Shown here one piece after another: positions 1 to 64,000 of a stretch of 64,000 bases of DNA. Position numbers and translations under genes: made by a program. The notes under the pieces were generated by a model, which saw only the letters and a list, made by a program, of their open reading frames with translations, was not told the DNA's origin and ran no database searches. Position 1 is the first letter of the stretch. Each line of letters begins with the position of its first letter. Source of the stretch: Cellulomonas alba (GTDB lineage: Bacteria > Actinomycetota > Actinomycetes > Actinomycetales > Cellulomonadaceae); NCBI RefSeq assembly GCF_030362835.1, contig NZ_JAUCGQ010000001.1, positions 744,001-808,000 of the forward strand, in the 5' to 3' direction.

Positions 1-136
<136 letters not shown>

Positions 137-239
137 TTAGGCCAGCCCGCCGTGACGGCACGGGGAGCGCCGCGCCCGCGGGTCTGTGCGGGCTCCGGGC
201 ACGGGCCGCCGGTCGCCGGGCGAGCAGCGGCGCGCGCCG

Positions 240-788
240 TCAGACCGCCGGCTCGGCGAACCACACGACCGTCTCGCCGTACGCGCGCCGGTCGAACCGC
301 GCGAGCGCGTCGGGCCACGTCGGCTCGGGGCTGCGCGACGAGCGCTCCACCACGACGACGCCGTCGGCGGCCACGGCCCCGGCGAGGCCGGCGAGGACAT
401 CCGCGAGCGCAGGCTCGGCGACGTCATAGGGCGGGTCGATCAGCACGAGGTCGAACGGTCCGCCCGGGTGCTCGACGAACCGCTCGGCGCGCTCGGCGGC
501 GACGCTCACGCCCGTCAGACCCAGGGCCCCGACGTTGCAGCGGCACACGTCGGCGGCCTCGCGCGCCGCCTCCACGAGCACCACCGAGACCGCGCCGCGG
601 GACGCCGCCTCGAGCCCGAGGGCACCCGAGCCGGCGTACAGGTCGAGCACGCGAGCGCCGTCCACGACGCCGAGGTGCTCGAGGCGGGAGAACAGCGCCT
701 CGCGGACGCGCTCGCTCGTCGGCCGCGTGCCGCGGCGCGGCACCTGCAGCGTCCGACCGCCGGCCCGGCCCGCGACGATCCGCGTCAC
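240..788 (-). CDS. rsmD: 16S rRNA (guanine966-N2)-methyltransferase RsmD
   Basis: RsmD methylates N2 of G966 in 16S rRNA during small-subunit assembly, using S-adenosylmethionine. The 182-aa product has the usual length. The N-terminus MTRIVAGRAGGRTLQVPRRG with TRPTSERVREALF is the family signature. SAM motif I is DLYAGSGALGLEA (about residues 49-61) and the catalytic NPPY-type motif is DPPY (about 118-121). The GTG start overlaps the stop of the upstream permease gene by 4 bases (GTGA), so the two are probably translationally coupled. coaD follows about 110 bases downstream. Confidence 0.93.
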   Translation of the reverse strand: MTRIVAGRAGGRTLQVPRRGTRPTSERVREALFSRLEHLGVVDGARVLDLYAGSGALGLEAASRGAVSVVLVEAAREAADVCRCNVGALGLTGVSVAAERAERFVEHPGGPFDLVLIDPPYDVAEPALADVLAGLAGAVAADGVVVVERSSRSPEPTWPDALARFDRRAYGETVVWFAEPAV

Positions 789-2389
789 CGGCGACCTTCG
801 TCGGCCTGCGCCATCATCCGCTCCATGAAGCCCTTGGTCTGGATCGACGAGCTGAGCGCGACGGCGGCCGCCGCCAGGACGAGCTGGATGACGATGAGCG
901 TGGGCGTCACGGTGCGGAGCAGGATCGCGATCCAGAGCGGCACGAGCCCGATCACCACGACGTCAGGCCCGCGCGAGAGCACGCTCGCGACGCCGCCCGG
1001 GAGCGCACCGAACGGCGTCGACACGAGCGGGCCGCCCCAGTTGGGTGCCGGCCGGTAGGACGCGCGGACGGCCGCCGCAGCCCACACCGGCGTCGTCGCG
1101 AGCCCGAGCACGACCCAACCGGCGACGTCGCCCGCCCAGCGGCCGATCGCGACGAACACGACGACCGACCACACCAGCATCGCCGCGGCCGGCACGAGCA
1201 TGCGCAGGCGTCGCACCTGCTTGGCCTCGAGCGGCAGCAACCGGTCGAGCACGGGCGCCATCTCGGCGCGCCGCGCGCCGTCACCCGTGGCGCTCATCGC
1301 GACGTAGCCGGCAAGGAGCACCGCCAGGAGCACGCCGCCCTCGGACGCGAGCTGCGGCACGCTCGCCACGAGCACCGGCACGAGTGCCGCGACGACGAGC
1401 TGCACGAGGTGCCGCGTCGAGCGCCGCAGCACCACCAGGTCCGCGGAGACGAGCGCCGACCGCGGCCCGCGCACGGTGCGCAGCCGAGACACGTACCGCC
1501 GGTTCGAGGGCGCGGAGCCGTCCGACAGCGCGCGCCCGAGCTCGCGGGAGTCCATCGACACCACGGCACCGACCGCCTGCGTGGCGACCGACCCGCTCTC
1601 GCGCAGCGTGCGCTCCGGGATCCGGCCGAGCCGTGCGTCGACCACGAACGCGAGCGCGGCGACCACGATGGCGAGGACGCCGACGAGCCACCACGGCGGC
1701 GCGGGGATCTCGTCGAGCGACGAGCCCGCGACGGCGAGCGCCACCGCGGCGACCGGTGCCGCAGCGAGCAGCAGGTCGCCGACGAGCGCCGTGCGGCGTC
1801 GCGCCACACCGCCCGACTGGACGAGCGCCGCGACCAGGACGATGGCGGCGGCGACGAGCGCGGAGGTCGCGGCGACACGCGGCCACCGCCCGCCGACGTC
1901 GGCCAGCAGCCCCGCGTCGAGCAACGCGACCAGCACCGCACCGACGAGCGCCGCCACGATCGGGAGCCGCCGTGCGGCGGGTCGGAGGAGACCGCGCCGG
2001 TCGACCGGCAGGCTCAGCCACCACGCCGCCTCGGCACCGCCCGCACCGACCGGGCCGAGCCGGCCGGCGAGCGACAGCAGCACGCCCGCGAGCCCCACGA
2101 GCATCAGCACCGCGAGGGTCGCGAGGCTCAGCCCGCGTGGCGGCTCGACCGTGGGCGCCGGCGGGAGCGCGACGCGCATCGCCTGCGCGAAGCCGAGGGC
2201 GAGCGCGATGCTGATCGCGATCGTGATGACCGCGTAGTAGACGTCGGAGAGGAGCGACCCGAGGCTCGCGCCACCGCGCGCGTTGCCCGCCTGGGCGGTG
2301 AAGCGCCGGATCGAGCGCGGCGCCGGGACCGGGCCGAGCTCGTACGGCTGCACGGCGGGCGCCGCGGGGCGGTCGACCTCGTCGGTCAC
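785..2389 (-). CDS. DUF6297 family membrane protein, ABC transporter permease partner
   Basis: A 534-aa polytopic membrane protein with roughly twelve hydrophobic segments. After a polar N-terminus of about 45 residues, the first membrane helix starts near DVYYAVITIAISIALAL. The conserved C-terminal stretch includes PNWGGPLVSTPFGALPGG. It matches the actinobacterial DUF6297 family, whose genes sit next to an ABC ATPase. I infer that it is the permease of the ABC pair encoded with the next gene upstream; the substrate is unknown. The start is GTG at 2389, overlapping the ATPase stop by 4 bases (GTGA), and its own stop overlaps the rsmD start the same way. Confidence 0.8.
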   Translation of the reverse strand: MTDEVDRPAAPAVQPYELGPVPAPRSIRRFTAQAGNARGGASLGSLLSDVYYAVITIAISIALALGFAQAMRVALPPAPTVEPPRGLSLATLAVLMLVGLAGVLLSLAGRLGPVGAGGAEAAWWLSLPVDRRGLLRPAARRLPIVAALVGAVLVALLDAGLLADVGGRWPRVAATSALVAAAIVLVAALVQSGGVARRRTALVGDLLLAAAPVAAVALAVAGSSLDEIPAPPWWLVGVLAIVVAALAFVVDARLGRIPERTLRESGSVATQAVGAVVSMDSRELGRALSDGSAPSNRRYVSRLRTVRGPRSALVSADLVVLRRSTRHLVQLVVAALVPVLVASVPQLASEGGVLLAVLLAGYVAMSATGDGARRAEMAPVLDRLLPLEAKQVRRLRMLVPAAAMLVWSVVVFVAIGRWAGDVAGWVVLGLATTPVWAAAAVRASYRPAPNWGGPLVSTPFGALPGGVASVLSRGPDVVVIGLVPLWIAILLRTVTPTLIVIQLVLAAAAVALSSSIQTKGFMERMMAQADEGRR

Positions 2390-3075
2390 GGCTGCTCCCG
2401 GCCGATCACGGCCGCGGCCTCGGCCGGCGACAGCACCCGCGTCGCGTCCTCGTGCACGTGGACCGCGCGGTCGGTCACGGCGAGCAGCAGCTCGGGGTCG
2501 TGGGTCGCCAGCAGGACGGCGCCGCCCGCGCGCTTCTCGGCGACGAGCCGGTCCGCGAGCCGGTCGCGCATCGCGTGGTCGAGGCGCTGCTCCGGCTCGT
2601 CGAGCACGAGGAGCGAGCGCGGCCGCGCGAAGCCCGCGGCGAGCAGGAGGCGCCGGCGCTGGCCGGACGACAGCGCCGGCGGCAGCGAGCGAGCGTGGTC
2701 GGTGAGGCCGAAGTCGGTGAGCAGCGACTCGACCACCGTGTCGGCGCCCCGTACTCCGTGACCGCGCGCCGTGAGGTAGAGGTGCTCGGAGACGGTGAGC
2801 GCCGGGAAGTACGCGTCGTCGTCCAGCACGCTCGAGACCTGCGTCCGGAACGCGACCGAACGCTCGTCGACGGCCGCGCCGAGCACCTGCAGCGTGCCGC
2901 CCTCGGGCTCGAGCAGCCCGATCACGGCGCGCAGGACGGTCGACTTGCCCGAGCCGTTGGCGCCGACGAGCGCGACCGCCTTGCCGGCGTTGAGCGTGAA
3001 CGTGACCGGCGCGCACACCGGTGCTCCGTCGTAGCCGACAAGCAGGTCCTGGGCGCGCACGACGGGCTTCGACAC
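2386..3075 (-). CDS. ABC transporter ATP-binding protein
   Basis: A 229-aa single ABC ATPase domain. Walker A is GANGSGKST (about residues 38-46), the signature is LSSGQ (135-139), Walker B with the catalytic Glu is LLVLDE (155-160), and the switch His is in THD near 191. The signature has Ser where LSGGQ has Gly, a common variant. It would energise transport by the overlapping DUF6297 permease; direction and substrate cannot be read from sequence. The GTG start has a -10 box TACCCT (3083-3088) ending 7 bases upstream, suggesting a leaderless transcript that begins the ABC-rsmD set. Confidence 0.85.
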   Translation of the reverse strand: MSKPVVRAQDLLVGYDGAPVCAPVTFTLNAGKAVALVGANGSGKSTVLRAVIGLLEPEGGTLQVLGAAVDERSVAFRTQVSSVLDDDAYFPALTVSEHLYLTARGHGVRGADTVVESLLTDFGLTDHARSLPPALSSGQRRRLLLAAGFARPRSLLVLDEPEQRLDHAMRDRLADRLVAEKRAGGAVLLATHDPELLLAVTDRAVHVHEDATRVLSPAEAAAVIGREQP

Positions 3076-3130
3076 GCCCGCCAGGGTAGCCGCGGCGCGT
3101 GTGCGCGCGGACCGGACCGGCCGGTGCGCG

Positions 3131-5425
3131 TCAGGTCCGGTCGAGGAACTCCTCGCGGTCGCCGGCGAGCATCGACCCGATCGCGGCGGCGAGCCGCGGG
3201 TGCTGCTCGAGCTCGGGGTCGGCCGCGACGAGGGCTCGCGCGTCCGCGCGGGCGCGCTCGATCACGGCGGCGTCCTTCGCGACGCGCAGCAGCCGCAGCG
3301 AGCTCGCGACGCCGGACTGTGCGGCGCCGAGCACGTCGCCCTCGCGCCGCAGGTCGAGGTCGGCGGCCGCGACCTCGAAGCCGTCGGTCGTCGCCGCGAG
3401 CGCCTCGAGCCGCGCCTGCGCCGGGCTGCCCTCGGCCGCGCCGGAGACCAGCAGGCAGACGCCGGGCGCGGCGCCCCGGCCGACGCGACCCCGGAGCTGG
3501 TGCAGCTGGGACAGCCCGAAGTGGTCGGCGTCGAGCACGACCATCGCGGTCGCGGCGGGTACGTCGACTCCCACCTCGACCACCGTGGTCGCCACCAGCA
3601 CCGGGGCCTCCCCGGAGGCGAACGCCGTCAGCGCGCGGTCCTTCTCGTCGGGCGACATGCGCGCGTGCAGCATGCCCACGCGCACGCCGCGCAGCACCGG
3701 GTCGCTCGCGAGCTCGTCCGCGACCTCGAGCACGGCTCGCAACGGCCGCCGCGGCGCCGCGTCCCCCTCGCCGACGGTCGCCGGGTCGTCGAGCACCAGG
3801 TCCGCGCCGTCCTCGTCGCGCGCGCGCCGCCGTCCGGTCCCGCCCTCGGCCGCGGGGTCGTCGCCCTCGATGCGGGGGCAGACGACGTAGGCGCGGCCGC
3901 CGCGGTCCACCTCCTCGCGGACGCGCGCCCACGTCCGCGCGAGCCACGCCGGCCGGTCCCCCGGCACGACGTGCGTCGTGACGCCGCTGCGGCCCGCGGG
4001 GATCTCGCGCAGCGTCGACGTCTCGAGGTCGCCGAACACCGTCATCGCCACGGTCCGCGGGATCGGCGTCGCGGTCATGACGAGCATGTGCGGGGCGGTG
4101 GCCGCCTTGCTGCGCAGCACGTCGCGCTGCTCGACCCCGAACCGGTGCTGCTCGTCGACCACCACCAGGCCGAGGTCCGCGAACTGCACGTTCGCCGACA
4201 GCAGCGCGTGCGTGCCGACCACGATGCCCGCGCGGCCGCTCGCGGCGTCGAGCAGGCTCTCCCTGCGCACCGCCGCGCCCTGCGACCCTGTCAGCAGCAC
4301 CACGCGGGTGCCGATGTCGGCGCCGCCGAGCAGGCCGACGTCAGACAGCTCGCCGAGCAGCGCGCGCAGCGTCCACATGTGCTGCGCGGCGAGCACCTCG
4401 GTCGGCGCGAGCAGCGCCGCCTGCCCGCCCGCGTCGACGACCTGGAGCATCGCGCGCAGCGCCACGACCGTCTTGCCCGAGCCGACCTCGCCCTGCAGCA
4501 GCCGCTGCATCGGCACGGGACGGGCGAGGTCGGCGGCGATCTCGTCGCCGACCACCCGCTGGCCGTCCGTCAGTGCGAACGGCAGCCGGGCGTCGAACGC
4601 GTCGAGCACCGCACCTGAGACCCGCGGGCGCGCGGTGGCGGCCTCGCGCTCCGCACGGGCGCGCCGGCGCGCGAGCTCCGCCTGGAGCACGAACGCCTCC
4701 TCGAAGCGCAGGCGGGCGCGCGCCGCGTGCCAGTCGTCGTCGGAGTGCGGCACGTGCACCTGCTGGATCGCGTGGAGCAGGGTGCCGAGGCCGTGCACCG
4801 CGCGGACCTCGTCCGGCACGGGGTCCGGGACGTCCGTCTCGCGGAGCGGGTCGAGCACCTGCCGCACGGCCCGCCGGATCGTCCGCGAGTCGAGCTTGGC
4901 GCTCGCCGGGTAGACGGGCACCGGCCAGTCCGCGTGCGCGAGAGCCCGCGCCTCGGAGTCGAGGTCGTCGAACAGCTCGAAGTCCGGGTGGGTCAGCTGC
5001 AGGGCGCCGTTGAACATCGTGACCTGCCCCGAGAACAGCCCGACGACGCCCGGCTGCAGCGACCGCTCGAACCCGCGGAGGGCGCCCTGGTGCCGGGCGA
5101 AGAACGTGAGCCGCAGGGACCGCTGGCCGTCCGTGACGACCACCTCCATGCGCGGCGCGCCGGTGTTCCGCGCATGCTTCACGTCCGTCCGCACCACGCG
5201 CGCGACGACCGACACCGTCTCGCCGACCACGAGGCTCGACAGCTCGGTCAGCTCGCCGCGCGTCGCGTACCGACGCGGGTAGTGGCGCAGCAGCTCGCCG
5301 ACCGTGTGGACGTCGAGCGCGAGGAACCGCTTGGCGAGGGCCGGGCCGAGCACCGCCGAGAGCGGCTCGCCGAGCCGGTCGCCGCCGCTGTCGACACCGT
5401 CGGCGTAGCGGAGCCCGCGTGCCAT
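3131..5425 (-). CDS. recG: ATP-dependent DNA helicase RecG
   Basis: RecG remodels stalled replication forks and branch-migrates Holliday junctions. The 764-aa product has the usual length: an N-terminal wedge/OB domain (LLRHYPRRYATRGEL near residue 45), then superfamily 2 helicase domains with Walker A GEVGSGKT, the DExH-type box DEQHRFG, TATPIPRT (motif III) and the C-terminal QLRGRVGRG (motif VI). The ATG start at 5425 shares one base with the TGA of the FakA-like gene upstream (TGATG), so the two are likely one transcript. An in-frame reading continues far upstream without a stop, but only as a shadow of the previous gene. Confidence 0.95.
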   Translation of the reverse strand: MARGLRYADGVDSGGDRLGEPLSAVLGPALAKRFLALDVHTVGELLRHYPRRYATRGELTELSSLVVGETVSVVARVVRTDVKHARNTGAPRMEVVVTDGQRSLRLTFFARHQGALRGFERSLQPGVVGLFSGQVTMFNGALQLTHPDFELFDDLDSEARALAHADWPVPVYPASAKLDSRTIRRAVRQVLDPLRETDVPDPVPDEVRAVHGLGTLLHAIQQVHVPHSDDDWHAARARLRFEEAFVLQAELARRRARAEREAATARPRVSGAVLDAFDARLPFALTDGQRVVGDEIAADLARPVPMQRLLQGEVGSGKTVVALRAMLQVVDAGGQAALLAPTEVLAAQHMWTLRALLGELSDVGLLGGADIGTRVVLLTGSQGAAVRRESLLDAASGRAGIVVGTHALLSANVQFADLGLVVVDEQHRFGVEQRDVLRSKAATAPHMLVMTATPIPRTVAMTVFGDLETSTLREIPAGRSGVTTHVVPGDRPAWLARTWARVREEVDRGGRAYVVCPRIEGDDPAAEGGTGRRRARDEDGADLVLDDPATVGEGDAAPRRPLRAVLEVADELASDPVLRGVRVGMLHARMSPDEKDRALTAFASGEAPVLVATTVVEVGVDVPAATAMVVLDADHFGLSQLHQLRGRVGRGAAPGVCLLVSGAAEGSPAQARLEALAATTDGFEVAAADLDLRREGDVLGAAQSGVASSLRLLRVAKDAAVIERARADARALVAADPELEQHPRLAAAIGSMLAGDREEFLDRT

Positions 5426-6933
5426 CAGTCCAGCCCCACGACGACCGCCGGGCCGCGACCGGTCGGGCCGACGAACGCGACCTCGAGCCCGCGCAGCTCG
5501 GCTGCCGCCGCGACCTCGGCCGAGACGCCCGCACCCAGCGGGTCGCGGTGCAGCACCGTCGCCGCCTCGGCGTCCGGCGCGACGTCCCGCACCACGTCGA
5601 TCAGCGCGACGACAGCGGGCGCCGACGCGTCCGCGCCCTCCGCGACGCGCAGCCGGCTGAGCGCCTCGACGGCGGCGCGGGTGCGCACCGCCGAGGCCTC
5701 CGAGCCCGCGAGCGCGAGCGCGGCCACCGCGACGGCCAGCTCGTCGGCCGCGCCGAGCACCTCGACGACCGGGCCGGCGTGCTCGTCGTCGAGCAGCGTG
5801 CCGAGCTGATCGGCGGACACCACCTCGCCAGGCAGCACAGCCACGCTCGCGGCGCCGGTGTCGGTGACCGCGCGCAGCACGTGGCCGGCGCGCACGGGCA
5901 CCTCGGGGCAGGCGACGAGCGCGACGGCCCCGGCGCCGGCGTACCACCGCGCCAGCGGCGCCGACGGCGTGCACGCCACGACGCCCCACCGCGACCCGCG
6001 CTCCGGCGGGTCGACCGGCCAGGTGCCCGGAAGGTGCGGCGCGTCGACGAGCCGCACGACCACCTGCTCGCGGCGACCGAGTGCCGCGGCCTCGATCGCG
6101 GCCTCGGGGTCGTCCGTGTGGACGTGCACGTGCCAGATCGCCTCCGTCCCCACCACCGCCACGGAGTCCCCCACGCGGCGCATCGCCGCGAGCAACGCGT
6201 CCGCCAGGTCCTCGCCGCCGGACGCCGAGACGAGGAGCATCACCTCGTACGCGCCGCCCTCGTCGGGGGCCGCGGCCGGCCGCGGGCCGGCCGCGGGGAG
6301 CCAGTCGAGGTCGAGATCGCCCTCGGCGCCCTCGACGGCCGCGGTCAGGGAGTCGAGCACGACGAGGAGCGCGCACGCGCCGGCGTCGACGACGTGCGCG
6401 GCCTGCAGCAGCGGGTGCGCCGCGCTGATCGCCGCGAGCGAGCCGTGCGCGTCGGCAGAGGCCTGGCGCAGCATCGCGTCGAGACCGGCCCCGGCGTCGA
6501 CCGCGACGCGTGCACCCTGCCCGACCGCGTCGGCCAGCGTGAGCACCGTGCCCTCCTGCGGGTCGCCGGTCGACTCGCGCGCGGCCCGGGCGGCCGCGAC
6601 CAGGGCGCGCGCGACGTCGGCCGGTCCGGCGGCCGGCACGAGCGCCCGGGCGAACCCGGCGAGGTACTGGCTGACGATCACGCCCGAGTTCCCACGGGCC
6701 GCGAGCATCGCGCCGCGCGCGAGGACCCGCGCCGCCTCGTCGGCGCCGGCGGCGTCCGGCGCGGCGGCGAGAGCGTCGGCCCCTCCCGTCACCGTGAGCA
6801 GCACGTTCGTGCCGGTGTCGCGGTCCGCGACGGGGAAGACGTTGACGGCGTCGATCCGGTCGCGCGCGAGCTCGAGCGCCCGGCGGGCGGCCACGGCCCA
6901 CGCGCGCACGGCCGCGGCATCGAGCACGTCCAC
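5425..6933 (-). CDS. DAK2 domain protein, FakA-like (fatty acid kinase catalytic subunit family)
   Basis: A 502-aa protein. The N-terminal DhaL/DAK2 nucleotide-binding domain carries NVFPVADRDTGTN (about residues 31-43), with the Asp residues that bind Mg-ADP, and RGNSGVIVSQYLAGF. Middle and C-terminal FakA-type domains follow. In the FakA family the protein phosphorylates fatty acids held by a DegV-type FakB partner; no FakB is in this window, so the substrate is inferred. The position directly before recG and divergent from rpmB is the standard Gram-positive arrangement. The GTG start has a clear Shine-Dalgarno GGAGG 4 bases upstream. Confidence 0.85.
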   Translation of the reverse strand: MDVLDAAAVRAWAVAARRALELARDRIDAVNVFPVADRDTGTNVLLTVTGGADALAAAPDAAGADEAARVLARGAMLAARGNSGVIVSQYLAGFARALVPAAGPADVARALVAAARAARESTGDPQEGTVLTLADAVGQGARVAVDAGAGLDAMLRQASADAHGSLAAISAAHPLLQAAHVVDAGACALLVVLDSLTAAVEGAEGDLDLDWLPAAGPRPAAAPDEGGAYEVMLLVSASGGEDLADALLAAMRRVGDSVAVVGTEAIWHVHVHTDDPEAAIEAAALGRREQVVVRLVDAPHLPGTWPVDPPERGSRWGVVACTPSAPLARWYAGAGAVALVACPEVPVRAGHVLRAVTDTGAASVAVLPGEVVSADQLGTLLDDEHAGPVVEVLGAADELAVAVAALALAGSEASAVRTRAAVEALSRLRVAEGADASAPAVVALIDVVRDVAPDAEAATVLHRDPLGAGVSAEVAAAAELRGLEVAFVGPTGRGPAVVVGLD

Positions 6934-7079
6934 GCCGCCTCCGTCCTGTCCGCCGACCGTCGTCGATCCGTTCGCCGATCACGCCGCGCGCCGTCCCGCT
7001 GCCGGGCGACCGCGGGTGGGCCGCGGCGTCCGACGTACCGACGTCGCCGAGGTCACACCCTGCCGCACGCCGCCGACAT

Positions 7080-7109
7080 TTGGGCGACCGTCGGGCCGTG
7101 GGCTAGTCT
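7080..7109 (+). promoter_or_regulatory. Candidate sigma-70-type promoter of rpmB
   Basis: -35 TTGGGC (7080-7085), an 18-base spacer, and -10 TAGTCT (7104-7109). It lies in the 290-base region between the divergent FakA-like gene and rpmB and would give a leader of about 108 bases. I found no strong hairpin in that leader. Confidence 0.5.
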
Positions 7110-7223
7110 TGTCCGGTTGCCCGGCGAGCGTCGGGTACCTGGAGGCGCCCGACGACCGGGCACCCCACCCCCTCACTTCGCCGCTCACGCGGCGTGACAC
7201 CGCCCGAAACACAGGAGAAGACC

Positions 7224-7415
7224 GTGGCTGCCACCTGCGACGTCTGCGCCAAGGGCCCGAGCTTCGGGCACAGCGTCTCGCACTCCAACCGGAAGACGAA
7301 GCGCCGCTGGAACCCGAACATCCAGCGCGTGCGCGCCGTTGTCGCGGGTACCCCCAAGCGCCTCAACGTGTGCACCTCGTGCCTCAAGGCCGGCAAGGTC
7401 CAGCGCGCGATCTGA
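7224..7415 (+). CDS. rpmB: 50S ribosomal protein L28 (zinc-binding form)
   Basis: A 63-aa ribosomal protein of the large subunit. It begins VAATCDVCAKGPSFGHSVSH and ends with a second CxxC pair (NVCTSCLKAGKVQRAI). The two CxxC pairs mark the zinc-binding C+ form of L28. The GTG start at 7224 is chosen because L28 proteins start here and an AGGAG Shine-Dalgarno lies at 7213-7217. The body is rich in Lys and Arg, as expected for an rRNA-binding protein. A strong terminator follows. Confidence 0.95.
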   Translation: MAATCDVCAKGPSFGHSVSHSNRKTKRRWNPNIQRVRAVVAGTPKRLNVCTSCLKAGKVQRAI

Positions 7416-7436
7416 CACGACACGATTCACAGCCAA

Positions 7437-7464
7437 GGCCCGCGAGGTTCCGACCTCGCGGGCC
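7437..7464 (+). terminator. Rho-independent-type terminator after rpmB
   Basis: Perfect 12-bp stem GGCCCGCGAGGT / ACCTCGCGGGCC with a 4-base loop, 21 bases after the rpmB stop. It is followed by TTCGCCGTT rather than a long T-run, usual for GC-rich actinobacteria. Confidence 0.8.
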
Positions 7465-7499
7465 TTCGCCGTTCCCGGACCATGTGGCAGGGTGACGGC

Positions 7500-8024
7500 A
7501 TGGCCGAGCAGATCGACGAGGTGACCATCCGCGCCGCGGGCCCGGACGACGCGGCGGCCATCGCCGCGGTCCACGTCCGGTCGTGGCAGGAGGCCTACGA
7601 GGGCATCGTGCCCGAGGTCTACCTCGCCGGTCTCGACCCCGAGCAGCGCGCCCGCGAGTGGGCCGACCACCTCCGGACAGGCCCCCAGGACCAGGTGACG
7701 ACGTGGGTCGCCGAGAGCGGCGACCAGGTGATCGGCTTCCTGTCCTTCGGCCCGAGCCGCGACGAGGACGCGCAGCGCGGCGACCGCGAGATCTACTCGA
7801 TCTACCTCGACCCCGGCACGTGGGGCCACGGCGTCGCACGCGACCTGATGCGCACGATGCTCGGCGAGCTGGGCGCGCACACGCGGGTGTCGCTGTGGGT
7901 GCTGGCCGACAACGAGCGCGCACGGCACTTCTACCGCCGCCACGGCTTCCAGCCCGATGGCGTCGAGCGCATCGACGAGGTCGGTGGCGCCGAGCTGCTC
8001 GAGGTCCGCTACCGCCGCGGCTGA
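7500..8024 (+). CDS. GNAT family N-acetyltransferase
   Basis: A 174-aa single GNAT domain. The N-terminal IRAAGPDDAAAIAAVHVRSW is typical, the acetyl-CoA-binding motif A is IYLDPGTWGHGVARDLM, and the C-terminal strand is VLADNERARHFYRRHGFQ. It should transfer an acyl group from acyl-CoA to an amine; the acceptor is unknown. The ATG at 7500 is preferred over the one at 7482 because a -10 box CAGGGT (7488-7493) ends 6 bases before it, giving a leaderless mRNA just after the rpmB terminator. Confidence 0.85.
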   Translation: MAEQIDEVTIRAAGPDDAAAIAAVHVRSWQEAYEGIVPEVYLAGLDPEQRAREWADHLRTGPQDQVTTWVAESGDQVIGFLSFGPSRDEDAQRGDREIYSIYLDPGTWGHGVARDLMRTMLGELGAHTRVSLWVLADNERARHFYRRHGFQPDGVERIDEVGGAELLEVRYRRG

Positions 8025-8025
8025 C

Positions 8026-8073
8026 CTGGTCGGCGGGTCAGCTGGTCGGCGGGTCAGCCGGTCGGCCGGTCAG
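8026..8073. repeat. 16-bp tandem repeat, three copies, over the thiL stop codon
   Basis: Two identical copies of CTGGTCGGCGGGTCAG (8026-8041, 8042-8057) and a third with two changes (8058-8073). The array fills the gap between the convergent GNAT and thiL genes and includes the thiL stop codon, which is the TCA of the third copy. Confidence 0.85.
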
Positions 8074-9062
8074 CCGCCGAAGTGGTCCCAGCCGCGCGGG
8101 CCGCCGGGCGTCCGCCCGTCGACCAGCACCGCGCCGCCCTCCCCCGCACGCACGCGCCCGATCGCACGGAACGACTCGGGCAGCGGCACCCCCTCCGGGA
8201 ACGTGGCGAGCAGGCCGTGGTCCTCGCCGCCCCCCAGCACCCAGTCCAGCGCGCGCGACCCGAGCACCTCCGCCGCGGCAGCCACCCGTTCGAGCTCCGG
8301 GCCGAGAGCGGCGCCGTCGAGGTCGAGCACCACGCCGCTCGCCGCCGCGAGCCGGGCGCCGTCGCGCAGCAGCCCGTCGGACACGTCCATCATCGCCGTC
8401 GCGCCGGCGCGAGCCGCCGCGGGGCCCGACGCGAGGGGCGCCACCGGCCGCAGGTGGTGCGCGACCGCCGTCGGGTCGTCCTGCGGCCGCCCCGCCTCGA
8501 GGAGCGCGAGCCCCGCGGCAGACAGACCCAGGACGCCCGCGTGCGCCAGGACGTCGCCGACGCGCGCACCCGAGCGCAGCACCGGCGCCCGACCCCCCAG
8601 GTCGCCGTGCGCCGTCACCGAGACCACGACCAGAGGCGCGCCCGACAGGTCCCCGCCGACGACGCCGACGCCGAGCGGCGCGCACACGCCGGCGAGCCCG
8701 CGCGCGAGGCCCTCGACCCAGTCGACCGGCAGGTCACCGGGGACCGCCAGTGCGACGACGATCGCGGTGGGCTCCGCCCCCATCGCCGCGACGTCCGCCA
8801 GGTTCTGGACCGCCGCGCGCGCACCGACGTCCTCGCCGTGCGACCAGCGCCGCCGGAAGTGCCTGTCCTCGACCAGGATGTCGGTCGTCACGACGAAGCG
8901 GCCGTCGGGCGCGGTCACGACCGCCGCGTCGTCGCCGGGCGGCAGGAGCGTCGCGCGACCCCGCGGCAGCAGCGGCACGATGCGAGCGAGCAGCGCCTCC
9001 TCGGACAGGTCCCGCACGAGGGGCGCGTCGGGGACCGGGGTCGGCGGCAGCGGGTCGGGCAC
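8070..9062 (-). CDS. thiL: Thiamine-monophosphate kinase ThiL
   Basis: ThiL phosphorylates thiamine monophosphate to the cofactor thiamine diphosphate. The 330-aa protein has the normal length. N-terminal ATP/Mg residues are in LPPGDDAAVV and TTDILVEDRHFRRRW, followed by NLADVAAMGAEPTAIVVALA; later SDGLLRDGARLA and LGGGEDHGLLATFP complete the PurM-like fold. The GTG start has a -10 box TAGCGT (9069-9074) 6 bases upstream. In related actinobacteria thiL lies beside a DUF3515 gene and ddl, as here. The stop lies in a short tandem repeat. Confidence 0.93.
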   Translation of the reverse strand: MPDPLPPTPVPDAPLVRDLSEEALLARIVPLLPRGRATLLPPGDDAAVVTAPDGRFVVTTDILVEDRHFRRRWSHGEDVGARAAVQNLADVAAMGAEPTAIVVALAVPGDLPVDWVEGLARGLAGVCAPLGVGVVGGDLSGAPLVVVSVTAHGDLGGRAPVLRSGARVGDVLAHAGVLGLSAAGLALLEAGRPQDDPTAVAHHLRPVAPLASGPAAARAGATAMMDVSDGLLRDGARLAAASGVVLDLDGAALGPELERVAAAAEVLGSRALDWVLGGGEDHGLLATFPEGVPLPESFRAIGRVRAGEGGAVLVDGRTPGGPRGWDHFGG

Positions 9063-9168
9063 GGCGCAACGCTAGACGAGGGTCCGGCCCGCGGGAGTCC
9101 GGGCCGGCGTGGCAGGCGTCACGGACGGGCGGGACAGGGCGCACGCGCGCGCGGGCTACCGTGGCGGG

Positions 9169-9669
9169 GTGCCTCGCCACCTCACTCGCGTCGTCGTCCC
9201 GACGGCGTCGTCAGCGCTGCTGCTCGGGGCGCTCGCCGGCTGCGCGTCAGCCGTCCCGGTCGACGTGGCACCCAGCGCGACGGACCCCGTGTGCGCACGC
9301 GTGGTGCTCGACACGCCGTCGTCGCTCGGCTCCGGCCTGGAGCGGCGGCGGACCGACGCGCAGGCGACGACGGCCTGGGGCAGCCCGTCGGACCCGATCG
9401 TGCTGCGGTGCGGCGTGACGCCGCTCGGCCCGACCACGGACAAGTGCGTCACGGTCGAGACCCCGGGCGGACCGAGCATCGACTGGGTCGCGGTCGCCAG
9501 CCAAGGCGAGGACGACCCGTCGAGCGACTGGACGTTCACGACCTACGGGCGCGTCCCCGCCGTCGAGGTGCACGTGCCGGCCGCGGTCGCGACCGCCCAC
9601 TCGACGGCGTTCCTCGACGCCCTCGGCCAGGCCGTCTCGCACACCAGGAAGGAGCGCGCCTGCGTCTGA
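9169..9669 (+). CDS. DUF3515 family lipoprotein
   Basis: A 166-aa secreted protein of unknown function. The signal peptide ends in the lipobox LAGC (LLLGALAGCASAVPV), so it should be lipid-anchored to the outer face of the membrane. The conserved region includes WGSPSDPIVLRCGVTP and CVTVETPGGPSIDWVA. The family is typically found between thiL and ddl, which is the context here. The GTG start is set by -10 TACCGT (9157-9162) ending 6 bases upstream. Confidence 0.85.
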   Translation: MPRHLTRVVVPTASSALLLGALAGCASAVPVDVAPSATDPVCARVVLDTPSSLGSGLERRRTDAQATTAWGSPSDPIVLRCGVTPLGPTTDKCVTVETPGGPSIDWVAVASQGEDDPSSDWTFTTYGRVPAVEVHVPAAVATAHSTAFLDALGQAVSHTRKERACV

Positions 9670-9713
9670 CCGGGGTCCGCGCGTGCCCGTGGGCCCGCCG
9701 GACGCCGCGGGCG

Positions 9714-10865
9714 TCAGCGCAGGCCGGTGGGCCGTGCGAGCGCGAGCGAGATGAGCTCGTCGACCAGCTCGGGGTACTCGAGACCCGTCGCCTGCCAGAG
9801 TCGCGGGTACATCGAGAACGGCGTGAAGCCCGGCATCGTGTTGATCTCGTTGACGACGACGTCGCCGTCGGGCGTCACGAAGACGTCGACGCGCGCCAGG
9901 CCCTCGCACCCGATGGCCTCGAACGTCCGGACCGCGACGTCGCGGACGCGCTCCGTGAGCTCGGGCCCGAGGTCCGCGGGGCACGTGAGGACCACCCCGC
10001 CCTCGCCGAGGTACTTCGCCTCGAAGTCGTAGAACGCGTGCTCGGGGTCGCTCACGACGATCTCGCCGGGCAGCGACGCGCGGGGCCGGCCCCCGGCAGG
10101 CGCGCCGAGCACCCCGCACTCGACCTCGCGGCCCACCACGGCGGACTCGACGAGCACCTTGGGGTCGTGCTGCGCGGCCTCCGCGAGCGCGGCGGGCAGG
10201 TCGGCGAGGTCGTCGACGCGCGAGATGCCGAGGCTCGACCCGGCGCGCGCGGGCTTGACGAACAGCGGGAGCCCGAGCGGGGCGACGCGCGCCAGGACAC
10301 CCTGCGGGTCGCGGTCGAGCTCGCCCGGCATCACCACGGCGTACGGCGCGACCGGCAACCCGTTGCCCGTGAGCACCACCTTCATCGCGTGCTTGTCCAT
10401 GCCGAGCGCCGAGGCGAGCACACCCGAGCCGACGTAGCGCACGTCGGCGAGCTCGAGCATGCCCTGCAGCGTCCCGTCCTCGCCGAACGGGCCGTGCAGC
10501 AGCGGGAAGACCACGTCGACCTCGCCGAGCGCGCGCGGCACCCCGCCGTCCTCGCGCACCTGCACCTCACGGTCGCCGACGTCCTGCGGCAGCAGCACGT
10601 GCGCGTCGGTGTCCTCGATGCTCGGCAGCGTGCCGTCCGTGATCGCCCAGCGCTCGGGGTCGTCCGACGTGAGCACCCAGCGACCGGTCGGCGTGATCCC
10701 GACCGCGAGCACGTCGTAGCGGTCCCGGTCGATGACGCCGAGCACGCCGCCCGCCGTCACGCAGCTGATGGCGTGCTCGCCGGAGCGGCCACCGAAGAGC
10801 ACCATGACGCGGGGCTTGCGGGGGGCCGACGTGGTGGACGTCTCGAGGGCGGGGAGGGCGTTCAT
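9714..10865 (-). CDS. ddl: D-alanine--D-alanine ligase
   Basis: Ddl joins two D-alanines for the peptidoglycan stem peptide in the cytoplasm. The 383-aa ATP-grasp protein shows VMVLFGGRSGEHAISC at the N-terminus, HGPFGEDGTLQGMLEL, KPARAGSSLGISRV, and the metal-binding EINTMPGFTPFSMYPRLW near the C-terminus. Length and motifs fit Ddl rather than biotin carboxylase relatives. A -10-like TAGGGT lies 9 bases before the ATG, implying a very short leader. It is divergent from the metB-like gene and convergent with DUF3515. Confidence 0.95.
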   Translation of the reverse strand: MNALPALETSTTSAPRKPRVMVLFGGRSGEHAISCVTAGGVLGVIDRDRYDVLAVGITPTGRWVLTSDDPERWAITDGTLPSIEDTDAHVLLPQDVGDREVQVREDGGVPRALGEVDVVFPLLHGPFGEDGTLQGMLELADVRYVGSGVLASALGMDKHAMKVVLTGNGLPVAPYAVVMPGELDRDPQGVLARVAPLGLPLFVKPARAGSSLGISRVDDLADLPAALAEAAQHDPKVLVESAVVGREVECGVLGAPAGGRPRASLPGEIVVSDPEHAFYDFEAKYLGEGGVVLTCPADLGPELTERVRDVAVRTFEAIGCEGLARVDVFVTPDGDVVVNEINTMPGFTPFSMYPRLWQATGLEYPELVDELISLALARPTGLR

Positions 10866-10957
10866 CGGTCCCCGACCCTACCGTGCGCACCGCAGCGTCC
10901 CGGGCGGCGAGCCCGCCGCCGACCGGGTCTCGCACCGGGCGCGGGTAGCCTGCCGAC

Positions 10958-12100
10958 GTGACCCCGGACGACCTCTCCCCCGCCACCCTCGCCGTCGCTG
11001 CCGGTCGTCCCGAGCGGCAGCAGGGCGCGCCCGTCAACGCGCCGATCGTGCTGTCCTCGACCTACGTCTCGCAGGGTGAGGTCGGTGCCGGCGAGAAGTT
11101 CTACGCGCGCGCCGGGACCGAGACCTGGGAGCCGTTCGAGCAGGTGCTCGGAGCGCTGGAGGGGGCGGCCCACCCGGCGGTGCTGTTCGGCTCGGGCATG
11201 GCCGCGATCGCCGCGGCGATGTCGCTCGTGCCGGCCGGCGGGCTCCTCGTCGTGCCGCGCCACGCGTACCAGGTCACGCTCGGCTACGCCGCCGACCTCG
11301 CGGAGCGCTACGGCGTGCGCGTCACGGCCGTCGAGATCGCCGACACCGACGCGGTGGTCGCAGCGCTGCCGGGCGCCGACCTGCTGTGGGTCGAGTCGCC
11401 GACCAACCCGATGCTCGAGGTCGCCGACCTGCCGGCGCTCGTCGCCGCCGCGCACGCCGCCGGGGTCCCGGTCGCGGTCGACAACACGTTCGCCACGCCG
11501 CTCGGCCAGCGCCCGCTCGCCCACGGCGCCGACCTCGTCGTGCACTCCGTGACGAAGCACCTCGCGGGCCACACCGACGTCGTGCTCGGCGCGGCCGTGA
11601 CCGACGACGCCGCGCTGCGTGCCCGCCTGGTGGCGTACCGCACGCTGCACGGGTCGATCGCCGGGCCGTTCGAGGCGTGGCTCGCGCTGCGCGGCGTCCG
11701 GACCCTGGCACTCCGAGTCGAGCGCCAGCAGGCGAACGCGCTCGAGCTGGCGCGCCGGCTCGAGTCCCACCCCGACGTGGTCGAGGTGCGCCACCCGGGC
11801 CTGCCGTCGGATCCCGGCCACGAGCGCGCGACGCGGCTCATGACCGGCTACGGCTCGATCGTCGGCCTGAGGCCGGTGGGCGGAGCCGCGGGAGCCGACG
11901 CCGTGGTCGCCGCGCTCGCGCTCTGGCTGCCCGCCACGAGCCTCGGCGGCGTCGAGTCGAGCCTCGAGCGACGCCGGCGCTACGCGACCGAGTCGCCCAC
12001 CGTGCCCGAGGACCTGCTGCGCCTCTCGGTCGGGATCGAGGACGTCGAGGACCTGTGGCGGGACCTCGACCAGGCGCTGCGGGGCGCCCGCGGCCGGTGA
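10958..12100 (+). CDS. PLP-dependent cystathionine gamma-synthase/lyase family enzyme
   Basis: A 380-aa Cys/Met-metabolism PLP enzyme. The PLP lysine is K200 in HSVTKHLAGHTDVVLG; other family motifs are FGSGMAAIAAAM, WVESPTNPMLEVADL and AVDNTFATP. Family members carry out gamma-replacement or gamma-elimination on homoserine esters or cystathionine, and I cannot separate synthase from lyase by sequence alone. GTG start, with -10 TAGCCT (10946-10951) 6 bases upstream. It stands alone, convergent with gpsA across a hairpin. Confidence 0.85.
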   Translation: MTPDDLSPATLAVAAGRPERQQGAPVNAPIVLSSTYVSQGEVGAGEKFYARAGTETWEPFEQVLGALEGAAHPAVLFGSGMAAIAAAMSLVPAGGLLVVPRHAYQVTLGYAADLAERYGVRVTAVEIADTDAVVAALPGADLLWVESPTNPMLEVADLPALVAAAHAAGVPVAVDNTFATPLGQRPLAHGADLVVHSVTKHLAGHTDVVLGAAVTDDAALRARLVAYRTLHGSIAGPFEAWLALRGVRTLALRVERQQANALELARRLESHPDVVEVRHPGLPSDPGHERATRLMTGYGSIVGLRPVGGAAGADAVVAALALWLPATSLGGVESSLERRRRYATESPTVPEDLLRLSVGIEDVEDLWRDLDQALRGARGR

Positions 12101-12101
12101 C

Positions 12102-12126
12102 AGCCCTCGGGCGTCGCCCGCGGGCT
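12102..12126. terminator. Bidirectional terminator-like hairpin between metB-like gene and gpsA
   Basis: AGCCC (12102-12106), T, CGGGC, 3-base loop GTC, GCCCG, C, GGGCT: a 10-bp stem with one T/C mismatch. It fills the gap between two convergent genes and could serve both strands. No T-run is present. Confidence 0.6.
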
Positions 12127-13169
12127 CAGAGCCCTTCGGACTTGTACGGCCGGGCGAGCAGCAGCGGCGCGAGGTCCTCGACCGGCAGCCCCTCGTAGAG
12201 CACCCGGACGACCGCCTCGGTGATCGGCATCTCGACGCCGAGCGTGGTCGCGAGCTCGAGGACCGGACGGCAGGACTTCACGCCCTCGGCCGTCCCGCCC
12301 GTCGCGACGATCGCCTCCTCGAGGCTCATGCCGCGGCCCACGTGGCCGCCGAGCGTGTGGTTGCGCGAGTCGGGCGACGCGCACGTCGCCATCAGGTCGC
12401 CCATGCCCGCGAGACCGGGGAACGTCTCGGCGTCGGCGCCGAGCGCGAGGCCGAGCCGCGTGATCTCGACGAGCCCGCGCGTGATGACCGTCGCCATCGT
12501 GTTGTAGCCGAGTCCGCGGCCCTGGGAGATGCCGACCGCGAGCGCGATGACGTTCTTCACGGCGCCGCACAGCTCGACGCCGATGACGTCGCGGTTGGTG
12601 TACGGCCGGAAGTAGGACGACGCGCACGCCTGCGCGACGAGCCGGGACGTCTCGTCGGACGTGGACGCGACCACCGTGGCCGTCGGCTGGCGGTTCGCGA
12701 TCTCGCGCGCGAGGTTCGGCCCCGACACGACGGCGATGCGGTCCACCGCGAGGTCGAGCGACTCCGCGATCACCTCGCTCATCCGCCGGTCGGTCGCGAG
12801 CTCGACGCCCTTCATCAGCGAGACGCCGACCGCGCCCGGCGCGATCGCGTCGCGCAGCGGCTCGAGCACCGACCGCGCGCTCTGCGACGGCACCGCGACG
12901 ACGACGAGGTCGGCGTCGCGCACCGCACGGCGCGCGTCGAGGTCGGCCGTGACGCCGTCGGGCAGCGTCAGCCCGGGCAGGTACGCCTCGTTGCGGTGCT
13001 CGTCGGCGATCTGCCGACACACCTTCTCCTCCCGGCCCCACACGGTGACGGCACAGCCCGCGTCCGCCATGACGGCCGCGAAGGTGGTGCCCCACGTGCC
13101 GGCGCCGAGCACCGCGGCACGCAGCCGACGGCTGGGCTGCTGCTCGAGCACGGCCTGGTCCGCCGTCAC
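12126..13169 (-). CDS. gpsA: Glycerol-3-phosphate dehydrogenase [NAD(P)+]
   Basis: GpsA reduces dihydroxyacetone phosphate to sn-glycerol-3-phosphate, the phospholipid backbone. The 347-aa protein has the Rossmann motif GAGTWGTTFA near residue 22, then VSGPNLAREI, the catalytic-lysine region ELCGAVKNVIALAVG, and the substrate-binding SRNHTLGGHVGRG. GTG at 13169 is chosen because it has AGGAGG 4 bases upstream and overlaps the plsC stop by 4 bases (GTGA). plsC and gpsA thus form an operon whose products act consecutively in phosphatidate synthesis. Confidence 0.95.
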   Translation of the reverse strand: MTADQAVLEQQPSRRLRAAVLGAGTWGTTFAAVMADAGCAVTVWGREEKVCRQIADEHRNEAYLPGLTLPDGVTADLDARRAVRDADLVVVAVPSQSARSVLEPLRDAIAPGAVGVSLMKGVELATDRRMSEVIAESLDLAVDRIAVVSGPNLAREIANRQPTATVVASTSDETSRLVAQACASSYFRPYTNRDVIGVELCGAVKNVIALAVGISQGRGLGYNTMATVITRGLVEITRLGLALGADAETFPGLAGMGDLMATCASPDSRNHTLGGHVGRGMSLEEAIVATGGTAEGVKSCRPVLELATTLGVEMPITEAVVRVLYEGLPVEDLAPLLLARPYKSEGL

Positions 13170-13903
13170 GCCGCCTCCTTCCCCGCGCCGCCACGGGCAG
13201 CCTTGCGGGGGTCGTACCGCACGGCGGGGGCTTCCTCGCCGCGGATCTCCTCGAGCTGACGCGTGATGGCCTGCATCACGCGCTCCGTCGCCTCGCGGAG
13301 CGTCATCGCGTCCTGCGGGCGGTCGTACAGGTCGGACAGGTCGACGGGCGGCCCGGCCACGATGGTGACCTTCTTCGGCGGGAACGCCCACAGCATCTTG
13401 CCGCGCCGCGCCATGAGGTCCTGCGGACCCCACTGCGTCACCGGGATGACCGGCTTGCGAGTGGTGAGCGCGAGCCGCGCGACACCCGTCTTGCCGACCA
13501 TCGGCCACAGGTCCGGCTCCTGCGTCAGCGTGCCCTCGGGGAACACCGCCACGCACGCACCCGCCTCGAGCGCCGCGACCGCCGCGGTCAGCGACTCGCC
13601 CGCCGACGCGGTACCGCGGTGCACCGGGATCTGGCGCGTCGCGTAGAGCACGCGGCCGACCACGGGGACCTTGAACAGCGACGACTTCGCCAGCACGTGC
13701 GGCACGCGGCCGCTGTCCCACAGGAAGTGCGCGAACGTGAGCGGGTCGATGTTCGTCATGTGGTTCGCCGCGGCGATGAAGCCGCCCTCGGCCGGGAGGT
13801 TCACCTGACCGCGCCAGTCCCGCTTCGTCATCGCCATCAGCGGCGGTCGCAGGATCCGCGCCACGTTGCGGTAGGCGCGGTTGGCGCTGGTGGGCGAACG
13901 CAT
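13166..13903 (-). CDS. plsC: 1-acylglycerol-3-phosphate O-acyltransferase (PlsC family)
   Basis: A 245-aa acyltransferase of the lysophosphatidate family, acting at the inner face of the membrane to make phosphatidic acid. The catalytic H(X)4D motif is NHMTNID, motif II is RQIPVHRG, and motif III is FPEGTLTQE. The C-terminal 30 residues are basic and charged (KAARGGAGKEAA). The ATG at 13903 gives the expected family start (MRSPTSANRAYRN); -10-like TAGCAT (13912-13917) lies 8 bases upstream. Its overlap with gpsA supports the lipid role. Confidence 0.9.
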   Translation of the reverse strand: MRSPTSANRAYRNVARILRPPLMAMTKRDWRGQVNLPAEGGFIAAANHMTNIDPLTFAHFLWDSGRVPHVLAKSSLFKVPVVGRVLYATRQIPVHRGTASAGESLTAAVAALEAGACVAVFPEGTLTQEPDLWPMVGKTGVARLALTTRKPVIPVTQWGPQDLMARRGKMLWAFPPKKVTIVAGPPVDLSDLYDRPQDAMTLREATERVMQAITRQLEEIRGEEAPAVRYDPRKAARGGAGKEAA

Positions 13904-14031
13904 GGGGCCCGATGCTACCGGCGCGGGCGACGCCCCAGCACGCGACGCGTCCGCGACGGTGCTCGGTCGCGGCTCGGTCGCGAGCCGGGCGCGGCCCGTC
14001 GTGGCACCCGCCGCGCGCGCCGGCGCGCCGC

Positions 14032-15369
14032 TCAGTCGCGCACCGCCTCGCGGCTGAACTCGGCGCCGAGCGCCTCGAGCTTCTCGGTGAAGTGCTCGTA
14101 GCCGCGGTCGATCAGGCTGATGCCGCGGACCGCGGACGTGCCCTTGGCCGCGAGCGCCGCGATCAGGTGGCTGAACCCGCCACGCAGGTCGGGCACCTCG
14201 ATGTCGGCGGCGGACAGGGGCGTCGGACCGCTGATGACGGCCGAGTGGTAGAAGTTCCGCTGGCCGAACCGGCACGGCCGGCCGCCGAGGCACTCCTTGT
14301 AGACCTGGATGGTCGCGCCCATGCCGATCAGCGCGTCCACGAAGCCGAAGCGGTTCTCGTACACCGTCTCGTGCACGATCGAGAGCCCGCGCGCCTGCGT
14401 CAGCGCCACGACGAGCGGCTGCTGCCAGTCCGTCATGAAGCCGGGGTGCACGTCGGTCTCGAGCTGGATGGAGTGCAGGTCGCCGCCCGGGTGGAAGAAC
14501 CGGATGCCCTCGTCCTGCACCACGAACTCGCCACCGACCTTGCGGAACGTGTTGAGGAACGTCGTCATCTCGGGCTGCGTGGCGCCGCGGACGAACACGT
14601 CACCGCCCGTCGCGAGCGCCGCGGACCCCCACGACGCCGCCTCCACGCGGTCCGCGAGGGCCGTGTGCTGGTAGCCGTCGAGGCGGTCGACGCCCTCGAT
14701 GCGGATGACGCGGTCGGTGTCGACCGAGATGATCGCGCCCATCTTCTGCAGCACGTTGACGAGATCCATGATCTCGGGCTCGATCGCGGCGCCGGACAGC
14801 TCGGTGATGCCCTCGGCCCGCACCGCCGTGAGCAGCAGCTGCTCCGTGGCGCCGACGCTCGGGTACGGGAGCGCGATCTTCGTGCCCTGCAGGCCGCGCG
14901 GCGCACGGAGGTAGATGCCCGTCGGGGTCTTGTCCACCTCGGCGCCGAACTGCCGCAGGATGTCCAGGTGGTAGTTGATCGGCCGGTCGCCGATCCGGCA
15001 GCCGCCCAGGTCCGGGATGAACGCCTCTCCGAGGCGGTGCAGCAGCGGCCCGCAGAACAGGATCGGGATGCGTGAGGCGCCCGCGTGCGTGTCGATGTCG
15101 GCCACGTGCGCGGACTCGACGGCGCTGGGGTCGAGGTGCAGCGTGCCGGCCCCCGGGTCGGCGTCCACGCGGACGCCGTGCAGCTCGAGCAGGCCGGTGA
15201 CGACGGCGACGTCGCGGATCTCCGGCACGTTGCGCAGCAGGCTGGGCGTCTCGCCGAGCAGCGCCGCCACCATGGCCTTGGACACGAAGTTCTTGGCGCC
15301 GCGCACGGTGATCTCGCCCCGGAGGGGGTTGCCGCCGTCGACGTAGAGCAGGTCTGTCACGCGCCCCAT
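14032..15369 (-). CDS. murA: UDP-N-acetylglucosamine 1-carboxyvinyltransferase
   Basis: MurA commits UDP-GlcNAc to peptidoglycan by adding enolpyruvate from PEP. The 445-aa product begins with the EPSP-synthase-like motif GGNPLRGEITVRGAKNFVSKA. The catalytic Cys is C124 in PDLGGCRIGDRP; having Cys rather than Asp predicts normal fosfomycin sensitivity for the family. GRPCRFGQRNFY and DRGYEHFTEKLEALGAE occur near the C-terminus. The gap of 128 bases to plsC holds no obvious gene. The ATG start at 15369 has no strong Shine-Dalgarno. Confidence 0.95.
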   Translation of the reverse strand: MGRVTDLLYVDGGNPLRGEITVRGAKNFVSKAMVAALLGETPSLLRNVPEIRDVAVVTGLLELHGVRVDADPGAGTLHLDPSAVESAHVADIDTHAGASRIPILFCGPLLHRLGEAFIPDLGGCRIGDRPINYHLDILRQFGAEVDKTPTGIYLRAPRGLQGTKIALPYPSVGATEQLLLTAVRAEGITELSGAAIEPEIMDLVNVLQKMGAIISVDTDRVIRIEGVDRLDGYQHTALADRVEAASWGSAALATGGDVFVRGATQPEMTTFLNTFRKVGGEFVVQDEGIRFFHPGGDLHSIQLETDVHPGFMTDWQQPLVVALTQARGLSIVHETVYENRFGFVDALIGMGATIQVYKECLGGRPCRFGQRNFYHSAVISGPTPLSAADIEVPDLRGGFSHLIAALAAKGTSAVRGISLIDRGYEHFTEKLEALGAEFSREAVRD

Positions 15370-15565
15370 GGTCCATCACGACCCGGGCCGAGTCACATCC
15401 TGCGCGCGGCGTGTGGCGGATCCGCGGGGGCCGCGTGTCGGCGGCCCCGGCTACGGTCGACGGAGGCGACGACACCGCCACGGCGGCCGCGGCGCGTCCC
15501 TGGGGCGGCCGGGTCGACGTGGAGTGCGGGTTCGCGTCCGTCCGAGTGCGAGAGGTCGGGGTCAG

Positions 15566-16399
15566 ATGAGGTTCGGCATCACCGGGACGTGGGGCTCGCC
15601 GTCCGAGCTGCTGGAGGTGGCCGTCGAGGCCGAGCGCGCAGGCTGGGACGGGTGGTTCACGTGGGACGGCGTCAGCCTCGGCGACTGGCCGTCGTGGGCC
15701 CCGTGGACGCTGCTGGGGGCGGCGGCGCAGGCCACGAGCCGCCTCCGGCTCGGCGCCGTCGTGTTCGCGCCGGGCAGGCGCCTGCCGTGGGAGCTCGTCC
15801 GCGACGTGCTCACGGTGGACCACCTCTCGGGCGGCCGGCTCGTGCTGCCCGTGGGGCTCGGCGTGACGGACGACGCGGCCGTGGCGCGCGTGCGAGGCCT
15901 GCCGTCGGCTGCGCGCGATCGTGCGGCGCTCCTGGACGAGAGCCTCGAGTTCCTCGAGCGGGCGCTGCGCGGCGAGAAGTTCTCGTTCGACGGCGCCGCG
16001 CACGGCATCGAGGACGCGCACTTCCTCCCCCTCCCCGTCCAGCGGCCCCGGCCACCGGTCTGGGTGGTGGGCGCGTGGCCGAGCGACCGTTCGCTCGCGC
16101 GTGCCGCGCGGTGGGACGGCGTGCTCCTCCAGCGCCTGCGCAGCGAGGAGCCCTGGACGCCCGAGGACGCGGCTCGGGCCGTCACGCGCGTGCACGAGCT
16201 GCGCGCCGAGCAGGGACTGCCCGACGAGCCGTACGACGTGGTGCTCGACGGCACGCTGCCCACGGACCGCGCGGAGCGCGCGGACCGTCTCGCGGCCCTG
16301 GCCGAGGCGGGCGTCACGTGGTGGATCGAGTCGCACTGGGCGCCTGCGACGAAGCCGGCGGACCTGCTCGCCCTGGCGCGCGGCGGCCCGCCGGCCTGA
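15566..16399 (+). CDS. LLM-class flavin-dependent oxidoreductase
   Basis: A 277-aa luciferase-like monooxygenase (TIM barrel, flavin or F420-dependent family). Visible signatures are MRFGITGTWGSPSELLEVAV, GWDGWFTWDGV, a beta-barrel core with RLRLGAVVFAPGRRLPWELV, and PPVWVVGAWPSDRSLARAARWDG. The substrate is unknown. The ATG is chosen because the conserved N-terminus starts there and AGAGG lies upstream. It is divergent from murA, with about 200 bases between them, and convergent with the HU gene. Confidence 0.85.
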   Translation: MRFGITGTWGSPSELLEVAVEAERAGWDGWFTWDGVSLGDWPSWAPWTLLGAAAQATSRLRLGAVVFAPGRRLPWELVRDVLTVDHLSGGRLVLPVGLGVTDDAAVARVRGLPSAARDRAALLDESLEFLERALRGEKFSFDGAAHGIEDAHFLPLPVQRPRPPVWVVGAWPSDRSLARAARWDGVLLQRLRSEEPWTPEDAARAVTRVHELRAEQGLPDEPYDVVLDGTLPTDRAERADRLAALAEAGVTWWIESHWAPATKPADLLALARGGPPA

Positions 16400-16423
16400 T
16401 CGACGGCGGGTCCCGCCCGTCGG

Positions 16424-17134
16424 CTACTTCTTCTTCTTCTTTCCCTTGGCCTTCGCCTTGTCGCCCTTCGACTTGCCCTTGCCGTGGGACTTGTCCCTGC
16501 CGTAGGACTTGTCCCTGCCGTAGGACTTGTCCCTGCCGTAGGACTTGTCCTTGCCGTGGGACTTGTCCTTGCCGTGGGACTTGTCCTTGCCGTGGGACTT
16601 GTCCTTGCTCTTCGCCTTGTCCTTCGTCACGTCCTTCGCGTGGGCGCGCTTCGCGTCCGTGACCTTGCCGCCGCGCCCGCCCGTCGCCTTGCCGCCGTCG
16701 GCAGCACCGCTCGCCGCCACAGCGGCCGTGGCGGCGCCGGCTGCGGCGGGGCTGGGCGCCTCGGCCGGAGGCGGCGTCGCGCGGTACTTCTTGACGTTGC
16801 CCGTCACGGTGGTGTCGAGGCCCGAGAGGTCGATCGGCGGCCGGCCGTCGTGGCCACCACCTGCGGCGACGGCCTCGCGCAGCCCGGCGCCCGGGTGGAA
16901 CCGGGCGACCGTCGTGGCTGCGACGGTCACGGTCGATCCCGTGCGCGGGTTGCGCGCCGTGCGCTCGGTGCGCGCCACGGCCTCGAACGTGCCGAACCCG
17001 GTGAGCGTGACCCGCTCACCCGCGGCGAGCGCGTCCGTGATCTCCGCGAGCACCGCATCGAGTGCCGCCGTGGCGGCCGCCCGGCTGGCACCGCGGGCCG
17101 CGATCCCCTCGACGATCTGAGCCTTGCCGACCAT
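16424..17134 (-). CDS. HU family DNA-binding protein with long lysine-rich repeat tail
   Basis: A 236-aa nucleoid protein. Residues 1-90 form a standard HU domain (MVGKAQIVEGIAA, TLTGFGTFEAVARTERTARN, with the DNA-binding arm around RNPRTGSTV). After an Ala/Pro linker, the C-terminal ~75 residues are extremely basic. They contain seven tandem copies of a hexapeptide of the type KDKSHG or RDKSYG and end in KKKKK. Long Lys-rich tails are known in actinobacterial HU (HupB), but this regular Asp-Lys-Ser-His/Tyr-Gly repeat is unusual. ATG at 17134 is chosen because the HU domain starts there and AAGGGA lies upstream. Confidence 0.92.
   Translation of the reverse strand: MVGKAQIVEGIAARGASRAAATAALDAVLAEITDALAAGERVTLTGFGTFEAVARTERTARNPRTGSTVTVAATTVARFHPGAGLREAVAAGGGHDGRPPIDLSGLDTTVTGNVKKYRATPPPAEAPSPAAAGAATAAVAASGAADGGKATGGRGGKVTDAKRAHAKDVTKDKAKSKDKSHGKDKSHGKDKSHGKDKSYGRDKSYGRDKSYGRDKSHGKGKSKGDKAKAKGKKKKK
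16481..16606. repeat. 18-bp minisatellite, seven copies, inside the HU gene
   Basis: Seven contiguous 18-base units (16481 to 16606) of the form GCCGTGGGACTTGTCCTT, differing at a few positions (GTG/GTA, CCCT/CCTT). Being in multiples of 3, copy-number change would add or remove whole hexapeptides from the HU tail without a frameshift. Confidence 0.95.
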
Positions 17135-17228
17135 GGACGTTCCCTTCACCGCAGGGATCGTGGCCCGCGGGGCGCGGACCACCCGCGAACACGCTAGGCC
17201 ACCGTGCGCGGCGAGATGGCCGAAATGA

Positions 17229-17261
17229 CCGGAGCCCGCAGCGTGTCGCTGCGGGCTCCGG
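17229..17261 (-). terminator. Terminator downstream of leuD
   Basis: Perfect 15-bp stem CCGGAGCCCGCAGCG / CGCTGCGGGCTCCGG with a 3-base loop, 18 bases after the leuD stop. On the minus strand it is followed by TCATTTCGG. It separates leuCD from the HU gene. Confidence 0.85.
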
Positions 17262-17278
17262 TCTGGTCGGTGCGGCGG

Positions 17279-17947
17279 TCAGGCGCCGGGTCGGTGACCG
17301 ATCTCGACCGGGACCACCGGGCGCGCGGCCTTGATCTCGACCGTCGGGAGATGCTTCGCGGGCAGCGTCGTCGGCCGCCACGACGCGCGCTGCTGCTCGA
17401 ACGAGGCGATCTCGTCCGCGTGCTGCAGCGTCAGGCCGATGTCGTCGAGCCCCTCGAGCAGACGCCACCGGGTGTAGTCGTCGACCTGGAACGGCACCAC
17501 GACGTCGTCGCACGTGATCGTCTTCGACTCGAGGTCGACGGTGATCTCCGTGCCCGGGCGCGTCTCGAGGATCTTCCAGATCAGCTCGATGTCCTCCTGC
17601 GAGGCCACGGCGGCCAGCAGACCCTGCTTGCCCGAGTTGCCGCGGAAGATGTCGGCGAAGCGCGCCGAGATCACCACGCGGAAGCCGTAGTCCTTGAGCG
17701 CCCACACCGCGTGCTCACGCGACGAGCCGGTGCCGAAGTCGGGGCCGGCCACGAGCACCGAACCGCTGCGGTACGCGTCCTGGTTGAGGACGAACGACGG
17801 GTCGCCGCGCCACGCCGCGAACAGCGCGTCCTCGAAGCCCGTGCGCGTGACGCGCTTGAGGTAGACGGCTGGGATGATCTGGTCGGTGTCGACGTTGCTG
17901 CGCCGCAGCGGGACGCCGACGCCGGTGTGCTGGGTGAACTTCTCCAT
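17279..17947 (-). CDS. leuD: 3-isopropylmalate dehydratase small subunit
   Basis: LeuD is the swivel-domain partner of LeuC, isomerising 2- to 3-isopropylmalate in leucine synthesis. The 222-aa length is normal. It begins [30 protein letters not shown], and the substrate-loop motif is [17 protein letters not shown]. The ATG is preceded by GGAGAAG. It starts 25 bases after leuC on the same strand, so leuC and leuD form one transcript that ends at the hairpin at 17229-17261. Confidence 0.95.
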
Positions 17948-17972
17948 GAGTCTTCTCCGGTCGTCTTCGGCG

Positions 17973-19454
17973 TCAGACCTGCACGAGCACGCGCGGGTCG
18001 AGCGGGGCGAGGGGCGTGCCGTCGAAGGACGACAGGTCGGTGTCGGCCGGCAGGTCGAGGTCGGCCACGGACGACAGCGTGCCGCGGATGGCGGTCGCCG
18101 CCGCGACGAGAGGCGACACGAGGTGCGTACGACCGCCCTTGCCCTGGCGACCCTCGAAGTTGCGGTTCGAGGTCGACGCCGCGCGCTCCCCCGGAGCGAG
18201 CTGGTCAGGGTTCATGCCGAGGCACATCGAGCAGCCGGCGTTGCGCCACTCCGCACCGAAGTCGAGGAAGATCCGGTCGAGCCCCTCGGCCTCCGCCTGG
18301 AGCCGCACGCGCGCCGACGCGGGGACGACGAGCACGCGCACGTCGTCGGCCTTCTTGCGGCCCTGGAGCACCTTCGCGACCGAGCGCAGGTCCTCGATGC
18401 GCCCATTGGTGCACGAGCCGATGAACACCGTGTCGACCTTGATCTCGCGCAACGGCTGGCCGGGCGTCAGGCCCATGTACTCGATCGCACGCTCGGCGGT
18501 GACGCGCTCGTTCTCGTCGGCGATCTGCTCGGGGACCGGCACGGCGCCCGACAGCGGCAGGCCCTGGCCCGGGTTGGTGCCCCACGTGACGAACGGCTCG
18601 AGGTCGGCGGCCTCGAGGACCACCTCGGCGTCGAACTCCGCGTCGTCGTCCGAGCGCAGCGTCGTCCAGTACTCGACGGCGGCGTCCCAGTCCTCGCCCT
18701 CGGGCGCGTGCGGCCGGCCCTTCAGGTACGCGAACGTGGTCTCGTCCGGCGCGATCATGCCGGCGCGCGCGCCCGCCTCGATCGACATGTTGCAGATCGT
18801 CATGCGAGCTTCCATCGTCAGCTCGCGGATCGCCTCGCCGCGGTACTCGAGCACGTAGCCCTGCCCGCCGCCGGTGCCGATCTTGGCGATGATCGCCAGG
18901 ATGATGTCCTTGCTCGTCGCGCCCGGCGGGAGCTGCCCGTTGACCGTGATCGCCATCGTCTTGAACGGGGCGAGCGGCAGCGTCTGGGTCGCGAGCACGT
19001 GCTCCACCTCGGACGTGCCGATGCCGAACGCGAGCGCGCCGAACGCGCCGTGCGTCGACGTGTGGCTGTCGCCGCAGACGACCGTCAGGCCGGGCTGCGT
19101 CAGCCCGAGCTGCGGTCCCACCTGGTGGACGATCCCCTGGTCGGCGTCGCCGAGGGAGTGGATGCGCACGCCGAACTCGGCCGCGTTGTTGCGCAGCGTG
19201 TCGATCTGCGTCCGGCTCGTGGCGTCGGCGATCGGCCGGTCGATGTCGAGCGTCGGGGTGTTGTGGTCCTCGGTCGCGATCGTCAGGTCCGGTCGGCGGA
19301 CCGGACGGCCCGCGAGCCGCAGACCCTCGAACGCCTGGGGGCTCGTCACCTCGTGGACGAGGTGGAGGTCGATGTAGAGGAGGTCGGGCGCACCGTCCGT
19401 GCCACGTCGCACGACGTGCGCGTCCCAGACCTTCTCCGCCAACGTGCCGGCCAT
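17973..19454 (-). CDS. leuC: 3-isopropylmalate dehydratase large subunit
   Basis: LeuC carries the 4Fe-4S cluster of isopropylmalate isomerase. The 493-aa protein is slightly longer than typical LeuC. The substrate motif is [18 protein letters not shown]. Cluster ligands are in GSCTNGR and [24 protein letters not shown] follows and closes the active site. It is divergent from the IclR-family regulator gene, and the 96-base region between them holds an inverted repeat likely to be an operator. The C-terminus of about 30 residues ([15 protein letters not shown]...) is a poorly conserved extension. Confidence 0.96.
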
Positions 19455-19515
19455 GTTCTCGGTCCTGTTCTGCTAGCCCGGATGGGGGTGTTCCGGGGTT
19501 CGAAGGCCGATCGGC

Positions 19516-19544
19516 TTGCATCTCAGCCCCTGAGACGCCAATAT
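19516..19544 (+). promoter_or_regulatory. ndgR promoter with embedded inverted repeat (candidate operator)
   Basis: -35 TTGCAT (19516-19521), 17-base spacer, -10 CAATAT (19539-19544), then 6 bases to the ATG. The spacer contains the perfect inverted repeat TCTCAG-CCC-CTGAGA (19521-19535), which overlaps the last base of the -35. It sits between the divergent leuC and regulator genes. Confidence 0.6.
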
Positions 19545-19550
19545 CGACCT

Positions 19551-20270
19551 ATGGACAACTCTAGCGGAGTCGGCGTGCTGGACAAGGCCGCGTCCGTCCT
19601 CAGCGCTCTCGAGGCCGGCCCTGCCACCCTCGCGCAGCTGGTGACGGCCACCCACCTGGCGCGCCCCACCGCGCACCGGCTCGCAGTTGCTCTCGAACAT
19701 CATCGTCTGGTCGCGCGCGACATGCAGGGGCGGTTCGTCCTGGGGCCGCGGCTGTCGGAGCTCGCCACGGCAGCCGGCGAGGACCGCCTGCTCGCCGCCG
19801 CCGGCCCGGTTCTCGCGGCGCTGCGCGACCACACCGGCGAGAGCGCACAGCTCTACCGCCGCCAGGGCGACATGCGCATCTGCGTCGCGGCCGCCGAGCG
19901 TCCGATCGGCCTGCGCGACTCGATCCCCGTGGGCGCGACGCTGACGATGCAGGCCGGCTCGGCCGCGCAGATCCTGCTCGCGTGGGAGGAGCCCGACCGG
20001 CTGCACCGCGGCCTCCAGGGCGCCAAGTTCACCGCGACGATCCTGTCCGGCGTCCGTCGGCGCGGCTGGGCGCAGTCGGTGTCCGAGCGCGAGGTCGGCG
20101 TGGCGTCGGTCTCCGCTCCCGTGCGCGGGCCGTCGGGGCGCGTCGTGGCGGCCGTCTCGGTGTCCGGACCGCTCGAGCGGCTGTCGCGCCAGCCGGGCCG
20201 CCTGCACGCCGCTGCGGTCGTCTCCGCCGCGAACCGGCTCACCGAGGTGCTGCGCCGCACCGCGGACTGA
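19551..20270 (+). CDS. ndgR: IclR family regulator of leucine biosynthesis (NdgR/LtbR type)
   Basis: A 239-aa IclR-family regulator: an N-terminal winged helix (VLDKAASVLSALEAGPATLAQLV, recognition region ARPTAHRLAVALEHH) and a C-terminal effector domain (GESAQLYRRQGDMRICVAAAE, VGVASVSAPVRGPSGRVVAAVSVSGP). NdgR of Streptomyces and LtbR of Corynebacterium are encoded divergently from leuC and control leuCD; the same layout here supports that role. The ATG is fixed by a promoter ending 6 bases upstream. Autoregulation is plausible because the inverted repeat lies inside its own promoter. Confidence 0.9.
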   Translation: MDNSSGVGVLDKAASVLSALEAGPATLAQLVTATHLARPTAHRLAVALEHHRLVARDMQGRFVLGPRLSELATAAGEDRLLAAAGPVLAALRDHTGESAQLYRRQGDMRICVAAAERPIGLRDSIPVGATLTMQAGSAAQILLAWEEPDRLHRGLQGAKFTATILSGVRRRGWAQSVSEREVGVASVSAPVRGPSGRVVAAVSVSGPLERLSRQPGRLHAAAVVSAANRLTEVLRRTAD

Positions 20271-20289
20271 CGCGTCGAACCTCGCGAAT

Positions 20290-20318
20290 GCCCCTGCCCC
20301 GACGTCGGGGGCCGGGGC
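20290..20318 (+). terminator. Putative terminator after ndgR
   Basis: Outer pair GCCCC/GGGGC around the 14-base perfect palindrome CCCCGACGTCGGGG, with a small internal loop between (TG / GCC). It starts 20 bases after the ndgR stop and is followed by GTTCGTCGTC. Confidence 0.55.
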
Positions 20319-20378
20319 GTTCGTCGTCACGGGCACGCGCCCGCGACTCGTGGCGCTCGCCGGCGGGCGGGCGGCCTT

Positions 20379-20492
20379 CGCGTCGGCACGGCTGTCGCGT
20401 GTCGGCACGGCGATCGCGTGTCGGCACGGCCATCACGCGTCGGCACGGCTCTCACGCGTCCGCGCGGCGATCACGTGTCGGCGCGGTGGGAT
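20379..20492. repeat. 19-bp imperfect tandem repeat, six copies
   Basis: Units start at 20379, 20398, 20417, 20436, 20455 and 20474, with consensus near CGYGTCGGCACGGCNATCA; the last two copies are more diverged. A partial further copy (ACGTCGGCACGATCG) lies near 20501. The array fills the longest gene-free stretch of the window, 20271-20646, between ndgR and the tRNA-Glu terminator. I see no supported gene in that stretch. Confidence 0.85.
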
Positions 20493-20612
20493 CCGGCCGC
20501 ACGTCGGCACGATCGTGTTCCCGTCGCCTGAGACCGGTCGGCGCGGACCTGCAACCCCCGCTCCTCGCACGGCGGAGCTGTCGACGGCGGGCAGCGGCGC
20601 CGGGGAACGACG

Positions 20613-20642
20613 AAGGCCCGGTCACCTGGGTGACCGGGCCTT
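20613..20642 (-). terminator. Terminator downstream of tRNA-Glu
   Basis: Inverted repeat AAGGCCCGGTCACC / GGTGACCGGGCCTT (20613-20626 and 20629-20642), giving about 13 bp with a tetraloop. It starts 4 bases past the tRNA 3' end and is followed on the minus strand by CGTCGTTCC. Confidence 0.85.
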
Positions 20643-20646
20643 GACG

Positions 20647-20719
20647 TACCCCCGACCGGATTCGAACCGGCGCTACCGCCGTGAGAGGGCGGCGTGCTAG
20701 GCCGCTACACAACGGGGGC
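20647..20719 (-). tRNA. tRNA-Glu, anticodon CTC
   Basis: A 73-base tRNA. The acceptor stem is GCCCCCG with CGGGGGT (last pair G-T), the anticodon arm is CCGCC-CTCTCAC-GGCGG with anticodon CTC, and the T arm has GGTTCGAATCC. CCA is not encoded. It lies downstream of tRNA-Gln on the same strand, 89 bases away, and probably shares its transcript; a strong terminator follows. Confidence 0.95.
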
Positions 20720-20808
20720 CTTGCTGCCGTGGAGACCCGGGGGCCTCCTGCAGGTGAACACTCTACCCGACGCCCCGAACTCGGAACGCACGGCCAGCGG
20801 TGCTCGCG

Positions 20809-20880
20809 CTGGGGTACCAGGACTCGAACCTAGACTAACTGAACCAGAATCAGTCGTGCTGCCAATTACACCATACCCCA
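20809..20880 (-). tRNA. tRNA-Gln, anticodon CTG
   Basis: A 72-base tRNA. The acceptor stem is TGGGGTA with TACCCCA, the anticodon arm is ACTGA-TTCTGGT-TCAGT with anticodon CTG, and the T arm has GGTTCGAGTCC. CCA is not encoded. Its immediate 5' leader is complementary to its own 5' end, as described in the findings. Confidence 0.95.
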
Positions 20881-21040
20881 TGGGGGTATGACCCCCGACG
20901 GCTGGGCGGGCGACCCGTGGGCCCTCCGCCGTCCACCGGACGTCGTACCGGCGGTGAACACTACCCGAGCCTCGCGCCAGTGGTCCAACCGCGCACCGCC
21001 GTCGCGGCTCGGACGTGACGAAGCCCACCCGAAGCTCGCG

Positions 21041-21057
21041 GCGCGCGGATCGCGCGC
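21041..21057 (-). terminator. Possible terminator after the DUF6912 gene
   Basis: Perfect 7-bp GC-only stem GCGCGCG / CGCGCGC with loop GAT, 16 bases after the DUF6912 stop on the minus strand. It is short, and alternating GC can pair by chance. Confidence 0.35.
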
Positions 21058-21073
21058 GGCGGAGCGGGCCCGG

Positions 21074-21532
21074 TCAGGGGCGCGGGACCGCCCCGAGCTC
21101 GGACGCGTCGTACCAGAGCAGGTCGGCCTCCTCGAGCCGTTCGAGCGCCGCCGCGTCGCCGGCAGCGGCGAGCGCGACGTCCTCCGACGCCGCCGGCTCG
21201 TCGACGAGGAAGCACACGATCTGCGCGGCCACGACCTCCTGCAGGACGTCGACCGCGCTCGGCGGTGCGTCGTCGTCCTCGACCGCCCCGACGGAGGTCT
21301 CGGGCACGTCGGCCGAGACGACGAGCCGCAGGCGCGGGGCTCCCGGATCGCGCGCCAGGAGCTCGAGCGACAGGTCGGCGGCCTCGAGCTGGGCGACGAA
21401 CTCGAGCCCCTCCTCGTCCTCGTCCGGCAGGGCCGCGCGAAGCGCCGTCGTCACCGCGTGGGCGCGTCTCCCGGTCAGCAGCGGGGCCGCAGGGTCGAGC
21501 TCGTCGAGCGTCGCGGGCAGGTAGATGCGCAC
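21074..21532 (-). CDS. DUF6912 family protein
   Basis: A 152-aa acidic protein of unknown function found in actinobacteria. It begins MRIYLPATLDELDPAAPLLTG and has a conserved mid-region EGLEFVAQLEAADLSLELLA and a C-terminus VDVLQEVVAAQIVCFLVDEPA. No signal peptide or membrane segment is visible, so it is presumably cytoplasmic. GTG start with a -10-like CACACT (21539-21544) 6 bases upstream. It directly follows the CpaE-like gene (20 bases), but the promoter suggests its own transcript. Confidence 0.7.
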   Translation of the reverse strand: MRIYLPATLDELDPAAPLLTGRRAHAVTTALRAALPDEDEEGLEFVAQLEAADLSLELLARDPGAPRLRLVVSADVPETSVGAVEDDDAPPSAVDVLQEVVAAQIVCFLVDEPAASEDVALAAAGDAAALERLEEADLLWYDASELGAVPRP

Positions 21533-21552
21533 GGGGACAGTGTGCCCGGTGG

Positions 21553-22839
21553 TCAGGCGCCGGCCCGTGCAAGCGTCGCCACGTCGTCGGGGTCCGCGGC
21601 CGTTGCCACGCCGTCGAGCGCCGCCGCCAGCGCCGCGATCGCGCGCCGCAGCGCCGATCCGGGGGCGATCTCGCGCAGCGTGCGCGCAGAGAGCAGCGCC
21701 GTGTCGAGCGCCTGGCCGTCGTCCGGGAGCAGGTGCGGTGACGCCACGCCGGCGTACCGCGCGAGCGCGTCGGCCACCGCCTCGGCGGGACGCGGACCGG
21801 CGACCGAGGCCCGGACGCGGTTGACCGCCACCACCCGGTGCGCGCCCAGCCCGTGGTCGGACAGCTCACCGAGGCCGCGCACGAGACGCTGGACGCCCAC
21901 CGGGTCCGCGGCACCTACGACGACGACGACGTCGGCGGCCTCGAGCGCGCTCAGCGTGGCGGCGTTCCGGCGCGGCGCACGGGTGTCGTAGCTGAGGGCC
22001 TCGTCCTCCTCGAGGCAGAACCCGCAGTCGACGACCGTCCACCGCGCGAGCGACCGCGCGGTGCGCCACACGGGCTCGAGCGCCGGTGCCGACAGCTCGG
22101 GCCAGCGGTCGGCACGCGAGATACCCGACAGCACCCTCAGGTCCGGCGCCAGGACGGGTGCGAGCCGGGCGAGCCCGACCAGGTCGAGCGCACCCTGGAC
22201 TCCCACCCGGGCCGCCGCGGCGAGACCGGGGGCCTCGTCGAGCAGGCCCACGACCTGTGCGACCGAGCCGCCGTACGTGTCCGCGTCGACCAGGAGCGTC
22301 CGGCTCCCACCGGCGGCGAGCTCGGCGGCCACGTTGACGGCGACGGTCGTGCGGCCCGGCGCTCCGGTGGGGCCCCACACGGCGACGAGCCGACCGCGCT
22401 CCGTCGGGAGCGGCATCGGCGCGTCCGGTCGGCCGCCGGCCGGCAGGCGGATCTCGGGCGGCCGCGGCGACCCGCGGTCGAGGACGACGAGGGCGTCCTC
22501 GACGAGGCTGCGCGCGGCGAGCTCGTCGTCGGGTGCCTCCACGACGAGGTCCACCCCGCACGCCGCGAGCCGTTCCGCGAGCCAGGGCCGGTCGCGCTCG
22601 ACGACGCCGACCACCTGCACGCCCGCGCGGTGCAGCACGTCGACCGACTCGGCGTCGAGGAGCTCGAGGTCCGACGACACGACGGCGAGCCCGCCGAGCC
22701 CCGCCTCGGCCGCGGCGAGCAGCTCGGCGAGGTCCGCGCACCGTCGGACGACGTTCAACCGCCCGCGCGTGTCCTCGACGGCCCGGACGATGGCGGTCTC
22801 GGACTCGCCGCTGACCGCGCAGAGCACGCCGACGGCCAT
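21553..22839 (-). CDS. CpaE-like ParA/MinD-family ATPase
   Basis: A 428-aa protein with an N-terminal receiver-like or degenerate domain (residues 1-120) and a ParA/MinD-type ATPase. The P-loop is GPTGAPGRTTVAVN: the lysine of the classical GKTT is Arg here, and the upstream 'signature' lysine is absent. The Asp switch is LLVDADTYGGSVAQ. CpaE proteins localise or assemble Flp/Tad pili, but none of cpaF, tadB, tadC or a pilin is nearby. The gene starts 1 base after the stop of the SAF-domain gene, so the pair is one operon. The altered P-loop leaves ATP hydrolysis uncertain. Confidence 0.75.
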   Translation of the reverse strand: MAVGVLCAVSGESETAIVRAVEDTRGRLNVVRRCADLAELLAAAEAGLGGLAVVSSDLELLDAESVDVLHRAGVQVVGVVERDRPWLAERLAACGVDLVVEAPDDELAARSLVEDALVVLDRGSPRPPEIRLPAGGRPDAPMPLPTERGRLVAVWGPTGAPGRTTVAVNVAAELAAGGSRTLLVDADTYGGSVAQVVGLLDEAPGLAAAARVGVQGALDLVGLARLAPVLAPDLRVLSGISRADRWPELSAPALEPVWRTARSLARWTVVDCGFCLEEDEALSYDTRAPRRNAATLSALEAADVVVVVGAADPVGVQRLVRGLGELSDHGLGAHRVVAVNRVRASVAGPRPAEAVADALARYAGVASPHLLPDDGQALDTALLSARTLREIAPGSALRRAIAALAAALDGVATAADPDDVATLARAGA

Positions 22840-22840
22840 G

Positions 22841-23512
22841 TCAGCCCTCCGACCCCGGCACGCCGCCGGGCAGGGGCACGACGTCGACCGTCCCGTCGGC
22901 CGCGAGCGCCTCGAGCACGTCCGCGAGCTGGGCCGTCGGCACGAGCACGTGCACCGTGGCGCCGGACCCGGTCGTGAACGCGCCGTCGCCCGAGCTGGCC
23001 TCCGAGACGACCACCTTCTGCGCGATCGGTCGCGCACCCGGCGCGCCTGCTGCCCGGTCGGCGTCCGGCCGGGGCGTGAACCACAGGTCGACCACGGCGC
23101 CCACCTGCAGGTCGCGCCCCGGGGGGGCCTGGAGCGGCACGGCGACCGACCGGACGTCGACCGAGGAGCCGTCCCCGACCGCGGCCCGTGGCACGAGTTC
23201 CCCCGCCCCGACGGTGCGCAGCGCGACGAGGTCGGTGGCGACCGCGCCGCGCGCGGCGAGGTACCGGTCGAGCGCGATTCCACGGACGCCGACGACCACG
23301 AGGTCGTCCGCGTGGAGCTGCTCCCCCGCCACGAGCGCGTGCCGCGCCGCGTAGACCGGCACCTCGTGCTGCGCCGAGCGCACGATCCAGGACCCCAGCG
23401 CCACCGCCGCCGCGACCATCGCGATGCCCGCGAGCAGCCGCGGGTCGCGCCAGCTCGGCCGGCGCAGCCGGTTCGCCGCAGGCGCGGGCAGCTCCAGCAC
23501 GGCCGTCTGCAC
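22841..23512 (-). CDS. SAF-domain membrane-anchored protein (CpaB/RcpC-like)
   Basis: A 223-aa protein with one N-terminal membrane helix (RLLAGIAMVAAAVALGSWIV) followed by an extracytoplasmic SAF domain beginning VPVYAARHALVAGEQLHADDL. The GTG at 23512 is chosen because AGGAGG (23522-23527) lies 9 bases upstream; longer in-frame starts at 23536 and 23572 lack such a site. SAF proteins of the CpaB/RcpC type act in pilus secretion systems or bind polysaccharide. It is coupled to the CpaE-like ATPase gene. Its function outside a complete pilus locus is unknown. Confidence 0.75.
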   Translation of the reverse strand: MQTAVLELPAPAANRLRRPSWRDPRLLAGIAMVAAAVALGSWIVRSAQHEVPVYAARHALVAGEQLHADDLVVVGVRGIALDRYLAARGAVATDLVALRTVGAGELVPRAAVGDGSSVDVRSVAVPLQAPPGRDLQVGAVVDLWFTPRPDADRAAGAPGARPIAQKVVVSEASSGDGAFTTGSGATVHVLVPTAQLADVLEALAADGTVDVVPLPGGVPGSEG

Positions 23513-23617
23513 GGTCGACCACCTCCTCGTCGGCACATCCTGCCGACGGGCCGGATGTCGTGGGGGGAGCATTGTGGACAACCCGGACACGCCGCCACCG
23601 CGTGCCACACTGCGGGC

Positions 23618-23863
23618 ATGGTCTCCCGGTTCCTCACGCTCACCGACGTGACCGAGATCCTCAACGTCTCGATGCCGCAGGCGTACGCCCTCGTCCACAA
23701 CGGTGACCTGCGCGCGATGCAGATCGGTGGCCGCGGTCAGTGGCGCATCTCGCAGGACGACCTGGAGGAGTACATCCAGCGGATGTACTCGGAGACCGAG
23801 CGGCGCATCCGCCGGGGCGAGCGCGAGGGCTCGACCCCGGACAAGGCTGCCGCCGAGCGCTGA
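23618..23863 (+). CDS. BldC-family helix-turn-helix DNA-binding protein
   Basis: An 81-aa protein with a MerR/excisionase-type winged helix: FLTLTDVTEILNVSMPQAYALVHNGDLRAMQIGGRGQWRISQDDLEEYI. The recognition helix and wing match BldC, which in Streptomyces binds DNA as asymmetric head-to-tail multimers and controls developmental timing. The C-terminal tail (RRIRRGEREGSTPDKAAAER) is longer and more charged than in the 68-aa Streptomyces protein. The ATG has CACACT (23606-23611) 6 bases upstream. It is divergent from the SAF gene. Confidence 0.85.
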   Translation: MVSRFLTLTDVTEILNVSMPQAYALVHNGDLRAMQIGGRGQWRISQDDLEEYIQRMYSETERRIRRGEREGSTPDKAAAER

Positions 23864-23929
23864 GGCAGCCCGCCCGGCCAGCGCGCCGCCGCGGTCAGCG
23901 CGGGGGCGCCGCGTGCGCGCCGGCGCCGG

Positions 23930-24451
23930 TCAGCCCGAGCGGACGACCCGCAGGGCGCCGAACGGGACGGTGCGCAGCGCCGCCGCGCCGCCGCCGACCG
24001 GCGTCACGTCGACATGGTCGGCGCCGACCCGCTCGAGCCGCCCACCGAGCTCGTAGCCGTCCGCGACCACGACCACGGCGGCCCGGTCGCGCGCGAGCGC
24101 ACGGAGCACGTGTCCGAGCGAGAGCCTCCGCTCGACGGCACCGGCCGGCGGCGCGGCGATGGCCGGCAGACCCGCCATCCCGACCAGCGCGTCGGTCGGG
24201 ACCAGGACGCGCCGCACCCCGTCCGCGAGCAGGACCCACTGCGTCGCCACCTCGATCGCGTCGCCCTCGACGACGAGGCCGCCCGCGACCCAGACCCTGA
24301 GCCGCGCGCCCGACGCCGCTCGGACGCGGTCGACGACCGAGACGCTCGAGCGCTCGGCGCGCACGCGCTCACCGAGCTCGGCCTGCAGGTCCGCGCGTCG
24401 TGTCGCGTCCAGCTGCGCCTCGAGGTCCCCGAACAATGCCTCCCACCGCAC
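23930..24451 (-). CDS. Conserved actinobacterial hypothetical protein
   Basis: A 173-aa protein I recognise only as a conserved actinobacterial hypothetical. It begins VRWEALFGDLEAQLDATRRA with a predicted helical N-terminus. Short beta-rich repeats around ARLRVWVAGGLVVEGDAIEVATQWVLLADG follow, then RRLSLGHVLRALARDRAAVVV. The alternating hydrophobic pattern suggests an SH3- or PRC-barrel-like fold, but this is speculative. GTG at 24451 is chosen because TACGGT (24458-24463) lies exactly 6 bases upstream, although the frame is open for 17 more codons. No membrane segment. Confidence 0.65.
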   Translation of the reverse strand: MRWEALFGDLEAQLDATRRADLQAELGERVRAERSSVSVVDRVRAASGARLRVWVAGGLVVEGDAIEVATQWVLLADGVRRVLVPTDALVGMAGLPAIAAPPAGAVERRLSLGHVLRALARDRAAVVVVADGYELGGRLERVGADHVDVTPVGGGAAALRTVPFGALRVVRSG

Positions 24452-24530
24452 CCCCGAACCGTAGGCGAGGCCGCGCGCCCGTGATGTCCGATTCGCGGAC
24501 ACCGGTGGACAGCCGACTCTGGTCTAAGTA

Positions 24531-24544
24531 GACCTATGCGCACC
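24531..24544. promoter_or_regulatory. Perfect inverted repeat GGTCTA-AG-TAGACC upstream of the LysM gene
   Basis: A 6-2-6 palindrome between the divergent hypothetical gene (ending its promoter near 24463) and the LysM gene (start 24579). It is AT-richer than its surroundings, as expected near a promoter, and could be a regulator site. An unambiguous -35/-10 pair was not found. Confidence 0.4.
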
Positions 24545-24578
24545 AAACGACATCAAACTCGACCAAGGGGGCTCGTCG

Positions 24579-25694
24579 ATGACGACGACGAAGAGGACCG
24601 CCGACCGCGCACGGGCGGCCGGTGCGACCGCCGGACGCGCCGCGGGCATGGGGCTCGGAGCGTGTGTCGCCGGGGGGACGGCGCTCGTGCTCGGCACCAC
24701 CGCGCGCGGCCTCGCGAGCGGCCCCGTTCCGATGCAGGTCGACGTCGCCGTCGAAGCGGCCGTCGTCGGCGTCGGCGCGCTCGTCGCGGCGTGGATGGCT
24801 GCGTGCGCCGCACTGGCCGCCGCCTGTCTCGCACTGCGCCTGGTCGGTGCGACGTGGCGCACCGGGGAGCGTGCGCTCCACCGGTTCGCGCCGGCGGTCG
24901 TGCGCCGCGCGCTGACCGTCGCGGTGGTCGGCGGTCTCGGTGCGGGGCTCGCGTCAGCCGCGTACGCGGCTGACGCCCCGGCACCCCCGTCGACGGGCGC
25001 GTCGGTCGAGGCGGCGGGGAGCACCATCGACCTGGGCTGGGTCGTGACCTCCGGGCAGGACACCGCGGCCGCGGATCCTCGTCCCGGCGACCGGGCGGCA
25101 GAACCACCGGCCGGCACTGCCGTCCCGGGGACGCCACGGGAAGCGGCCGCCCAGGCGGGCAGCGGGTCGGTGCCGCGCGACGCCCCTGAGCCACGCGGAC
25201 GCACCACCACACCCGGGGGCACAGTCCCGGGCGGCGCCGCCGGCGGCGCCACCGTGCCGGGCGACGGAGGGCGGGCGCCGGCCGCGGACACCGGCCCGGA
25301 CCAGACAGCGCGCGGCGACTCACCGCGTCCTGCCGGCATGGGTGCCGATCAGCTGACGGTCGGTGAGCAGGACGCTCCCGCGTCGGCCGCCGCGGCGCAC
25401 CCGCTGCACCCTGCCGGGACGACCCGGAGCCGCGCCGCGACCGGGGTCGCCGCGACGGCCGCCTCGCCGCACCCGTCGGGAGGGCCCGCGGCACGAGCCG
25501 CGACGGTCGTCGTGCGTCGGGGCGACAGCCTCTGGCGAATCGCGGCCCGCCACCTCCCGCCCGGTGCCGACGACGCCACCATCGCCGCCGCCTGGCCGGC
25601 CTGGTACGCCGCGAACCGCGACACGATCGGCGACGACCCGGGGCTGCTGCTTCCCGGTCAGGTGCTCGCGGTCCCCGCCGGGGTCGCGCCGTGA
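24579..25694 (+). CDS. Membrane-anchored LysM domain protein
   Basis: A 371-aa protein. Two or three hydrophobic segments occur near the N-terminus (ACVAGGTALVLGTTARG, VVGVGALVAAWMAACAALAA, TVAVVGGLGAGLASAAYA). A long Pro/Gly/Ala/Thr-rich low-complexity region (about 130-305) follows, then a C-terminal LysM-like domain: VVRRGDSLWRIAARHLPPGA, AAWPAWYAANRDTIG and LLLPGQVLAVP. LysM domains bind peptidoglycan GlcNAc, so it may tether membrane to wall. The ATG has AAGGGG 8 bases upstream. It overlaps the next gene by 4 bases (GTGA). Confidence 0.85.
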   Translation: MTTTKRTADRARAAGATAGRAAGMGLGACVAGGTALVLGTTARGLASGPVPMQVDVAVEAAVVGVGALVAAWMAACAALAAACLALRLVGATWRTGERALHRFAPAVVRRALTVAVVGGLGAGLASAAYAADAPAPPSTGASVEAAGSTIDLGWVVTSGQDTAAADPRPGDRAAEPPAGTAVPGTPREAAAQAGSGSVPRDAPEPRGRTTTPGGTVPGGAAGGATVPGDGGRAPAADTGPDQTARGDSPRPAGMGADQLTVGEQDAPASAAAAHPLHPAGTTRSRAATGVAATAASPHPSGGPAARAATVVVRRGDSLWRIAARHLPPGADDATIAAAWPAWYAANRDTIGDDPGLLLPGQVLAVPAGVAP

Positions 25695-26371
25695 GCGCGC
25701 TGGCGGTCGAGACGACGCCCGCGGAGCAGACGTTCGGCGAGCTGGCCACGCGCGCCGACGGTCAGTCACGGCCGGGCACGCGCGGGTCCGGCGGCCCGGG
25801 ACACATCGAGGCGGTGCCGGCCACGCAGCACCGCGACCGCGCTGACGTCGGTTCACCCCCGGCGACGAGCAGCCGACCGCGGATGCGCCTCGTGCCGGCG
25901 CTGCCGTCGGGCCGGCCGCCGGTCGCGACCGACCCGGTCGTCCCGGCGGTGCCGACGCTGCGGCAGCGGGTCCGCGCGCTGCGCGCGGCCGATCGGGAGC
26001 TCGTGCTCGACGGTGCCGACGAGCCGGGCGCGCCGCCCGACGCCGACCCGCAGCAGGTGGCGTGCGGCATCGCGCTGGGCGCCGTCGAGGTGCTCGCCGG
26101 GCGGCGGAGCGTGGCTCAGCTCGCGCGGTGGGTCACGCCGGGCGTCTACGAGGTGCTGCGCATGCGGGCGGCGCTGACCGCGCAGGCGATCGGATCAGGC
26201 AGTGCCGCCGGGCGCCACCCGTCGGTGCGCCGGGTGCGCGTGTGCGTCGTCGCGCCAGGGGTCGTCGAGGCTGCGGTCGTCGCCGAGGACGCGGACCGTG
26301 TCCGGGCCGTCGCGGTGCGGCTCGAGGGCTGGCGCGGCCAGTGGCGCGCGACGGCGCTCGAGATCGGCTGA
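25691..26371 (+). CDS. DUF6459 (Rv3235-like) family protein
   Basis: A 226-aa protein. The first ~90 residues are low-complexity and Pro/Arg-rich. The C-terminal ~130 residues hold the conserved domain: QQVACGIALGAVEVLAGRRSVAQLARWVTPGVYEVL, RRVRVCVVAPGVVEAAVV and RLEGWRGQWRATALEIG. It is unknown in function. In actinobacteria this family is encoded close to secA and the LysM gene, as here. The start overlaps the LysM stop (GTGA), indicating coupling. No signal peptide is seen. Confidence 0.75.
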   Translation: MSALAVETTPAEQTFGELATRADGQSRPGTRGSGGPGHIEAVPATQHRDRADVGSPPATSSRPRMRLVPALPSGRPPVATDPVVPAVPTLRQRVRALRAADRELVLDGADEPGAPPDADPQQVACGIALGAVEVLAGRRSVAQLARWVTPGVYEVLRMRAALTAQAIGSGSAAGRHPSVRRVRVCVVAPGVVEAAVVAEDADRVRAVAVRLEGWRGQWRATALEIG

Positions 26372-26388
26372 CGCGCGCACGCCTACGG

Positions 26389-28032
26389 TCAGGGCTTGAC
26401 CTCGGTGACGCGGCCCGCCTCGACGTGCCAGCGGCGCGTGAGCCGCACCGTGTCGAGCATCCGCCGGTCGTGCGTCACCAGCAGGATCGTGCCGTCGAAC
26501 GAGTCGAGCGCCTGCTCGAGCTGCTCGATGGCGGGCAGGTCGAGGTGGTTCGTCGGCTCGTCGAGCACGAGCAGGTTGACGCCCCGCGCCTGGAGCAGCG
26601 CGAGGGCTGCGCGCGTCCGCTCCCCCGGCGACAGCTCCGTCGCCGGGCGGCCCACGGCGTGCCCGCCGAGCCCGAACTTGGCGAGCAGCGTGCGTACGTC
26701 GGCCGTCGGCCAGTCCGGCACCTCGCGCGCGAACGCGTCGCCCAGCGGCGCCTCGCCCTCGAACGCGTCGCGAGCCTGGTCGATCTCGCCGACGAGCACG
26801 CCCGACCCGAGCGACACGGCACCCGCATCGGGCTCGAGCCGGCCCAGCAGCATCGCCAGCAGCGTCGATTTCCCTCCGCCGTTCGGCCCGGTGACCGCCA
26901 CGCGATCGAGCCGGTCCAGCTGCAGCGACAGGGGTCCGAGCGCGAACTCGCCCCGGTGCACGAGCGCCTCGCGCGCCGTCGCGACGACGTCACCCGAGCG
27001 CGGGCCCGCCGCGATCGTCATGCGGAGCTGCCACTCCTTGCGTGGCTCCTCGACGACCTCGAGCCGCTCGATCATCCGCTCCGTCTGGCGTGCCTTGGCC
27101 GCCTGCTTCTCGGCCGAGTCGGCGCGGAACGCCGGGATGAACTTGTCGTTGTCCGTCGCCTTGCGGCGGGCGTTGCGGACGCCCTTCTCCATCCAGGCAC
27201 GCTGCATGCGGGCGCGCGCCTGGAGGGCGTCGCGGCGGGCCGCGAAGTCCTCGTAGGCCTCGCGCGCCTGGCGGCGCGCCGTCGACCGCTCGTCGAGGTA
27301 CGCGTCGTAGCTGCCGCCGTACGTCGCGACGCGCTGGAGGCTGCGGTCGATCTCGACGACGGACGTCACCGTGCGGCTGAGGAACTCGCGGTCGTGGCTC
27401 ACCACGACGATCGGCGCGGCCGCGCGGCGCACGAAGTCCTCGAGGAGGTCGAGCCCGTCGGCGTCGAGGTCGTTGGTCGGCTCGTCGAGCAGGAACAGGT
27501 CGTAGCGCGACAGCAGCAGCGCCGCGAGCCCGACCCGCGCGGCCTGGCCGCCGGACAGGCCCGTCATGGGGTGGTCGAGGCCGACGCCGAGTCCCACGTC
27601 GTCCGCGACCGCGCCCGCGCGCGCGTCGAGGTCGGCGCCACCGAGGTGGAGCCACCGCTCCAGCGCGTGGGCGTACGCGTCGTCGGCGCCGGGCGCGCTC
27701 GCGGCGAGGCCGTCGGCGGCCGCGTCCAGCGCCGCCTGCGCGGCGGCGACGCCCGTGCGGCGCTCGAGGTGTGCCAGGACGGTCTCGCCCTCGATCCGCT
27801 CGGGCTCCTGAGCCAGGTAGCCGAGCTGCGCGTCCGTGGGCGAGACCGTGACCGAGCCGGCGTCGGGCGCGCGCAGGCCGGCGATGATCCGCAGCAGCGT
27901 GGACTTGCCGGCGCCGTTCGGTCCGACGAGGCCGACGACGTCACCCGGCGCGACGACGAGGTCGAGCCCGGAGAACAGCTCGCGGTCACCGAAGGCGGCC
28001 GCCACGCCGCGGGCCTGGACGGTCGCACTCAT
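26389..28032 (-). CDS. ABC-F family ATP-binding protein
   Basis: A 547-aa protein of two tandem ABC domains without a membrane domain. Domain 1 has GPNGAGKSTLLRI, LSGGQAARVGLAALL and LLDEPTNDLDADG. Domain 2 has GPNGGGKSTLLAM, LSPGERTRAALALLQ and LVLDEPTNHLD. The linker between them is highly charged (ARRKATDNDKFIP). ABC-F proteins bind the ribosomal E site and act in translation or in protection from ribosome-targeting antibiotics; which applies here is unknown. It lies downstream of secA, beyond a terminator. A weak -10-like GAGGAT lies 6 bases before the ATG. Confidence 0.88.
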   Translation of the reverse strand: MSATVQARGVAAAFGDRELFSGLDLVVAPGDVVGLVGPNGAGKSTLLRIIAGLRAPDAGSVTVSPTDAQLGYLAQEPERIEGETVLAHLERRTGVAAAQAALDAAADGLAASAPGADDAYAHALERWLHLGGADLDARAGAVADDVGLGVGLDHPMTGLSGGQAARVGLAALLLSRYDLFLLDEPTNDLDADGLDLLEDFVRRAAAPIVVVSHDREFLSRTVTSVVEIDRSLQRVATYGGSYDAYLDERSTARRQAREAYEDFAARRDALQARARMQRAWMEKGVRNARRKATDNDKFIPAFRADSAEKQAAKARQTERMIERLEVVEEPRKEWQLRMTIAAGPRSGDVVATAREALVHRGEFALGPLSLQLDRLDRVAVTGPNGGGKSTLLAMLLGRLEPDAGAVSLGSGVLVGEIDQARDAFEGEAPLGDAFAREVPDWPTADVRTLLAKFGLGGHAVGRPATELSPGERTRAALALLQARGVNLLVLDEPTNHLDLPAIEQLEQALDSFDGTILLVTHDRRMLDTVRLTRRWHVEAGRVTEVKP

Positions 28033-28150
28033 GGCCTCATCCTCACCCGGGCGGCGGGGATCGTCCTACGACTTAAGCCCGCTCGCCGACGGTCGCGGCA
28101 CCTCGCCGAGGCGCCCGGCGCCGGGCGACCCGCGCCGCTCCGGCCAACGC

Positions 28151-28187
28151 GCGAGGGGCCGAGAGCGTGCAGCTCCCGGCCCCTCGC
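28151..28187 (-). terminator. Terminator downstream of secA
   Basis: 16-bp stem GCGAGGGGCCGAGAGC / GCTCCCGGCCCCTCGC with one A/C mismatch and a 5-base loop, about 25 bases past the secA stop. No T-run. Confidence 0.7.
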
Positions 28188-28190
28188 ACG

Positions 28191-28212
28191 CGCTGCTCAG
28201 CGCTTGCGCTGC

Positions 28213-28229
<17 letters not shown>
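28191..28229. repeat. 16-bp tandem duplication over the secA stop codon
   Basis: A period-16 run of 39 bases. GCTCAGCGCTTGCGCT occurs at 28195-28210 and again at 28211-28226, with the match extending 4 bases left and 3 right. The secA stop codon lies in the right-hand copy. Confidence 0.9.
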
Positions 28230-30990
<2,761 letters not shown>

Positions 30991-31126
30991 GCATGACTCC
31001 CGACGTGGTGGGTGCCCGTCCGCGCACGGCGTCGGGGCGGCTGTGGTCCGGCCGCACGGCCGGGCCTGTCCATGGTAGGCGAGGCGACCGGGGGTCGAGG
31101 CGATCCGGGCCGACCGGATCCCGGCG

Positions 31127-32389
31127 TCAGGCTGCGACGGCGGCGGTCGCGGCACGGACCTCGGCCGCGAGGTCACCCGCGGCCGGCCGGGTCGCGGACC
31201 CGACGCGCACCGAGTCCAGGCCGAGCCAGCGCGCGGCGAGCTCGAGCTCCGCCGCGAGCGCGGCGGCGACGGCGGCGGGTCCCGCGCCAGCCGTCCCGAG
31301 CGTGCCGTGCGCCGCGCGGACCTCGAGGACGCCCGCAGCGCGATCCGCCTTGAGGTCGACGAGCGCGGCGAGCTCCTCGCCGAGCAGGAACGGCAGGACG
31401 TAGTAGCCCCACACGCGTCTCGGCTCGGGCACGTAGACCTCGATGCGGTAGCGCAGCCCGAACAGTGCCTCGACGGTGCGGCGCTCGAAGACGAGCGGGT
31501 CGAACGGGTTGAGGAGGGCCGCGCCGGTCGCGCGACGCGGCGTGGTCGCGGTGCGGTGCCGGTAGGCGCGGCCCCAGCCGTCGACCTGCACCGGGGTCAG
31601 CACGCCGTCCTCGACGAGCTCGTCGATCGCGCGCTGCGTGGGCGCCATGCGCAGGCGGAAGTGGTCGGCGAGCGAGCGGGTCGAGCCGATGCCGTGCGCG
31701 CGAGCCGCGATCGCGACGAGCTCGCGGACCGCGTCCGGCTCGTCGGGCGGGGTCGCCGCCAAGACGTGCGCCGGCAGCACCCGCTCGGTGAGGTCGTAGC
31801 GGCGCTCGAACGCCGGGTTGCGGCCCGCCGACGCGACCTCTCCCGTGAAGAACAGGAACTCCAGCACGCGCTTGGCGATCGACCAGTTCCAGCCCCACTC
31901 GACCTTGCGCGTCGGGTGCTCGGCCTCGAACTCCACCTGGACCTCGCTCGCGGTGACCGGGCCGCGCTCCGCGACGATCGCGCGGACGTCGTCGACGATG
32001 TTCCCGTGCGTCGTCGCCACCGCGGCGATGCCGCCCCACGCCTCGCGCTGGTACGCCTGGCGGCGCCACTCGAGCAACGGGTACGACTCGACCGGCACGA
32101 ACGACGCCTGGTGCGCCCAGGACTCCACGAGCCGACGCGGTGCGCTTCCCGTCGCGCGGTCGAGGAGCCCGACGTCGTACGGACCGAGCCGCGAGAACGC
32201 CGGGACCAGGTGCGCGCGCGCCAGCACGTTCACGGAGTCGATCTGCACGACGCCGAGCCGCGTGCCGAGCTGCTCGACCTGCCGCAGCGTCACCGGTCCG
32301 GTCCGCGACGGTCGCGGCGCGTCCAGGCCGTGCGCCCGCAGCAACGTGCGACGCGCGTGGGACAGGGACAGCTTCTCGGGCCGGGGCAC
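31127..32389 (-). CDS. YcaQ-type winged-helix DNA glycosylase (HTH_42), QxD motif
   Basis: A 420-aa protein of the HTH_42/YcaQ family, DNA glycosylases that unhook interstrand crosslinks and remove bulky N7-alkyl bases. The catalytic QxD motif is seen as [23 protein letters not shown] near residue 48. Tandem winged helices follow ([31 protein letters not shown]) and a C-terminal beta domain with [13 protein letters not shown] and [20 protein letters not shown] start with CAGGAT (32396-32401) 6 bases upstream. It sits between hpf and secA. A second, distant homologue with a QxQ motif is at 44814-45986. Confidence 0.85.
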
Positions 32390-32492
32390 GGCGCCATCCT
32401 GCCGCGGACCACCGACATCGCGGCGGGCACGAGAGGCCGCCGCCGGCGGTTCGGGCAGCGCCCGGCGGACGTCGGTGGCCGGGCACGGCGAC

Positions 32493-32523
32493 GCCCGGCG
32501 CGGGTTCGGGCCGCGCGCCGGGC
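32493..32523 (-). terminator. Terminator downstream of hpf
   Basis: Perfect 10-bp stem GCCCGGCGCG / CGCGCCGGGC with an 11-base loop, 17 bases after the hpf stop. No T-run. Confidence 0.65.
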
Positions 32524-32540
32524 GCCGTCTGTCCTGCCGG

Positions 32541-33185
32541 TCAGCCCACCGCGGCGTGCGCCGGGGTCTCGGCCCCGTTCGCGACGGGCGTGTCGAGCTT
32601 GATGACGCCGTAGCTCCAGCCGTGGCGCCGGTAGGCGACCGAGGGCTGAGCCGTCTCGGCGTCGACGAACAGGAAGAAGTCGTGGCCGACGAGCTCCATC
32701 TCGTAGAGCGCGTCGTCGACCGTCATGGGCTGCGCCGGGTGCACCTTCTCGCGGATCACCACCGGCGAGTCGCCGAGGGTGGTCTCGACAGTGCCGTCGG
32801 TTGACGACGCCGCGGCGGGCACCTGCTCGTCGGCCGCCTCGGGCGGGCGGACGTCGACGGGCGCGAGCGGAGTGTGGTTGCGGTGCGCCTTGCGCCGGTC
32901 GCGCGAGCGGCGAAGCCGTTCGAGCAGCTTGCCGAGCGCGAGGTCGAGCGCTGCGTAGCGGTCGTCGGCACACGCCTCGGCGCGGATGACGGGCCCCCGG
33001 TCGACGACCGTGAGCTCGACGCGCTCACGACTCTCGGACTGGCGGGGGTTCGCCTCGCGCGACACGAGCACGTCGACGCGCTGCGCACGGGGGGCCAGCT
33101 GCTCGACCTTCGCGAGCTTCTGCTCGACGTGCGCCCGATACTTCGGGAGCACCTCGGTGTGCCGGCCGGCAACCACGATCTCCAT
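32541..33185 (-). CDS. hpf: Ribosome hibernation promoting factor, long form
   Basis: A 214-aa long-form HPF that dimerises 70S ribosomes into inactive 100S particles. The N-terminal S30AE domain begins MEIVVAGRHTEVLPKYRAHVEQKL and binds the decoding region of 16S rRNA. A charged linker follows (RRSRDRRKAHRNHTP...), then the C-terminal dimerisation domain (PMTVDDALYEMELVGHDFFLFVD, YRRHGWSYGVIKL). The ATG is preceded by AGGAGG. The synteny with secA and comF is conserved in actinobacteria. It has a long structured leader. Confidence 0.95.
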   Translation of the reverse strand: MEIVVAGRHTEVLPKYRAHVEQKLAKVEQLAPRAQRVDVLVSREANPRQSESRERVELTVVDRGPVIRAEACADDRYAALDLALGKLLERLRRSRDRRKAHRNHTPLAPVDVRPPEAADEQVPAAASSTDGTVETTLGDSPVVIREKVHPAQPMTVDDALYEMELVGHDFFLFVDAETAQPSVAYRRHGWSYGVIKLDTPVANGAETPAHAAVG

Positions 33186-33337
33186 AGGAGCCTCCTGGGA
33201 GTGTTGGGGCGGGAACGCGCCCGCCCGGGTGAGTGGGGCCGCCCTCGCGGGCAGTCGGGGGGCCTCACCTCCTCCCGGTGTCGCGGACCGGGGCTCAGGA
33301 CCCGGTCCGACGGCGTCGGCTCTGAGCCTCAACGCTA
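33186..33337 (-). promoter_or_regulatory. Structured 5' leader and candidate promoter of hpf
   Basis: A -10-like TAGCGT (33332-33337) would start a leader of about 140 bases. It holds a 9-bp perfect hairpin CGGACCGGG / CCCGGTCCG with 8-base loop (33284-33309) and a 7-bp hairpin GGGCGGG / CCCGCCC with 6-base loop (33207-33226), just before the ribosome binding site. Confidence 0.4.
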
Positions 33338-33396
33338 GTCCCGCTGCACGCGCAGGGGCAGCCCAGACGTCCCACCGTCTCGCCCCTGGGACGTGT

Positions 33397-34215
33397 TCAC
33401 CCGGGCGGCCGGGCACTCGGCACCTCGTGGGACGGCGGCGCCACGCCCGGCGGCGGCGTCGACGCGAGCGTGAACGCCCCGACCACGACGGCACCCGCGG
33501 ACTCGAGCGCGGCGCGAGACGCGGCGAGCGTGGCGCCGGTCGTGAGCACGTCGTCGACGAGGACGACCGCCCGCCCGCGCACCTCGAGCTCGCCGCCGCC
33601 GCGCACGCGCACGCGCCCTGCGAGGTTCCGCGCCCGCCCGCGCGCCCCGAGGCCCACCTGGTCGGCACCGGGTCGCCGGCGCAGCGCGTCAGAAGGCACG
33701 GCCGCGACACCGCCCGCCGTCAGCCCGGCCGCGACTCCGCGTGCCAGCGCGTCCACGAGGTTGCCCCCTCGACGGCGCCGGGCCGCGGGCGACGACGGCG
33801 CGCCCACGACGCGCAGCGCCGCCGATGCGGGTACCGCGGGAGCCGCCAGTGCGACCGTCCGGCCGGCGTCGCGCAGGGCCGCGGCGAACCGCGGCGTCAG
33901 GTCGACGCGTCCGCGGTCCTTCCACGCGACGACCGCCTGCCGCGCCGCGCCGACGCCCTCGGCCAGCGTCCAGACCGGAAGGGGTCTGCCGTCGAGCCGG
34001 TCGAGCCGGGCCGCGCGCTCCTCGCACCGCCACGGCCGGACGGTCAGCAGCGCCGCGCAGCCGGCGCACCAGGGCACGTCGGGCAGCCCGCAGCCCCCGC
34101 AGGCGACGGGGACCACCAGGCCGGCCAGCTCAGCCAGCAGGCTCCGCGGGCCGGCGACCCGCGCACCGGCGACGGGCAGGGCCGGCAGGAGGCTCGAGGC
34201 GGACGGTCGCGGCAC
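33397..34215 (-). CDS. comF: ComF family phosphoribosyltransferase-like protein
   Basis: A 272-aa ComF-family protein. The N-terminal zinc-finger-like cluster has CGGC and CAGC pairs (VPVACGGCGLPDVPWCAGCA). The C-terminal type I PRTase domain has the PRPP loop VVLVDDVLTTGATLAAS. ComF is needed for DNA uptake in competent bacteria, but in actinobacteria lacking competence its role is unclear. The C-terminal ~25 residues are Pro-rich. GTG start with CACCCT (34222-34227) 6 bases upstream. It lies between lpqB and hpf. Confidence 0.88.
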   Translation of the reverse strand: MPRPSASSLLPALPVAGARVAGPRSLLAELAGLVVPVACGGCGLPDVPWCAGCAALLTVRPWRCEERAARLDRLDGRPLPVWTLAEGVGAARQAVVAWKDRGRVDLTPRFAAALRDAGRTVALAAPAVPASAALRVVGAPSSPAARRRRGGNLVDALARGVAAGLTAGGVAAVPSDALRRRPGADQVGLGARGRARNLAGRVRVRGGGELEVRGRAVVLVDDVLTTGATLAASRAALESAGAVVVGAFTLASTPPPGVAPPSHEVPSARPPG

Positions 34216-34309
34216 GCAGCCAGGGTGCGCCGCCCGGGCGCCCGGGCACGCTCCATCGCCCCGGGTGGGGGACGCGCGCGTCCGCTGCGGGGCTGTGGGC
34301 GGCTCGACG

Positions 34310-36004
34310 TCAGCCGGGGTAGGACGGGTCGGAGGCGCCGGTCACGCCGTCGACCTGCACCCACGTCGGCGTGACGAACCGCCGCAGCGTGCCGTCCTTC
34401 GTGGCGACGACGAGCGAGGGGCCGCCCGCGAGATCCACGACGTCGGCGATCTGCGGCAGGACGGTGGTCGGACCGGCGACCGGCACGAGGTTGACGTACG
34501 GCGAGGTGCTGCCGTCGGACTGGCCCAGCACGCCGAGGGTGGCCTCGTCGACCCACGTGACCTGCGTCGCGTCGGTCAGCGTCGTGCCCGCGCGTGTCGG
34601 CACGCCGAGCTGGCGCGGCACCCCGTGGTCGTCCCGCGTGACGCCCGCGACGTCGACCCGCACGCCGTCGGCGCCGTGCGAGACGATCGCGACGCGCGCG
34701 CCGTCCGCCGCCACCCGGAGGGACCGGACGGTGCGTCCGGCGAGCCAGTCCGCGCGGATCGTGACGGGCGCCGCGCCGGCCCTCGCCGCGACGACGTCGG
34801 TGCCGTTGCTCGTCCACGCCCATCCGAACCGGTCGACGGACGGCGCGACGAGCGGCCCGCTGGCGTAGAGCACCTGGGCCGCCTCCGACGCCGTCGGCAC
34901 GGTGACGAGCGACCGCCCGTGCGAGAGCATGACGCGCGTGCCGTCGGCACCCGTCGCGGGGTCGGACGCGCCGAGCCCCTCGAGCGAGCCGACGTCGCGC
35001 ACGGGCGAGACGGTCACGCCGTCGAGCTCGACCAGCCGGCCACCCGACAGGAACGTGAGGGGCTTGGAGATCCCTGCCGCGATCGGGCCGCCCTTGAGCG
35101 TCTGCGCGCCGTCGAGCGGCACGCCGTTGGCGTCGACGTGGACCGAGAACACGCCGGGCAGCACGGCGAGGCTCGCGTCGATCTGCGCGAGCAGCAGCGG
35201 ACGGTCGTCCTTCGCGATCGCGGGCGACGGCCCGAGGCTGACCTGCGCCGCGCCTTCCGCGGTCGTCACCGACTCGGGCTTGAGCTGCAGGCCGGCCGGG
35301 ACCGCGGTCGTCACCGCGTCCTGGAGCCAGGGCGACGGTCCCGCGAGCAGGGCATCCATCACGGAGGTCTGCAGGTTCTTCGCGGGGAACCAGCGGGTGT
35401 CGGGCACGAGGTACGTCTTGTCGGCCGAGAGGAAGTAGACCGCGGCCTGGCGGAACTGCCGCTGGAACACGTCGTTGAGCAGCACGAGGCCGTCGGGCGC
35501 CGTCGAGATGCGCCACTCGTCGTTCGAGTCCTGCACCATCCCGAACGTCACCGTCTCGTGCGCGTCGGGCGCCGCCTCGGCGTAGTTCCCCGACGCGTCG
35601 ACGCGACCCAGCACCGACACGTCCACCGCGACCTCGCCGTGCGCCGCTGCGCCGACGTGGACGTCACCCGCGACGACGACCCCGGCGAGCGGCTTCCACG
35701 CCGAGCGCGCGTCGCCCGCGAGGTACTCGCGCGCCACGCCGAAGTTGTCGGCGAAGCCCGAGCCCTGCGCCAGCAGGAAGCGCCCCACGATCGCGTCGGC
35801 GCTCGCGCCCGGCTCCGGGCCTTCGGCGAGCACGTCGATGTCCGGCGCGGCGCTCACCTTGACGTCGCTCGCCTGGACGGCGCCGGAGGTCGGCAGGCCG
35901 GTGCACGCGGCGAGCGCCAGGGCGGCGAGCGCCGTGATCGCGGCGGGGAGCGCGCGGCGGGCGCGCCGGGAGCCTCGGGTGCGGTGCACGCGGTTCTCGG
36001 TCAT
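34310..36004 (-). CDS. lpqB: Lipoprotein LpqB, MtrAB accessory protein
   Basis: A 564-aa lipoprotein that in mycobacteria and relatives interacts with the MtrB sensor. The signal sequence ends in lipobox LAAC with Cys34 (ALALAACTGLPTSG). A GerMN-like domain occupies the middle (FLLAQGSGFADNFGVAREYL, WFPAKNLQTSVMDALLAGPSPWL) and a beta-propeller-like C-terminal half has repeats such as DRFGWAWTSNGTDV. The ATG overlaps the mtrB stop (ATGA), so mtrA-mtrB-lpqB are a single operon in the usual order. Confidence 0.95.
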   Translation of the reverse strand: MTENRVHRTRGSRRARRALPAAITALAALALAACTGLPTSGAVQASDVKVSAAPDIDVLAEGPEPGASADAIVGRFLLAQGSGFADNFGVAREYLAGDARSAWKPLAGVVVAGDVHVGAAAHGEVAVDVSVLGRVDASGNYAEAAPDAHETVTFGMVQDSNDEWRISTAPDGLVLLNDVFQRQFRQAAVYFLSADKTYLVPDTRWFPAKNLQTSVMDALLAGPSPWLQDAVTTAVPAGLQLKPESVTTAEGAAQVSLGPSPAIAKDDRPLLLAQIDASLAVLPGVFSVHVDANGVPLDGAQTLKGGPIAAGISKPLTFLSGGRLVELDGVTVSPVRDVGSLEGLGASDPATGADGTRVMLSHGRSLVTVPTASEAAQVLYASGPLVAPSVDRFGWAWTSNGTDVVAARAGAAPVTIRADWLAGRTVRSLRVAADGARVAIVSHGADGVRVDVAGVTRDDHGVPRQLGVPTRAGTTLTDATQVTWVDEATLGVLGQSDGSTSPYVNLVPVAGPTTVLPQIADVVDLAGGPSLVVATKDGTLRRFVTPTWVQVDGVTGASDPSYPG

Positions 36005-37731
36005 CGCACCTCCTCCGGCAGCAGGTGGTCGTCGGGCAGGTCGGGCATGTCGGGGAGCGCGGCGGGGTCCGTGCGGGGCCGTGCGACCGGGACGGGCACC
36101 GTGGTCGGCGTCTCGTCCGGCACGAGCGGCAGCGGCGAGTCCGTGAGCCGGATGCCCGCGCGGCGAGGCAGCGTCAGCCGGAAGCTCGCGCCGCGGCCGG
36201 GCCGCCCCCACGCCTCGAGCCAGCCGCCGTGCAGGTGCGCGTCCTCGAGCGAGATCGCGAGGCCGAGGCCCGTGCCGCCCGTGGTGCGCGCCCGCGCCGG
36301 GTCGGCGCGCCAGAAGCGGTCGAAGACGTGCTCCGACTCGGTCTTCGTCATGCCGACGCCGTGGTCGCGGACCGTGACCGCGACGGCGTACTCGTCGGCG
36401 CCGACGGTGATCTCGATCGGCGAGCCCTCGGCGTGCTCCACGGCGTTGACCAGCAGGTTGCGCAGCACGCGCTCGACGCGGCGCGGGTCGATGTCGGCGA
36501 AGCACCGGTCCTCGGGCAGCTGCACGCTCAGCCACGAGCCGCGGCGCTCGGCGTGCGGCGCGGAGTGGTCGACGGCGGAGATGACGACGTCGCGGACGTC
36601 GCGACGCTCGGCGTCGAGCACGGCGGCGCCCGCGTCGAAGCGGCTGATCTCGAGCAGGTCCGCGAGCAGGTCCTCGAACCGGTCCAGCTGGGTCTGCAGC
36701 AGCTCGGCCGAGCGCTTGACGGCGGGGTCGAAGTCGCCGCGCGCGGCGTGGATGACCTCGCCGGCCATCCGGATCGTCGTCAGCGGGGTGCGCAGCTCGT
36801 GCGAGACGTCGGAGACGAACCGCCGCTGGACGGCCGACAGCTCCTCGAGCTGGCCGATCTGGTCCTGGAGGGACTCCGCCATCTCGTTGAACGAGCGTGC
36901 GAGCGTCGCCATCTCGTCGTCCCCGCGCTCCGGCATGCGCTCCTCGAGGTGGCCGTCGGCGAGGCGCTCGGCGACCTGGGCGGCGCTGCGCACCGGGCTC
37001 ACCGTCTGCCGCGTGACGAGCAACGTCATCCCACCGAGGAGCGCGACGAGCGCGACCGCCGCCAGGCCGAGGGTGCGCTCGAGGAAGTCGAGGCGCTGCT
37101 GCTCCGACTGGAGGCTGTAGAGGAAGAACAGCTGGAACGTCCCGACGACGGGGACCGTGACGTCCTGCCCGACCATCACGGCCGGCTCGACGCGTCCGTC
37201 GAACTCGGCTCCGACGGACTGCCAGTGCTGGCCGCCCGTTGCCGTGGCGGTGATGAGGTCGTGGCTGATCAGCCCGACCAGCTTCTCCGAGCCGAGGTTG
37301 AACACCGGGACGGTGCTGGGCTGCCGCGGGGCGCGCAGGAGGAACACGTCGCGCCGCTCCCCCAGGCCGCCCGTGCGCTGCGCCGCCGTCACGTCGTTGA
37401 GCAGGCGCTGGATCTGTGCCCCGGTCGACCCGGTCGACGAGCTGAACGCGGTCGAGGAGTTGAACGCGTCCTGCACCTGCTGCGTGCTGCGCGCGCTGTC
37501 CTCGAGCACCTGCTGCACCCGCGCGTCGAAGAGGCCGTCGCGCATGCGGTCCGTGACGTACGCGCCGATGCACGCGAGCGCGACGAGCCCGATCGCGAGC
37601 GTCGTCGCGATCACGCGCAGCTGCAGCGACGAACGCCACGCGCGCGGCCAGCTCCGTACCCGGCGCAGCGTCCGTGCCCGGACGAGCCGCCAGGTGCCGT
37701 TCACCCGCGGCACTGCGCCGTCCCCTTCCAC
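36001..37731 (-). CDS. mtrB: Sensor histidine kinase MtrB
   Basis: A 576-aa membrane histidine kinase that phosphorylates MtrA. Two membrane helices (VIATTLAIGLVALACIGAYV and LAAVALVALLGGMTLLV) enclose an extracellular domain of about 190 residues. HAMP follows, then HisKA with the phospho-His in VSDVSHELRTPLTTIR, and HATPase with NLLVNAVEHAEG (N box) and GGTGLGLAI (G box). The C-terminal 45 residues are Pro-rich. The GTG at 37731 lies immediately after mtrA, without overlap; a shorter start at VPRVNGTW is possible. Confidence 0.95.
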   Translation of the reverse strand: MEGDGAVPRVNGTWRLVRARTLRRVRSWPRAWRSSLQLRVIATTLAIGLVALACIGAYVTDRMRDGLFDARVQQVLEDSARSTQQVQDAFNSSTAFSSSTGSTGAQIQRLLNDVTAAQRTGGLGERRDVFLLRAPRQPSTVPVFNLGSEKLVGLISHDLITATATGGQHWQSVGAEFDGRVEPAVMVGQDVTVPVVGTFQLFFLYSLQSEQQRLDFLERTLGLAAVALVALLGGMTLLVTRQTVSPVRSAAQVAERLADGHLEERMPERGDDEMATLARSFNEMAESLQDQIGQLEELSAVQRRFVSDVSHELRTPLTTIRMAGEVIHAARGDFDPAVKRSAELLQTQLDRFEDLLADLLEISRFDAGAAVLDAERRDVRDVVISAVDHSAPHAERRGSWLSVQLPEDRCFADIDPRRVERVLRNLLVNAVEHAEGSPIEITVGADEYAVAVTVRDHGVGMTKTESEHVFDRFWRADPARARTTGGTGLGLAISLEDAHLHGGWLEAWGRPGRGASFRLTLPRRAGIRLTDSPLPLVPDETPTTVPVPVARPRTDPAALPDMPDLPDDHLLPEEVR

Positions 37732-37732
37732 G

Positions 37733-38416
37733 TCACGTCGGCGTCACGCCCGCCTTGTAGCCCACGCCGCGGACCGTCACGACGATCTCGGGCTGCTCGG
37801 GGTCGGTCTCGATCTTGCTGCGCAGGCGCTGCACGTGGACGTTGACGAGACGGGTGTCCGCGGCGTGGCGGTAGCCCCAGACCTTCTCGAGCAGGACCTC
37901 ACGCGTGAACACCTGCCACGGCTTGCGCGCGAGCGCGACCAGGAGGTCGAACTCGAGCGGCGTCAGGGAGATCGGCCGGCCCGCACGCGCGACGCGGTGA
38001 CCCGGCACGTCGATCGTCACGTCGCCGATCGACAGGTGCTCCGGCGCGGGCTCGTCGCTGCGGCGCAGCCGGGCGCGGACGCGCGCGACGAGCTCCTTAG
38101 GCTTGAACGGCTTGGAGATGTAGTCGTCGGCGCCGGACTCGAGGCCCAGCACGACGTCCACGGTGTCGCTCTTGGCGGTGAGCATGACGATCGGCACGCC
38201 CGACTCGCCGCGGATCTGCCGGCAGACCTCGTTGCCGTCCTTGCCGGGCAGCATGAGGTCGAGCAGGACGAGGTCCGGCTGGGTGGCCCGGAACGTCGCG
38301 AGCGCCTCGTCACCGTCCTCGCAGAAGACCGGCTCGAAGCCCTCCGAGCGCAGCACGATCCCGATCATCTCGGCCAGCGCGGTGTCGTCGTCGACCACCA
38401 GCACGCGTCCCTTCAT
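37733..38416 (-). CDS. mtrA: Response regulator MtrA
   Basis: A 227-aa OmpR-family regulator that couples cell division and cell-wall remodelling to the chromosome cycle in actinobacteria. The receiver has acidic DDD near residue 9, the phospho-Asp in LVLLDLMLPGKDG, the switch Thr in MLTAKSD, and KPFKPKEL. The C-terminal winged helix has LTPLEFDLLVALARKP, WGYRHAADTRLVNVHVQRLRSKI and VRGVGYKAG. The ATG has a -10-like GAGAAT (38423-38428) 6 bases upstream, suggesting a leaderless mRNA for the mtrAB-lpqB operon. Confidence 0.97.
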   Translation of the reverse strand: MKGRVLVVDDDTALAEMIGIVLRSEGFEPVFCEDGDEALATFRATQPDLVLLDLMLPGKDGNEVCRQIRGESGVPIVMLTAKSDTVDVVLGLESGADDYISKPFKPKELVARVRARLRRSDEPAPEHLSIGDVTIDVPGHRVARAGRPISLTPLEFDLLVALARKPWQVFTREVLLEKVWGYRHAADTRLVNVHVQRLRSKIETDPEQPEIVVTVRGVGYKAGVTPT

Positions 38417-38628
38417 GCGCGCATTCTCGCACCGGGGGACGCCGTGACCTCGACGTTCCGGCCCTCCGGGGCGCTCGCCTGCACAGATCACCCACAAGGT
38501 CCCCCGACGCTCCTGCCACCGTGGCACGATGAGGGCTCGCCGCGGCAGCCGACCGCCGCCGGTCCACGACCGGAGGGCGCGGCGGTCACCCGACAGCCGG
38601 GCGACGACCAGCGAGGAGCCGCGCGCGC

Positions 38629-39837
38629 ATGACGAACCCGCACGACGACGCACCACGCCCCCCGGCGTGGACGGCGCCCGGCGGGTCGGGTCAGCCGACC
38701 GCGGGCTCGTCCGGGGCGCCCGTGCCCGTGCCCGCGCCGCAGCCGGGCAGCGCACCGGTGCCGGCTCCCGTCCCGGGTCAGGCCGCGCCCGGCGCGCCCA
38801 CGGGCTGGCAGTCCGCGCCGGGCTGGCAGACGGCACCCGGCGCGCCCGGACCGGGTGGACCCGGCTGGCAGACCGGCCCGGGGTGGCAGGCACCCGGCTG
38901 GCGGCCGCCGGCGCTCCAGCCGGGCATCGTGCCGCTGCGCCCGCTCGGCCTCGGGGAGATCCTCGACGGCTCGTTCCGCGCGGTGCGCGCCAACCCGCGG
39001 GTCATGTTCGGCGTCGCCGCGCTCGTCGTGACCGTCGGCGTCGTGATCCAGACGGCGCTCGCCTGGTACCTGCGAGGGTTCCTCGAGGAGCAGACCGCCG
39101 GCGTCGCCGACCAGGTGGACCCGACGGGCGAGCTCGGCGCGAGCGACTCGCTCGGCTCGTCGCTGAGCACGCTGCTGACGCTGCCGCTCGTCTCGATCGC
39201 GACCACGGTGCTCACCGGCCTGGTCATCGTCTCGGTGAGCCGGTCGGTGCTCGGGCGCACCGTCTCGATCGGCGAGGTGCTCCGGTCGACCCGCGTGTGG
39301 TGGGTCGTCGGCTTCTCGCTGCTCACGGCGCTGGGCTCCGGCCTGGTCGTCGCGCTCGGCGTGGGGCTCGTCGTCGTGCTCGCGGACTCCGTCGGCGCGG
39401 GTGCGGCGGTCCTGGCAGGGCTGACGCTCGGGCTCGGGCTGGTGGTCGGGTTCGCGTGGTTCTTCGTGCGGACGCTGCTCGTGCCCCCGGCGCTGATGCT
39501 CGAGGGCAAGGGCTTCTGGCGCACCGTGGCGCGCGCGTGGCGGCTCACCCGCGGCAGCTACTGGCGGCTGCTGGGCATCTACTTGCTGTCCGCGATCATC
39601 GTCAGCGTCGTGGTCCAGCTGATCTCGGTGCCCGCGACGGCCGTCGCGCAGTTCCTGCTCGACGGCCAGGCCGACTCGTTCGCCTCGATCGCGGTCGTCG
39701 CGCTCGCGAACATCGTCGCGGACACCCTCGCCACGACGTTCCTCGCCGCGGTCGTCGCGCTGCTGTATATCGACGTGCGCATGCGGCGCGAGGGGCTCGA
39801 CGTCGAGCTCGCGCGGGCGGCGCAGAGCGCGGCGTGA
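38629..39837 (+). CDS. Polytopic membrane protein with Pro-rich N-terminus (Rv3695-like)
   Basis: A 402-aa protein. The first ~105 residues are Pro/Gly/Ala-rich and cytoplasmic-looking, with imperfect repeats of PGWQTAPG. After IVPLRPLGLGEILDGSFRAVRANP come about six membrane helices. The conserved motifs LGLGEILDGSFR and ALMLEGKGFWRTVARAWRLTRGSYWRLLG resemble actinobacterial proteins related to the glycerophosphodiester phosphodiesterase membrane domain. Function is unknown. It is the first gene of the cluster leading to MoxR-DUF58. GGAG lies upstream of the ATG. Its stop overlaps the next gene (GTGA). Confidence 0.75.
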   Translation: MTNPHDDAPRPPAWTAPGGSGQPTAGSSGAPVPVPAPQPGSAPVPAPVPGQAAPGAPTGWQSAPGWQTAPGAPGPGGPGWQTGPGWQAPGWRPPALQPGIVPLRPLGLGEILDGSFRAVRANPRVMFGVAALVVTVGVVIQTALAWYLRGFLEEQTAGVADQVDPTGELGASDSLGSSLSTLLTLPLVSIATTVLTGLVIVSVSRSVLGRTVSIGEVLRSTRVWWVVGFSLLTALGSGLVVALGVGLVVVLADSVGAGAAVLAGLTLGLGLVVGFAWFFVRTLLVPPALMLEGKGFWRTVARAWRLTRGSYWRLLGIYLLSAIIVSVVVQLISVPATAVAQFLLDGQADSFASIAVVALANIVADTLATTFLAAVVALLYIDVRMRREGLDVELARAAQSAA

Positions 39838-40481
39838 CGCTCGCCCTCGGTCGGGTGCCCGTCCAGCCCGACGCACCGACGGCTCGCCGGTGGGCACAGC
39901 AGGAGCTGACCGATCCCGTCTACCACCGGGGGCGCTCGCTGCTCGAGCGGATCGTCGACTGGATCGCGCAGCAGCTCTCCGGGCTGCACACCGCCGGGCT
40001 GCCCGCACCGGCGGCGGTGCTGGTCGTGGTGGCGGTGCTGGCCGTGATCGCGGCCGTCGCGTTCTGGGTCGCGGGTCCCGTCCGGCGGAACCACCGGTCG
40101 CCCCGCACGCGCGGGGTGCTGGCGCACGACGACCGCCGGTCGGCAGCCCGGATGCGCGCGGACGCGGATGCTGCGGCGGCCCGCGGCGACTGGTCGACCG
40201 CCGTCGTCGAGCGGTTCCGCGCGATCGTGCGCTCGCTCGAGGAGCGTGCGGTGCTCGACGAGCTGCCCGGTCGCACCGCGCACGAGGCCGCGGGCGAGGC
40301 CGGTGGGCGCCTGCCGACGGTGTCGGCCGAGCTGTCCCGGGCCGCCCAGCTGTTCGACGACGTCGCGTACGGCGACGCGCACCCGTCCGCCGGGGACGAC
40401 GCCGCGCTGCGGGACGTGGATCGCCGCGTCGCGGCCGCACGGCGCGAGTCGCGGCCCTCGCTCGCGGGTGCGACCCGATGA
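39834..40481 (+). CDS. DUF4129 domain-containing membrane protein
   Basis: A 215-aa protein with one membrane helix (AAVLVVVAVLAVIAAVAFWVA) and a C-terminal cytoplasmic DUF4129 domain: DWSTAVVERFRAIVRSLEERAVLDELPGRTAHEAA and AAQLFDDVAYGDAHPS. DUF4129 domains often follow transglutaminase domains or sit beside MoxR/DUF58 genes. The GTG start overlaps the previous stop, and its own stop overlaps the DUF4350 gene (ATGA). All five genes here are coupled in this way or nearly so. Confidence 0.8.
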   Translation: MTLALGRVPVQPDAPTARRWAQQELTDPVYHRGRSLLERIVDWIAQQLSGLHTAGLPAPAAVLVVVAVLAVIAAVAFWVAGPVRRNHRSPRTRGVLAHDDRRSAARMRADADAAAARGDWSTAVVERFRAIVRSLEERAVLDELPGRTAHEAAGEAGGRLPTVSAELSRAAQLFDDVAYGDAHPSAGDDAALRDVDRRVAAARRESRPSLAGATR

Positions 40482-41683
40482 GCACGCCCGTCCTGACCCG
40501 CAGCGCACCCGTCGTCGGCGACGGGACGACCGCACGCACCCGTGCCGCGGGCCGGTGGCGCCGGTGGCGGGTGCTCCTCGCGATCGTCGTCGGGCTCGTG
40601 CTGGTCGCGCTGCTCGCGGCGCTGCCCGAGCCGCGGACGTCGTCGGTCCGCCTCGCCCCCGACAACCCGGCGCCCGACGGTGCGCGCGCCGCCGCGCAGA
40701 TCCTCGGCCGCCAGGGCGTGCACGTGCACTACGTGCGCAGGATCGCCGACGTGCGCGCCGCTGCGCACCCGGGCACGACGCTCCTCGTCGCGAGCGACCG
40801 GCTCCTCGACGAGGACCAGGTCGACGCCCTGGCCGCGACCGGGGCGGACCTCGCGCTCGTGGACGCCGGCTGGGCGCTCGAGCGGCTCACGGACCAGCTC
40901 CGCGCGCTGGGCGCGTCGGCCTCGTCGGACGTGGAGGCGCGCGACGCCGCGTGCGACGACCCCGACGCGCGAGCCGCGGGGACGATCACCGCGGCGGGGG
41001 CGGTCGAGGCGCTCGGCCCCGGCGCGGTCGTCTGCTTCCCCGGCAGCGGCGCGGTCTCGCGCTCGGGTGCGTACGCCGTCGTGGCGGGCAGCCCGCGCAT
41101 CGCGGCGCTCTCCGACGCCGCGCCCCTCGAGAACGCCGGCCTCGCGGACGAGGGCAACGCGGCGCTCGTGCTGCGGATGCTCGGCCGGCACCGCGACCTC
41201 GTCTGGTACGTCCCGTCCGTCGACGACACGAGCGGCGCGTCGGACGCGAGCACCGGGCCGAGCCTCGTCGACCTCGTGCCGCGCACCGTGCCGCTCGTGG
41301 GGCTCGCGCTGCTGCTCGTGCTGGCGGTCGCGGCGCTCTGGCGCGGACGGCGGCTCGGCAGGCTCGTGCTCGAGCCCCTGCCCGTCGTCGTCCGCTCGGG
41401 CGAGGCGACGCGCGGCCGCGGGCGGCTCTACCGCCGGGCGCGCGCGCACGGGCACGCCGGGGCGGCGCTGCGCGCGGGGACGGCCACGCGGTGCGCGGCG
41501 CGGCTCGGCCTGCCGCGCTCCGCGGAACCGGCCGCCGTCGTCGCCGCCGTCGCGCGTGCCACCGGACGCGAGCCAGGCACCGTCGCGCACCTGCTGTACG
41601 GACCACCACCCACCGACGACAGCGCCCTGACCCGGCTGGCCCGGGACCTGGACGACCTGGAGAGCGAGGTTCAGCACCCGTGA
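40478..41683 (+). CDS. DUF4350 domain-containing membrane protein
   Basis: A 401-aa protein with a membrane helix near residue 35 (VLLAIVVGLVLVALLAAL) and another near 275 (TVPLVGLALLLVLAVAALW). The extracytoplasmic DUF4350 domain between them has DNPAPDGARAAAQILGRQGVHVHYVR and TTLLVASDRLLDEDQVDALA. A basic cytoplasmic tail follows. DUF4350 is typical of MoxR-associated operons; its biochemical role is not known. ATGA overlap at the start and GTGA at the end. Confidence 0.8.
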   Translation: MSTPVLTRSAPVVGDGTTARTRAAGRWRRWRVLLAIVVGLVLVALLAALPEPRTSSVRLAPDNPAPDGARAAAQILGRQGVHVHYVRRIADVRAAAHPGTTLLVASDRLLDEDQVDALAATGADLALVDAGWALERLTDQLRALGASASSDVEARDAACDDPDARAAGTITAAGAVEALGPGAVVCFPGSGAVSRSGAYAVVAGSPRIAALSDAAPLENAGLADEGNAALVLRMLGRHRDLVWYVPSVDDTSGASDASTGPSLVDLVPRTVPLVGLALLLVLAVAALWRGRRLGRLVLEPLPVVVRSGEATRGRGRLYRRARAHGHAGAALRAGTATRCAARLGLPRSAEPAAVVAAVARATGREPGTVAHLLYGPPPTDDSALTRLARDLDDLESEVQHP

Positions 41684-42783
41684 GCGAACAGACCCCGAAC
41701 GGGCCCGCGCCGGTGGCGGCCGCACCGCCGACGCCGCAGTCACCCGTCCCGGCGACGGCGCCGGCTGCCGCGCCCGTCGCCGCGCCAGCCGCGGCGACCG
41801 TGTCGCCCCCCACGATGCCCGCGGCCGAGCCGGCGTCGGACGTCCGCGACGCGCTCGCCCGGCTGCGCGGCGAGGTCGGCAAGGCCGTCGTGGGGCAGGA
41901 CGCCGCGGTGAGCGGGCTCGTGATCGCGCTGCTCTGCCGCGGGCACGTGCTGCTCGAGGGCGTGCCGGGCGTCGCCAAGACGCTGCTGGTCCGCACGCTG
42001 TCCGCCGCGCTGTCGCTCGACACCAAGCGCGTGCAGTTCACGCCCGACCTGATGCCCGGCGACGTCACCGGCTCGCTCGTGTACGACGCCCGGACGGCGC
42101 AGTTCTCGTTCCGGGAGGGGCCCGTGTTCACCAACCTGCTGCTCGCGGACGAGATCAACCGGACGCCGCCGAAGACGCAGGCGTCGCTGCTCGAGGCGAT
42201 GGAGGAGCGGCAGGTGACGGTCGACGGGACGCCCCGGCCGCTGCCCGATCCGTTCGTCGTGGTCGCGACCCAGAACCCGGTCGAGTACGAGGGCACGTAC
42301 CCGCTCCCCGAGGCGCAGCTCGACCGGTTCCTGCTCAAGCTGACGCTGCCGCTGCCGGAGCGCGCGGACGAGGTGGAGGTGCTGGCGCGGCACGCCGCCG
42401 GCTTCGACCCGCGCGACCTCCGCGGGGCGGGCGTGCGGCCCGTCGCGGACGCCGCCGCGCTGGCCCGTGCACGGGCCGAGGTGGCGCGCGTCCAGGTCGC
42501 GCGCGAGGTGCTCGGCTACGCCGTCGACGTCTGCCGCGCGACGCGCCAGTCGCCGTCGCTCGCCCTCGGCGTCTCGCCGCGCGGCGCGACCGCGCTGCTC
42601 GCGACGTCGCGAGCGTGGGCATGGCTCTCGGGCCGCACGTACGTGACGCCGGACGACGTCAAGGCGCTCGCGCACCCGACGCTGCGCCACCGTGTGCAGC
42701 TGCGCGCCGAGGCCGAGCTCGAGGGCGTCACCGCCGAGTCCGTGCTCGACAGCGTGCTGGCGTCCGTGCCGGTGCCGCGCTGA
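41680..42783 (+). CDS. moxR: MoxR family AAA+ ATPase
   Basis: A 367-aa AAA+ ATPase of the MoxR family. The first ~50 residues are Pro/Ala-rich and disordered-looking. Walker A is LLEGVPGVAKTLLVR, Walker B with sensor residues is LLLADEINRTPPKTQASLLEAMEE, sensor 1 is VVATQNPVEYEGTYPLPEAQLDRF, and the C-terminal lid follows. MoxR ATPases act with vWA-type partners (here the DUF58 protein encoded next) as metal-insertion or folding chaperones. GTGA overlap with DUF4350; DUF58 starts 1 base after its stop. Confidence 0.93.
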   Translation: MSEQTPNGPAPVAAAPPTPQSPVPATAPAAAPVAAPAAATVSPPTMPAAEPASDVRDALARLRGEVGKAVVGQDAAVSGLVIALLCRGHVLLEGVPGVAKTLLVRTLSAALSLDTKRVQFTPDLMPGDVTGSLVYDARTAQFSFREGPVFTNLLLADEINRTPPKTQASLLEAMEERQVTVDGTPRPLPDPFVVVATQNPVEYEGTYPLPEAQLDRFLLKLTLPLPERADEVEVLARHAAGFDPRDLRGAGVRPVADAAALARARAEVARVQVAREVLGYAVDVCRATRQSPSLALGVSPRGATALLATSRAWAWLSGRTYVTPDDVKALAHPTLRHRVQLRAEAELEGVTAESVLDSVLASVPVPR

Positions 42784-42784
42784 C

Positions 42785-44077
42785 GTGGCGCTGACCTGGC
42801 GGGCCGTCGCGCTCGCCGCGCTCGCGGTCCCGCTGGTGCTGCTCGTGCCCGCCACCGGGACCGTGCTGCTGTGGGCGCTGCTCGTCGTGCTCGCGTGCAT
42901 CCTCGACGCGGCGCTCGCGGCGTCCCCGCGCCGGGTCGCGATCGAGCGCGCCGTCCCGGCATCGGTGCGGCTGACGGAGCGCGCGACGTCGACTCTGACG
43001 CTCACGAACGTCGGACGGCGTCACCTGCGCGGTCTCGTCCGCGACGCGTGGCCGCCGTCGGCGGGCGCCGGTCCGTCGCGTCAGCCGGTCGACCTGCCGC
43101 CGGCCGAGGCGCGGCGCCTGACGACGACGCTCGTGCCGACGCGTCGGGGTGACCGCGTCGCCGACCGCGTGACGATCCGGACGGTCGGCCCGCTGCGCCT
43201 CGCCGGCCGGCAGGCGTCGATCGACGTGCCCGGGCGGCTGCGCGTGCTGCCGGAGTTCGCGTCCCGCCGGCACCTGCCGAGCCGCCTCGCGCGCCTGCGC
43301 GAGCTCGACGGCCGCGCCGCCGTGCAGGTGCGCGGCCCGGGCACCGAGTTCGACTCGCTGCGCGAGTACGTCGTCGGCGACGACGTCCGAGCGATCGACT
43401 GGCGCGCCACCGCGCGCCGCGGCGACGTCGTCGTCCGCACGTGGCGGCCCGAGCGCGACCGGCGCGTGTTCGTCGTGGTCGACGCGGGGCGCACGTCGGC
43501 GGTCCGGGTGCTCGACGCGCCGCGGCTCGACGCGTCCATCGAGGCCGCCCTGCTGCTCGCGGCGCTCGCCAGCCGCGCGGGCGACCGGGTCGAGCTGCTC
43601 GCGTACGACCGGCGCGTGCGCGCGCGCGTCGCGGGGACGGGCGCCCCGCGACTGATGTCGGGGCTCGCCGACGCGCTCGCGACCGTCGATGCCGAGCTCG
43701 TAGAAACCGACTGGTCCGGCGTCGTCGCGCAGGTGCAGGAGCGGCTCAGCCAGCGCGCGCTCGTCGTGCTGCTCACGGCACTCGACCCGGCCGCGGTCGA
43801 GCAGGGTCTGCTCGGCGTCGTCGGCCAGCTGACGGCGCGCCACCAGGTGGTGCTCGCGTCCGTCGCCGACCCCGAGGTGGCGGAGCTCCGGGCTGCTCGG
43901 GACGACGCGGCCGCCGTGTTCGACGCCGCCGCCGCCGAGCGCGTCGGCCTCGAGCGCCAGGCGGTCGCGACGCGCCTGCGCCAGCGCGGCGTCGAGGTGC
44001 TCGAGGCGCTTCCCGACGAGCTCGCGCCGCGCCTCGCGGACACCTATCTCGCGCTCAAGGCCGCGGGCCGGCTCTGA
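42785..44077 (+). CDS. DUF58 domain-containing protein (vWA-like partner of MoxR)
   Basis: A 430-aa protein with two N-terminal membrane helices (ALAALAVPLVLLVPATGTVLLWALLVVLACILDAALA), a beta-rich region, and the DUF58 signature GTEFDSLREYVVGDDVRAIDWRATARRGDVVVRTW. The following vWA-like fold has VFVVVDAGRTS where a MIDAS DxSxS would sit; one Ser is replaced by Gly-Arg, so metal binding may be altered. It starts 1 base after moxR, and adjacency of MoxR and DUF58 is a well-known pairing. GTG start chosen for that spacing. Confidence 0.9.
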   Translation: MALTWRAVALAALAVPLVLLVPATGTVLLWALLVVLACILDAALAASPRRVAIERAVPASVRLTERATSTLTLTNVGRRHLRGLVRDAWPPSAGAGPSRQPVDLPPAEARRLTTTLVPTRRGDRVADRVTIRTVGPLRLAGRQASIDVPGRLRVLPEFASRRHLPSRLARLRELDGRAAVQVRGPGTEFDSLREYVVGDDVRAIDWRATARRGDVVVRTWRPERDRRVFVVVDAGRTSAVRVLDAPRLDASIEAALLLAALASRAGDRVELLAYDRRVRARVAGTGAPRLMSGLADALATVDAELVETDWSGVVAQVQERLSQRALVVLLTALDPAAVEQGLLGVVGQLTARHQVVLASVADPEVAELRAARDDAAAVFDAAAAERVGLERQAVATRLRQRGVEVLEALPDELAPRLADTYLALKAAGRL

Positions 44078-44132
44078 GACCTCAGCCCCCGACGGACTGA
44101 AGCGCGGCCCGCGGCGCGCCGATCTCTCGGAC

Positions 44133-44804
44133 GTGGTGCTCGCCTCCGCGCTCGTCGTGCTGCTCGCCGTCGCAGGCGTGGCGAGCAGCCGATGGGTGCT
44201 GCGCCGGTACGACGCGCTCGGGCGGCGGCGTCCCTTCCCGACGATCACCGTGGCGGTCGCGCTCGGTCTCGCCGTGGCGTGCGCGGTGCCGCTCTGGCTC
44301 CACGACCGGCTCGAGCACCGGCTCTCCGCGGTGGCGGGCGGCCTCGTCGGGGCGCCGGTGACCGTGCACTGCCAGACCCCGAGCGAGACGTTCGTCCATG
44401 CCGGTGGCGAGCTCGGCTACGTGCGGTGGGACGCCACGGGCGTGCCGGAGCACTCGACCGTGCTCGCGTACGACGCGTGCCGTGACCTGCGCAGGTGGCT
44501 CGGGTCCGACAAGCGGCGTGCCTCGCTCGACGAGGTCGTCGCCGTGCACGTCCTGACGCACGAGTCGATGCACATGGCGGGGCTCCTCGACGAGTCCCGG
44601 GCGGAGTGCGCCGCCGTCCAGCGCGACGCCCGCACCGCGATGGCGCTGGGGGCGACGCGCGACGAGGCGGTGGCGCTCGCGCGGCAGTACTGGACGCAGG
44701 CGTACCCGCGGATGCCGGACGGCTACCGCTCGGGCTGCGGCGCCGGCGGCGAGCACGACGAGCACCTGCCGCTCGCCCCGTGGGATGTCGGCGGCGGGCC
44801 CTAG
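44133..44804 (+). CDS. Putative membrane-anchored zinc metalloprotease-like protein (HExxHxxGxxD)
   Basis: A 223-aa protein. Two N-terminal membrane helices (VLASALVVLLAVAGVAS and TITVAVALGLAVACAVPLWL) are followed by a soluble domain likely outside the cytoplasm. Residues 143-153 read HESMHMAGLLD, which fits the zincin signature HExxHxxGxxD; a further ESRAEC provides Glu158. Cys80, Cys116, Cys159 and a Cys near the C-terminus could form disulfides. The protease function is inferred from the motif only. It starts 55 bases after the DUF58 gene and ends 9 bases before the next gene; the GTG start is provisional. Confidence 0.6.
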   Translation: MVLASALVVLLAVAGVASSRWVLRRYDALGRRRPFPTITVAVALGLAVACAVPLWLHDRLEHRLSAVAGGLVGAPVTVHCQTPSETFVHAGGELGYVRWDATGVPEHSTVLAYDACRDLRRWLGSDKRRASLDEVVAVHVLTHESMHMAGLLDESRAECAAVQRDARTAMALGATRDEAVALARQYWTQAYPRMPDGYRSGCGAGGEHDEHLPLAPWDVGGGP

Positions 44805-44813
44805 GGTCGTGCC

Positions 44814-45986
44814 GTGCCCGACGGACCGCTGACCACGGCCGCGCTCAACCGCGCGCTGCTCGCCCGCCAGCACCTCCTCGAGCGCTCCGACGCCCCGGCC
44901 CTGTCGATGGTCGACGAGCTCGTCGGCCTGCAGGCGCAGAACGGATGGTCGCCCTACGTCGGGCTGTGGAGCCGCCTCGCCGGGTTCCGGCACGCCGAGC
45001 TCGCGGACGCTCTCGTCGCCCGACAGGTCGCGCGCATCGTCGTGGTGCGCGGCACGATCCACCTCGTCACCGCCGCGGACGCCGTGCTGCTCCCCGCGCT
45101 GTGCCGGCCCCTGCTCGCGCGCGACCTGCTGGTCAACCAGGCGCACGCCGCCCACCTGCGGCGCGTCGACGTCCCCGCGGTCACGGCGGCCGCGCGGACG
45201 CTCGTCGAGGAGCAGCCCCGCGCGACCACCGAGCTCGGTCGGCTGCTGGCGGAACGCTTCCCCGACGTCCCGCCCGGCTCCCTGGCCCATGCGGCCCGCG
45301 GCACGTTGCCGCTGGTCCAGGTGCCCCCGCGCGGCGTCTGGGGCAGGTCCGGCGCGCCGACGCTCACCACGGCATGGTCGTGGCTCGGGCTCGCGCCGGT
45401 GGACCTCTCCGAGCCCGACGCCTGGGCCGACGCGATGGGCCGCGTGGTTCTGCGGTACCTCGCGGCGTTCGGGCCGGCGAGCGTCGCGGACGTGCAGACG
45501 TGGTCGGGGCTGACCGGCCTGCGGCCGGTGGTCGACCGGCTCGGCGACGCGGTGGTCCGCCTGCCGGGGCCGCCCGCCAGCCCGGGCGGCCGTCCGCGCG
45601 AGCTGCTCGACGTGCCCGGCGGACTCCTGCCGGACGCGGACGTCCCCGCGCCGGTGCGCTTCCTGCCGGACTACGACAACCTGTTCCTCTCGCACGCCGA
45701 CCGCCGCCGCATCGTCGACGACGAGCACCGCAAGGCGCTCACGCGGGCCAACGGCGTCATCCCCGCGACCGTCCTGATCGACGGACGCATCAGGGCGACG
45801 TGGCGCGTCGACCGCGAGCCGCTCGACCCGCCCCGCACCCGTAACGGGCGATCGCTGGCGACCCTGCACGTCGAGCCGTTCACGGCTGTCGACGGCGCGA
45901 CCCGCCGCGCGCTCGTGGCGGAGGGTGAGGTGTTCGTGCGGTTCATGGCCGACGACGCGGCAGAGCACCGCGTGCTCGTCGGCTGA
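44814..45986 (+). CDS. AlkZ-like winged-helix DNA glycosylase homologue (HTH_42), QxQ motif
   Basis: A 390-aa protein of the same HTH_42 family as the gene at 31127-32389 but of a different subfamily. The catalytic position reads ELVGLQAQNGWSPYVGLWSRL, that is QxQ, the pattern of AlkZ-like glycosylases, several of which give self-resistance to DNA-alkylating natural products. Later motifs are RIVVVRGTIHLVTAADA, RYLAAFGPASVADVQTWSGL and FLPDYDNLFLSHADR. GTG start with -10 TAGGGT (44802-44807) 6 bases upstream. No natural-product genes are nearby, so a general repair role is as likely. Confidence 0.8.
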   Translation: MPDGPLTTAALNRALLARQHLLERSDAPALSMVDELVGLQAQNGWSPYVGLWSRLAGFRHAELADALVARQVARIVVVRGTIHLVTAADAVLLPALCRPLLARDLLVNQAHAAHLRRVDVPAVTAAARTLVEEQPRATTELGRLLAERFPDVPPGSLAHAARGTLPLVQVPPRGVWGRSGAPTLTTAWSWLGLAPVDLSEPDAWADAMGRVVLRYLAAFGPASVADVQTWSGLTGLRPVVDRLGDAVVRLPGPPASPGGRPRELLDVPGGLLPDADVPAPVRFLPDYDNLFLSHADRRRIVDDEHRKALTRANGVIPATVLIDGRIRATWRVDREPLDPPRTRNGRSLATLHVEPFTAVDGATRRALVAEGEVFVRFMADDAAEHRVLVG

Positions 45987-46010
45987 GGCGCGCCGCCGCG
46001 CGCGTCAGCC
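45981..46010. terminator. Bidirectional hairpin covering both convergent stop codons
   Basis: GGCTGA (45981-45986) pairs with TCAGCC (46005-46010). After one G/G mismatch, 5 more pairs (GCGCG/CGCGC) close a 6-base loop. The outer arms contain the stop codons of the AlkZ-like gene and of the SpoIIM gene. Confidence 0.6.
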
Positions 46011-46994
46011 CGCGACCGCGACCGTGTAGCCCGCGCGGTCGGCCTCGAGGTCGCCGGTCTCGCCGGCCCGCACGGCTCGTCCGCCGAGCACGAGCACGTA
46101 CGTCCAGAACGCCGCGAGGGCGACCAGCCCGACCGCGACCTTCGCGCCCCACGGCAGCCCGGACCCGGTGACGAAACCCTCGATCAGCCCGGACACCAGG
46201 AGCGTGCCGGCGAGCCCGATCGCGACCGTGAACAGCGCGCGCGCCTCGGCGGCGAGCGCACGCCCGCGGGGCCGCGGGCCGGGGGCGAGCCACGTCCAGA
46301 ACACCTTGAGGCCCGCCGCCCCGGCCACGAACACCGAGGTCAGCTCGAGCAGCCCGTGCGGCGCGATGAGCTGGAAGAACACCCCGAGATGCCCGTAGTG
46401 CGCCATGAGGCCGCCGGCGGCACCGACGCCGACGGCGTTGGTGGCGAGCATCCACACCGGCCCCACGCCCGTGATGCCGGTGGCGACGCAGACGGCCGTG
46501 ATCCACGCGTTGTTGGTCCACACCGTCGCCGCGAAGCCCACCCCCGGGTCGTAGTACGACGCGAAGGCCTTGTCGACGTAGTCCGCGCGCTCGGTGGGCG
46601 TCCCCATCGCCGCGAGCGCCTCCGGCTGCGTCGCGACCCAGACGCCCGCGATGACGGCGAGCGCAAGGAACGCGCCCATGACTGCGACGGTCCACCACCG
46701 GATCCGGTACAGCGCCGCGGGCAACCGCACCGCGAGGAATCGCGTGACGTCCCGCCAGCTCGGCTCGTGCGTCCCCGCGATCGCCGCCCTGGCCCTGGCC
46801 AGCAGCTGCGACAGCCGGGAGACGGTGGCGGGGTCGGGCGCGGCCGAGCGGATCACCGAGAGGTCGGTCGCCGCGGACTGGTACAGCCGGACGAGCTCGT
46901 CGGCCTCCGCACCCGTGCGCCGGCGGCTCGAGGCGAGCTCGTCGAGCCGGCGCCACCGGTCGGCGCGCGCGAGCTCGAAGGCGTCCAGGTCCAC
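46005..46994 (-). CDS. Stage II sporulation protein M-like (DUF95) membrane protein
   Basis: A 329-aa polytopic membrane protein of the SpoIIM/DUF95 family, Rv3694c-like. The N-terminal soluble part is helical (VDLDAFELARADRWRRLDELASSRRR, ELVRLYQSAATDLSVIRS). About six membrane helices follow, with the conserved WTNNAWITAVCVATGITGVGP and QLIAPHGLLELTSVFVAGAAG. In this group of actinobacteria it is encoded near MoxR/DUF58 and RDD proteins; it is not evidence of sporulation. GTG at 46994 is chosen because CAGGCT lies 6 bases upstream and the family starts here; GTG at 47000 or 47018 is possible. Confidence 0.85.
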   Translation of the reverse strand: MDLDAFELARADRWRRLDELASSRRRTGAEADELVRLYQSAATDLSVIRSAAPDPATVSRLSQLLARARAAIAGTHEPSWRDVTRFLAVRLPAALYRIRWWTVAVMGAFLALAVIAGVWVATQPEALAAMGTPTERADYVDKAFASYYDPGVGFAATVWTNNAWITAVCVATGITGVGPVWMLATNAVGVGAAGGLMAHYGHLGVFFQLIAPHGLLELTSVFVAGAAGLKVFWTWLAPGPRPRGRALAAEARALFTVAIGLAGTLLVSGLIEGFVTGSGLPWGAKVAVGLVALAAFWTYVLVLGGRAVRAGETGDLEADRAGYTVAVAG

Positions 46995-47046
46995 GCGCAC
47001 AGCCTGCCATCCCGGCACCCCGCCCGACGGCTAGTCTGCGCACACC

Positions 47047-47183
<137 letters not shown>

Positions 47184-47199
<16 letters not shown>

Positions 47200-47999
47200 T
47201 CGGCGAGGGCGTGCTCCTCGACGCGCGGCCGGCGTCCGTGCTGACGCGCGTCCTCGCGGCGCTCATCGACCTCGCGGTCCTGTTCGCCGGCGTGCTGGCG
47301 CTGTTCCTGCTGATCGGCCTGCTGCCGTTGCCCGACAGCGATGCGGTCGGTCGGGTGCTGGGCGTTGTCGTGATCGCGGGCGTGACCGTCGTGACGCCCA
47401 CGGCGGTCGACACGCTGTCGCGCGGGCGGTCGCTGGGCAAGCTCGCCGTGGGCATCCGCATCGTGCGGGACGACGGCGGACCGATCGTCTTCCGGCAGTC
47501 CCTCGTGCGCGCGCTCGTGGGCGTCGTCGAGCTGTGGCTCACGTTCGGCTCGGTCGCTGTGATCTGCTCGGCCGTGCACCCGCAGGGCAAGCGCGTCGGG
47601 GACATCCTCGCGGGCACGTACGCGGTGCGGGTGCGCGGCGTCCGCCGCGACTCGTTCGTCGTGCTGATGCCGCCGCGGCTCGCCTGGTGGGCCCGCAGCG
47701 CGGACGTCGCGCGCCTGCCCGACGGCCTCGCTCTCTCGGTCCGGCAGTTCCTCGCGCGCGCGCCCCAGCTGCACCCCGGGTCCCGCGTGGAGCTCGGCAC
47801 GGCGCTGACGCGCGAGGTGGAGCGCTACGTGCGCCCGCTGCCGCCGGCAGGCACGCACCCCGAGGAGTTCCTCGCCGCGGTGATCGCCGAACGTCGGGAC
47901 CGCGAGCTGCACCGGCTGCACCGTGAGGCGCAGCTCGAGGCGGCCGAGGCCGCGCTGGTGCAACGCCTCCCCCACGAGATCCCGGACCCGGTCGACTGA
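47184..47999 (+). CDS. RDD family membrane protein
   Basis: A 271-aa protein with an RDD domain. RPASVLTRVLAALIDLAVLFAG carries the conserved Arg-Asp pattern, RSLGKLAVGIRIVRDDGGP the second conserved block, and about four hydrophobic segments are present. The C-terminal ~110 residues are soluble and charged, ending RLPHEIPDPVD. The family function is unclear (some members affect ion transport). The GTG start has AGAGGGGG upstream. The transcript probably begins near 47044, leaving a leader of about 140 bases. Confidence 0.82.
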
Positions 48000-48067
48000 C
48001 GGCCCGGCCCGGTGCGCGCTCGGCGTGCGGCGCCGCCGGACGCCGGGTGCGTCGAGCGGGTGAGCCG

Positions 48068-48988
48068 TCAGCCGACCGCGCGGCGCAGGTCCGGCTCGAG
48101 GTAGATGACGTGGGCGATCGGCACCGCGGCGCGCACCCGCTGCTCCGCGGCGTCGATCGCGGAGGCCACGTCGGCGGCCGACGTCGCCGCGGGCACCTCG
48201 ATCTTCGCCGCGACCAGCAGCTCGTCCGGCCCGAGGTGGAGCGTGCGCAGGTGGATCACGGACGGCACCCCGGGGCCGACGAGCGCGCCGCGGATGGCGT
48301 CGACGTGCTCGGCCGTCGCCGACTCCCCCACCAGCAGCGACGTCGTCTCGATGGCGAGGACGACCGCGATCGCGACGAGCAGCAGGCCGATGCTCGCGCT
48401 GCCGAGCGCGTCCCACCGGCCGTCGTGCGTGATCAGCGTGAGCCCGACACCGAAGAGCGCGAGCACGAGGCCGACGAGCGCGCCGCTGTCCTCGAGCAGC
48501 ACCACCGGCAGCTCGGGCTCCTTCGCTCCGCGCACGTACTGCACGAGCGAGCGGTCGCCGCGCAGCTTGTTCGTCTCGCCCATCGCGGTGCGGAACGACA
48601 GCCCCTCGAGCACGATCGCGACGCCGAGCACGGCGAGGGGCACCCACCACCACCGGCCCTCGATCGGGTGCGGGTCCTGCCACTTGTGCCACGCCTCGTA
48701 GAGCGCGAACAGGCCACCGAGCGAGAACAGCACGATCGACACGATGAACGCGTACATGTACCGCTCGCGGCCGTAGCCGAACGGGTGCTCCGCGTCCGGC
48801 GCGCGCTTGGCGCGCCGGCCGCCGAGCAGCAGCAGGAGCTGGTTGCCCGAGTCCGCCACCGAGTGCACAGCCTCCGCGAGCATCGAGCTCGACTGCGTCA
48901 GCAGGAACGCCACGAACTTGGTGACGGCGATCCCGATGTTGGCGGCCAGTGCCGCGACGATCGCCCTGGTCCCGCCCTCGTGCGCCAT
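48068..48988 (-). CDS. Cation diffusion facilitator family transporter
   Basis: A 306-aa CDF transporter, expected to export Zn2+ or a similar divalent cation in exchange for protons. Membrane helices include VAALAANIGIAVTKFVAFLL. The first metal site region is SSMLAEAVHSVADSGNQLLL and the second is LLEDSGALVGLVLALFG. The His/Asp pattern HSVAD...LEDSG resembles the SLC30A9-like branch. A C-terminal cytoplasmic domain has VIHLRTLHLGPDELLVAAKIEV. ATG start with -10 TAGGGT (48995-49000) 6 bases upstream. Confidence 0.88.
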   Translation of the reverse strand: MAHEGGTRAIVAALAANIGIAVTKFVAFLLTQSSSMLAEAVHSVADSGNQLLLLLGGRRAKRAPDAEHPFGYGRERYMYAFIVSIVLFSLGGLFALYEAWHKWQDPHPIEGRWWWVPLAVLGVAIVLEGLSFRTAMGETNKLRGDRSLVQYVRGAKEPELPVVLLEDSGALVGLVLALFGVGLTLITHDGRWDALGSASIGLLLVAIAVVLAIETTSLLVGESATAEHVDAIRGALVGPGVPSVIHLRTLHLGPDELLVAAKIEVPAATSAADVASAIDAAEQRVRAAVPIAHVIYLEPDLRRAVG

Positions 48989-49056
48989 GCGCCGACCCTA
49001 GCCGCCCGGCCCCGACCACCCCGCGCGCGTCCGAGGGGATGACCGCCGGGTCGGCG

Positions 49057-49305
49057 TCAGGCGCGCAGCGACCGCGCCTCGTCGGCGAGCAGCACCGGGA
49101 TCCCGTCGCGGACGGGGTACGCGAGCGGGTTGTCCGGGTCCGTCGAGTGCAGCTCGGGCTCGCCGTCGGGGCCGGTCGCGTCGACGAGCGTCGCGCCCGT
49201 CACGGGGCACCGCAGCAGGTCGCGGGCCCACTGCTCGAACACGACGGGCGTCGCGGCGGGAGTCTCGTCCGGCGTCGGCGTCGGCGTCGCGGCGTCGCTC
49301 GTCAT
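49057..49305 (-). CDS. Trm112 family small protein
   Basis: An 82-aa protein with a Trm112-like core: DLLRCPVTGATLVDATGPDG...LAYPVRDGIPVLLADEARSL. Only one Cys remains of the zinc pairs of eukaryotic Trm112. The N-terminus is a Thr/Pro-rich tail. Trm112 proteins are small partners of methyltransferases or sugar-nucleotide enzymes; the bacterial role is uncertain. The ATG overlaps the manB stop by 4 bases (ATGA), and this manB-Trm112 pairing is common in actinobacteria. Confidence 0.85.
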   Translation of the reverse strand: MTSDAATPTPTPDETPAATPVVFEQWARDLLRCPVTGATLVDATGPDGEPELHSTDPDNPLAYPVRDGIPVLLADEARSLRA

Positions 49306-50753
49306 GACTCCCCCTGGCGGACCAGCGCGAGCACGTCGTCGCGCACCTTCTCCATGATGTCCTCGTCGGCGGCCTCGACGTTGAGCCGCAGCAGCGGCTC
49401 GGTGTTCGACGCGCGGAGGTTGAACCACCACCGCGGGTGGCCGTCCCAGTGCGACACGGTGAGGCCGTCGAGCTCGTCGACCTCGACCGGGCCGGCGCCC
49501 TGCTGCGTCACGTACGCCTCGACGACGCGCGCCCGGGCGGCCTTCACCGACGCGACGCGAGAGTTGATCTCACCGCTCGCCACGTACGGCTGGTAGACCT
49601 CGGCGAGCGCCGACAGCGGGTGGGGCTGGCCCCCGAGCGCCGCGAGCACGTGCAGCGCCGCGAGCATGCCGGTGTCCGCGAAGAAGAAGTCGCGGAAGTA
49701 GTAGTGCGCGCTGTGCTCGCCGCCGAAGACGGCCTCGTTCTCCGCCATCTGGGCCTTGATGAACGAGTGGCCGACGCGCGTGCGGACGGTCCTGGCGCCG
49801 GCCGCAGTCAGCAGGTCGGGCACGACCCGCGACGTGATGAGGTTGTGGATCACGGTGGGCGTCGCGTGGCCCGCCGCCTGCTCGCGGGCGACCTCGCGGA
49901 GGCCGACCAGCGCCGTGATCGCGCTCGGCGACACCGGGTCGCCGTTCTCGTCGACGACGAAGCACCGGTCGGCGTCGCCGTCGAACGCAAGGCCGAGGTC
50001 CGCGCCGTGCTCGACGACCGCAGCCTGCAGGTCGCGCAGGTTCGCGGGCTCGAGAGGGTTCGCCTCGTGGTTCGGGAACGTGCCGTCCAGCTCGAAGTAG
50101 AGCGGGACGACGTCGAGCGGCAGCTCGGGGAGGCCGGCACCCGTACCGAGCACGGCCGGGACCGTGAACCCGCCCATGCCGTTCCCGGCGTCGACGACGA
50201 CCTTGAGCGGGCGGATGCCCGACAGGTCGACGAGCGAGCGGAGGAACGCGGCGTACTCGGCGAGCATGTCGCGCTCGGACACGGTGCCGCGCTCGTCGTC
50301 CGCGACGGCCGGTACCGAGGTGCCGAGGTACTCGCCCGCGAGCTCGCGCACGCGCGCCAGGCCGGTGTCCTGCCCGACGGGGCGTGCGCCCGCGCGGCAC
50401 AGCTTGATGCCGTTGTACTGCGCGGGGTTGTGGCTCGCGGTGAACATCGCGCCCGGCGTGGCGAGCGAGCCGGACGCGAAGTACAGCCCGTCCGTCGAGC
50501 ACAGGCCGATCAGCACGACGTCGACGCCGCGGCCGGCGATCCCGTCGGCGAAGGCCTCGACCAGCTCGGGGCCCGAGGGGCGCATGTCGTGGCCGATGAC
50601 GACGCTCGACGCGCCCTCGGGGACGGCGACCACGTCGGCGAAGGCGGCGCCGATGGCGCGCGCGACGTCGGCGTTCAGCTCCTCGGGGACCACCCCCCGC
50701 ACGTCGTAGGCCTTGATCAGGGCGGACAGGTCGACGGCGTCAGACGAGGGCAC
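49302..50753 (-). CDS. manB: Phosphomannomutase/phosphoglucomutase
   Basis: A 483-aa alpha-D-phosphohexomutase that interconverts the 6- and 1-phosphates of mannose or glucose, feeding GDP-mannose and cell-wall glycan synthesis. The catalytic phosphoserine is in FTASHNPAQYNGIK, the metal loop is AFDGDADRCFVVDENG, the sugar-binding loop is GGEHSAHYYFRD, and the C-terminal phosphate loop is LRASNTEPLLRLNVEA. GTG start with -10 TAGGAT (50760-50765) 6 bases upstream. Placement beside DUF3499 and whiB genes is typical of actinobacteria. Confidence 0.93.
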   Translation of the reverse strand: MPSSDAVDLSALIKAYDVRGVVPEELNADVARAIGAAFADVVAVPEGASSVVIGHDMRPSGPELVEAFADGIAGRGVDVVLIGLCSTDGLYFASGSLATPGAMFTASHNPAQYNGIKLCRAGARPVGQDTGLARVRELAGEYLGTSVPAVADDERGTVSERDMLAEYAAFLRSLVDLSGIRPLKVVVDAGNGMGGFTVPAVLGTGAGLPELPLDVVPLYFELDGTFPNHEANPLEPANLRDLQAAVVEHGADLGLAFDGDADRCFVVDENGDPVSPSAITALVGLREVAREQAAGHATPTVIHNLITSRVVPDLLTAAGARTVRTRVGHSFIKAQMAENEAVFGGEHSAHYYFRDFFFADTGMLAALHVLAALGGQPHPLSALAEVYQPYVASGEINSRVASVKAARARVVEAYVTQQGAGPVEVDELDGLTVSHWDGHPRWWFNLRASNTEPLLRLNVEAADEDIMEKVRDDVLALVRQGES

Positions 50754-50772
50754 CCACGGATCCTAGCGGCCG

Positions 50773-51051
50773 TCAGCTCTGCTTCCCGGGCCCCATGACG
50801 TCCTCCCGCGGCAGCGGCGACCCGTCGCCGTCGAGCGCGAACCAGTTGGTCTGCTCGCACGACGGGCACGAGACGAACACCGCGGGCCGGCCGCCCGAGA
50901 TCGTCATGCGGATGCGCGTCAGCTCGGTCTCGCCGCACCGCAGGCACGCGTGCGTGCCCGGCACGACGATCGACTGCGGCTGGCTCACCGAGCCCAGTGG
51001 CTCGGCGTGGGCGTCCCGACCGCGGCCGGCGTCTCCCTTGCGGCGTGCCAC
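50773..51051 (-). CDS. Small zinc-ribbon-like protein of unknown function
   Basis: A 92-aa protein I do not recognise. It has two Cys pairs, CLRC and CPSC, 23 residues apart (HACLRCGETELTRIRMTISG...VFVSCPSCEQTNWFALDGDG), typical of a zinc ribbon. The N-terminus is basic and charged. It lies 4 bases after DUF3499 and 19 bases before manB on the same strand, so it is probably expressed with both. The GTG start at 51051 is the only good start before the ribbon. Confidence 0.65.
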   Translation of the reverse strand: MARRKGDAGRGRDAHAEPLGSVSQPQSIVVPGTHACLRCGETELTRIRMTISGGRPAVFVSCPSCEQTNWFALDGDGSPLPREDVMGPGKQS

Positions 51052-51055
51052 GCGC

Positions 51056-51418
51056 TCAGCCCTCCCCGCGCAGGACGCGCAGGTGGCCGCGGCGCGGCGC
51101 CTCGGCGAGGCCGACGGGCTCCGCGACGGGCTCGGCCAGGTGGCGCGGACGGCCCGCCTCGCGGACCGCGTCGGCGAGCGCGAGCAGGTCGTCAGGGCTC
51201 GGGGGCGCCGGCGCGAACTCCGGCGTCAGCCGCACGACCTCCCAGCCGCGCGGGGCGGTGAGGCGCTCGGCGTGCCAGTCGCACAGGTCGTACGAGTGCG
51301 GCTCCGCCGTCTGCGCCAGCGGCCCGAGCACGGCCGTCGAGTCCGAGTACACGTAGGTCAGGGTGGCCACGGCCGCACGGCCGCACGCGGTGCGCGAGCA
51401 CTGCCGGACGGATCTCAC
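51056..51418 (-). CDS. DUF3499 family protein
   Basis: A 120-aa protein of an actinobacterial family (Rv3258c-like) of unknown function. The conserved block is RQCSRTACGRAAVATLTYVY, followed by STAVLGPLAQTAEPHSYDLCDWHAERLTAPRGWEVVRL, with four conserved Cys/His positions that could bind a metal. GTG at 51418 is chosen because -10 TACGGT (51425-51430) lies 6 bases upstream, although the frame is open further. It is divergent from the metallopeptidase-like gene, as in other actinobacteria. Confidence 0.87.
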   Translation of the reverse strand: MRSVRQCSRTACGRAAVATLTYVYSDSTAVLGPLAQTAEPHSYDLCDWHAERLTAPRGWEVVRLTPEFAPAPPSPDDLLALADAVREAGRPRHLAEPVAEPVGLAEAPRRGHLRVLRGEG

Positions 51419-51504
51419 GCGCTGACCGTACAACGCCCCGCCCACACCGCCTCGCCCACACGCGGGACCGGCCCGCGGGCGTCGCGCCGGACTACAGTGC
51501 AGCC

Positions 51505-51990
51505 GTGCCCGACCGGTCCCGACGCGTCCCCGACCGCGCCCGCCGCGCGCTCGGCATGCCGGGCGCCGCCGTGCAGCCCGTCCGCCGGCGCGACCGTCGC
51601 GGCCGCGGCCCGCGCGGCCCCCTCATGCCGGCGACGATGCCCGCGTACCGCACGCGGGCCGAGCGGTTCGACGACCTCGTGCTCGACGCCGTCGAGCGCC
51701 TCGAGCGCCGCTGGGCGCGCCAGCTGGACGGCACCGAGTTCGCCGTCGAGGACGTGCCGCCGTCGAACCCGGCGCCGTGGGAGCGCGGCGGCGTGCCGCT
51801 CGGCCGGTACTTCCCCGCCGACGCGGGCCTGCCCGCGCGCATCGTCGTGTACCGGCGCCCCGTCGAGGCCCGCGCGCACGACCCGCTCGACCTCGCCGAC
51901 CTGGTGCGCGACGTGGTCGTCGAGCAGGTGGCGCACATGCTCGGGCGTTCGCCTGAGGACGTCGACCCCGGGTACGACGCCGGGGACTGA
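51505..51990 (+). CDS. Metallopeptidase-like (zincin_1) protein with lost HExxH motif
   Basis: A 161-aa protein. An Arg-rich N-terminus of about 45 residues leads into the family core: RTRAERFDDLVLDAVERLERRW, FAVEDVPPSN, PLGRYFPADAGLPARIVVYRRPVE and LADLVRDVVVEQVAHMLGRSPEDVDPGYD. In active members the helix carries HExxH; here that position reads VEQVA, so both His ligands are gone. It is probably not a protease. GTG start with -10 TACAGT (51493-51498) 6 bases upstream. The location opposite DUF3499 is conserved. Confidence 0.75.
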   Translation: MPDRSRRVPDRARRALGMPGAAVQPVRRRDRRGRGPRGPLMPATMPAYRTRAERFDDLVLDAVERLERRWARQLDGTEFAVEDVPPSNPAPWERGGVPLGRYFPADAGLPARIVVYRRPVEARAHDPLDLADLVRDVVVEQVAHMLGRSPEDVDPGYDAGD

Positions 51991-52012
51991 CGCGCGGCGG
52001 CCCGCGTCCGGG

Positions 52013-53803
52013 CTACCGGATCCCGGCCCGCGACTCGCGCTGGACCGCGACGTCGGGCGTCCCCGCCGCGACGGGCACCGGGTCGAGCACCGAGACGAGC
52101 TGGCCGTCCGGCCGGTCGACGGTCGCCACGAGCGCCCACGCGAGGCGCACGTGCGCTCCGGCGTCCGTCACGAGGTCGACGCCCGTGACGACGGGCCCGG
52201 CGGTCGGCGGCGGCGTCGCCGGTGCGGTGGACGTCGGCGGCGGGTCGGGCGCGAACCACGTCTGCGCGCCGCCGAGGTTGGTGGGCAGCGCGGGCGTCGG
52301 GTCGTCGGTCGGGTCGTCGCCGGCGTCGTCCGCCGAGTCCGGCGTCGGGGGCGCGACCGCGAGCGTCTCCTCCCCGCTCGCGAGCGACGCGAGCGACCAC
52401 GCGCCCGTCGAGCCGGCGGCGATCCGCACCGGACGCGTCGCGAGCACCGCGCCGCCCGCGCCGAGCACGCGCAGCGTCCCGGTCGCGTCGCCCGTCACGC
52501 CCGTGCCCGCGACGCCGGAGAGCACGAGCGACCCGGTCGCGCCCGCGGGCAGCGCCACGACGCCCGAGCGGCCGGGATCGGCGGTGGCCGCCCACGCGCG
52601 GTCGATCATCGTGCCGCCGCCCTGCGGTGCGGCGCCGCCGCGTCGCGTGACGACCGCCGAGGCGAGCAGCGGGCGGTCAGCCCGGACCACTGCCGTGTAC
52701 GCGCCCGGGGCGAGGCCGCCGAGCGGCACGTCCGTCACCGAGCCGCCGGCGAGCGTCACCGCGTCGGCGCCGGGCAGCCGCGTCGGGCCCCCAGGCCCGA
52801 GCAGCGTGATCGTCGCCCTGGTGCCCTTCGAGCCCGGCACGAGCAGGCGCAGCGCAGGTCCGACCGCGTCCGCGGCGGTGCTCGCCGTGACGGACACGCC
52901 CGGCACCACCTGCTCGACCGCGGGCTGCGTGCCGGCGACGACGAGGTCGGTGCCCGTCGGCGTGAAGCCGTCGAGCGACGAGTCCTGCACGAACGCTGCG
53001 ACGCGGCCGCCCGACGCGGTCACGTGCACGGCGACGCGGCGCTGCTGCGCGGCGAGCGCCCCGAGGTGGAGCACGCGCTGACCGCGGGGCGCGACGAGGT
53101 ACTCGTCGGTCGACAGGTCCGCGAGCCCGTTCGGTCCCCAGACCTGCACCGTGACCTGGGCCGGTGTGGAGCCCGAGTTGACCAGCACGAGGTGCGCCGT
53201 GCTGCTCAGCTCGGTCGAGCCGCCGAGCAGCCACGCGTCGGCGCTGGGCGCCTGGCACGAGGCGGCGACGAGGCCGCGGAGGTCACCGGCCGTGACGAGC
53301 GACGCGCTCACGCCCGCGAGGCGCGCCGCCGTCCCGTCCCCGGGCTCGGCCTGGACGACGAGCGGCGCCGTCACGTTCGGCACGGTCGCCGAGCCGGCGC
53401 CTGCGGGGATCGTCGCGAGCATGCTCGCCTGCGTCAGCGGCAGGATCGCGCCCGGCCCGTCGGACGGGCCGGCCGTCAGCGCGGACACGCCCGTGACGGG
53501 CGCGACCGGGACGGGGTTGAACGCCGAGTCGCCGCGGCCGGCGTTCGTCGGCAGGATCGGGCTGCCCGGGCAGACGAGCGACGCCGTCGCGGCCGGCACG
53601 GGCACGCGCGTCGCCGCGACCGACTGCTCGTCGCGTGCGGGCAGCCGCGTCGCCGCGACGACGGTCGCGCCGACGAGGCCGAGCACCGCGACTCCCGACA
53701 CCGCGCGCACGACGCGGCCCGGCCAGACCCGGCCCTGCCCGCCCGCGCCGGTCGCGCCACCGGCGCCCGGCGTGCCGCCGAGCGGCCCCCGGTCCTGCTC
53801 CAT
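52013..53803 (-). CDS. DUF5719 family secreted/anchored protein
   Basis: A 596-aa protein with one N-terminal membrane helix (AVSGVAVLGLVGATVVAATRL) after a Gly-rich cytoplasmic stretch, and a large extracytoplasmic beta-rich region. Conserved blocks include WLLGGSTELSSTAHLVLVNSGSTPAQVTV and VVPGVSVTASTAADAVGPALRLLVPG. Two Cys (VCPGS and ASCQAP) may pair. It probably works with the membrane glycosyltransferase encoded directly upstream. ATG at 53803 has GGGGAG upstream; GTG at 53821, overlapping the previous stop (GTGA), is the alternative. Confidence 0.82.
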   Translation of the reverse strand: MEQDRGPLGGTPGAGGATGAGGQGRVWPGRVVRAVSGVAVLGLVGATVVAATRLPARDEQSVAATRVPVPAATASLVCPGSPILPTNAGRGDSAFNPVPVAPVTGVSALTAGPSDGPGAILPLTQASMLATIPAGAGSATVPNVTAPLVVQAEPGDGTAARLAGVSASLVTAGDLRGLVAASCQAPSADAWLLGGSTELSSTAHLVLVNSGSTPAQVTVQVWGPNGLADLSTDEYLVAPRGQRVLHLGALAAQQRRVAVHVTASGGRVAAFVQDSSLDGFTPTGTDLVVAGTQPAVEQVVPGVSVTASTAADAVGPALRLLVPGSKGTRATITLLGPGGPTRLPGADAVTLAGGSVTDVPLGGLAPGAYTAVVRADRPLLASAVVTRRGGAAPQGGGTMIDRAWAATADPGRSGVVALPAGATGSLVLSGVAGTGVTGDATGTLRVLGAGGAVLATRPVRIAAGSTGAWSLASLASGEETLAVAPPTPDSADDAGDDPTDDPTPALPTNLGGAQTWFAPDPPPTSTAPATPPPTAGPVVTGVDLVTDAGAHVRLAWALVATVDRPDGQLVSVLDPVPVAAGTPDVAVQRESRAGIR

Positions 53804-53817
53804 GTCCCGCTCCCCGT

Positions 53818-56800
53818 TCACGACCGGCCAGCCCGACGGCGGCGCAGCGGCAGCGCCAGGAGCACGGTGACGAGGCCCACGACTCCCTGGGCCGCCAGCC
53901 ACGGCGTGCGCGACGGAGAGCGGTACGACACCTGCAGGTGGCCGCCGGCGGCGCCGACGGCGAACGTCTGACGCCAGCCGTCGTCGACCGCGCGCAGCGC
54001 GTGGCCGTCGAGCGTCGCGTGCCACGCCGAGCCGCGGCGCTCCGCGAGCACGAGCTCGCGGTCCGCGCCGCCGGGGGCGATCGTCGCGTCGACGGAGCGG
54101 CCCGAGGCGGGCACCGCGACGGCGGGAGCCGCGGCGTCGGAGACGTCGGCGCCGCCCGGCAGGAGTCGCGCCCAGGACGTCACGACGTCGGGCGCTGCCT
54201 GGCCCGACCGGTCGGCGGTCGCCTGCACGCGCCAGAGCGTGCCCGCGGCGTTGTCGGTCACGCGTGCCAGTCCCGCCGTCGCGTCGAGGCGGCCGACGAG
54301 CTCCTGCCGCGCGGCCCGCGCCGCGTCGGCCGCGCCTGCGGGCGCGACCGGGACGAGCACGTCGGAGACCGCGAGCGCGCCGAGGCGCCCCGCGACGTCC
54401 CCCGACGACGCGCCGGCCACGCGCGCCACGACCCCGTCCACCTCGGTGGTCGCCGGGTCCGCGGGGGCGGGCGTCACGTCGGTCGCGCCGCCGTCGAGCG
54501 TGCGCGTCGCGACCGCCGCGGCCTGGTCGGCGAGCTGGGGACCGTCGGCGCGCAGCAGCTGCCACCGGACGACCGCGTCCCCGGCGGCGGCCGGCTGCGC
54601 GGTCAGGCTGAGCACGCGCGAGGCGTCCGGCGACTCCTGCGCCTGCTGGCCGACCGCGGGGACGACCGGGCGGTCGAGCGTGTGCAGGGCGACCGCGTCG
54701 GCGCCGCGCGCCTGCCACGCCCACGACGCGAGCGACGCCACCGGCACGAGCATCGCGACCGCCGCGACCAACCCGGCCGCGAGCTGGCGCCGGCCGAACG
54801 TGAAGCGCGCGAGCCGCTCGACCAACCGGTCGGCGCCGACCGCCGCTGCCGCGAGCATGCCGAGCAGCGCGAGCGAGAGCGCGGGACCCGCCCAGCCGTG
54901 CACGACGGTGCCGTCGTCGACGGCCACGGGCAGCGCGACGGAGGCGGTCGCCGCCGCGAGCCCGACCGCGACGACGCACCAGGCGGCCCGCACGGCTCGT
55001 GCCGCCGGGGTGCCGCGCAGCAGCGCGAGCACGGCGAGACCGAGCACGACGGCGGTGAGCGCGAGCGGCCACGCCGTGGCGAGCAGGCCGTGGATGCCGT
55101 CCGGAACGAGCACCGACGGGTTGTCCGGCAGGCCGAGCAGGCGGTGAACAGGATCCGAGCCGGTCGACGCGACGGGCAGGCCCGCCGGGTCCGCTGCGAG
55201 CAGCCGCCACCCGGCGGACCCGCGGTGCAGCACCGACGCGAGCAGCGGCCCGAGCAGCACGAGCGCGGGCAGCGGCACGAGCAGCACGCGACCGCGCCGG
55301 CGCGGGACGGAGACCGCCACGACGAGCAGCGCGAGCACGCCCGGCACGAGCAGGGCGGGGGCGGCCGCGGCGACGACCGCGAACGCGAGGGCGGCCCCGG
55401 CCGCGGCCGCGACGGACCCGGTGGGGTCGGGTGCGCCCACCCGGACGAGCGGCACCTCGTCGACGCGCGGCGTCGAGCCGCTGATCGGCGGGCGTGGCGT
55501 GGGCAGCGCGACCGGCCGCCGCAGCGCCGGCGCCGCCTCGTCCTCGTCGTCGGGGAACCACGGCACGTCGGGCTCGTGGTCGTGGTTGGCGGTCGACACG
55601 CCCGAGAGGACCTGGTCGACCCGCTGGACGCCGACAGCGCGAGCGAGACCGAAGGCGACCCATGGCAGCGCGGCGTGCGCGAGGACCGCGCCCAGCCGGC
55701 CCGAGCCGAGCGCGAGCAGCAGCGCGGGCGCGGCGACCCAGGCGAGCGCGACCCACAGGCGCACCCCGACCGAGCGCGTGGCGGCGCCGGCGGCGGCCCA
55801 CGCGCCCAGGCCGGCCAGCACGAGCGACCCGAGCAGCAGCAGCTTCACGACGGCCGCGAGCGACCCGGTGACGGCGACCGGGAGGGCCAGGACCGTCAGC
55901 AGCGCGTCGGCGGGGCCGCGCGCGCCGAGCCCGTCCGCGACCCACCCCGACGTCGCCGCGCTCCACACGTCGGCCAGGCCGCCGGACGCCGAGGCGAGCG
56001 CGGTGCCGAGCAGGTGCGCGCCGCCGACGGCGGGTCCCACGAGCGACCCGAGGCCGACCACCGTGACGCCGACGAGCACCGCGGCGAGCGCGCCGAGCGT
56101 CACACGGCGGCGCGTGGCCAGCGCGCGGAGCTCGGACAGCTCGAGCTCGCTCGGCGCCTGGACCACCTTGCGCGACGCCGCCCGCGCGAGGCGGCGGTCA
56201 CGCCACTGCTCGTAGACGTCGCGCAGCCCGGCCTGCAGCGGGCGCAGCCGCCGGCGCGCGAGGCGGCGGGTGCGCGTCGCGGTCACGCGCGCGCGGACGA
56301 CGGCGGGGACGGCGAGCAGGGCCGCGAGCGCGGCGCGCATCTCGCCGACCGCGAGCCCGGGCTGCTTGACGGCGAGCTGGCCGCAGGCGCGCAGGATCGC
56401 CGCGACGAGGGCGACGAGGCCCACCACGGGCAGCGCCGGCAGCGGCGCACCCACGAGGCGCTGGTGCAGCACGGAGCGGCGGCGCGCGACGAACGAGCGC
56501 CGCGGGTCGGCGCGGTCGTCCTCGCCGTCGCCGTCGGCGTCGACCCCCTGCGGGCCGACCGCGTCCGGGTCGGTGGCGTCCGCCGCGGCGGCCACCCGGC
56601 CACGCAGCCCGAGGTAGGAGGCCTGCGCGTGGCGGACGACGGCGCCGGGCACGACGACCACGCGGTACCCCGCGAGCCGCGCGCGTCGCGAGAGGTCCAC
56701 GCCGTCGCCGAAGGGGCCCAGCGCGGGGTCGGTGCCACGCAGCTCGTCCCAGACATCGCGCTTGACCAGCGCGCCCGCGAGCCCGACGGCCAGCACGTCG

Positions 56801-57357
56801 TCGCGCCCGTCGTGCTGGCCCTGGTCGAGCTCGCCGGGTTCGACGTCCGTCATGCGCCGCCCGAAGCGCGACGTGCGGACACCGACCTCGAGCAGCCGCT
56901 CGGGCTCGGTCCACGTGCGCTGCTTGGCGCCGGCGACCGCGACCGACGGCGCCCGGCCCACGGCCCGCACCAGCTCGGCGAGCGCGGTCGGCGCAGGCGC
57001 CGAGTCGTCGTGCAGCAGCCAGACCCACGGCGTCGCCGGGCCGTCGTCGGCCGCGAGGGCCGCGCGCACCGCGTGGCCGAACGTCCGGGCGCCCGGCGCC
57101 TCGACCGACAGCAGCAGGGGCGACTCGACACCGGCGAAGGCGGCGGCCAGCTCCGCGCCCAGCCCGGCGTCCGGCACGGGCGCGGCGTCGACCAGCAGCA
57201 CGCGCACGGGCCGTCGCGTCTGCGCGGCGAGCGCGCGCAGCGTCGTCGCGAGGTACGGCGTGCGCCCACGCGTCACGACCACCGCGGTCACCGGCGTGAC
57301 GACGGGGACCGAGGAGGTCGCCGTGGAGGGGCCGGCGGCCAGGATGGTGTCAGTCAT
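53818..57357 (-). CDS. Large membrane glycosyltransferase (GT2 domain plus polytopic region)
   Basis: A 1179-aa protein. Residues ~20-290 are a GT-A family 2 domain (TAVVVTRGRTPYLATTLRALAAQ, VWLLHDDSAPAPTAL with the acidic DD motif, GPFGDGVDLSRRARLAGYRVVVVPGAVVRHAQASYLG). More than ten membrane helices follow (about 330-850), then an extracytoplasmic C-terminal domain and a last helix at the C-terminus (AAQGVVGLVTVLLALPL). It resembles actinobacterial cell-wall glycan synthases encoded near whiB and DUF5719. Donor and acceptor sugars are unknown. whiB lies 77 bases upstream. Confidence 0.87.
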   Translation of the reverse strand: MTDTILAAGPSTATSSVPVVTPVTAVVVTRGRTPYLATTLRALAAQTRRPVRVLLVDAAPVPDAGLGAELAAAFAGVESPLLLSVEAPGARTFGHAVRAALAADDGPATPWVWLLHDDSAPAPTALAELVRAVGRAPSVAVAGAKQRTWTEPERLLEVGVRTSRFGRRMTDVEPGELDQGQHDGRDDVLAVGLAGALVKRDVWDELRGTDPALGPFGDGVDLSRRARLAGYRVVVVPGAVVRHAQASYLGLRGRVAAAADATDPDAVGPQGVDADGDGEDDRADPRRSFVARRRSVLHQRLVGAPLPALPVVGLVALVAAILRACGQLAVKQPGLAVGEMRAALAALLAVPAVVRARVTATRTRRLARRRLRPLQAGLRDVYEQWRDRRLARAASRKVVQAPSELELSELRALATRRRVTLGALAAVLVGVTVVGLGSLVGPAVGGAHLLGTALASASGGLADVWSAATSGWVADGLGARGPADALLTVLALPVAVTGSLAAVVKLLLLGSLVLAGLGAWAAAGAATRSVGVRLWVALAWVAAPALLLALGSGRLGAVLAHAALPWVAFGLARAVGVQRVDQVLSGVSTANHDHEPDVPWFPDDEDEAAPALRRPVALPTPRPPISGSTPRVDEVPLVRVGAPDPTGSVAAAAGAALAFAVVAAAAPALLVPGVLALLVVAVSVPRRRGRVLLVPLPALVLLGPLLASVLHRGSAGWRLLAADPAGLPVASTGSDPVHRLLGLPDNPSVLVPDGIHGLLATAWPLALTAVVLGLAVLALLRGTPAARAVRAAWCVVAVGLAAATASVALPVAVDDGTVVHGWAGPALSLALLGMLAAAAVGADRLVERLARFTFGRRQLAAGLVAAVAMLVPVASLASWAWQARGADAVALHTLDRPVVPAVGQQAQESPDASRVLSLTAQPAAAGDAVVRWQLLRADGPQLADQAAAVATRTLDGGATDVTPAPADPATTEVDGVVARVAGASSGDVAGRLGALAVSDVLVPVAPAGAADAARAARQELVGRLDATAGLARVTDNAAGTLWRVQATADRSGQAAPDVVTSWARLLPGGADVSDAAAPAVAVPASGRSVDATIAPGGADRELVLAERRGSAWHATLDGHALRAVDDGWRQTFAVGAAGGHLQVSYRSPSRTPWLAAQGVVGLVTVLLALPLRRRRAGRS

Positions 57358-57434
57358 GCTCGGGTCATCGTGCCGTCGCCCTCGCGCGTCGCCGTCCGCG
57401 ACACGCCCGGGAGCCGCGGATGCTCAGCCGAGGT

Positions 57435-57764
57435 TCAGACGACGCGCCGCTTGAGCTTGCGCCGCTCGCGCTCGGACAGCCCGCCCCAGATCCCGAACCG
57501 CTCGTCGTTCGCGAGCGCGTACTCGAGGCACTCCGCCCGGACGTCGCAGCCCGAGCACACCTTCTTCGCCTCGCGGGTCGAGCCGCCCTTCTCGGGGAAG
57601 AACGCCTCGGGGTCGGTCTGGGCGCACAGCGCGCGCTCCTGCCACCCCATCGGCCCGTCGTCCTCGACGGTCTCGAACAGGGACAGGACGTTGGACGGCT
57701 GAGCCGGGGCGGGACGCGCCGCGTCCGACGGGAAGGCCCCCTCGTCGTCGAGCAGGTTCCACAT
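57435..57764 (-). CDS. whiB: WhiB family iron-sulfur regulator (WhiB2-like)
   Basis: A 109-aa Wbl protein holding a 4Fe-4S cluster. The four Cys are in ERALCAQTDPEAFFPEKGGS, KKVCSGCDVRAECLEYAL, followed by the turn GIWGGLSERERRKLKRRVV, which binds the sigma factor and DNA. WhiB2 orthologues control septation and sit beside manB-type genes. The N-terminal 40 residues (MWNLLDDEGAFPSD...) are variable. ATG at 57764 is chosen because GGAGG lies 5 bases upstream. It is preceded by a strong promoter at 57881-57909. Confidence 0.95.
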   Translation of the reverse strand: MWNLLDDEGAFPSDAARPAPAQPSNVLSLFETVEDDGPMGWQERALCAQTDPEAFFPEKGGSTREAKKVCSGCDVRAECLEYALANDERFGIWGGLSERERRKLKRRVV

Positions 57765-57880
57765 GCGTGCCTCCGGTGCTGGGTTGCTGGTCGTGCGTCT
57801 GGGGCTGTGAGGCCGTGCTGCGGGGCTCACCTTCGAGCACCGCGTGGTGTTGCTCGCGTTCCGTGGATCGGTTGCGTGAA

Positions 57881-57909
57881 ATTACACGCGTGTCGTTCGC
57901 GAGCGTCAA
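57881..57909 (-). promoter_or_regulatory. whiB promoter with overlapping palindrome
   Basis: On the minus strand, -35 TTGACG (57904-57909), 17-base spacer, -10 TGTAAT (57881-57886). The perfect palindrome ACACGCGTGT (57884-57893) overlaps the -10 and spacer. The leader to the whiB ATG would be about 110 bases. Confidence 0.65.
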
Positions 57910-57992
57910 GCGGAGCCGTGGTAGTTGTCCCGCTTTGTCGGGTGAACTTGGGCGATGCGGGGCACTTCGGCGTGTCGCCCTAGGCTGAACGG

Positions 57993-58703
57993 GTGCCGCC
58001 GACGACCATCGCCGACCTGCTGACCCTCCTCGTCCGCGAGCCGGGGCGTCCCCGCCTCACCTGGTACGGCGACGACCACGAGCGCGTCGAGCTCTCGGGC
58101 GCGGTGCTCGAGAACTGGGTGCACAAGACGGCGAACCTGCTCGTCGAGGAGTTCGACGCCGGCCCGGGCACCCGCGTGCGGCTCGACCTGCCCGGCCACT
58201 GGCGCACCGTCGTCTGGGCGCTGGCCACCTGGCGCGTCGGCGCCGGCGTCGTGCTCGACGACGCGCCGCACGACGTGCTCGTGACGGCCGACGCGGCGGA
58301 CGCCGGGGCCAGCCGCGCCCGCGACGTGGTCGTCGTGACTCTCGCCGCGCTGGCACGCCGCTCCCCCGACCCGCTGCCGGCCGGCGCGGTCGACGCCGCC
58401 GCCGCCGTCATGACCTACGGCGACGTGCTCGCCTGGGCGCCCGACGTCGAGCCCTCGGCCGCGGCGCTCCTGACGCCCGCCGGAGCCACGCCGCACGCCG
58501 GTCTCGCGGACCTGCTCGGCGCAGCCGACGAGCCTGGTGCGCGCCGCCTCGTCGTGCTCGGTGCCGACGAGCCCCTCGGCTCGCTGCTCGCGGTGCTCGC
58601 GACGCTCGGCGCGGCCGGGTCCGTCGTGCTCGCCACGCCCGCCGCGGTCGCCGACCCGCAGGCGCGCGAGCGGCTCGTGGCGAGCGAGCGCGTCACGGCC
58701 TGA
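57993..58703 (+). CDS. TIGR03089 family protein
   Basis: A 236-aa actinobacterial protein (TIGR03089), remotely similar to the N-terminal part of AMP-binding (acyl-CoA synthetase-like) enzymes. MPPTTIADLLTLLVREPGRPRLTWYGDDHERVELSGAVLENWVHKTANLL corresponds to the start of that fold, and GPGTRVRLDLPGHWRTVVWALATWRVGAGVV to the following segment. The adenylate-forming core motifs are absent, so it is not expected to be an active ligase. GTG start with -10 TAGGCT (57981-57986) 6 bases upstream. Divergent from whiB. Confidence 0.85.
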   Translation: MPPTTIADLLTLLVREPGRPRLTWYGDDHERVELSGAVLENWVHKTANLLVEEFDAGPGTRVRLDLPGHWRTVVWALATWRVGAGVVLDDAPHDVLVTADAADAGASRARDVVVVTLAALARRSPDPLPAGAVDAAAAVMTYGDVLAWAPDVEPSAAALLTPAGATPHAGLADLLGAADEPGARRLVVLGADEPLGSLLAVLATLGAAGSVVLATPAAVADPQARERLVASERVTA

Positions 58704-58735
58704 GCGCCGTCCCGGTGAGCGGGCGAACGCGGCCG

Positions 58736-60823
58736 TCAGCCGCCGAACCCCGCGACGTGGCCGTCCTCCTGCACGATGCCGCCGTGCGCGACCGACTGGC
58801 GGTACCGGTTCTGCGTCGGCGGCCCGGTGAGCGACCGGCCGATCTCCGTGGTGCGCGCGAACGCGAACTCCTCCCCCGGCGTACCCGCCCACGGCAGGTC
58901 GCCCAGGTCGAACGACACGGCCGCGACGTCGCCCGGCCCCCACGCGGCGCGCACCGCGGCGAGCTGCGCGGCCGTGGGCGCCTTGCTGAGCTCGACGACC
59001 TCGACGTCGCACAGCACGCGCAGGGTCGCGAGGTAGTAGAACGGCGCGCTGTGGACCCAGACGACACGGTCCACGTGGTGCGCGCGCAGCTCGGCGCACA
59101 CGGCCTCGGCCTGCGCCCGACGACCGTCGAGGTCCCGCGTCGACGCCGACACGTGCCACGCGAGCACGGGCGTCGCGAGCATGACGCCCGCGAGCGCGAC
59201 GCCGACCACCTGCCACGCCGCGCGCCGCGCGCGCCAGAGCCGGGCCGCGACCCAGCCCGCGACCACGAGCAGCCCCGGGATCGTCACCGGCAGGAAGCGC
59301 CGCACCGCCCACAGCTGGTCGGGCGTGATGTTGGCGCGGACCAGGTAGAGCAGCGACCCGCCGACGACCACCACGGCGAGCGTCCACGCCGCCGGGTCCC
59401 GCCGGACGAGCGCGCGCCGCACCAGCAGCGCGAGCCCGACGGCGGCCGCGGCGACGACCGGCCAGCCGACGTACCAGGCGAGCCACGCGACGGTGTGCTC
59501 GTCGTACGAGCGCAGCGGATCGACCGGGAGGCCCTGCGTCCGCTGCAGCAGCGCGACCGCCTCGGGCACGCCCGTGCCGGGCGTGTTGTGGCGCGACACC
59601 AGCCACAGCGGCCGCGACGCGAGCAGGATCGAGACGACGCCGACGCCGACGGCGGCGGCCGTGCCGAGCATGCGGCGACGTCGGAGCACGAGGCGGCGGA
59701 CGGGGCGGGTCGCGCGCGGCCACGCCAGCAGCGCCAGGACCACGACGACGCCCGCGACGGCCGCCGGCACGAGCATGCGCAGCTGCGACTCCTGCTGCCG
59801 CGCGTACGCCCGGCTGAGCAGCCACACGTCGAGCACGCCGAGCGCACCGAGCGCCGCCGCGACGACGATCGCGACCGCGATCCCCGGCACGAGCGCGCGG
59901 CGGCCCTCCCGCGGCACGACGGCCCAGCCGACGCCGCCGAGCGCCAGCGCGAGCGCCAGCACGAGCAGCGCGCCGTCGATGCGTGACGCCGCCGCGACGC
60001 CCACGAGGCCCCCGCCGAGCGCGAGCGCGCGCCACGACCGCTCCCGCAGCCCCGCGTGCAGCACCGCGAGCGCGCCGAACGCGAGCGCCACGACGAGCGG
60101 CTCGCTGTACGCGGCACGCGTGAAGACGAGGAACGGCAGGCACAGCGCGAGCGCGCCGGTCGGCACGAGCGCCCAGAGCGGGCCGGTCCAGCGCCGGGCT
60201 GCCGCGAACACCGCGACGAGCCCCACGGCACCCACGACCAGGTTCCCGCCGACCACGGCGTCGTCGCCGCCGACCCAGCCGAGCACCGCCAGCAGCGCGG
60301 GCAGCATCGTGTCGCCCTGCGCGTGCAGCGAGCCGCCGACCAGGTCGAACGCCTGCACCGACGCGTGAGCCGCGGGCACGGCAGCCTGGACGGCCGCGGC
60401 GCCACCCACGGGGATGGCCGCGCTCGCGTGCGTCCGCAGCCACAGGCCCTCGAGCGTCAGGAAGCCGGGGTCGCGGTTGACGACGACGTAGTCGGCGACG
60501 AAGTGGGCCGACACGAGCAGCCAGATCCCGACCAGGACGAGGGTCGCGACGACCGCCCAGCGGTCCGCCCGGCCGCGACCGGGGGCGCCGGGCACCGCGC
60601 GCCACGTCAGGGCCGCGAGAACGAGCACGAGCGGCACCACGACGACGGGCCGCAGCTGGCCCGCCATCACCGCGAGCAGCCCGCCCAGCGCCAGGCAGCC
60701 GAGCAGCACCGGCAGCCGGTCGGGGAGCTCGACGAGCAGCCGCAGGCCGCGCTCGCGCCAGGTCGCGCGCGACGCGCGCACCACCGCCGGGGTGCTGCGC
60801 CCCGTCGCCGTCGGCGTGGTCAC
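58736..60823 (-). CDS. Polytopic glycosyltransferase-like membrane protein
   Basis: A 695-aa protein with about twelve membrane helices and soluble loops, laid out like GT-C enzymes that use lipid-linked sugars. The first large loop has VVNRDPGFLTLEGLWLRTHAS with an acidic Asp, and FTRAAYSEPLVVALAFGALA is the conserved helix pair. The C-terminal soluble domain has HHVDRVVWVHSAPFYYLATLRVLCDVE. No closer family is recognised. The GTG at 60823 gives a short cytoplasmic N-terminus. It is divergent from rmlA; a -10-like TAGCAT (60910-60915) could serve it. Confidence 0.7.
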   Translation of the reverse strand: MTTPTATGRSTPAVVRASRATWRERGLRLLVELPDRLPVLLGCLALGGLLAVMAGQLRPVVVVPLVLVLAALTWRAVPGAPGRGRADRWAVVATLVLVGIWLLVSAHFVADYVVVNRDPGFLTLEGLWLRTHASAAIPVGGAAAVQAAVPAAHASVQAFDLVGGSLHAQGDTMLPALLAVLGWVGGDDAVVGGNLVVGAVGLVAVFAAARRWTGPLWALVPTGALALCLPFLVFTRAAYSEPLVVALAFGALAVLHAGLRERSWRALALGGGLVGVAAASRIDGALLVLALALALGGVGWAVVPREGRRALVPGIAVAIVVAAALGALGVLDVWLLSRAYARQQESQLRMLVPAAVAGVVVVLALLAWPRATRPVRRLVLRRRRMLGTAAAVGVGVVSILLASRPLWLVSRHNTPGTGVPEAVALLQRTQGLPVDPLRSYDEHTVAWLAWYVGWPVVAAAAVGLALLVRRALVRRDPAAWTLAVVVVGGSLLYLVRANITPDQLWAVRRFLPVTIPGLLVVAGWVAARLWRARRAAWQVVGVALAGVMLATPVLAWHVSASTRDLDGRRAQAEAVCAELRAHHVDRVVWVHSAPFYYLATLRVLCDVEVVELSKAPTAAQLAAVRAAWGPGDVAAVSFDLGDLPWAGTPGEEFAFARTTEIGRSLTGPPTQNRYRQSVAHGGIVQEDGHVAGFGG

Positions 60824-60967
60824 GTCCGCGTCGTCCCGTCCTCGTCCGGCTCGTGCGTCCGCGAGGGACCACGCGCGCCGGTGCGCGCGCCCCTGCGTGG
60901 CGTCGGCCGATGCTAACGGCGGCGGCATGGCCCCTGCGCACCCGCGCCATCGGCCAAGATGGTGGCC

Positions 60968-61837
60968 ATGCGAGGGATCATCCTGGCCGGCGGCTCCGGC
61001 ACGCGGCTGCACCCCATCACGCTCGGCGTCAGCAAGCAGCTCGTCCCGGTCTACGACAAGCCGATGATCTACTACCCGCTCAGCACGCTGCTGCTCGCGG
61101 GGATCCGCGACGTGCTGGTCATCACGACGCCGCACGACGCCGAGCAGTTCCACCGGCTGCTGGGCGACGGGTCGCAGTTCGGCATCACGATCGAGTACGC
61201 CGTGCAGGCCGAGCCCAACGGCCTGGCGCAGGCGTTCGTGCTGGGCGCCGACTTCATCGGCGCCGAGCGCGCGGCGCTCGTCCTCGGCGACAACATCTTC
61301 TACGGGCCGGGCCTCGGCTCCCAGCTGCAGCGGTTCTCGACCGTCGACGGCGGGGCCGTGTTCGCGTACCGCGTCGCCGACCCGACCGCGTACGGCGTCG
61401 TCGAGTTCGACGCGTCCGGCCGCGCGCTGTCGATCGAGGAGAAGCCGGCCCAGCCCAAGAGCCGGTACGCCGTGCCGGGCCTCTACTTCTACGACAACGA
61501 CGTCGTCGCGATCGCCCGCGAGCTGCGGCCCAGCCCGCGCGGCGAGTACGAGATCACGGACGTCAACCGGACGTACCTCGAGCACGGTCGCCTGCAGGTC
61601 GGCATCCTGCCGCGCGGCACGGCGTGGCTCGACACCGGCACGTTCGACTCGCTGACGGACGCCGCCGACTACGTGCGCACCGTCGAGCGCCGCCAGGGCA
61701 TGAAGATCGGCGTGCCCGAGGAGGTCGCGTGGCGCCAGGGCTTCCTGTCGGACGACGAGCTGCGCGTGCGCGGCGAGGCGCTCGCCAAGTCCGGCTACGG
61801 CACCTACCTGTTGGGGCTGCTCGACGCGGACGACTAG
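60968..61837 (+). CDS. rmlA: Glucose-1-phosphate thymidylyltransferase
   Basis: RmlA makes dTDP-glucose, the first step of dTDP-L-rhamnose synthesis. The 289-aa protein has the nucleotide-binding motif [50 protein letters not shown] with the metal Asp, and [20 protein letters not shown]. The ATG at 60968 is chosen because CAAGAT (60955-60960) ends 7 bases upstream. It converges on rmlD with a 4-base overlap of stop regions, an unusual arrangement for pathway partners. Confidence 0.96.
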
Positions 61838-62688
61838 GGCCGGCCGGCGAGCACCTCGGGGGCCGCGGCGGCCCAGCGGTGCTCCCAGTCGCCGATCGGC
61901 TCGACGCCCACCCGGTGCAGCGCGTCGTGGCCGAGCACCGACCACGCGGGCCGCGGCGCGGGGCGCACGAACGCGTCGCTCGTCGTGGGGCGCACCGTCT
62001 CGGGGTCCATGCCGGCGGCGGCGACCACCTGCTGCGCGAACGCGAACCACGACGCCGCGCCCGACGACGTCGCGTGGTAGGTGCCACCCGGCGCTTCCGC
62101 CGTGACGAGCCGCACCAGGAGGTCGGCGACGTCGCGCGTCCACGTCGGCTGGCCGACCTGGTCGTCGACCACGTCGATGCCGCCGCGCTCGGCCGCGACG
62201 CGCGCGATGGTCCGCGGGAAGCACGCGCCGCCCGCGCCGTAGAGCCACGCCGTCCGCAGCACGAGCGCGCCGGGGTGCTCGGCACGCACCGCCCACTCGC
62301 CCGCGGCCTTGGTGCGGCCGTAGGCCGACCGCGGGGCGACCGGCGCGTCCTCGGCGTAGGGCTCGCGCGCGTCTCCCGCGAACACGTAGTCCGTGCTGAC
62401 GTGCACGAACGCCGCGCCGTGCACCCGCGCGGCACGCGCCACGTGGGCGGCCCCGACGGCGTTGACGGCGAACGCCGCGGCCTCCTGCGTCTCGGCGGCG
62501 TCGACGGCGGTCCAGGCGGTCGCGTTCACCACGACGTCCGCGCCGGCGAGCGCGTCGAGCGCCGCGTCCGGCTCGGTGACGTCGAGCGCCGCCCGGTCGA
62601 GCGACCGCACCTCACGGCCCGAGCGCTGCAGCAGGTCCACGACGTCGCTGCCGAGCATGCCCCGTCCTCCGACGACGACCCAGCGCAC
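61834..62688 (-). CDS. rmlD: dTDP-4-dehydrorhamnose reductase
   Basis: RmlD carries out the last step, reducing dTDP-4-keto-L-rhamnose with NAD(P)H. The 284-aa SDR protein has the Rossmann motif [13 protein letters not shown], the conserved [22 protein letters not shown], and the catalytic YGRTKAAGE (Tyr-x3-Lys). GGGGAG lies upstream of the GTG start. It is convergent with rmlA and divergent from rmlC. rmlB (the dehydratase) is not in the window. Confidence 0.94.
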
Positions 62689-62823
62689 GCGATGCTCCCC
62701 TCCGCCGGCCGCCCGACGCGCCCGGCCCCGCCAGGCTAGTCAACGCCCGGCGGCGCCGGCCCACGGTCCCTCCGCGCCGGACGGGCGGTCGCGGCACGCA
62801 CCCCGCCAACTACGCTCGCCGCC

Positions 62824-63441
62824 ATGGAGTACCGCGAGCTCAGCATCCCCGGCGCCTGGGAGATCACGCCCCGCCAGTTCGGCGACCCGCGCGGCGTGTT
62901 CCTGGAGTGGTTCAAGGACGCACCCTTCGCCGAGCGTGCGGGCCACGCGCTCACGCTCGCGCAGGCCAACCTCTCGGTGTCCGCGGCGGGCGTCGTGCGC
63001 GGCGTGCACTTCGCCGACGTGCCGCCCGGTCAGGCCAAGTACGTGACGTGCGTGCGCGGCGCCGTCCTCGACGTCGCGATCGACCTTCGCGTCGGCTCCC
63101 CCACGTTCGGCCGGTGGGACACCGTGCTGCTCGACGACGTCGACCGCCGGGCGATCTACCTCTCCGAGGGGCTCGGGCACGCGTTCATGTCGCTCGAGGA
63201 CGGCTCGACGGTGACGTACCTGTGCTCGACGGGCTACGCGCCGGACCGCGAGCACGGCGTCCACCCGCTCGACCCGGAGCTCGCGATCGCGTGGCCGACC
63301 GTCGGACGCGACGGCGGTCCGCTGACGCCCGCGCTGTCGGACAAGGACGCGGTCGCGCCGTCGCTCGCGGACGCGCTGGCCGCCGGCCTGCTGCCGCCGG
63401 CGGCCGACGTCGCGGCCTACGTCGAGTCCCTCCGGGGCTGA
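62824..63441 (+). CDS. rmlC: dTDP-4-dehydrorhamnose 3,5-epimerase
   Basis: RmlC epimerises dTDP-4-keto-6-deoxyglucose at C3 and C5. The 205-aa cupin protein has LQANLSV-type residues (AQANLSVSAAGVVRGVHFADVP, with the catalytic His in RGVHF), GQAKYVTCVRGAVLDVAIDLR, and LSEGLGHAFMSLEDGSTVTYLC. The ATG has -10 TACGCT (62811-62816) ending 7 bases upstream. It ends 1 base before the converging gene at the right edge. Confidence 0.94.
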   Translation: MEYRELSIPGAWEITPRQFGDPRGVFLEWFKDAPFAERAGHALTLAQANLSVSAAGVVRGVHFADVPPGQAKYVTCVRGAVLDVAIDLRVGSPTFGRWDTVLLDDVDRRAIYLSEGLGHAFMSLEDGSTVTYLCSTGYAPDREHGVHPLDPELAIAWPTVGRDGGPLTPALSDKDAVAPSLADALAAGLLPPAADVAAYVESLRG

Positions 63442-63442
63442 C

Positions 63443-64000
63443 CTAGCGGCCCTGCACCTGCGCGACGCGGTCGAACGCCCGGGCGAGGACGGCGTCCTTC
63501 TCGTACGCGCGGGTCAGCGGGACGTCCGGGTGGTGCCGGTCGAACGACTTGCGCTGCCACGCGAGCTTCATGGCCCGGAACTGACGCCCGACGACCACGT
63601 CCGAGAACGCGCTGTGGTTGTTGCCGACCGAGTGGATCAGCAGCTGGTGCCTGTCCTCGAGCCGCGGCAGGATCGCCGCCCACTTGGGCGTCGAGAGCGG
63701 CTTCTCGGGCAGGTAGTACAGGTAGTCGGCGTAGGTGCGCGTCTTCGCGTCCGTCGGGTGGCGCTTGACGGCCGGCTCGATGAAGCGCTGCTTGAACCGG
63801 ACGACGCCGTGCGGGTCCTCGTCGGCGTGGGCGAAGATCGACCTGCCGTCGTCGGCGAGGAAGAGCTCGTCGAGGTCGGCGATCGTCACCGCGCGCGCGG
63901 ACCGCAGGAACCGCCGGCGGCAGTGCTCCCACGCGACGTACTGGCAGTAGTCGGAGTCCCACGGCTGCCCGTTGGAGAACGCCGGGACGCCGTACTTGTA
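63443..64000 (-). CDS. C-terminal part of a putative glycosyltransferase (cut by right edge)
   Basis: 185 codons of the C-terminus are in the window; the frame is open to the last base, so the start lies beyond it. The visible part has QPWDSDYCQYVAWEHCRRRF followed by ARAVTIADLDELFL, a pattern like the DxxQ...DxDE core of GT92 or Glyco_tranf_2_4 glycosyltransferases. Then come NNHSAFSD and a basic end. The DLDE acidic motif could bind the sugar-nucleotide metal. Next to rmlC this fits a rhamnose-containing glycan locus, but the family call is tentative. Confidence 0.55.
   Translation of the reverse strand, partial: YKYGVPAFSNGQPWDSDYCQYVAWEHCRRRFLRSARAVTIADLDELFLADDGRSIFAHADEDPHGVVRFKQRFIEPAVKRHPTDAKTRTYADYLYYLPEKPLSTPKWAAILPRLEDRHQLLIHSVGNNHSAFSDVVVGRQFRAMKLAWQRKSFDRHHPDVPLTRAYEKDAVLARAFDRVAQVQGR

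Follow-up and report, generated by a model that had tools for sequence, protein, structure and literature searches.

The HupB protein of mycobacteria (LBP, Hlp, Mdp1) and HupS of Streptomyces are described, in the available parts of the literature, as an HU domain followed by a long lysine-rich C-terminal tail. HupB without its tail was found to bind DNA less stably in mycobacteria, with a diffusing fraction of about 96% compared with 67% when the tail is present (accessible part of PMC5676037), and acetylation of HupS made DNA binding about two-fold weaker in Streptomyces (accessible part of PMC11229371). Tail length has also been followed: earlier work cited in the accessible part of PMC7465531 reported that the C-terminal length of LBP (HupB) is variable within the M. 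avium complex, even inside subspecies, and the lbp tail region was of one size in all clinical isolates studied in PMC7465531 itself.

Tails and DNA-binding regions built from repeats have been described as well. In Hc2 (HctB) of Chlamydia trachomatis, as in the protein studied here, a lysine-rich DNA-binding region is made from in-frame repeats, and the repeat number changes between specimens of the same genotype (PMC2848022). Hc2 differs in being called histone H1-like, with no HU domain mentioned in the accessible part of that paper, and in its units, which are 36-aa elements of pentamers and a hexamer compared with 18-bp units here; moreover, variation among specimens was demonstrated for Hc2, whereas our array is known from one genome (PMC2848022). 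Bordetella BpH1 and the Hc2-like proteins of Burkholderia and Ralstonia share short lysine-rich repeats with our protein, and theirs vary in size, but they are Hc2-like and use another unit, and the accessible part of the same paper makes no mention of an HU domain in them (PMC2848022). Pseudomonas AlgP, too, has a disordered C-terminal tail of tandem repeats (KPAA in AlgP), with a repeat number that is altered by rearrangement in isolates, but it carries a helical N-terminal domain and is tied to polyphosphate granule spacing (accessible part of PMC9239181). Repeat-built tails on DNA-packaging proteins are already known, and the array described below is a private example of known behaviour; an actinobacterial HU tail of varying length has itself been published before (accessible part of PMC7465531), and the difference here lies in the unit.

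The gene was studied in a 64-kb stretch of Cellulomonas alba DNA (the window), to which all coordinates refer. The following features make up the locus:

17279 to 17947, minus strand: leuD, the upstream neighbour, used as locus marker (TIGR00171; leuD-HU-murA order in relatives).
16424 to 17134, minus strand: gene for a 236-aa HU family protein with a long C-terminal tail, starting at ATG (translation and PF00216).
16865 to 17134, minus strand: residues 1-90, which form the HU fold domain and include the RNPRTG arm (Pfam residues 4-89, alignment, predicted helices and strands).
16427 to 16864, minus strand: C-terminal tail, residues 91-236, lysine-rich and predicted to be disordered (charge count, pLDDT).
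15566 to 16399, plus strand: luciferase-like oxidoreductase gene of the LLM class, separating HU from murA.
14032 to 15369, minus strand: murA, the next minus-strand gene downstream of HU and the downstream neighbour of HU in relatives (TIGR01072).

The preliminary description had set the array in the tail of an HU protein, and this was borne out by the PF00216 match to the open reading frame (E 2.4e-24, 85.8 bits against a cut-off of 22.4, residues 4-89). A Shine-Dalgarno-like AAGGGA, read by eye, lies at 17141-17146, 6 bases 5' of the ATG. RNP.TG with a conserved proline is the arm motif of the HU/IHF family; here RNPRTG occupies residues 61-66, and R61, P63 and G66 are invariant in 18 aligned HU sequences (this one and 17 of the 31 other Cellulomonas orthologs, G035 being among those left out). 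In the model predicted from the 18 aligned sequences, the HU fold runs to residue 90 (mean pLDDT of 63-96 when taken by tens of residues); past residue 90 structure is absent, and pLDDT is below 50 for nearly all of residues 93-218, so that the chain as a whole has a mean pLDDT of 59.8 and a pTM of 0.28. The tail contains 38 Lys and Arg among its 146 residues, with a net charge of +22, and the frame is open throughout to a final KKKKK. A second HU in the same genome has 93 aa and is without a tail.

leuC and leuD lie directly upstream of the HU gene. At the class level, where leuD matched in 57 genomes and the 30 with the best scores were taken, an HU-domain match was found near leuD in 25 of 30 loci (24 of 29 when our own is set aside). 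In named model species, hupB and hupS are neighbours of leuD. The adjoining leuCD genes, this class-level linkage and the long lysine-rich tail identify our gene as the leuD-linked, long-tailed HU of actinobacteria (HupB/HupS type). Compared with HupB and HupS, its tail lacks the PAKK/KAAK motif and has repeated His and Tyr as well as an acidic Asp in each unit, and the gene type is patchy within Cellulomonas. Since the tail is without PAKK or KAAK, we did not file the protein as a HupB of the PAKK/KAAK type.

To describe this patchiness, 81 Cellulomonas genomes were compared at the leuD locus. The leuD-linked HU gene was present in 32, of which 29 have the gene order leuD-HU-murA; the other three are our own genome, with its extra gene before murA, G006, where the contig ends after leuD-HU, and G063, where the contig starts at HU-murA. 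leuD was followed directly by murA, with no HU match between them, in 46/81, and presence or absence could not be scored in 3/81 (G056, G066 and G071). The leuD tree has 79 rows, and presence was scored for 77 (G063 and G066 left out; G056 and G071, whose contigs end too early, not counted); on this tree the HU presence label changes at least 12 times, and 4 of these changes are forced by starred branches. A 2013 review reported HupS orthologs to be absent from most Micrococcineae (accessible part of PMC4255298), which agrees with the patchy pattern in Cellulomonas. No match to the luciferase-like gene was found at 65 other leuD loci or at 14 further HU loci of the genus, and this gene therefore looks like an insertion in our lineage. 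PF00216 matches were lacking altogether in six of the 81 genomes (G012, G026, G051, G052, G053 and G054), five of which are 97-99% complete, and the leuD-linked tailed HU was the sole PF00216 match in G006, G007, G045, G046, G063, G064, G067 and G069.

The repeat array and its surroundings were divided as follows (unit blocks by comparison of units, with coordinates counted):

16481 to 16606, minus strand: seven 18-bp units, [K/R]DKS[H/Y]G, in frame (TRF score above 200 of 200 codon shuffles).
16607 to 16624, minus strand: KDKAKS, a possible decayed or seed unit adjoining the array.
16550 to 16603, minus strand: three identical type A units (DKSHGK).
16496 to 16549, minus strand: three identical type B units (DKSYGR), with the change of CAC to TAC linked with that of AAG to AGG.
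16478 to 16495, minus strand: one more type A unit (DKSHGK), beyond the B block.
16463 to 16480, minus strand: KGKSKG, a possible decayed unit adjoining the array.

Position and copy number were exactly as the preliminary description had them, with seven 18-bp units filling 16481-16606; they are in frame, lie on the minus strand and encode part of the C-terminal region of HU. TRF reported 7.7 copies with a 95% match and a score of 229, the highest of 81 rows within the window (the second was 167), and when the codons of the tail were shuffled 200 times, no score went above 71. In the coding direction the units run SHG, SHG, SHG, SYG, SYG, SYG, SHG; the order proposed earlier, three SHG and then SYG units, was right up to the last unit, which goes back to SHG. 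When the array is read in the register DKSxG[K/R], every unit is either A (GACAAGTCCCACGGCAAG) or B (GACAAGTCCTACGGCAGG); the order is AAABBBA, units of one type are identical, and B differs from A by two linked substitutions (CAC/TAC and AAG/AGG). Each unit carries one Asp and a net charge of +1, His not counted.

Two further repeats were seen in the window. One, a 19-bp repeat (GTCGGCACGGCGATCACGT-like) of about 5.5 copies at 20379-20486, is downstream of a long plus-strand open reading frame, with no evident gene there; the other, a 9-bp repeat (CGACCGGCG) of 5.6 copies with a 97% match at 47052-47101, is just upstream of the minus-strand open reading frame at 46005-47018.

To ask how the units are related, we compared their codons with a local sample taken from four neighbouring genes (murA, leuC, leuD and the luciferase-like gene) and from the part of HU that precedes the array. 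Ser is encoded by TCC in 7/7 cases and Arg by AGG in 3/3, although TCC makes up 17% of Ser codons and AGG 2% of Arg codons in the sample; AAG for Lys and TAC for Tyr make up 100%. Given the amino acids, the probability that all synonymous choices agree is about 2e-4. The uniform TCC and AGG, together with codon identity at all columns, indicate that the units arose by DNA copying and not by convergence at the peptide level, and the DNA-level duplication claimed before stands, with units that are identical within each type. The B block is weak evidence by itself, because the B units would be contiguous in 5 of 35 possible arrangements; codon identity is the stronger evidence. The simplest history would be an array of A units, one of which gained two substitutions, with the resulting B then copied. 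In its AAABBBA order, the array clearly records how a minisatellite has grown inside a coding tail.

The unit itself appears to be private. Of 32 Cellulomonas tails, our own alone contains the motif [DE][KR]S[HY]G; it has 4 Tyr and 6 His, compared with 0-1 Tyr and 0-3 His in the 31 others. Neither two Tyr nor any His was found in 34 HU tails from other genera in the order (among the matches listed), and in the 24 other class-level tails (from the best 30 of 57 genomes) Tyr was lacking and His occurred once, in a single tail. The unit had been claimed to differ from the AAK/PAKK tails usual in actinobacterial HU, and this held: our tail has a PAKK/KAAK count of 0 and 17 of these 24 class-level tails have one or the other motif; the exact motif is missing in 7/24. 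Conservation of the unit across genera, the second of two observations named in the preliminary description as counting against it, was encountered neither in the genomes examined nor in the other Cellulomonas species examined. Among the literature matches listed, from which subscription papers were mostly out of reach, no paper dealt with the DKS[H/Y]G unit or with a Cellulomonas HU tail.

The unit was also looked for in 396 genomes of the order, by a protein search with the 60-aa end of the tail that holds the repeats. Twenty genomes, our own included, matched at E <= 0.001, giving 20 non-own rows in 19 genomes. Eleven of these rows were inspected: ten were set aside as apparently unrelated low-complexity repeats, several of them also six-residue, and the eleventh (L183) is of uncertain placement owing to a contig end. 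No HU-domain match at E <= 1e-3 was found at any of the 11 inspected loci. The most similar-looking repeats were TDRTHG/TDRAHG in another Cellulomonas genome (G011, L186) and DRSHGP (G431, L188). At L186 the six-residue repeat starts from base 1501 in an 896-aa open frame, and no HU domain was found at the locus.

Next to this private unit, repeats as such are common in HU tails of the genus. The Cellulomonas set comprised 32 tails from 31 genomes, our own included (G061 contributes two; the HU domains of G061b and G064 are identical, and the two could be a single organism). In 20 of the 32, our own included, the tandem-repeat score exceeded that of all 200 codon shuffles, with in-frame arrays. 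The remaining 12 did not beat all shuffles, so strong repeats are not needed for a tail. Units vary, for example KADAK (G013), KKAAE (G033), EKAGKA (G003) and an 81-bp (27-aa) period in G035, but a KADAKKRADA-like stretch is common to a group of near relatives, and the unit is therefore not new in every species. Repeat-built tails are thus common for the leuD-linked HU; the His/Tyr unit is the odd part, and its repeated His and Tyr are unusual, since in none of the other HU tails examined do these residues form a repeat.

Tail length in the genus ranges from 69 to 162 aa. It differs by 2-42 aa in 16 of the 20 closest species pairs by leuD (pairs share members and are not independent), the largest gap being 158 versus 116 aa between G028 and G048 at a leuD divergence of 2.5%. 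Tails are equal in the other four pairs (G069/G046, G024/G042, G069/G067 and G067/G046), at a divergence of 1.5-6.3%; three of these fall inside one trio, whose tails are without a strong repeat. Our net charge of +22 lies within the range of the 31 other tails (12-28), in keeping with a tail that retains its general make-up while its letters are free to change. Charge is, however, no steadier than length: across the orthologs (31 rows) the coefficient of variation was 0.18 for net charge and 0.17 for length. A conserved net charge as the target of selection was for this reason dropped.

Outside the genus, 40 loci were picked among the matches listed for open frames of at least 165 aa and 34 tails were read (four loci gave no frame; L249 and L251 were set aside as misread frames). 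Many of these 34 tails hold strong repeats of their own, with TRF scores up to 534. HU tails with 84-bp and 87-bp tandem repeats of the AAPAKK type were seen at L253 (G187) and L254 (G241), with scores of 403 and 534. Repeats seem to turn over in the HU tail quite generally, with a loose requirement that the tail stay rich in lysine.

We consider it probable that tandem duplication of DNA built the array, as an in-frame minisatellite, within the disordered lysine-rich tail of HU, where composition but not the letters is selected and the tail makes weak DNA contacts. Slippage or unequal exchange inside the tail would have extended the array; two substitutions would have turned an A unit into B, which was then copied to three. 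The HU domain would bind and bend DNA, and the Lys and Arg of the tail would add weak, non-specific contacts, at net +1 per unit, and lengthen the reach of the protein, by analogy with HupB and HupS, by six residues per unit. We infer a DNA-binding role of the tail in its own species from the same analogy. Selection would keep the composition and length range of the tail and not its letters; if it is indifferent to letters, lineages would build their own repeat units, and the choice of unit would be mostly neutral.

Other readings were weighed against this one. The array could be, in line with the tuning of tail length and compaction proposed in the preliminary description, an active length-tuning (contingency) locus, with frequent changes of copy number within the species and a selected tail length that adjusts chromosome compaction. 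Its units are identical enough for slippage, the 42-aa gap between G028 and G048 and the unequal tails in 16 of 20 closest pairs would suit such a locus, and so would the Hc2 repeat numbers that vary among same-genotype specimens (accessible part of PMC2848022) and the LBP (HupB) lengths that vary within subspecies in earlier work (cited in the accessible part of PMC7465531). We nevertheless regard it as unlikely: four of the 20 pairs have equal tails at divergences of about 1.5-6.3%, the lbp tail region was the same size in all clinical isolates of PMC7465531 (accessible part), and a general need for tuning is hard to square with a gene that is missing in 46/81 Cellulomonas genomes. Selection of the His/Tyr units for a special function, such as tail self-association (Arg-Tyr), binding of polyphosphate or metal, or modification of Ser or Tyr, would account for the excess of Tyr and His over the 31 Cellulomonas tails, over the 34 tails of other genera (among the matches listed) and over the 24 class-level tails (best 30 of 57 genomes). 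However, the units were seen in one species, and copying would spread a single transition such as CAC to TAC without selection, which makes this reading quite improbable. A bolder reading, which we hold to be very unlikely, is that one lineage rebuilt its tail from charge-only composition (Lys/Ala/Pro) as a repeat that combines Arg/Lys and Tyr/His with Ser and Gly, similar to those through which condensate-forming proteins self-associate, with copy number setting the strength of condensation; if true, the unit number would set the condensation of HU with DNA or polyphosphate separately from the DNA-bending domain.

Two readings concern the array's origin rather than its use. That the copy number is an artefact of assembly, from a collapsed or expanded repeat, is highly improbable given a frame open to the KKKKK end, two unit types in an ordered block pattern, and an array of 126 bp, a length that fits inside one common short read. 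Convergence on a KDKSHG-like peptide at the amino-acid level, without copying of DNA, can appeal to high G+C, which forces most codons (Lys AAG and Tyr TAC at 100% in the sample), but TCC at 7/7 and AGG at 3/3 are not favoured codons, and we give it hardly any credence. Cellulomonas provides a ready-made comparison, since 32 of its 81 genomes have the same gene at the same locus but tails that range from 69 to 162 aa, many with repeat units of their own. Such tails on one HU domain could show what an HU tail needs: length, charge or particular residues.
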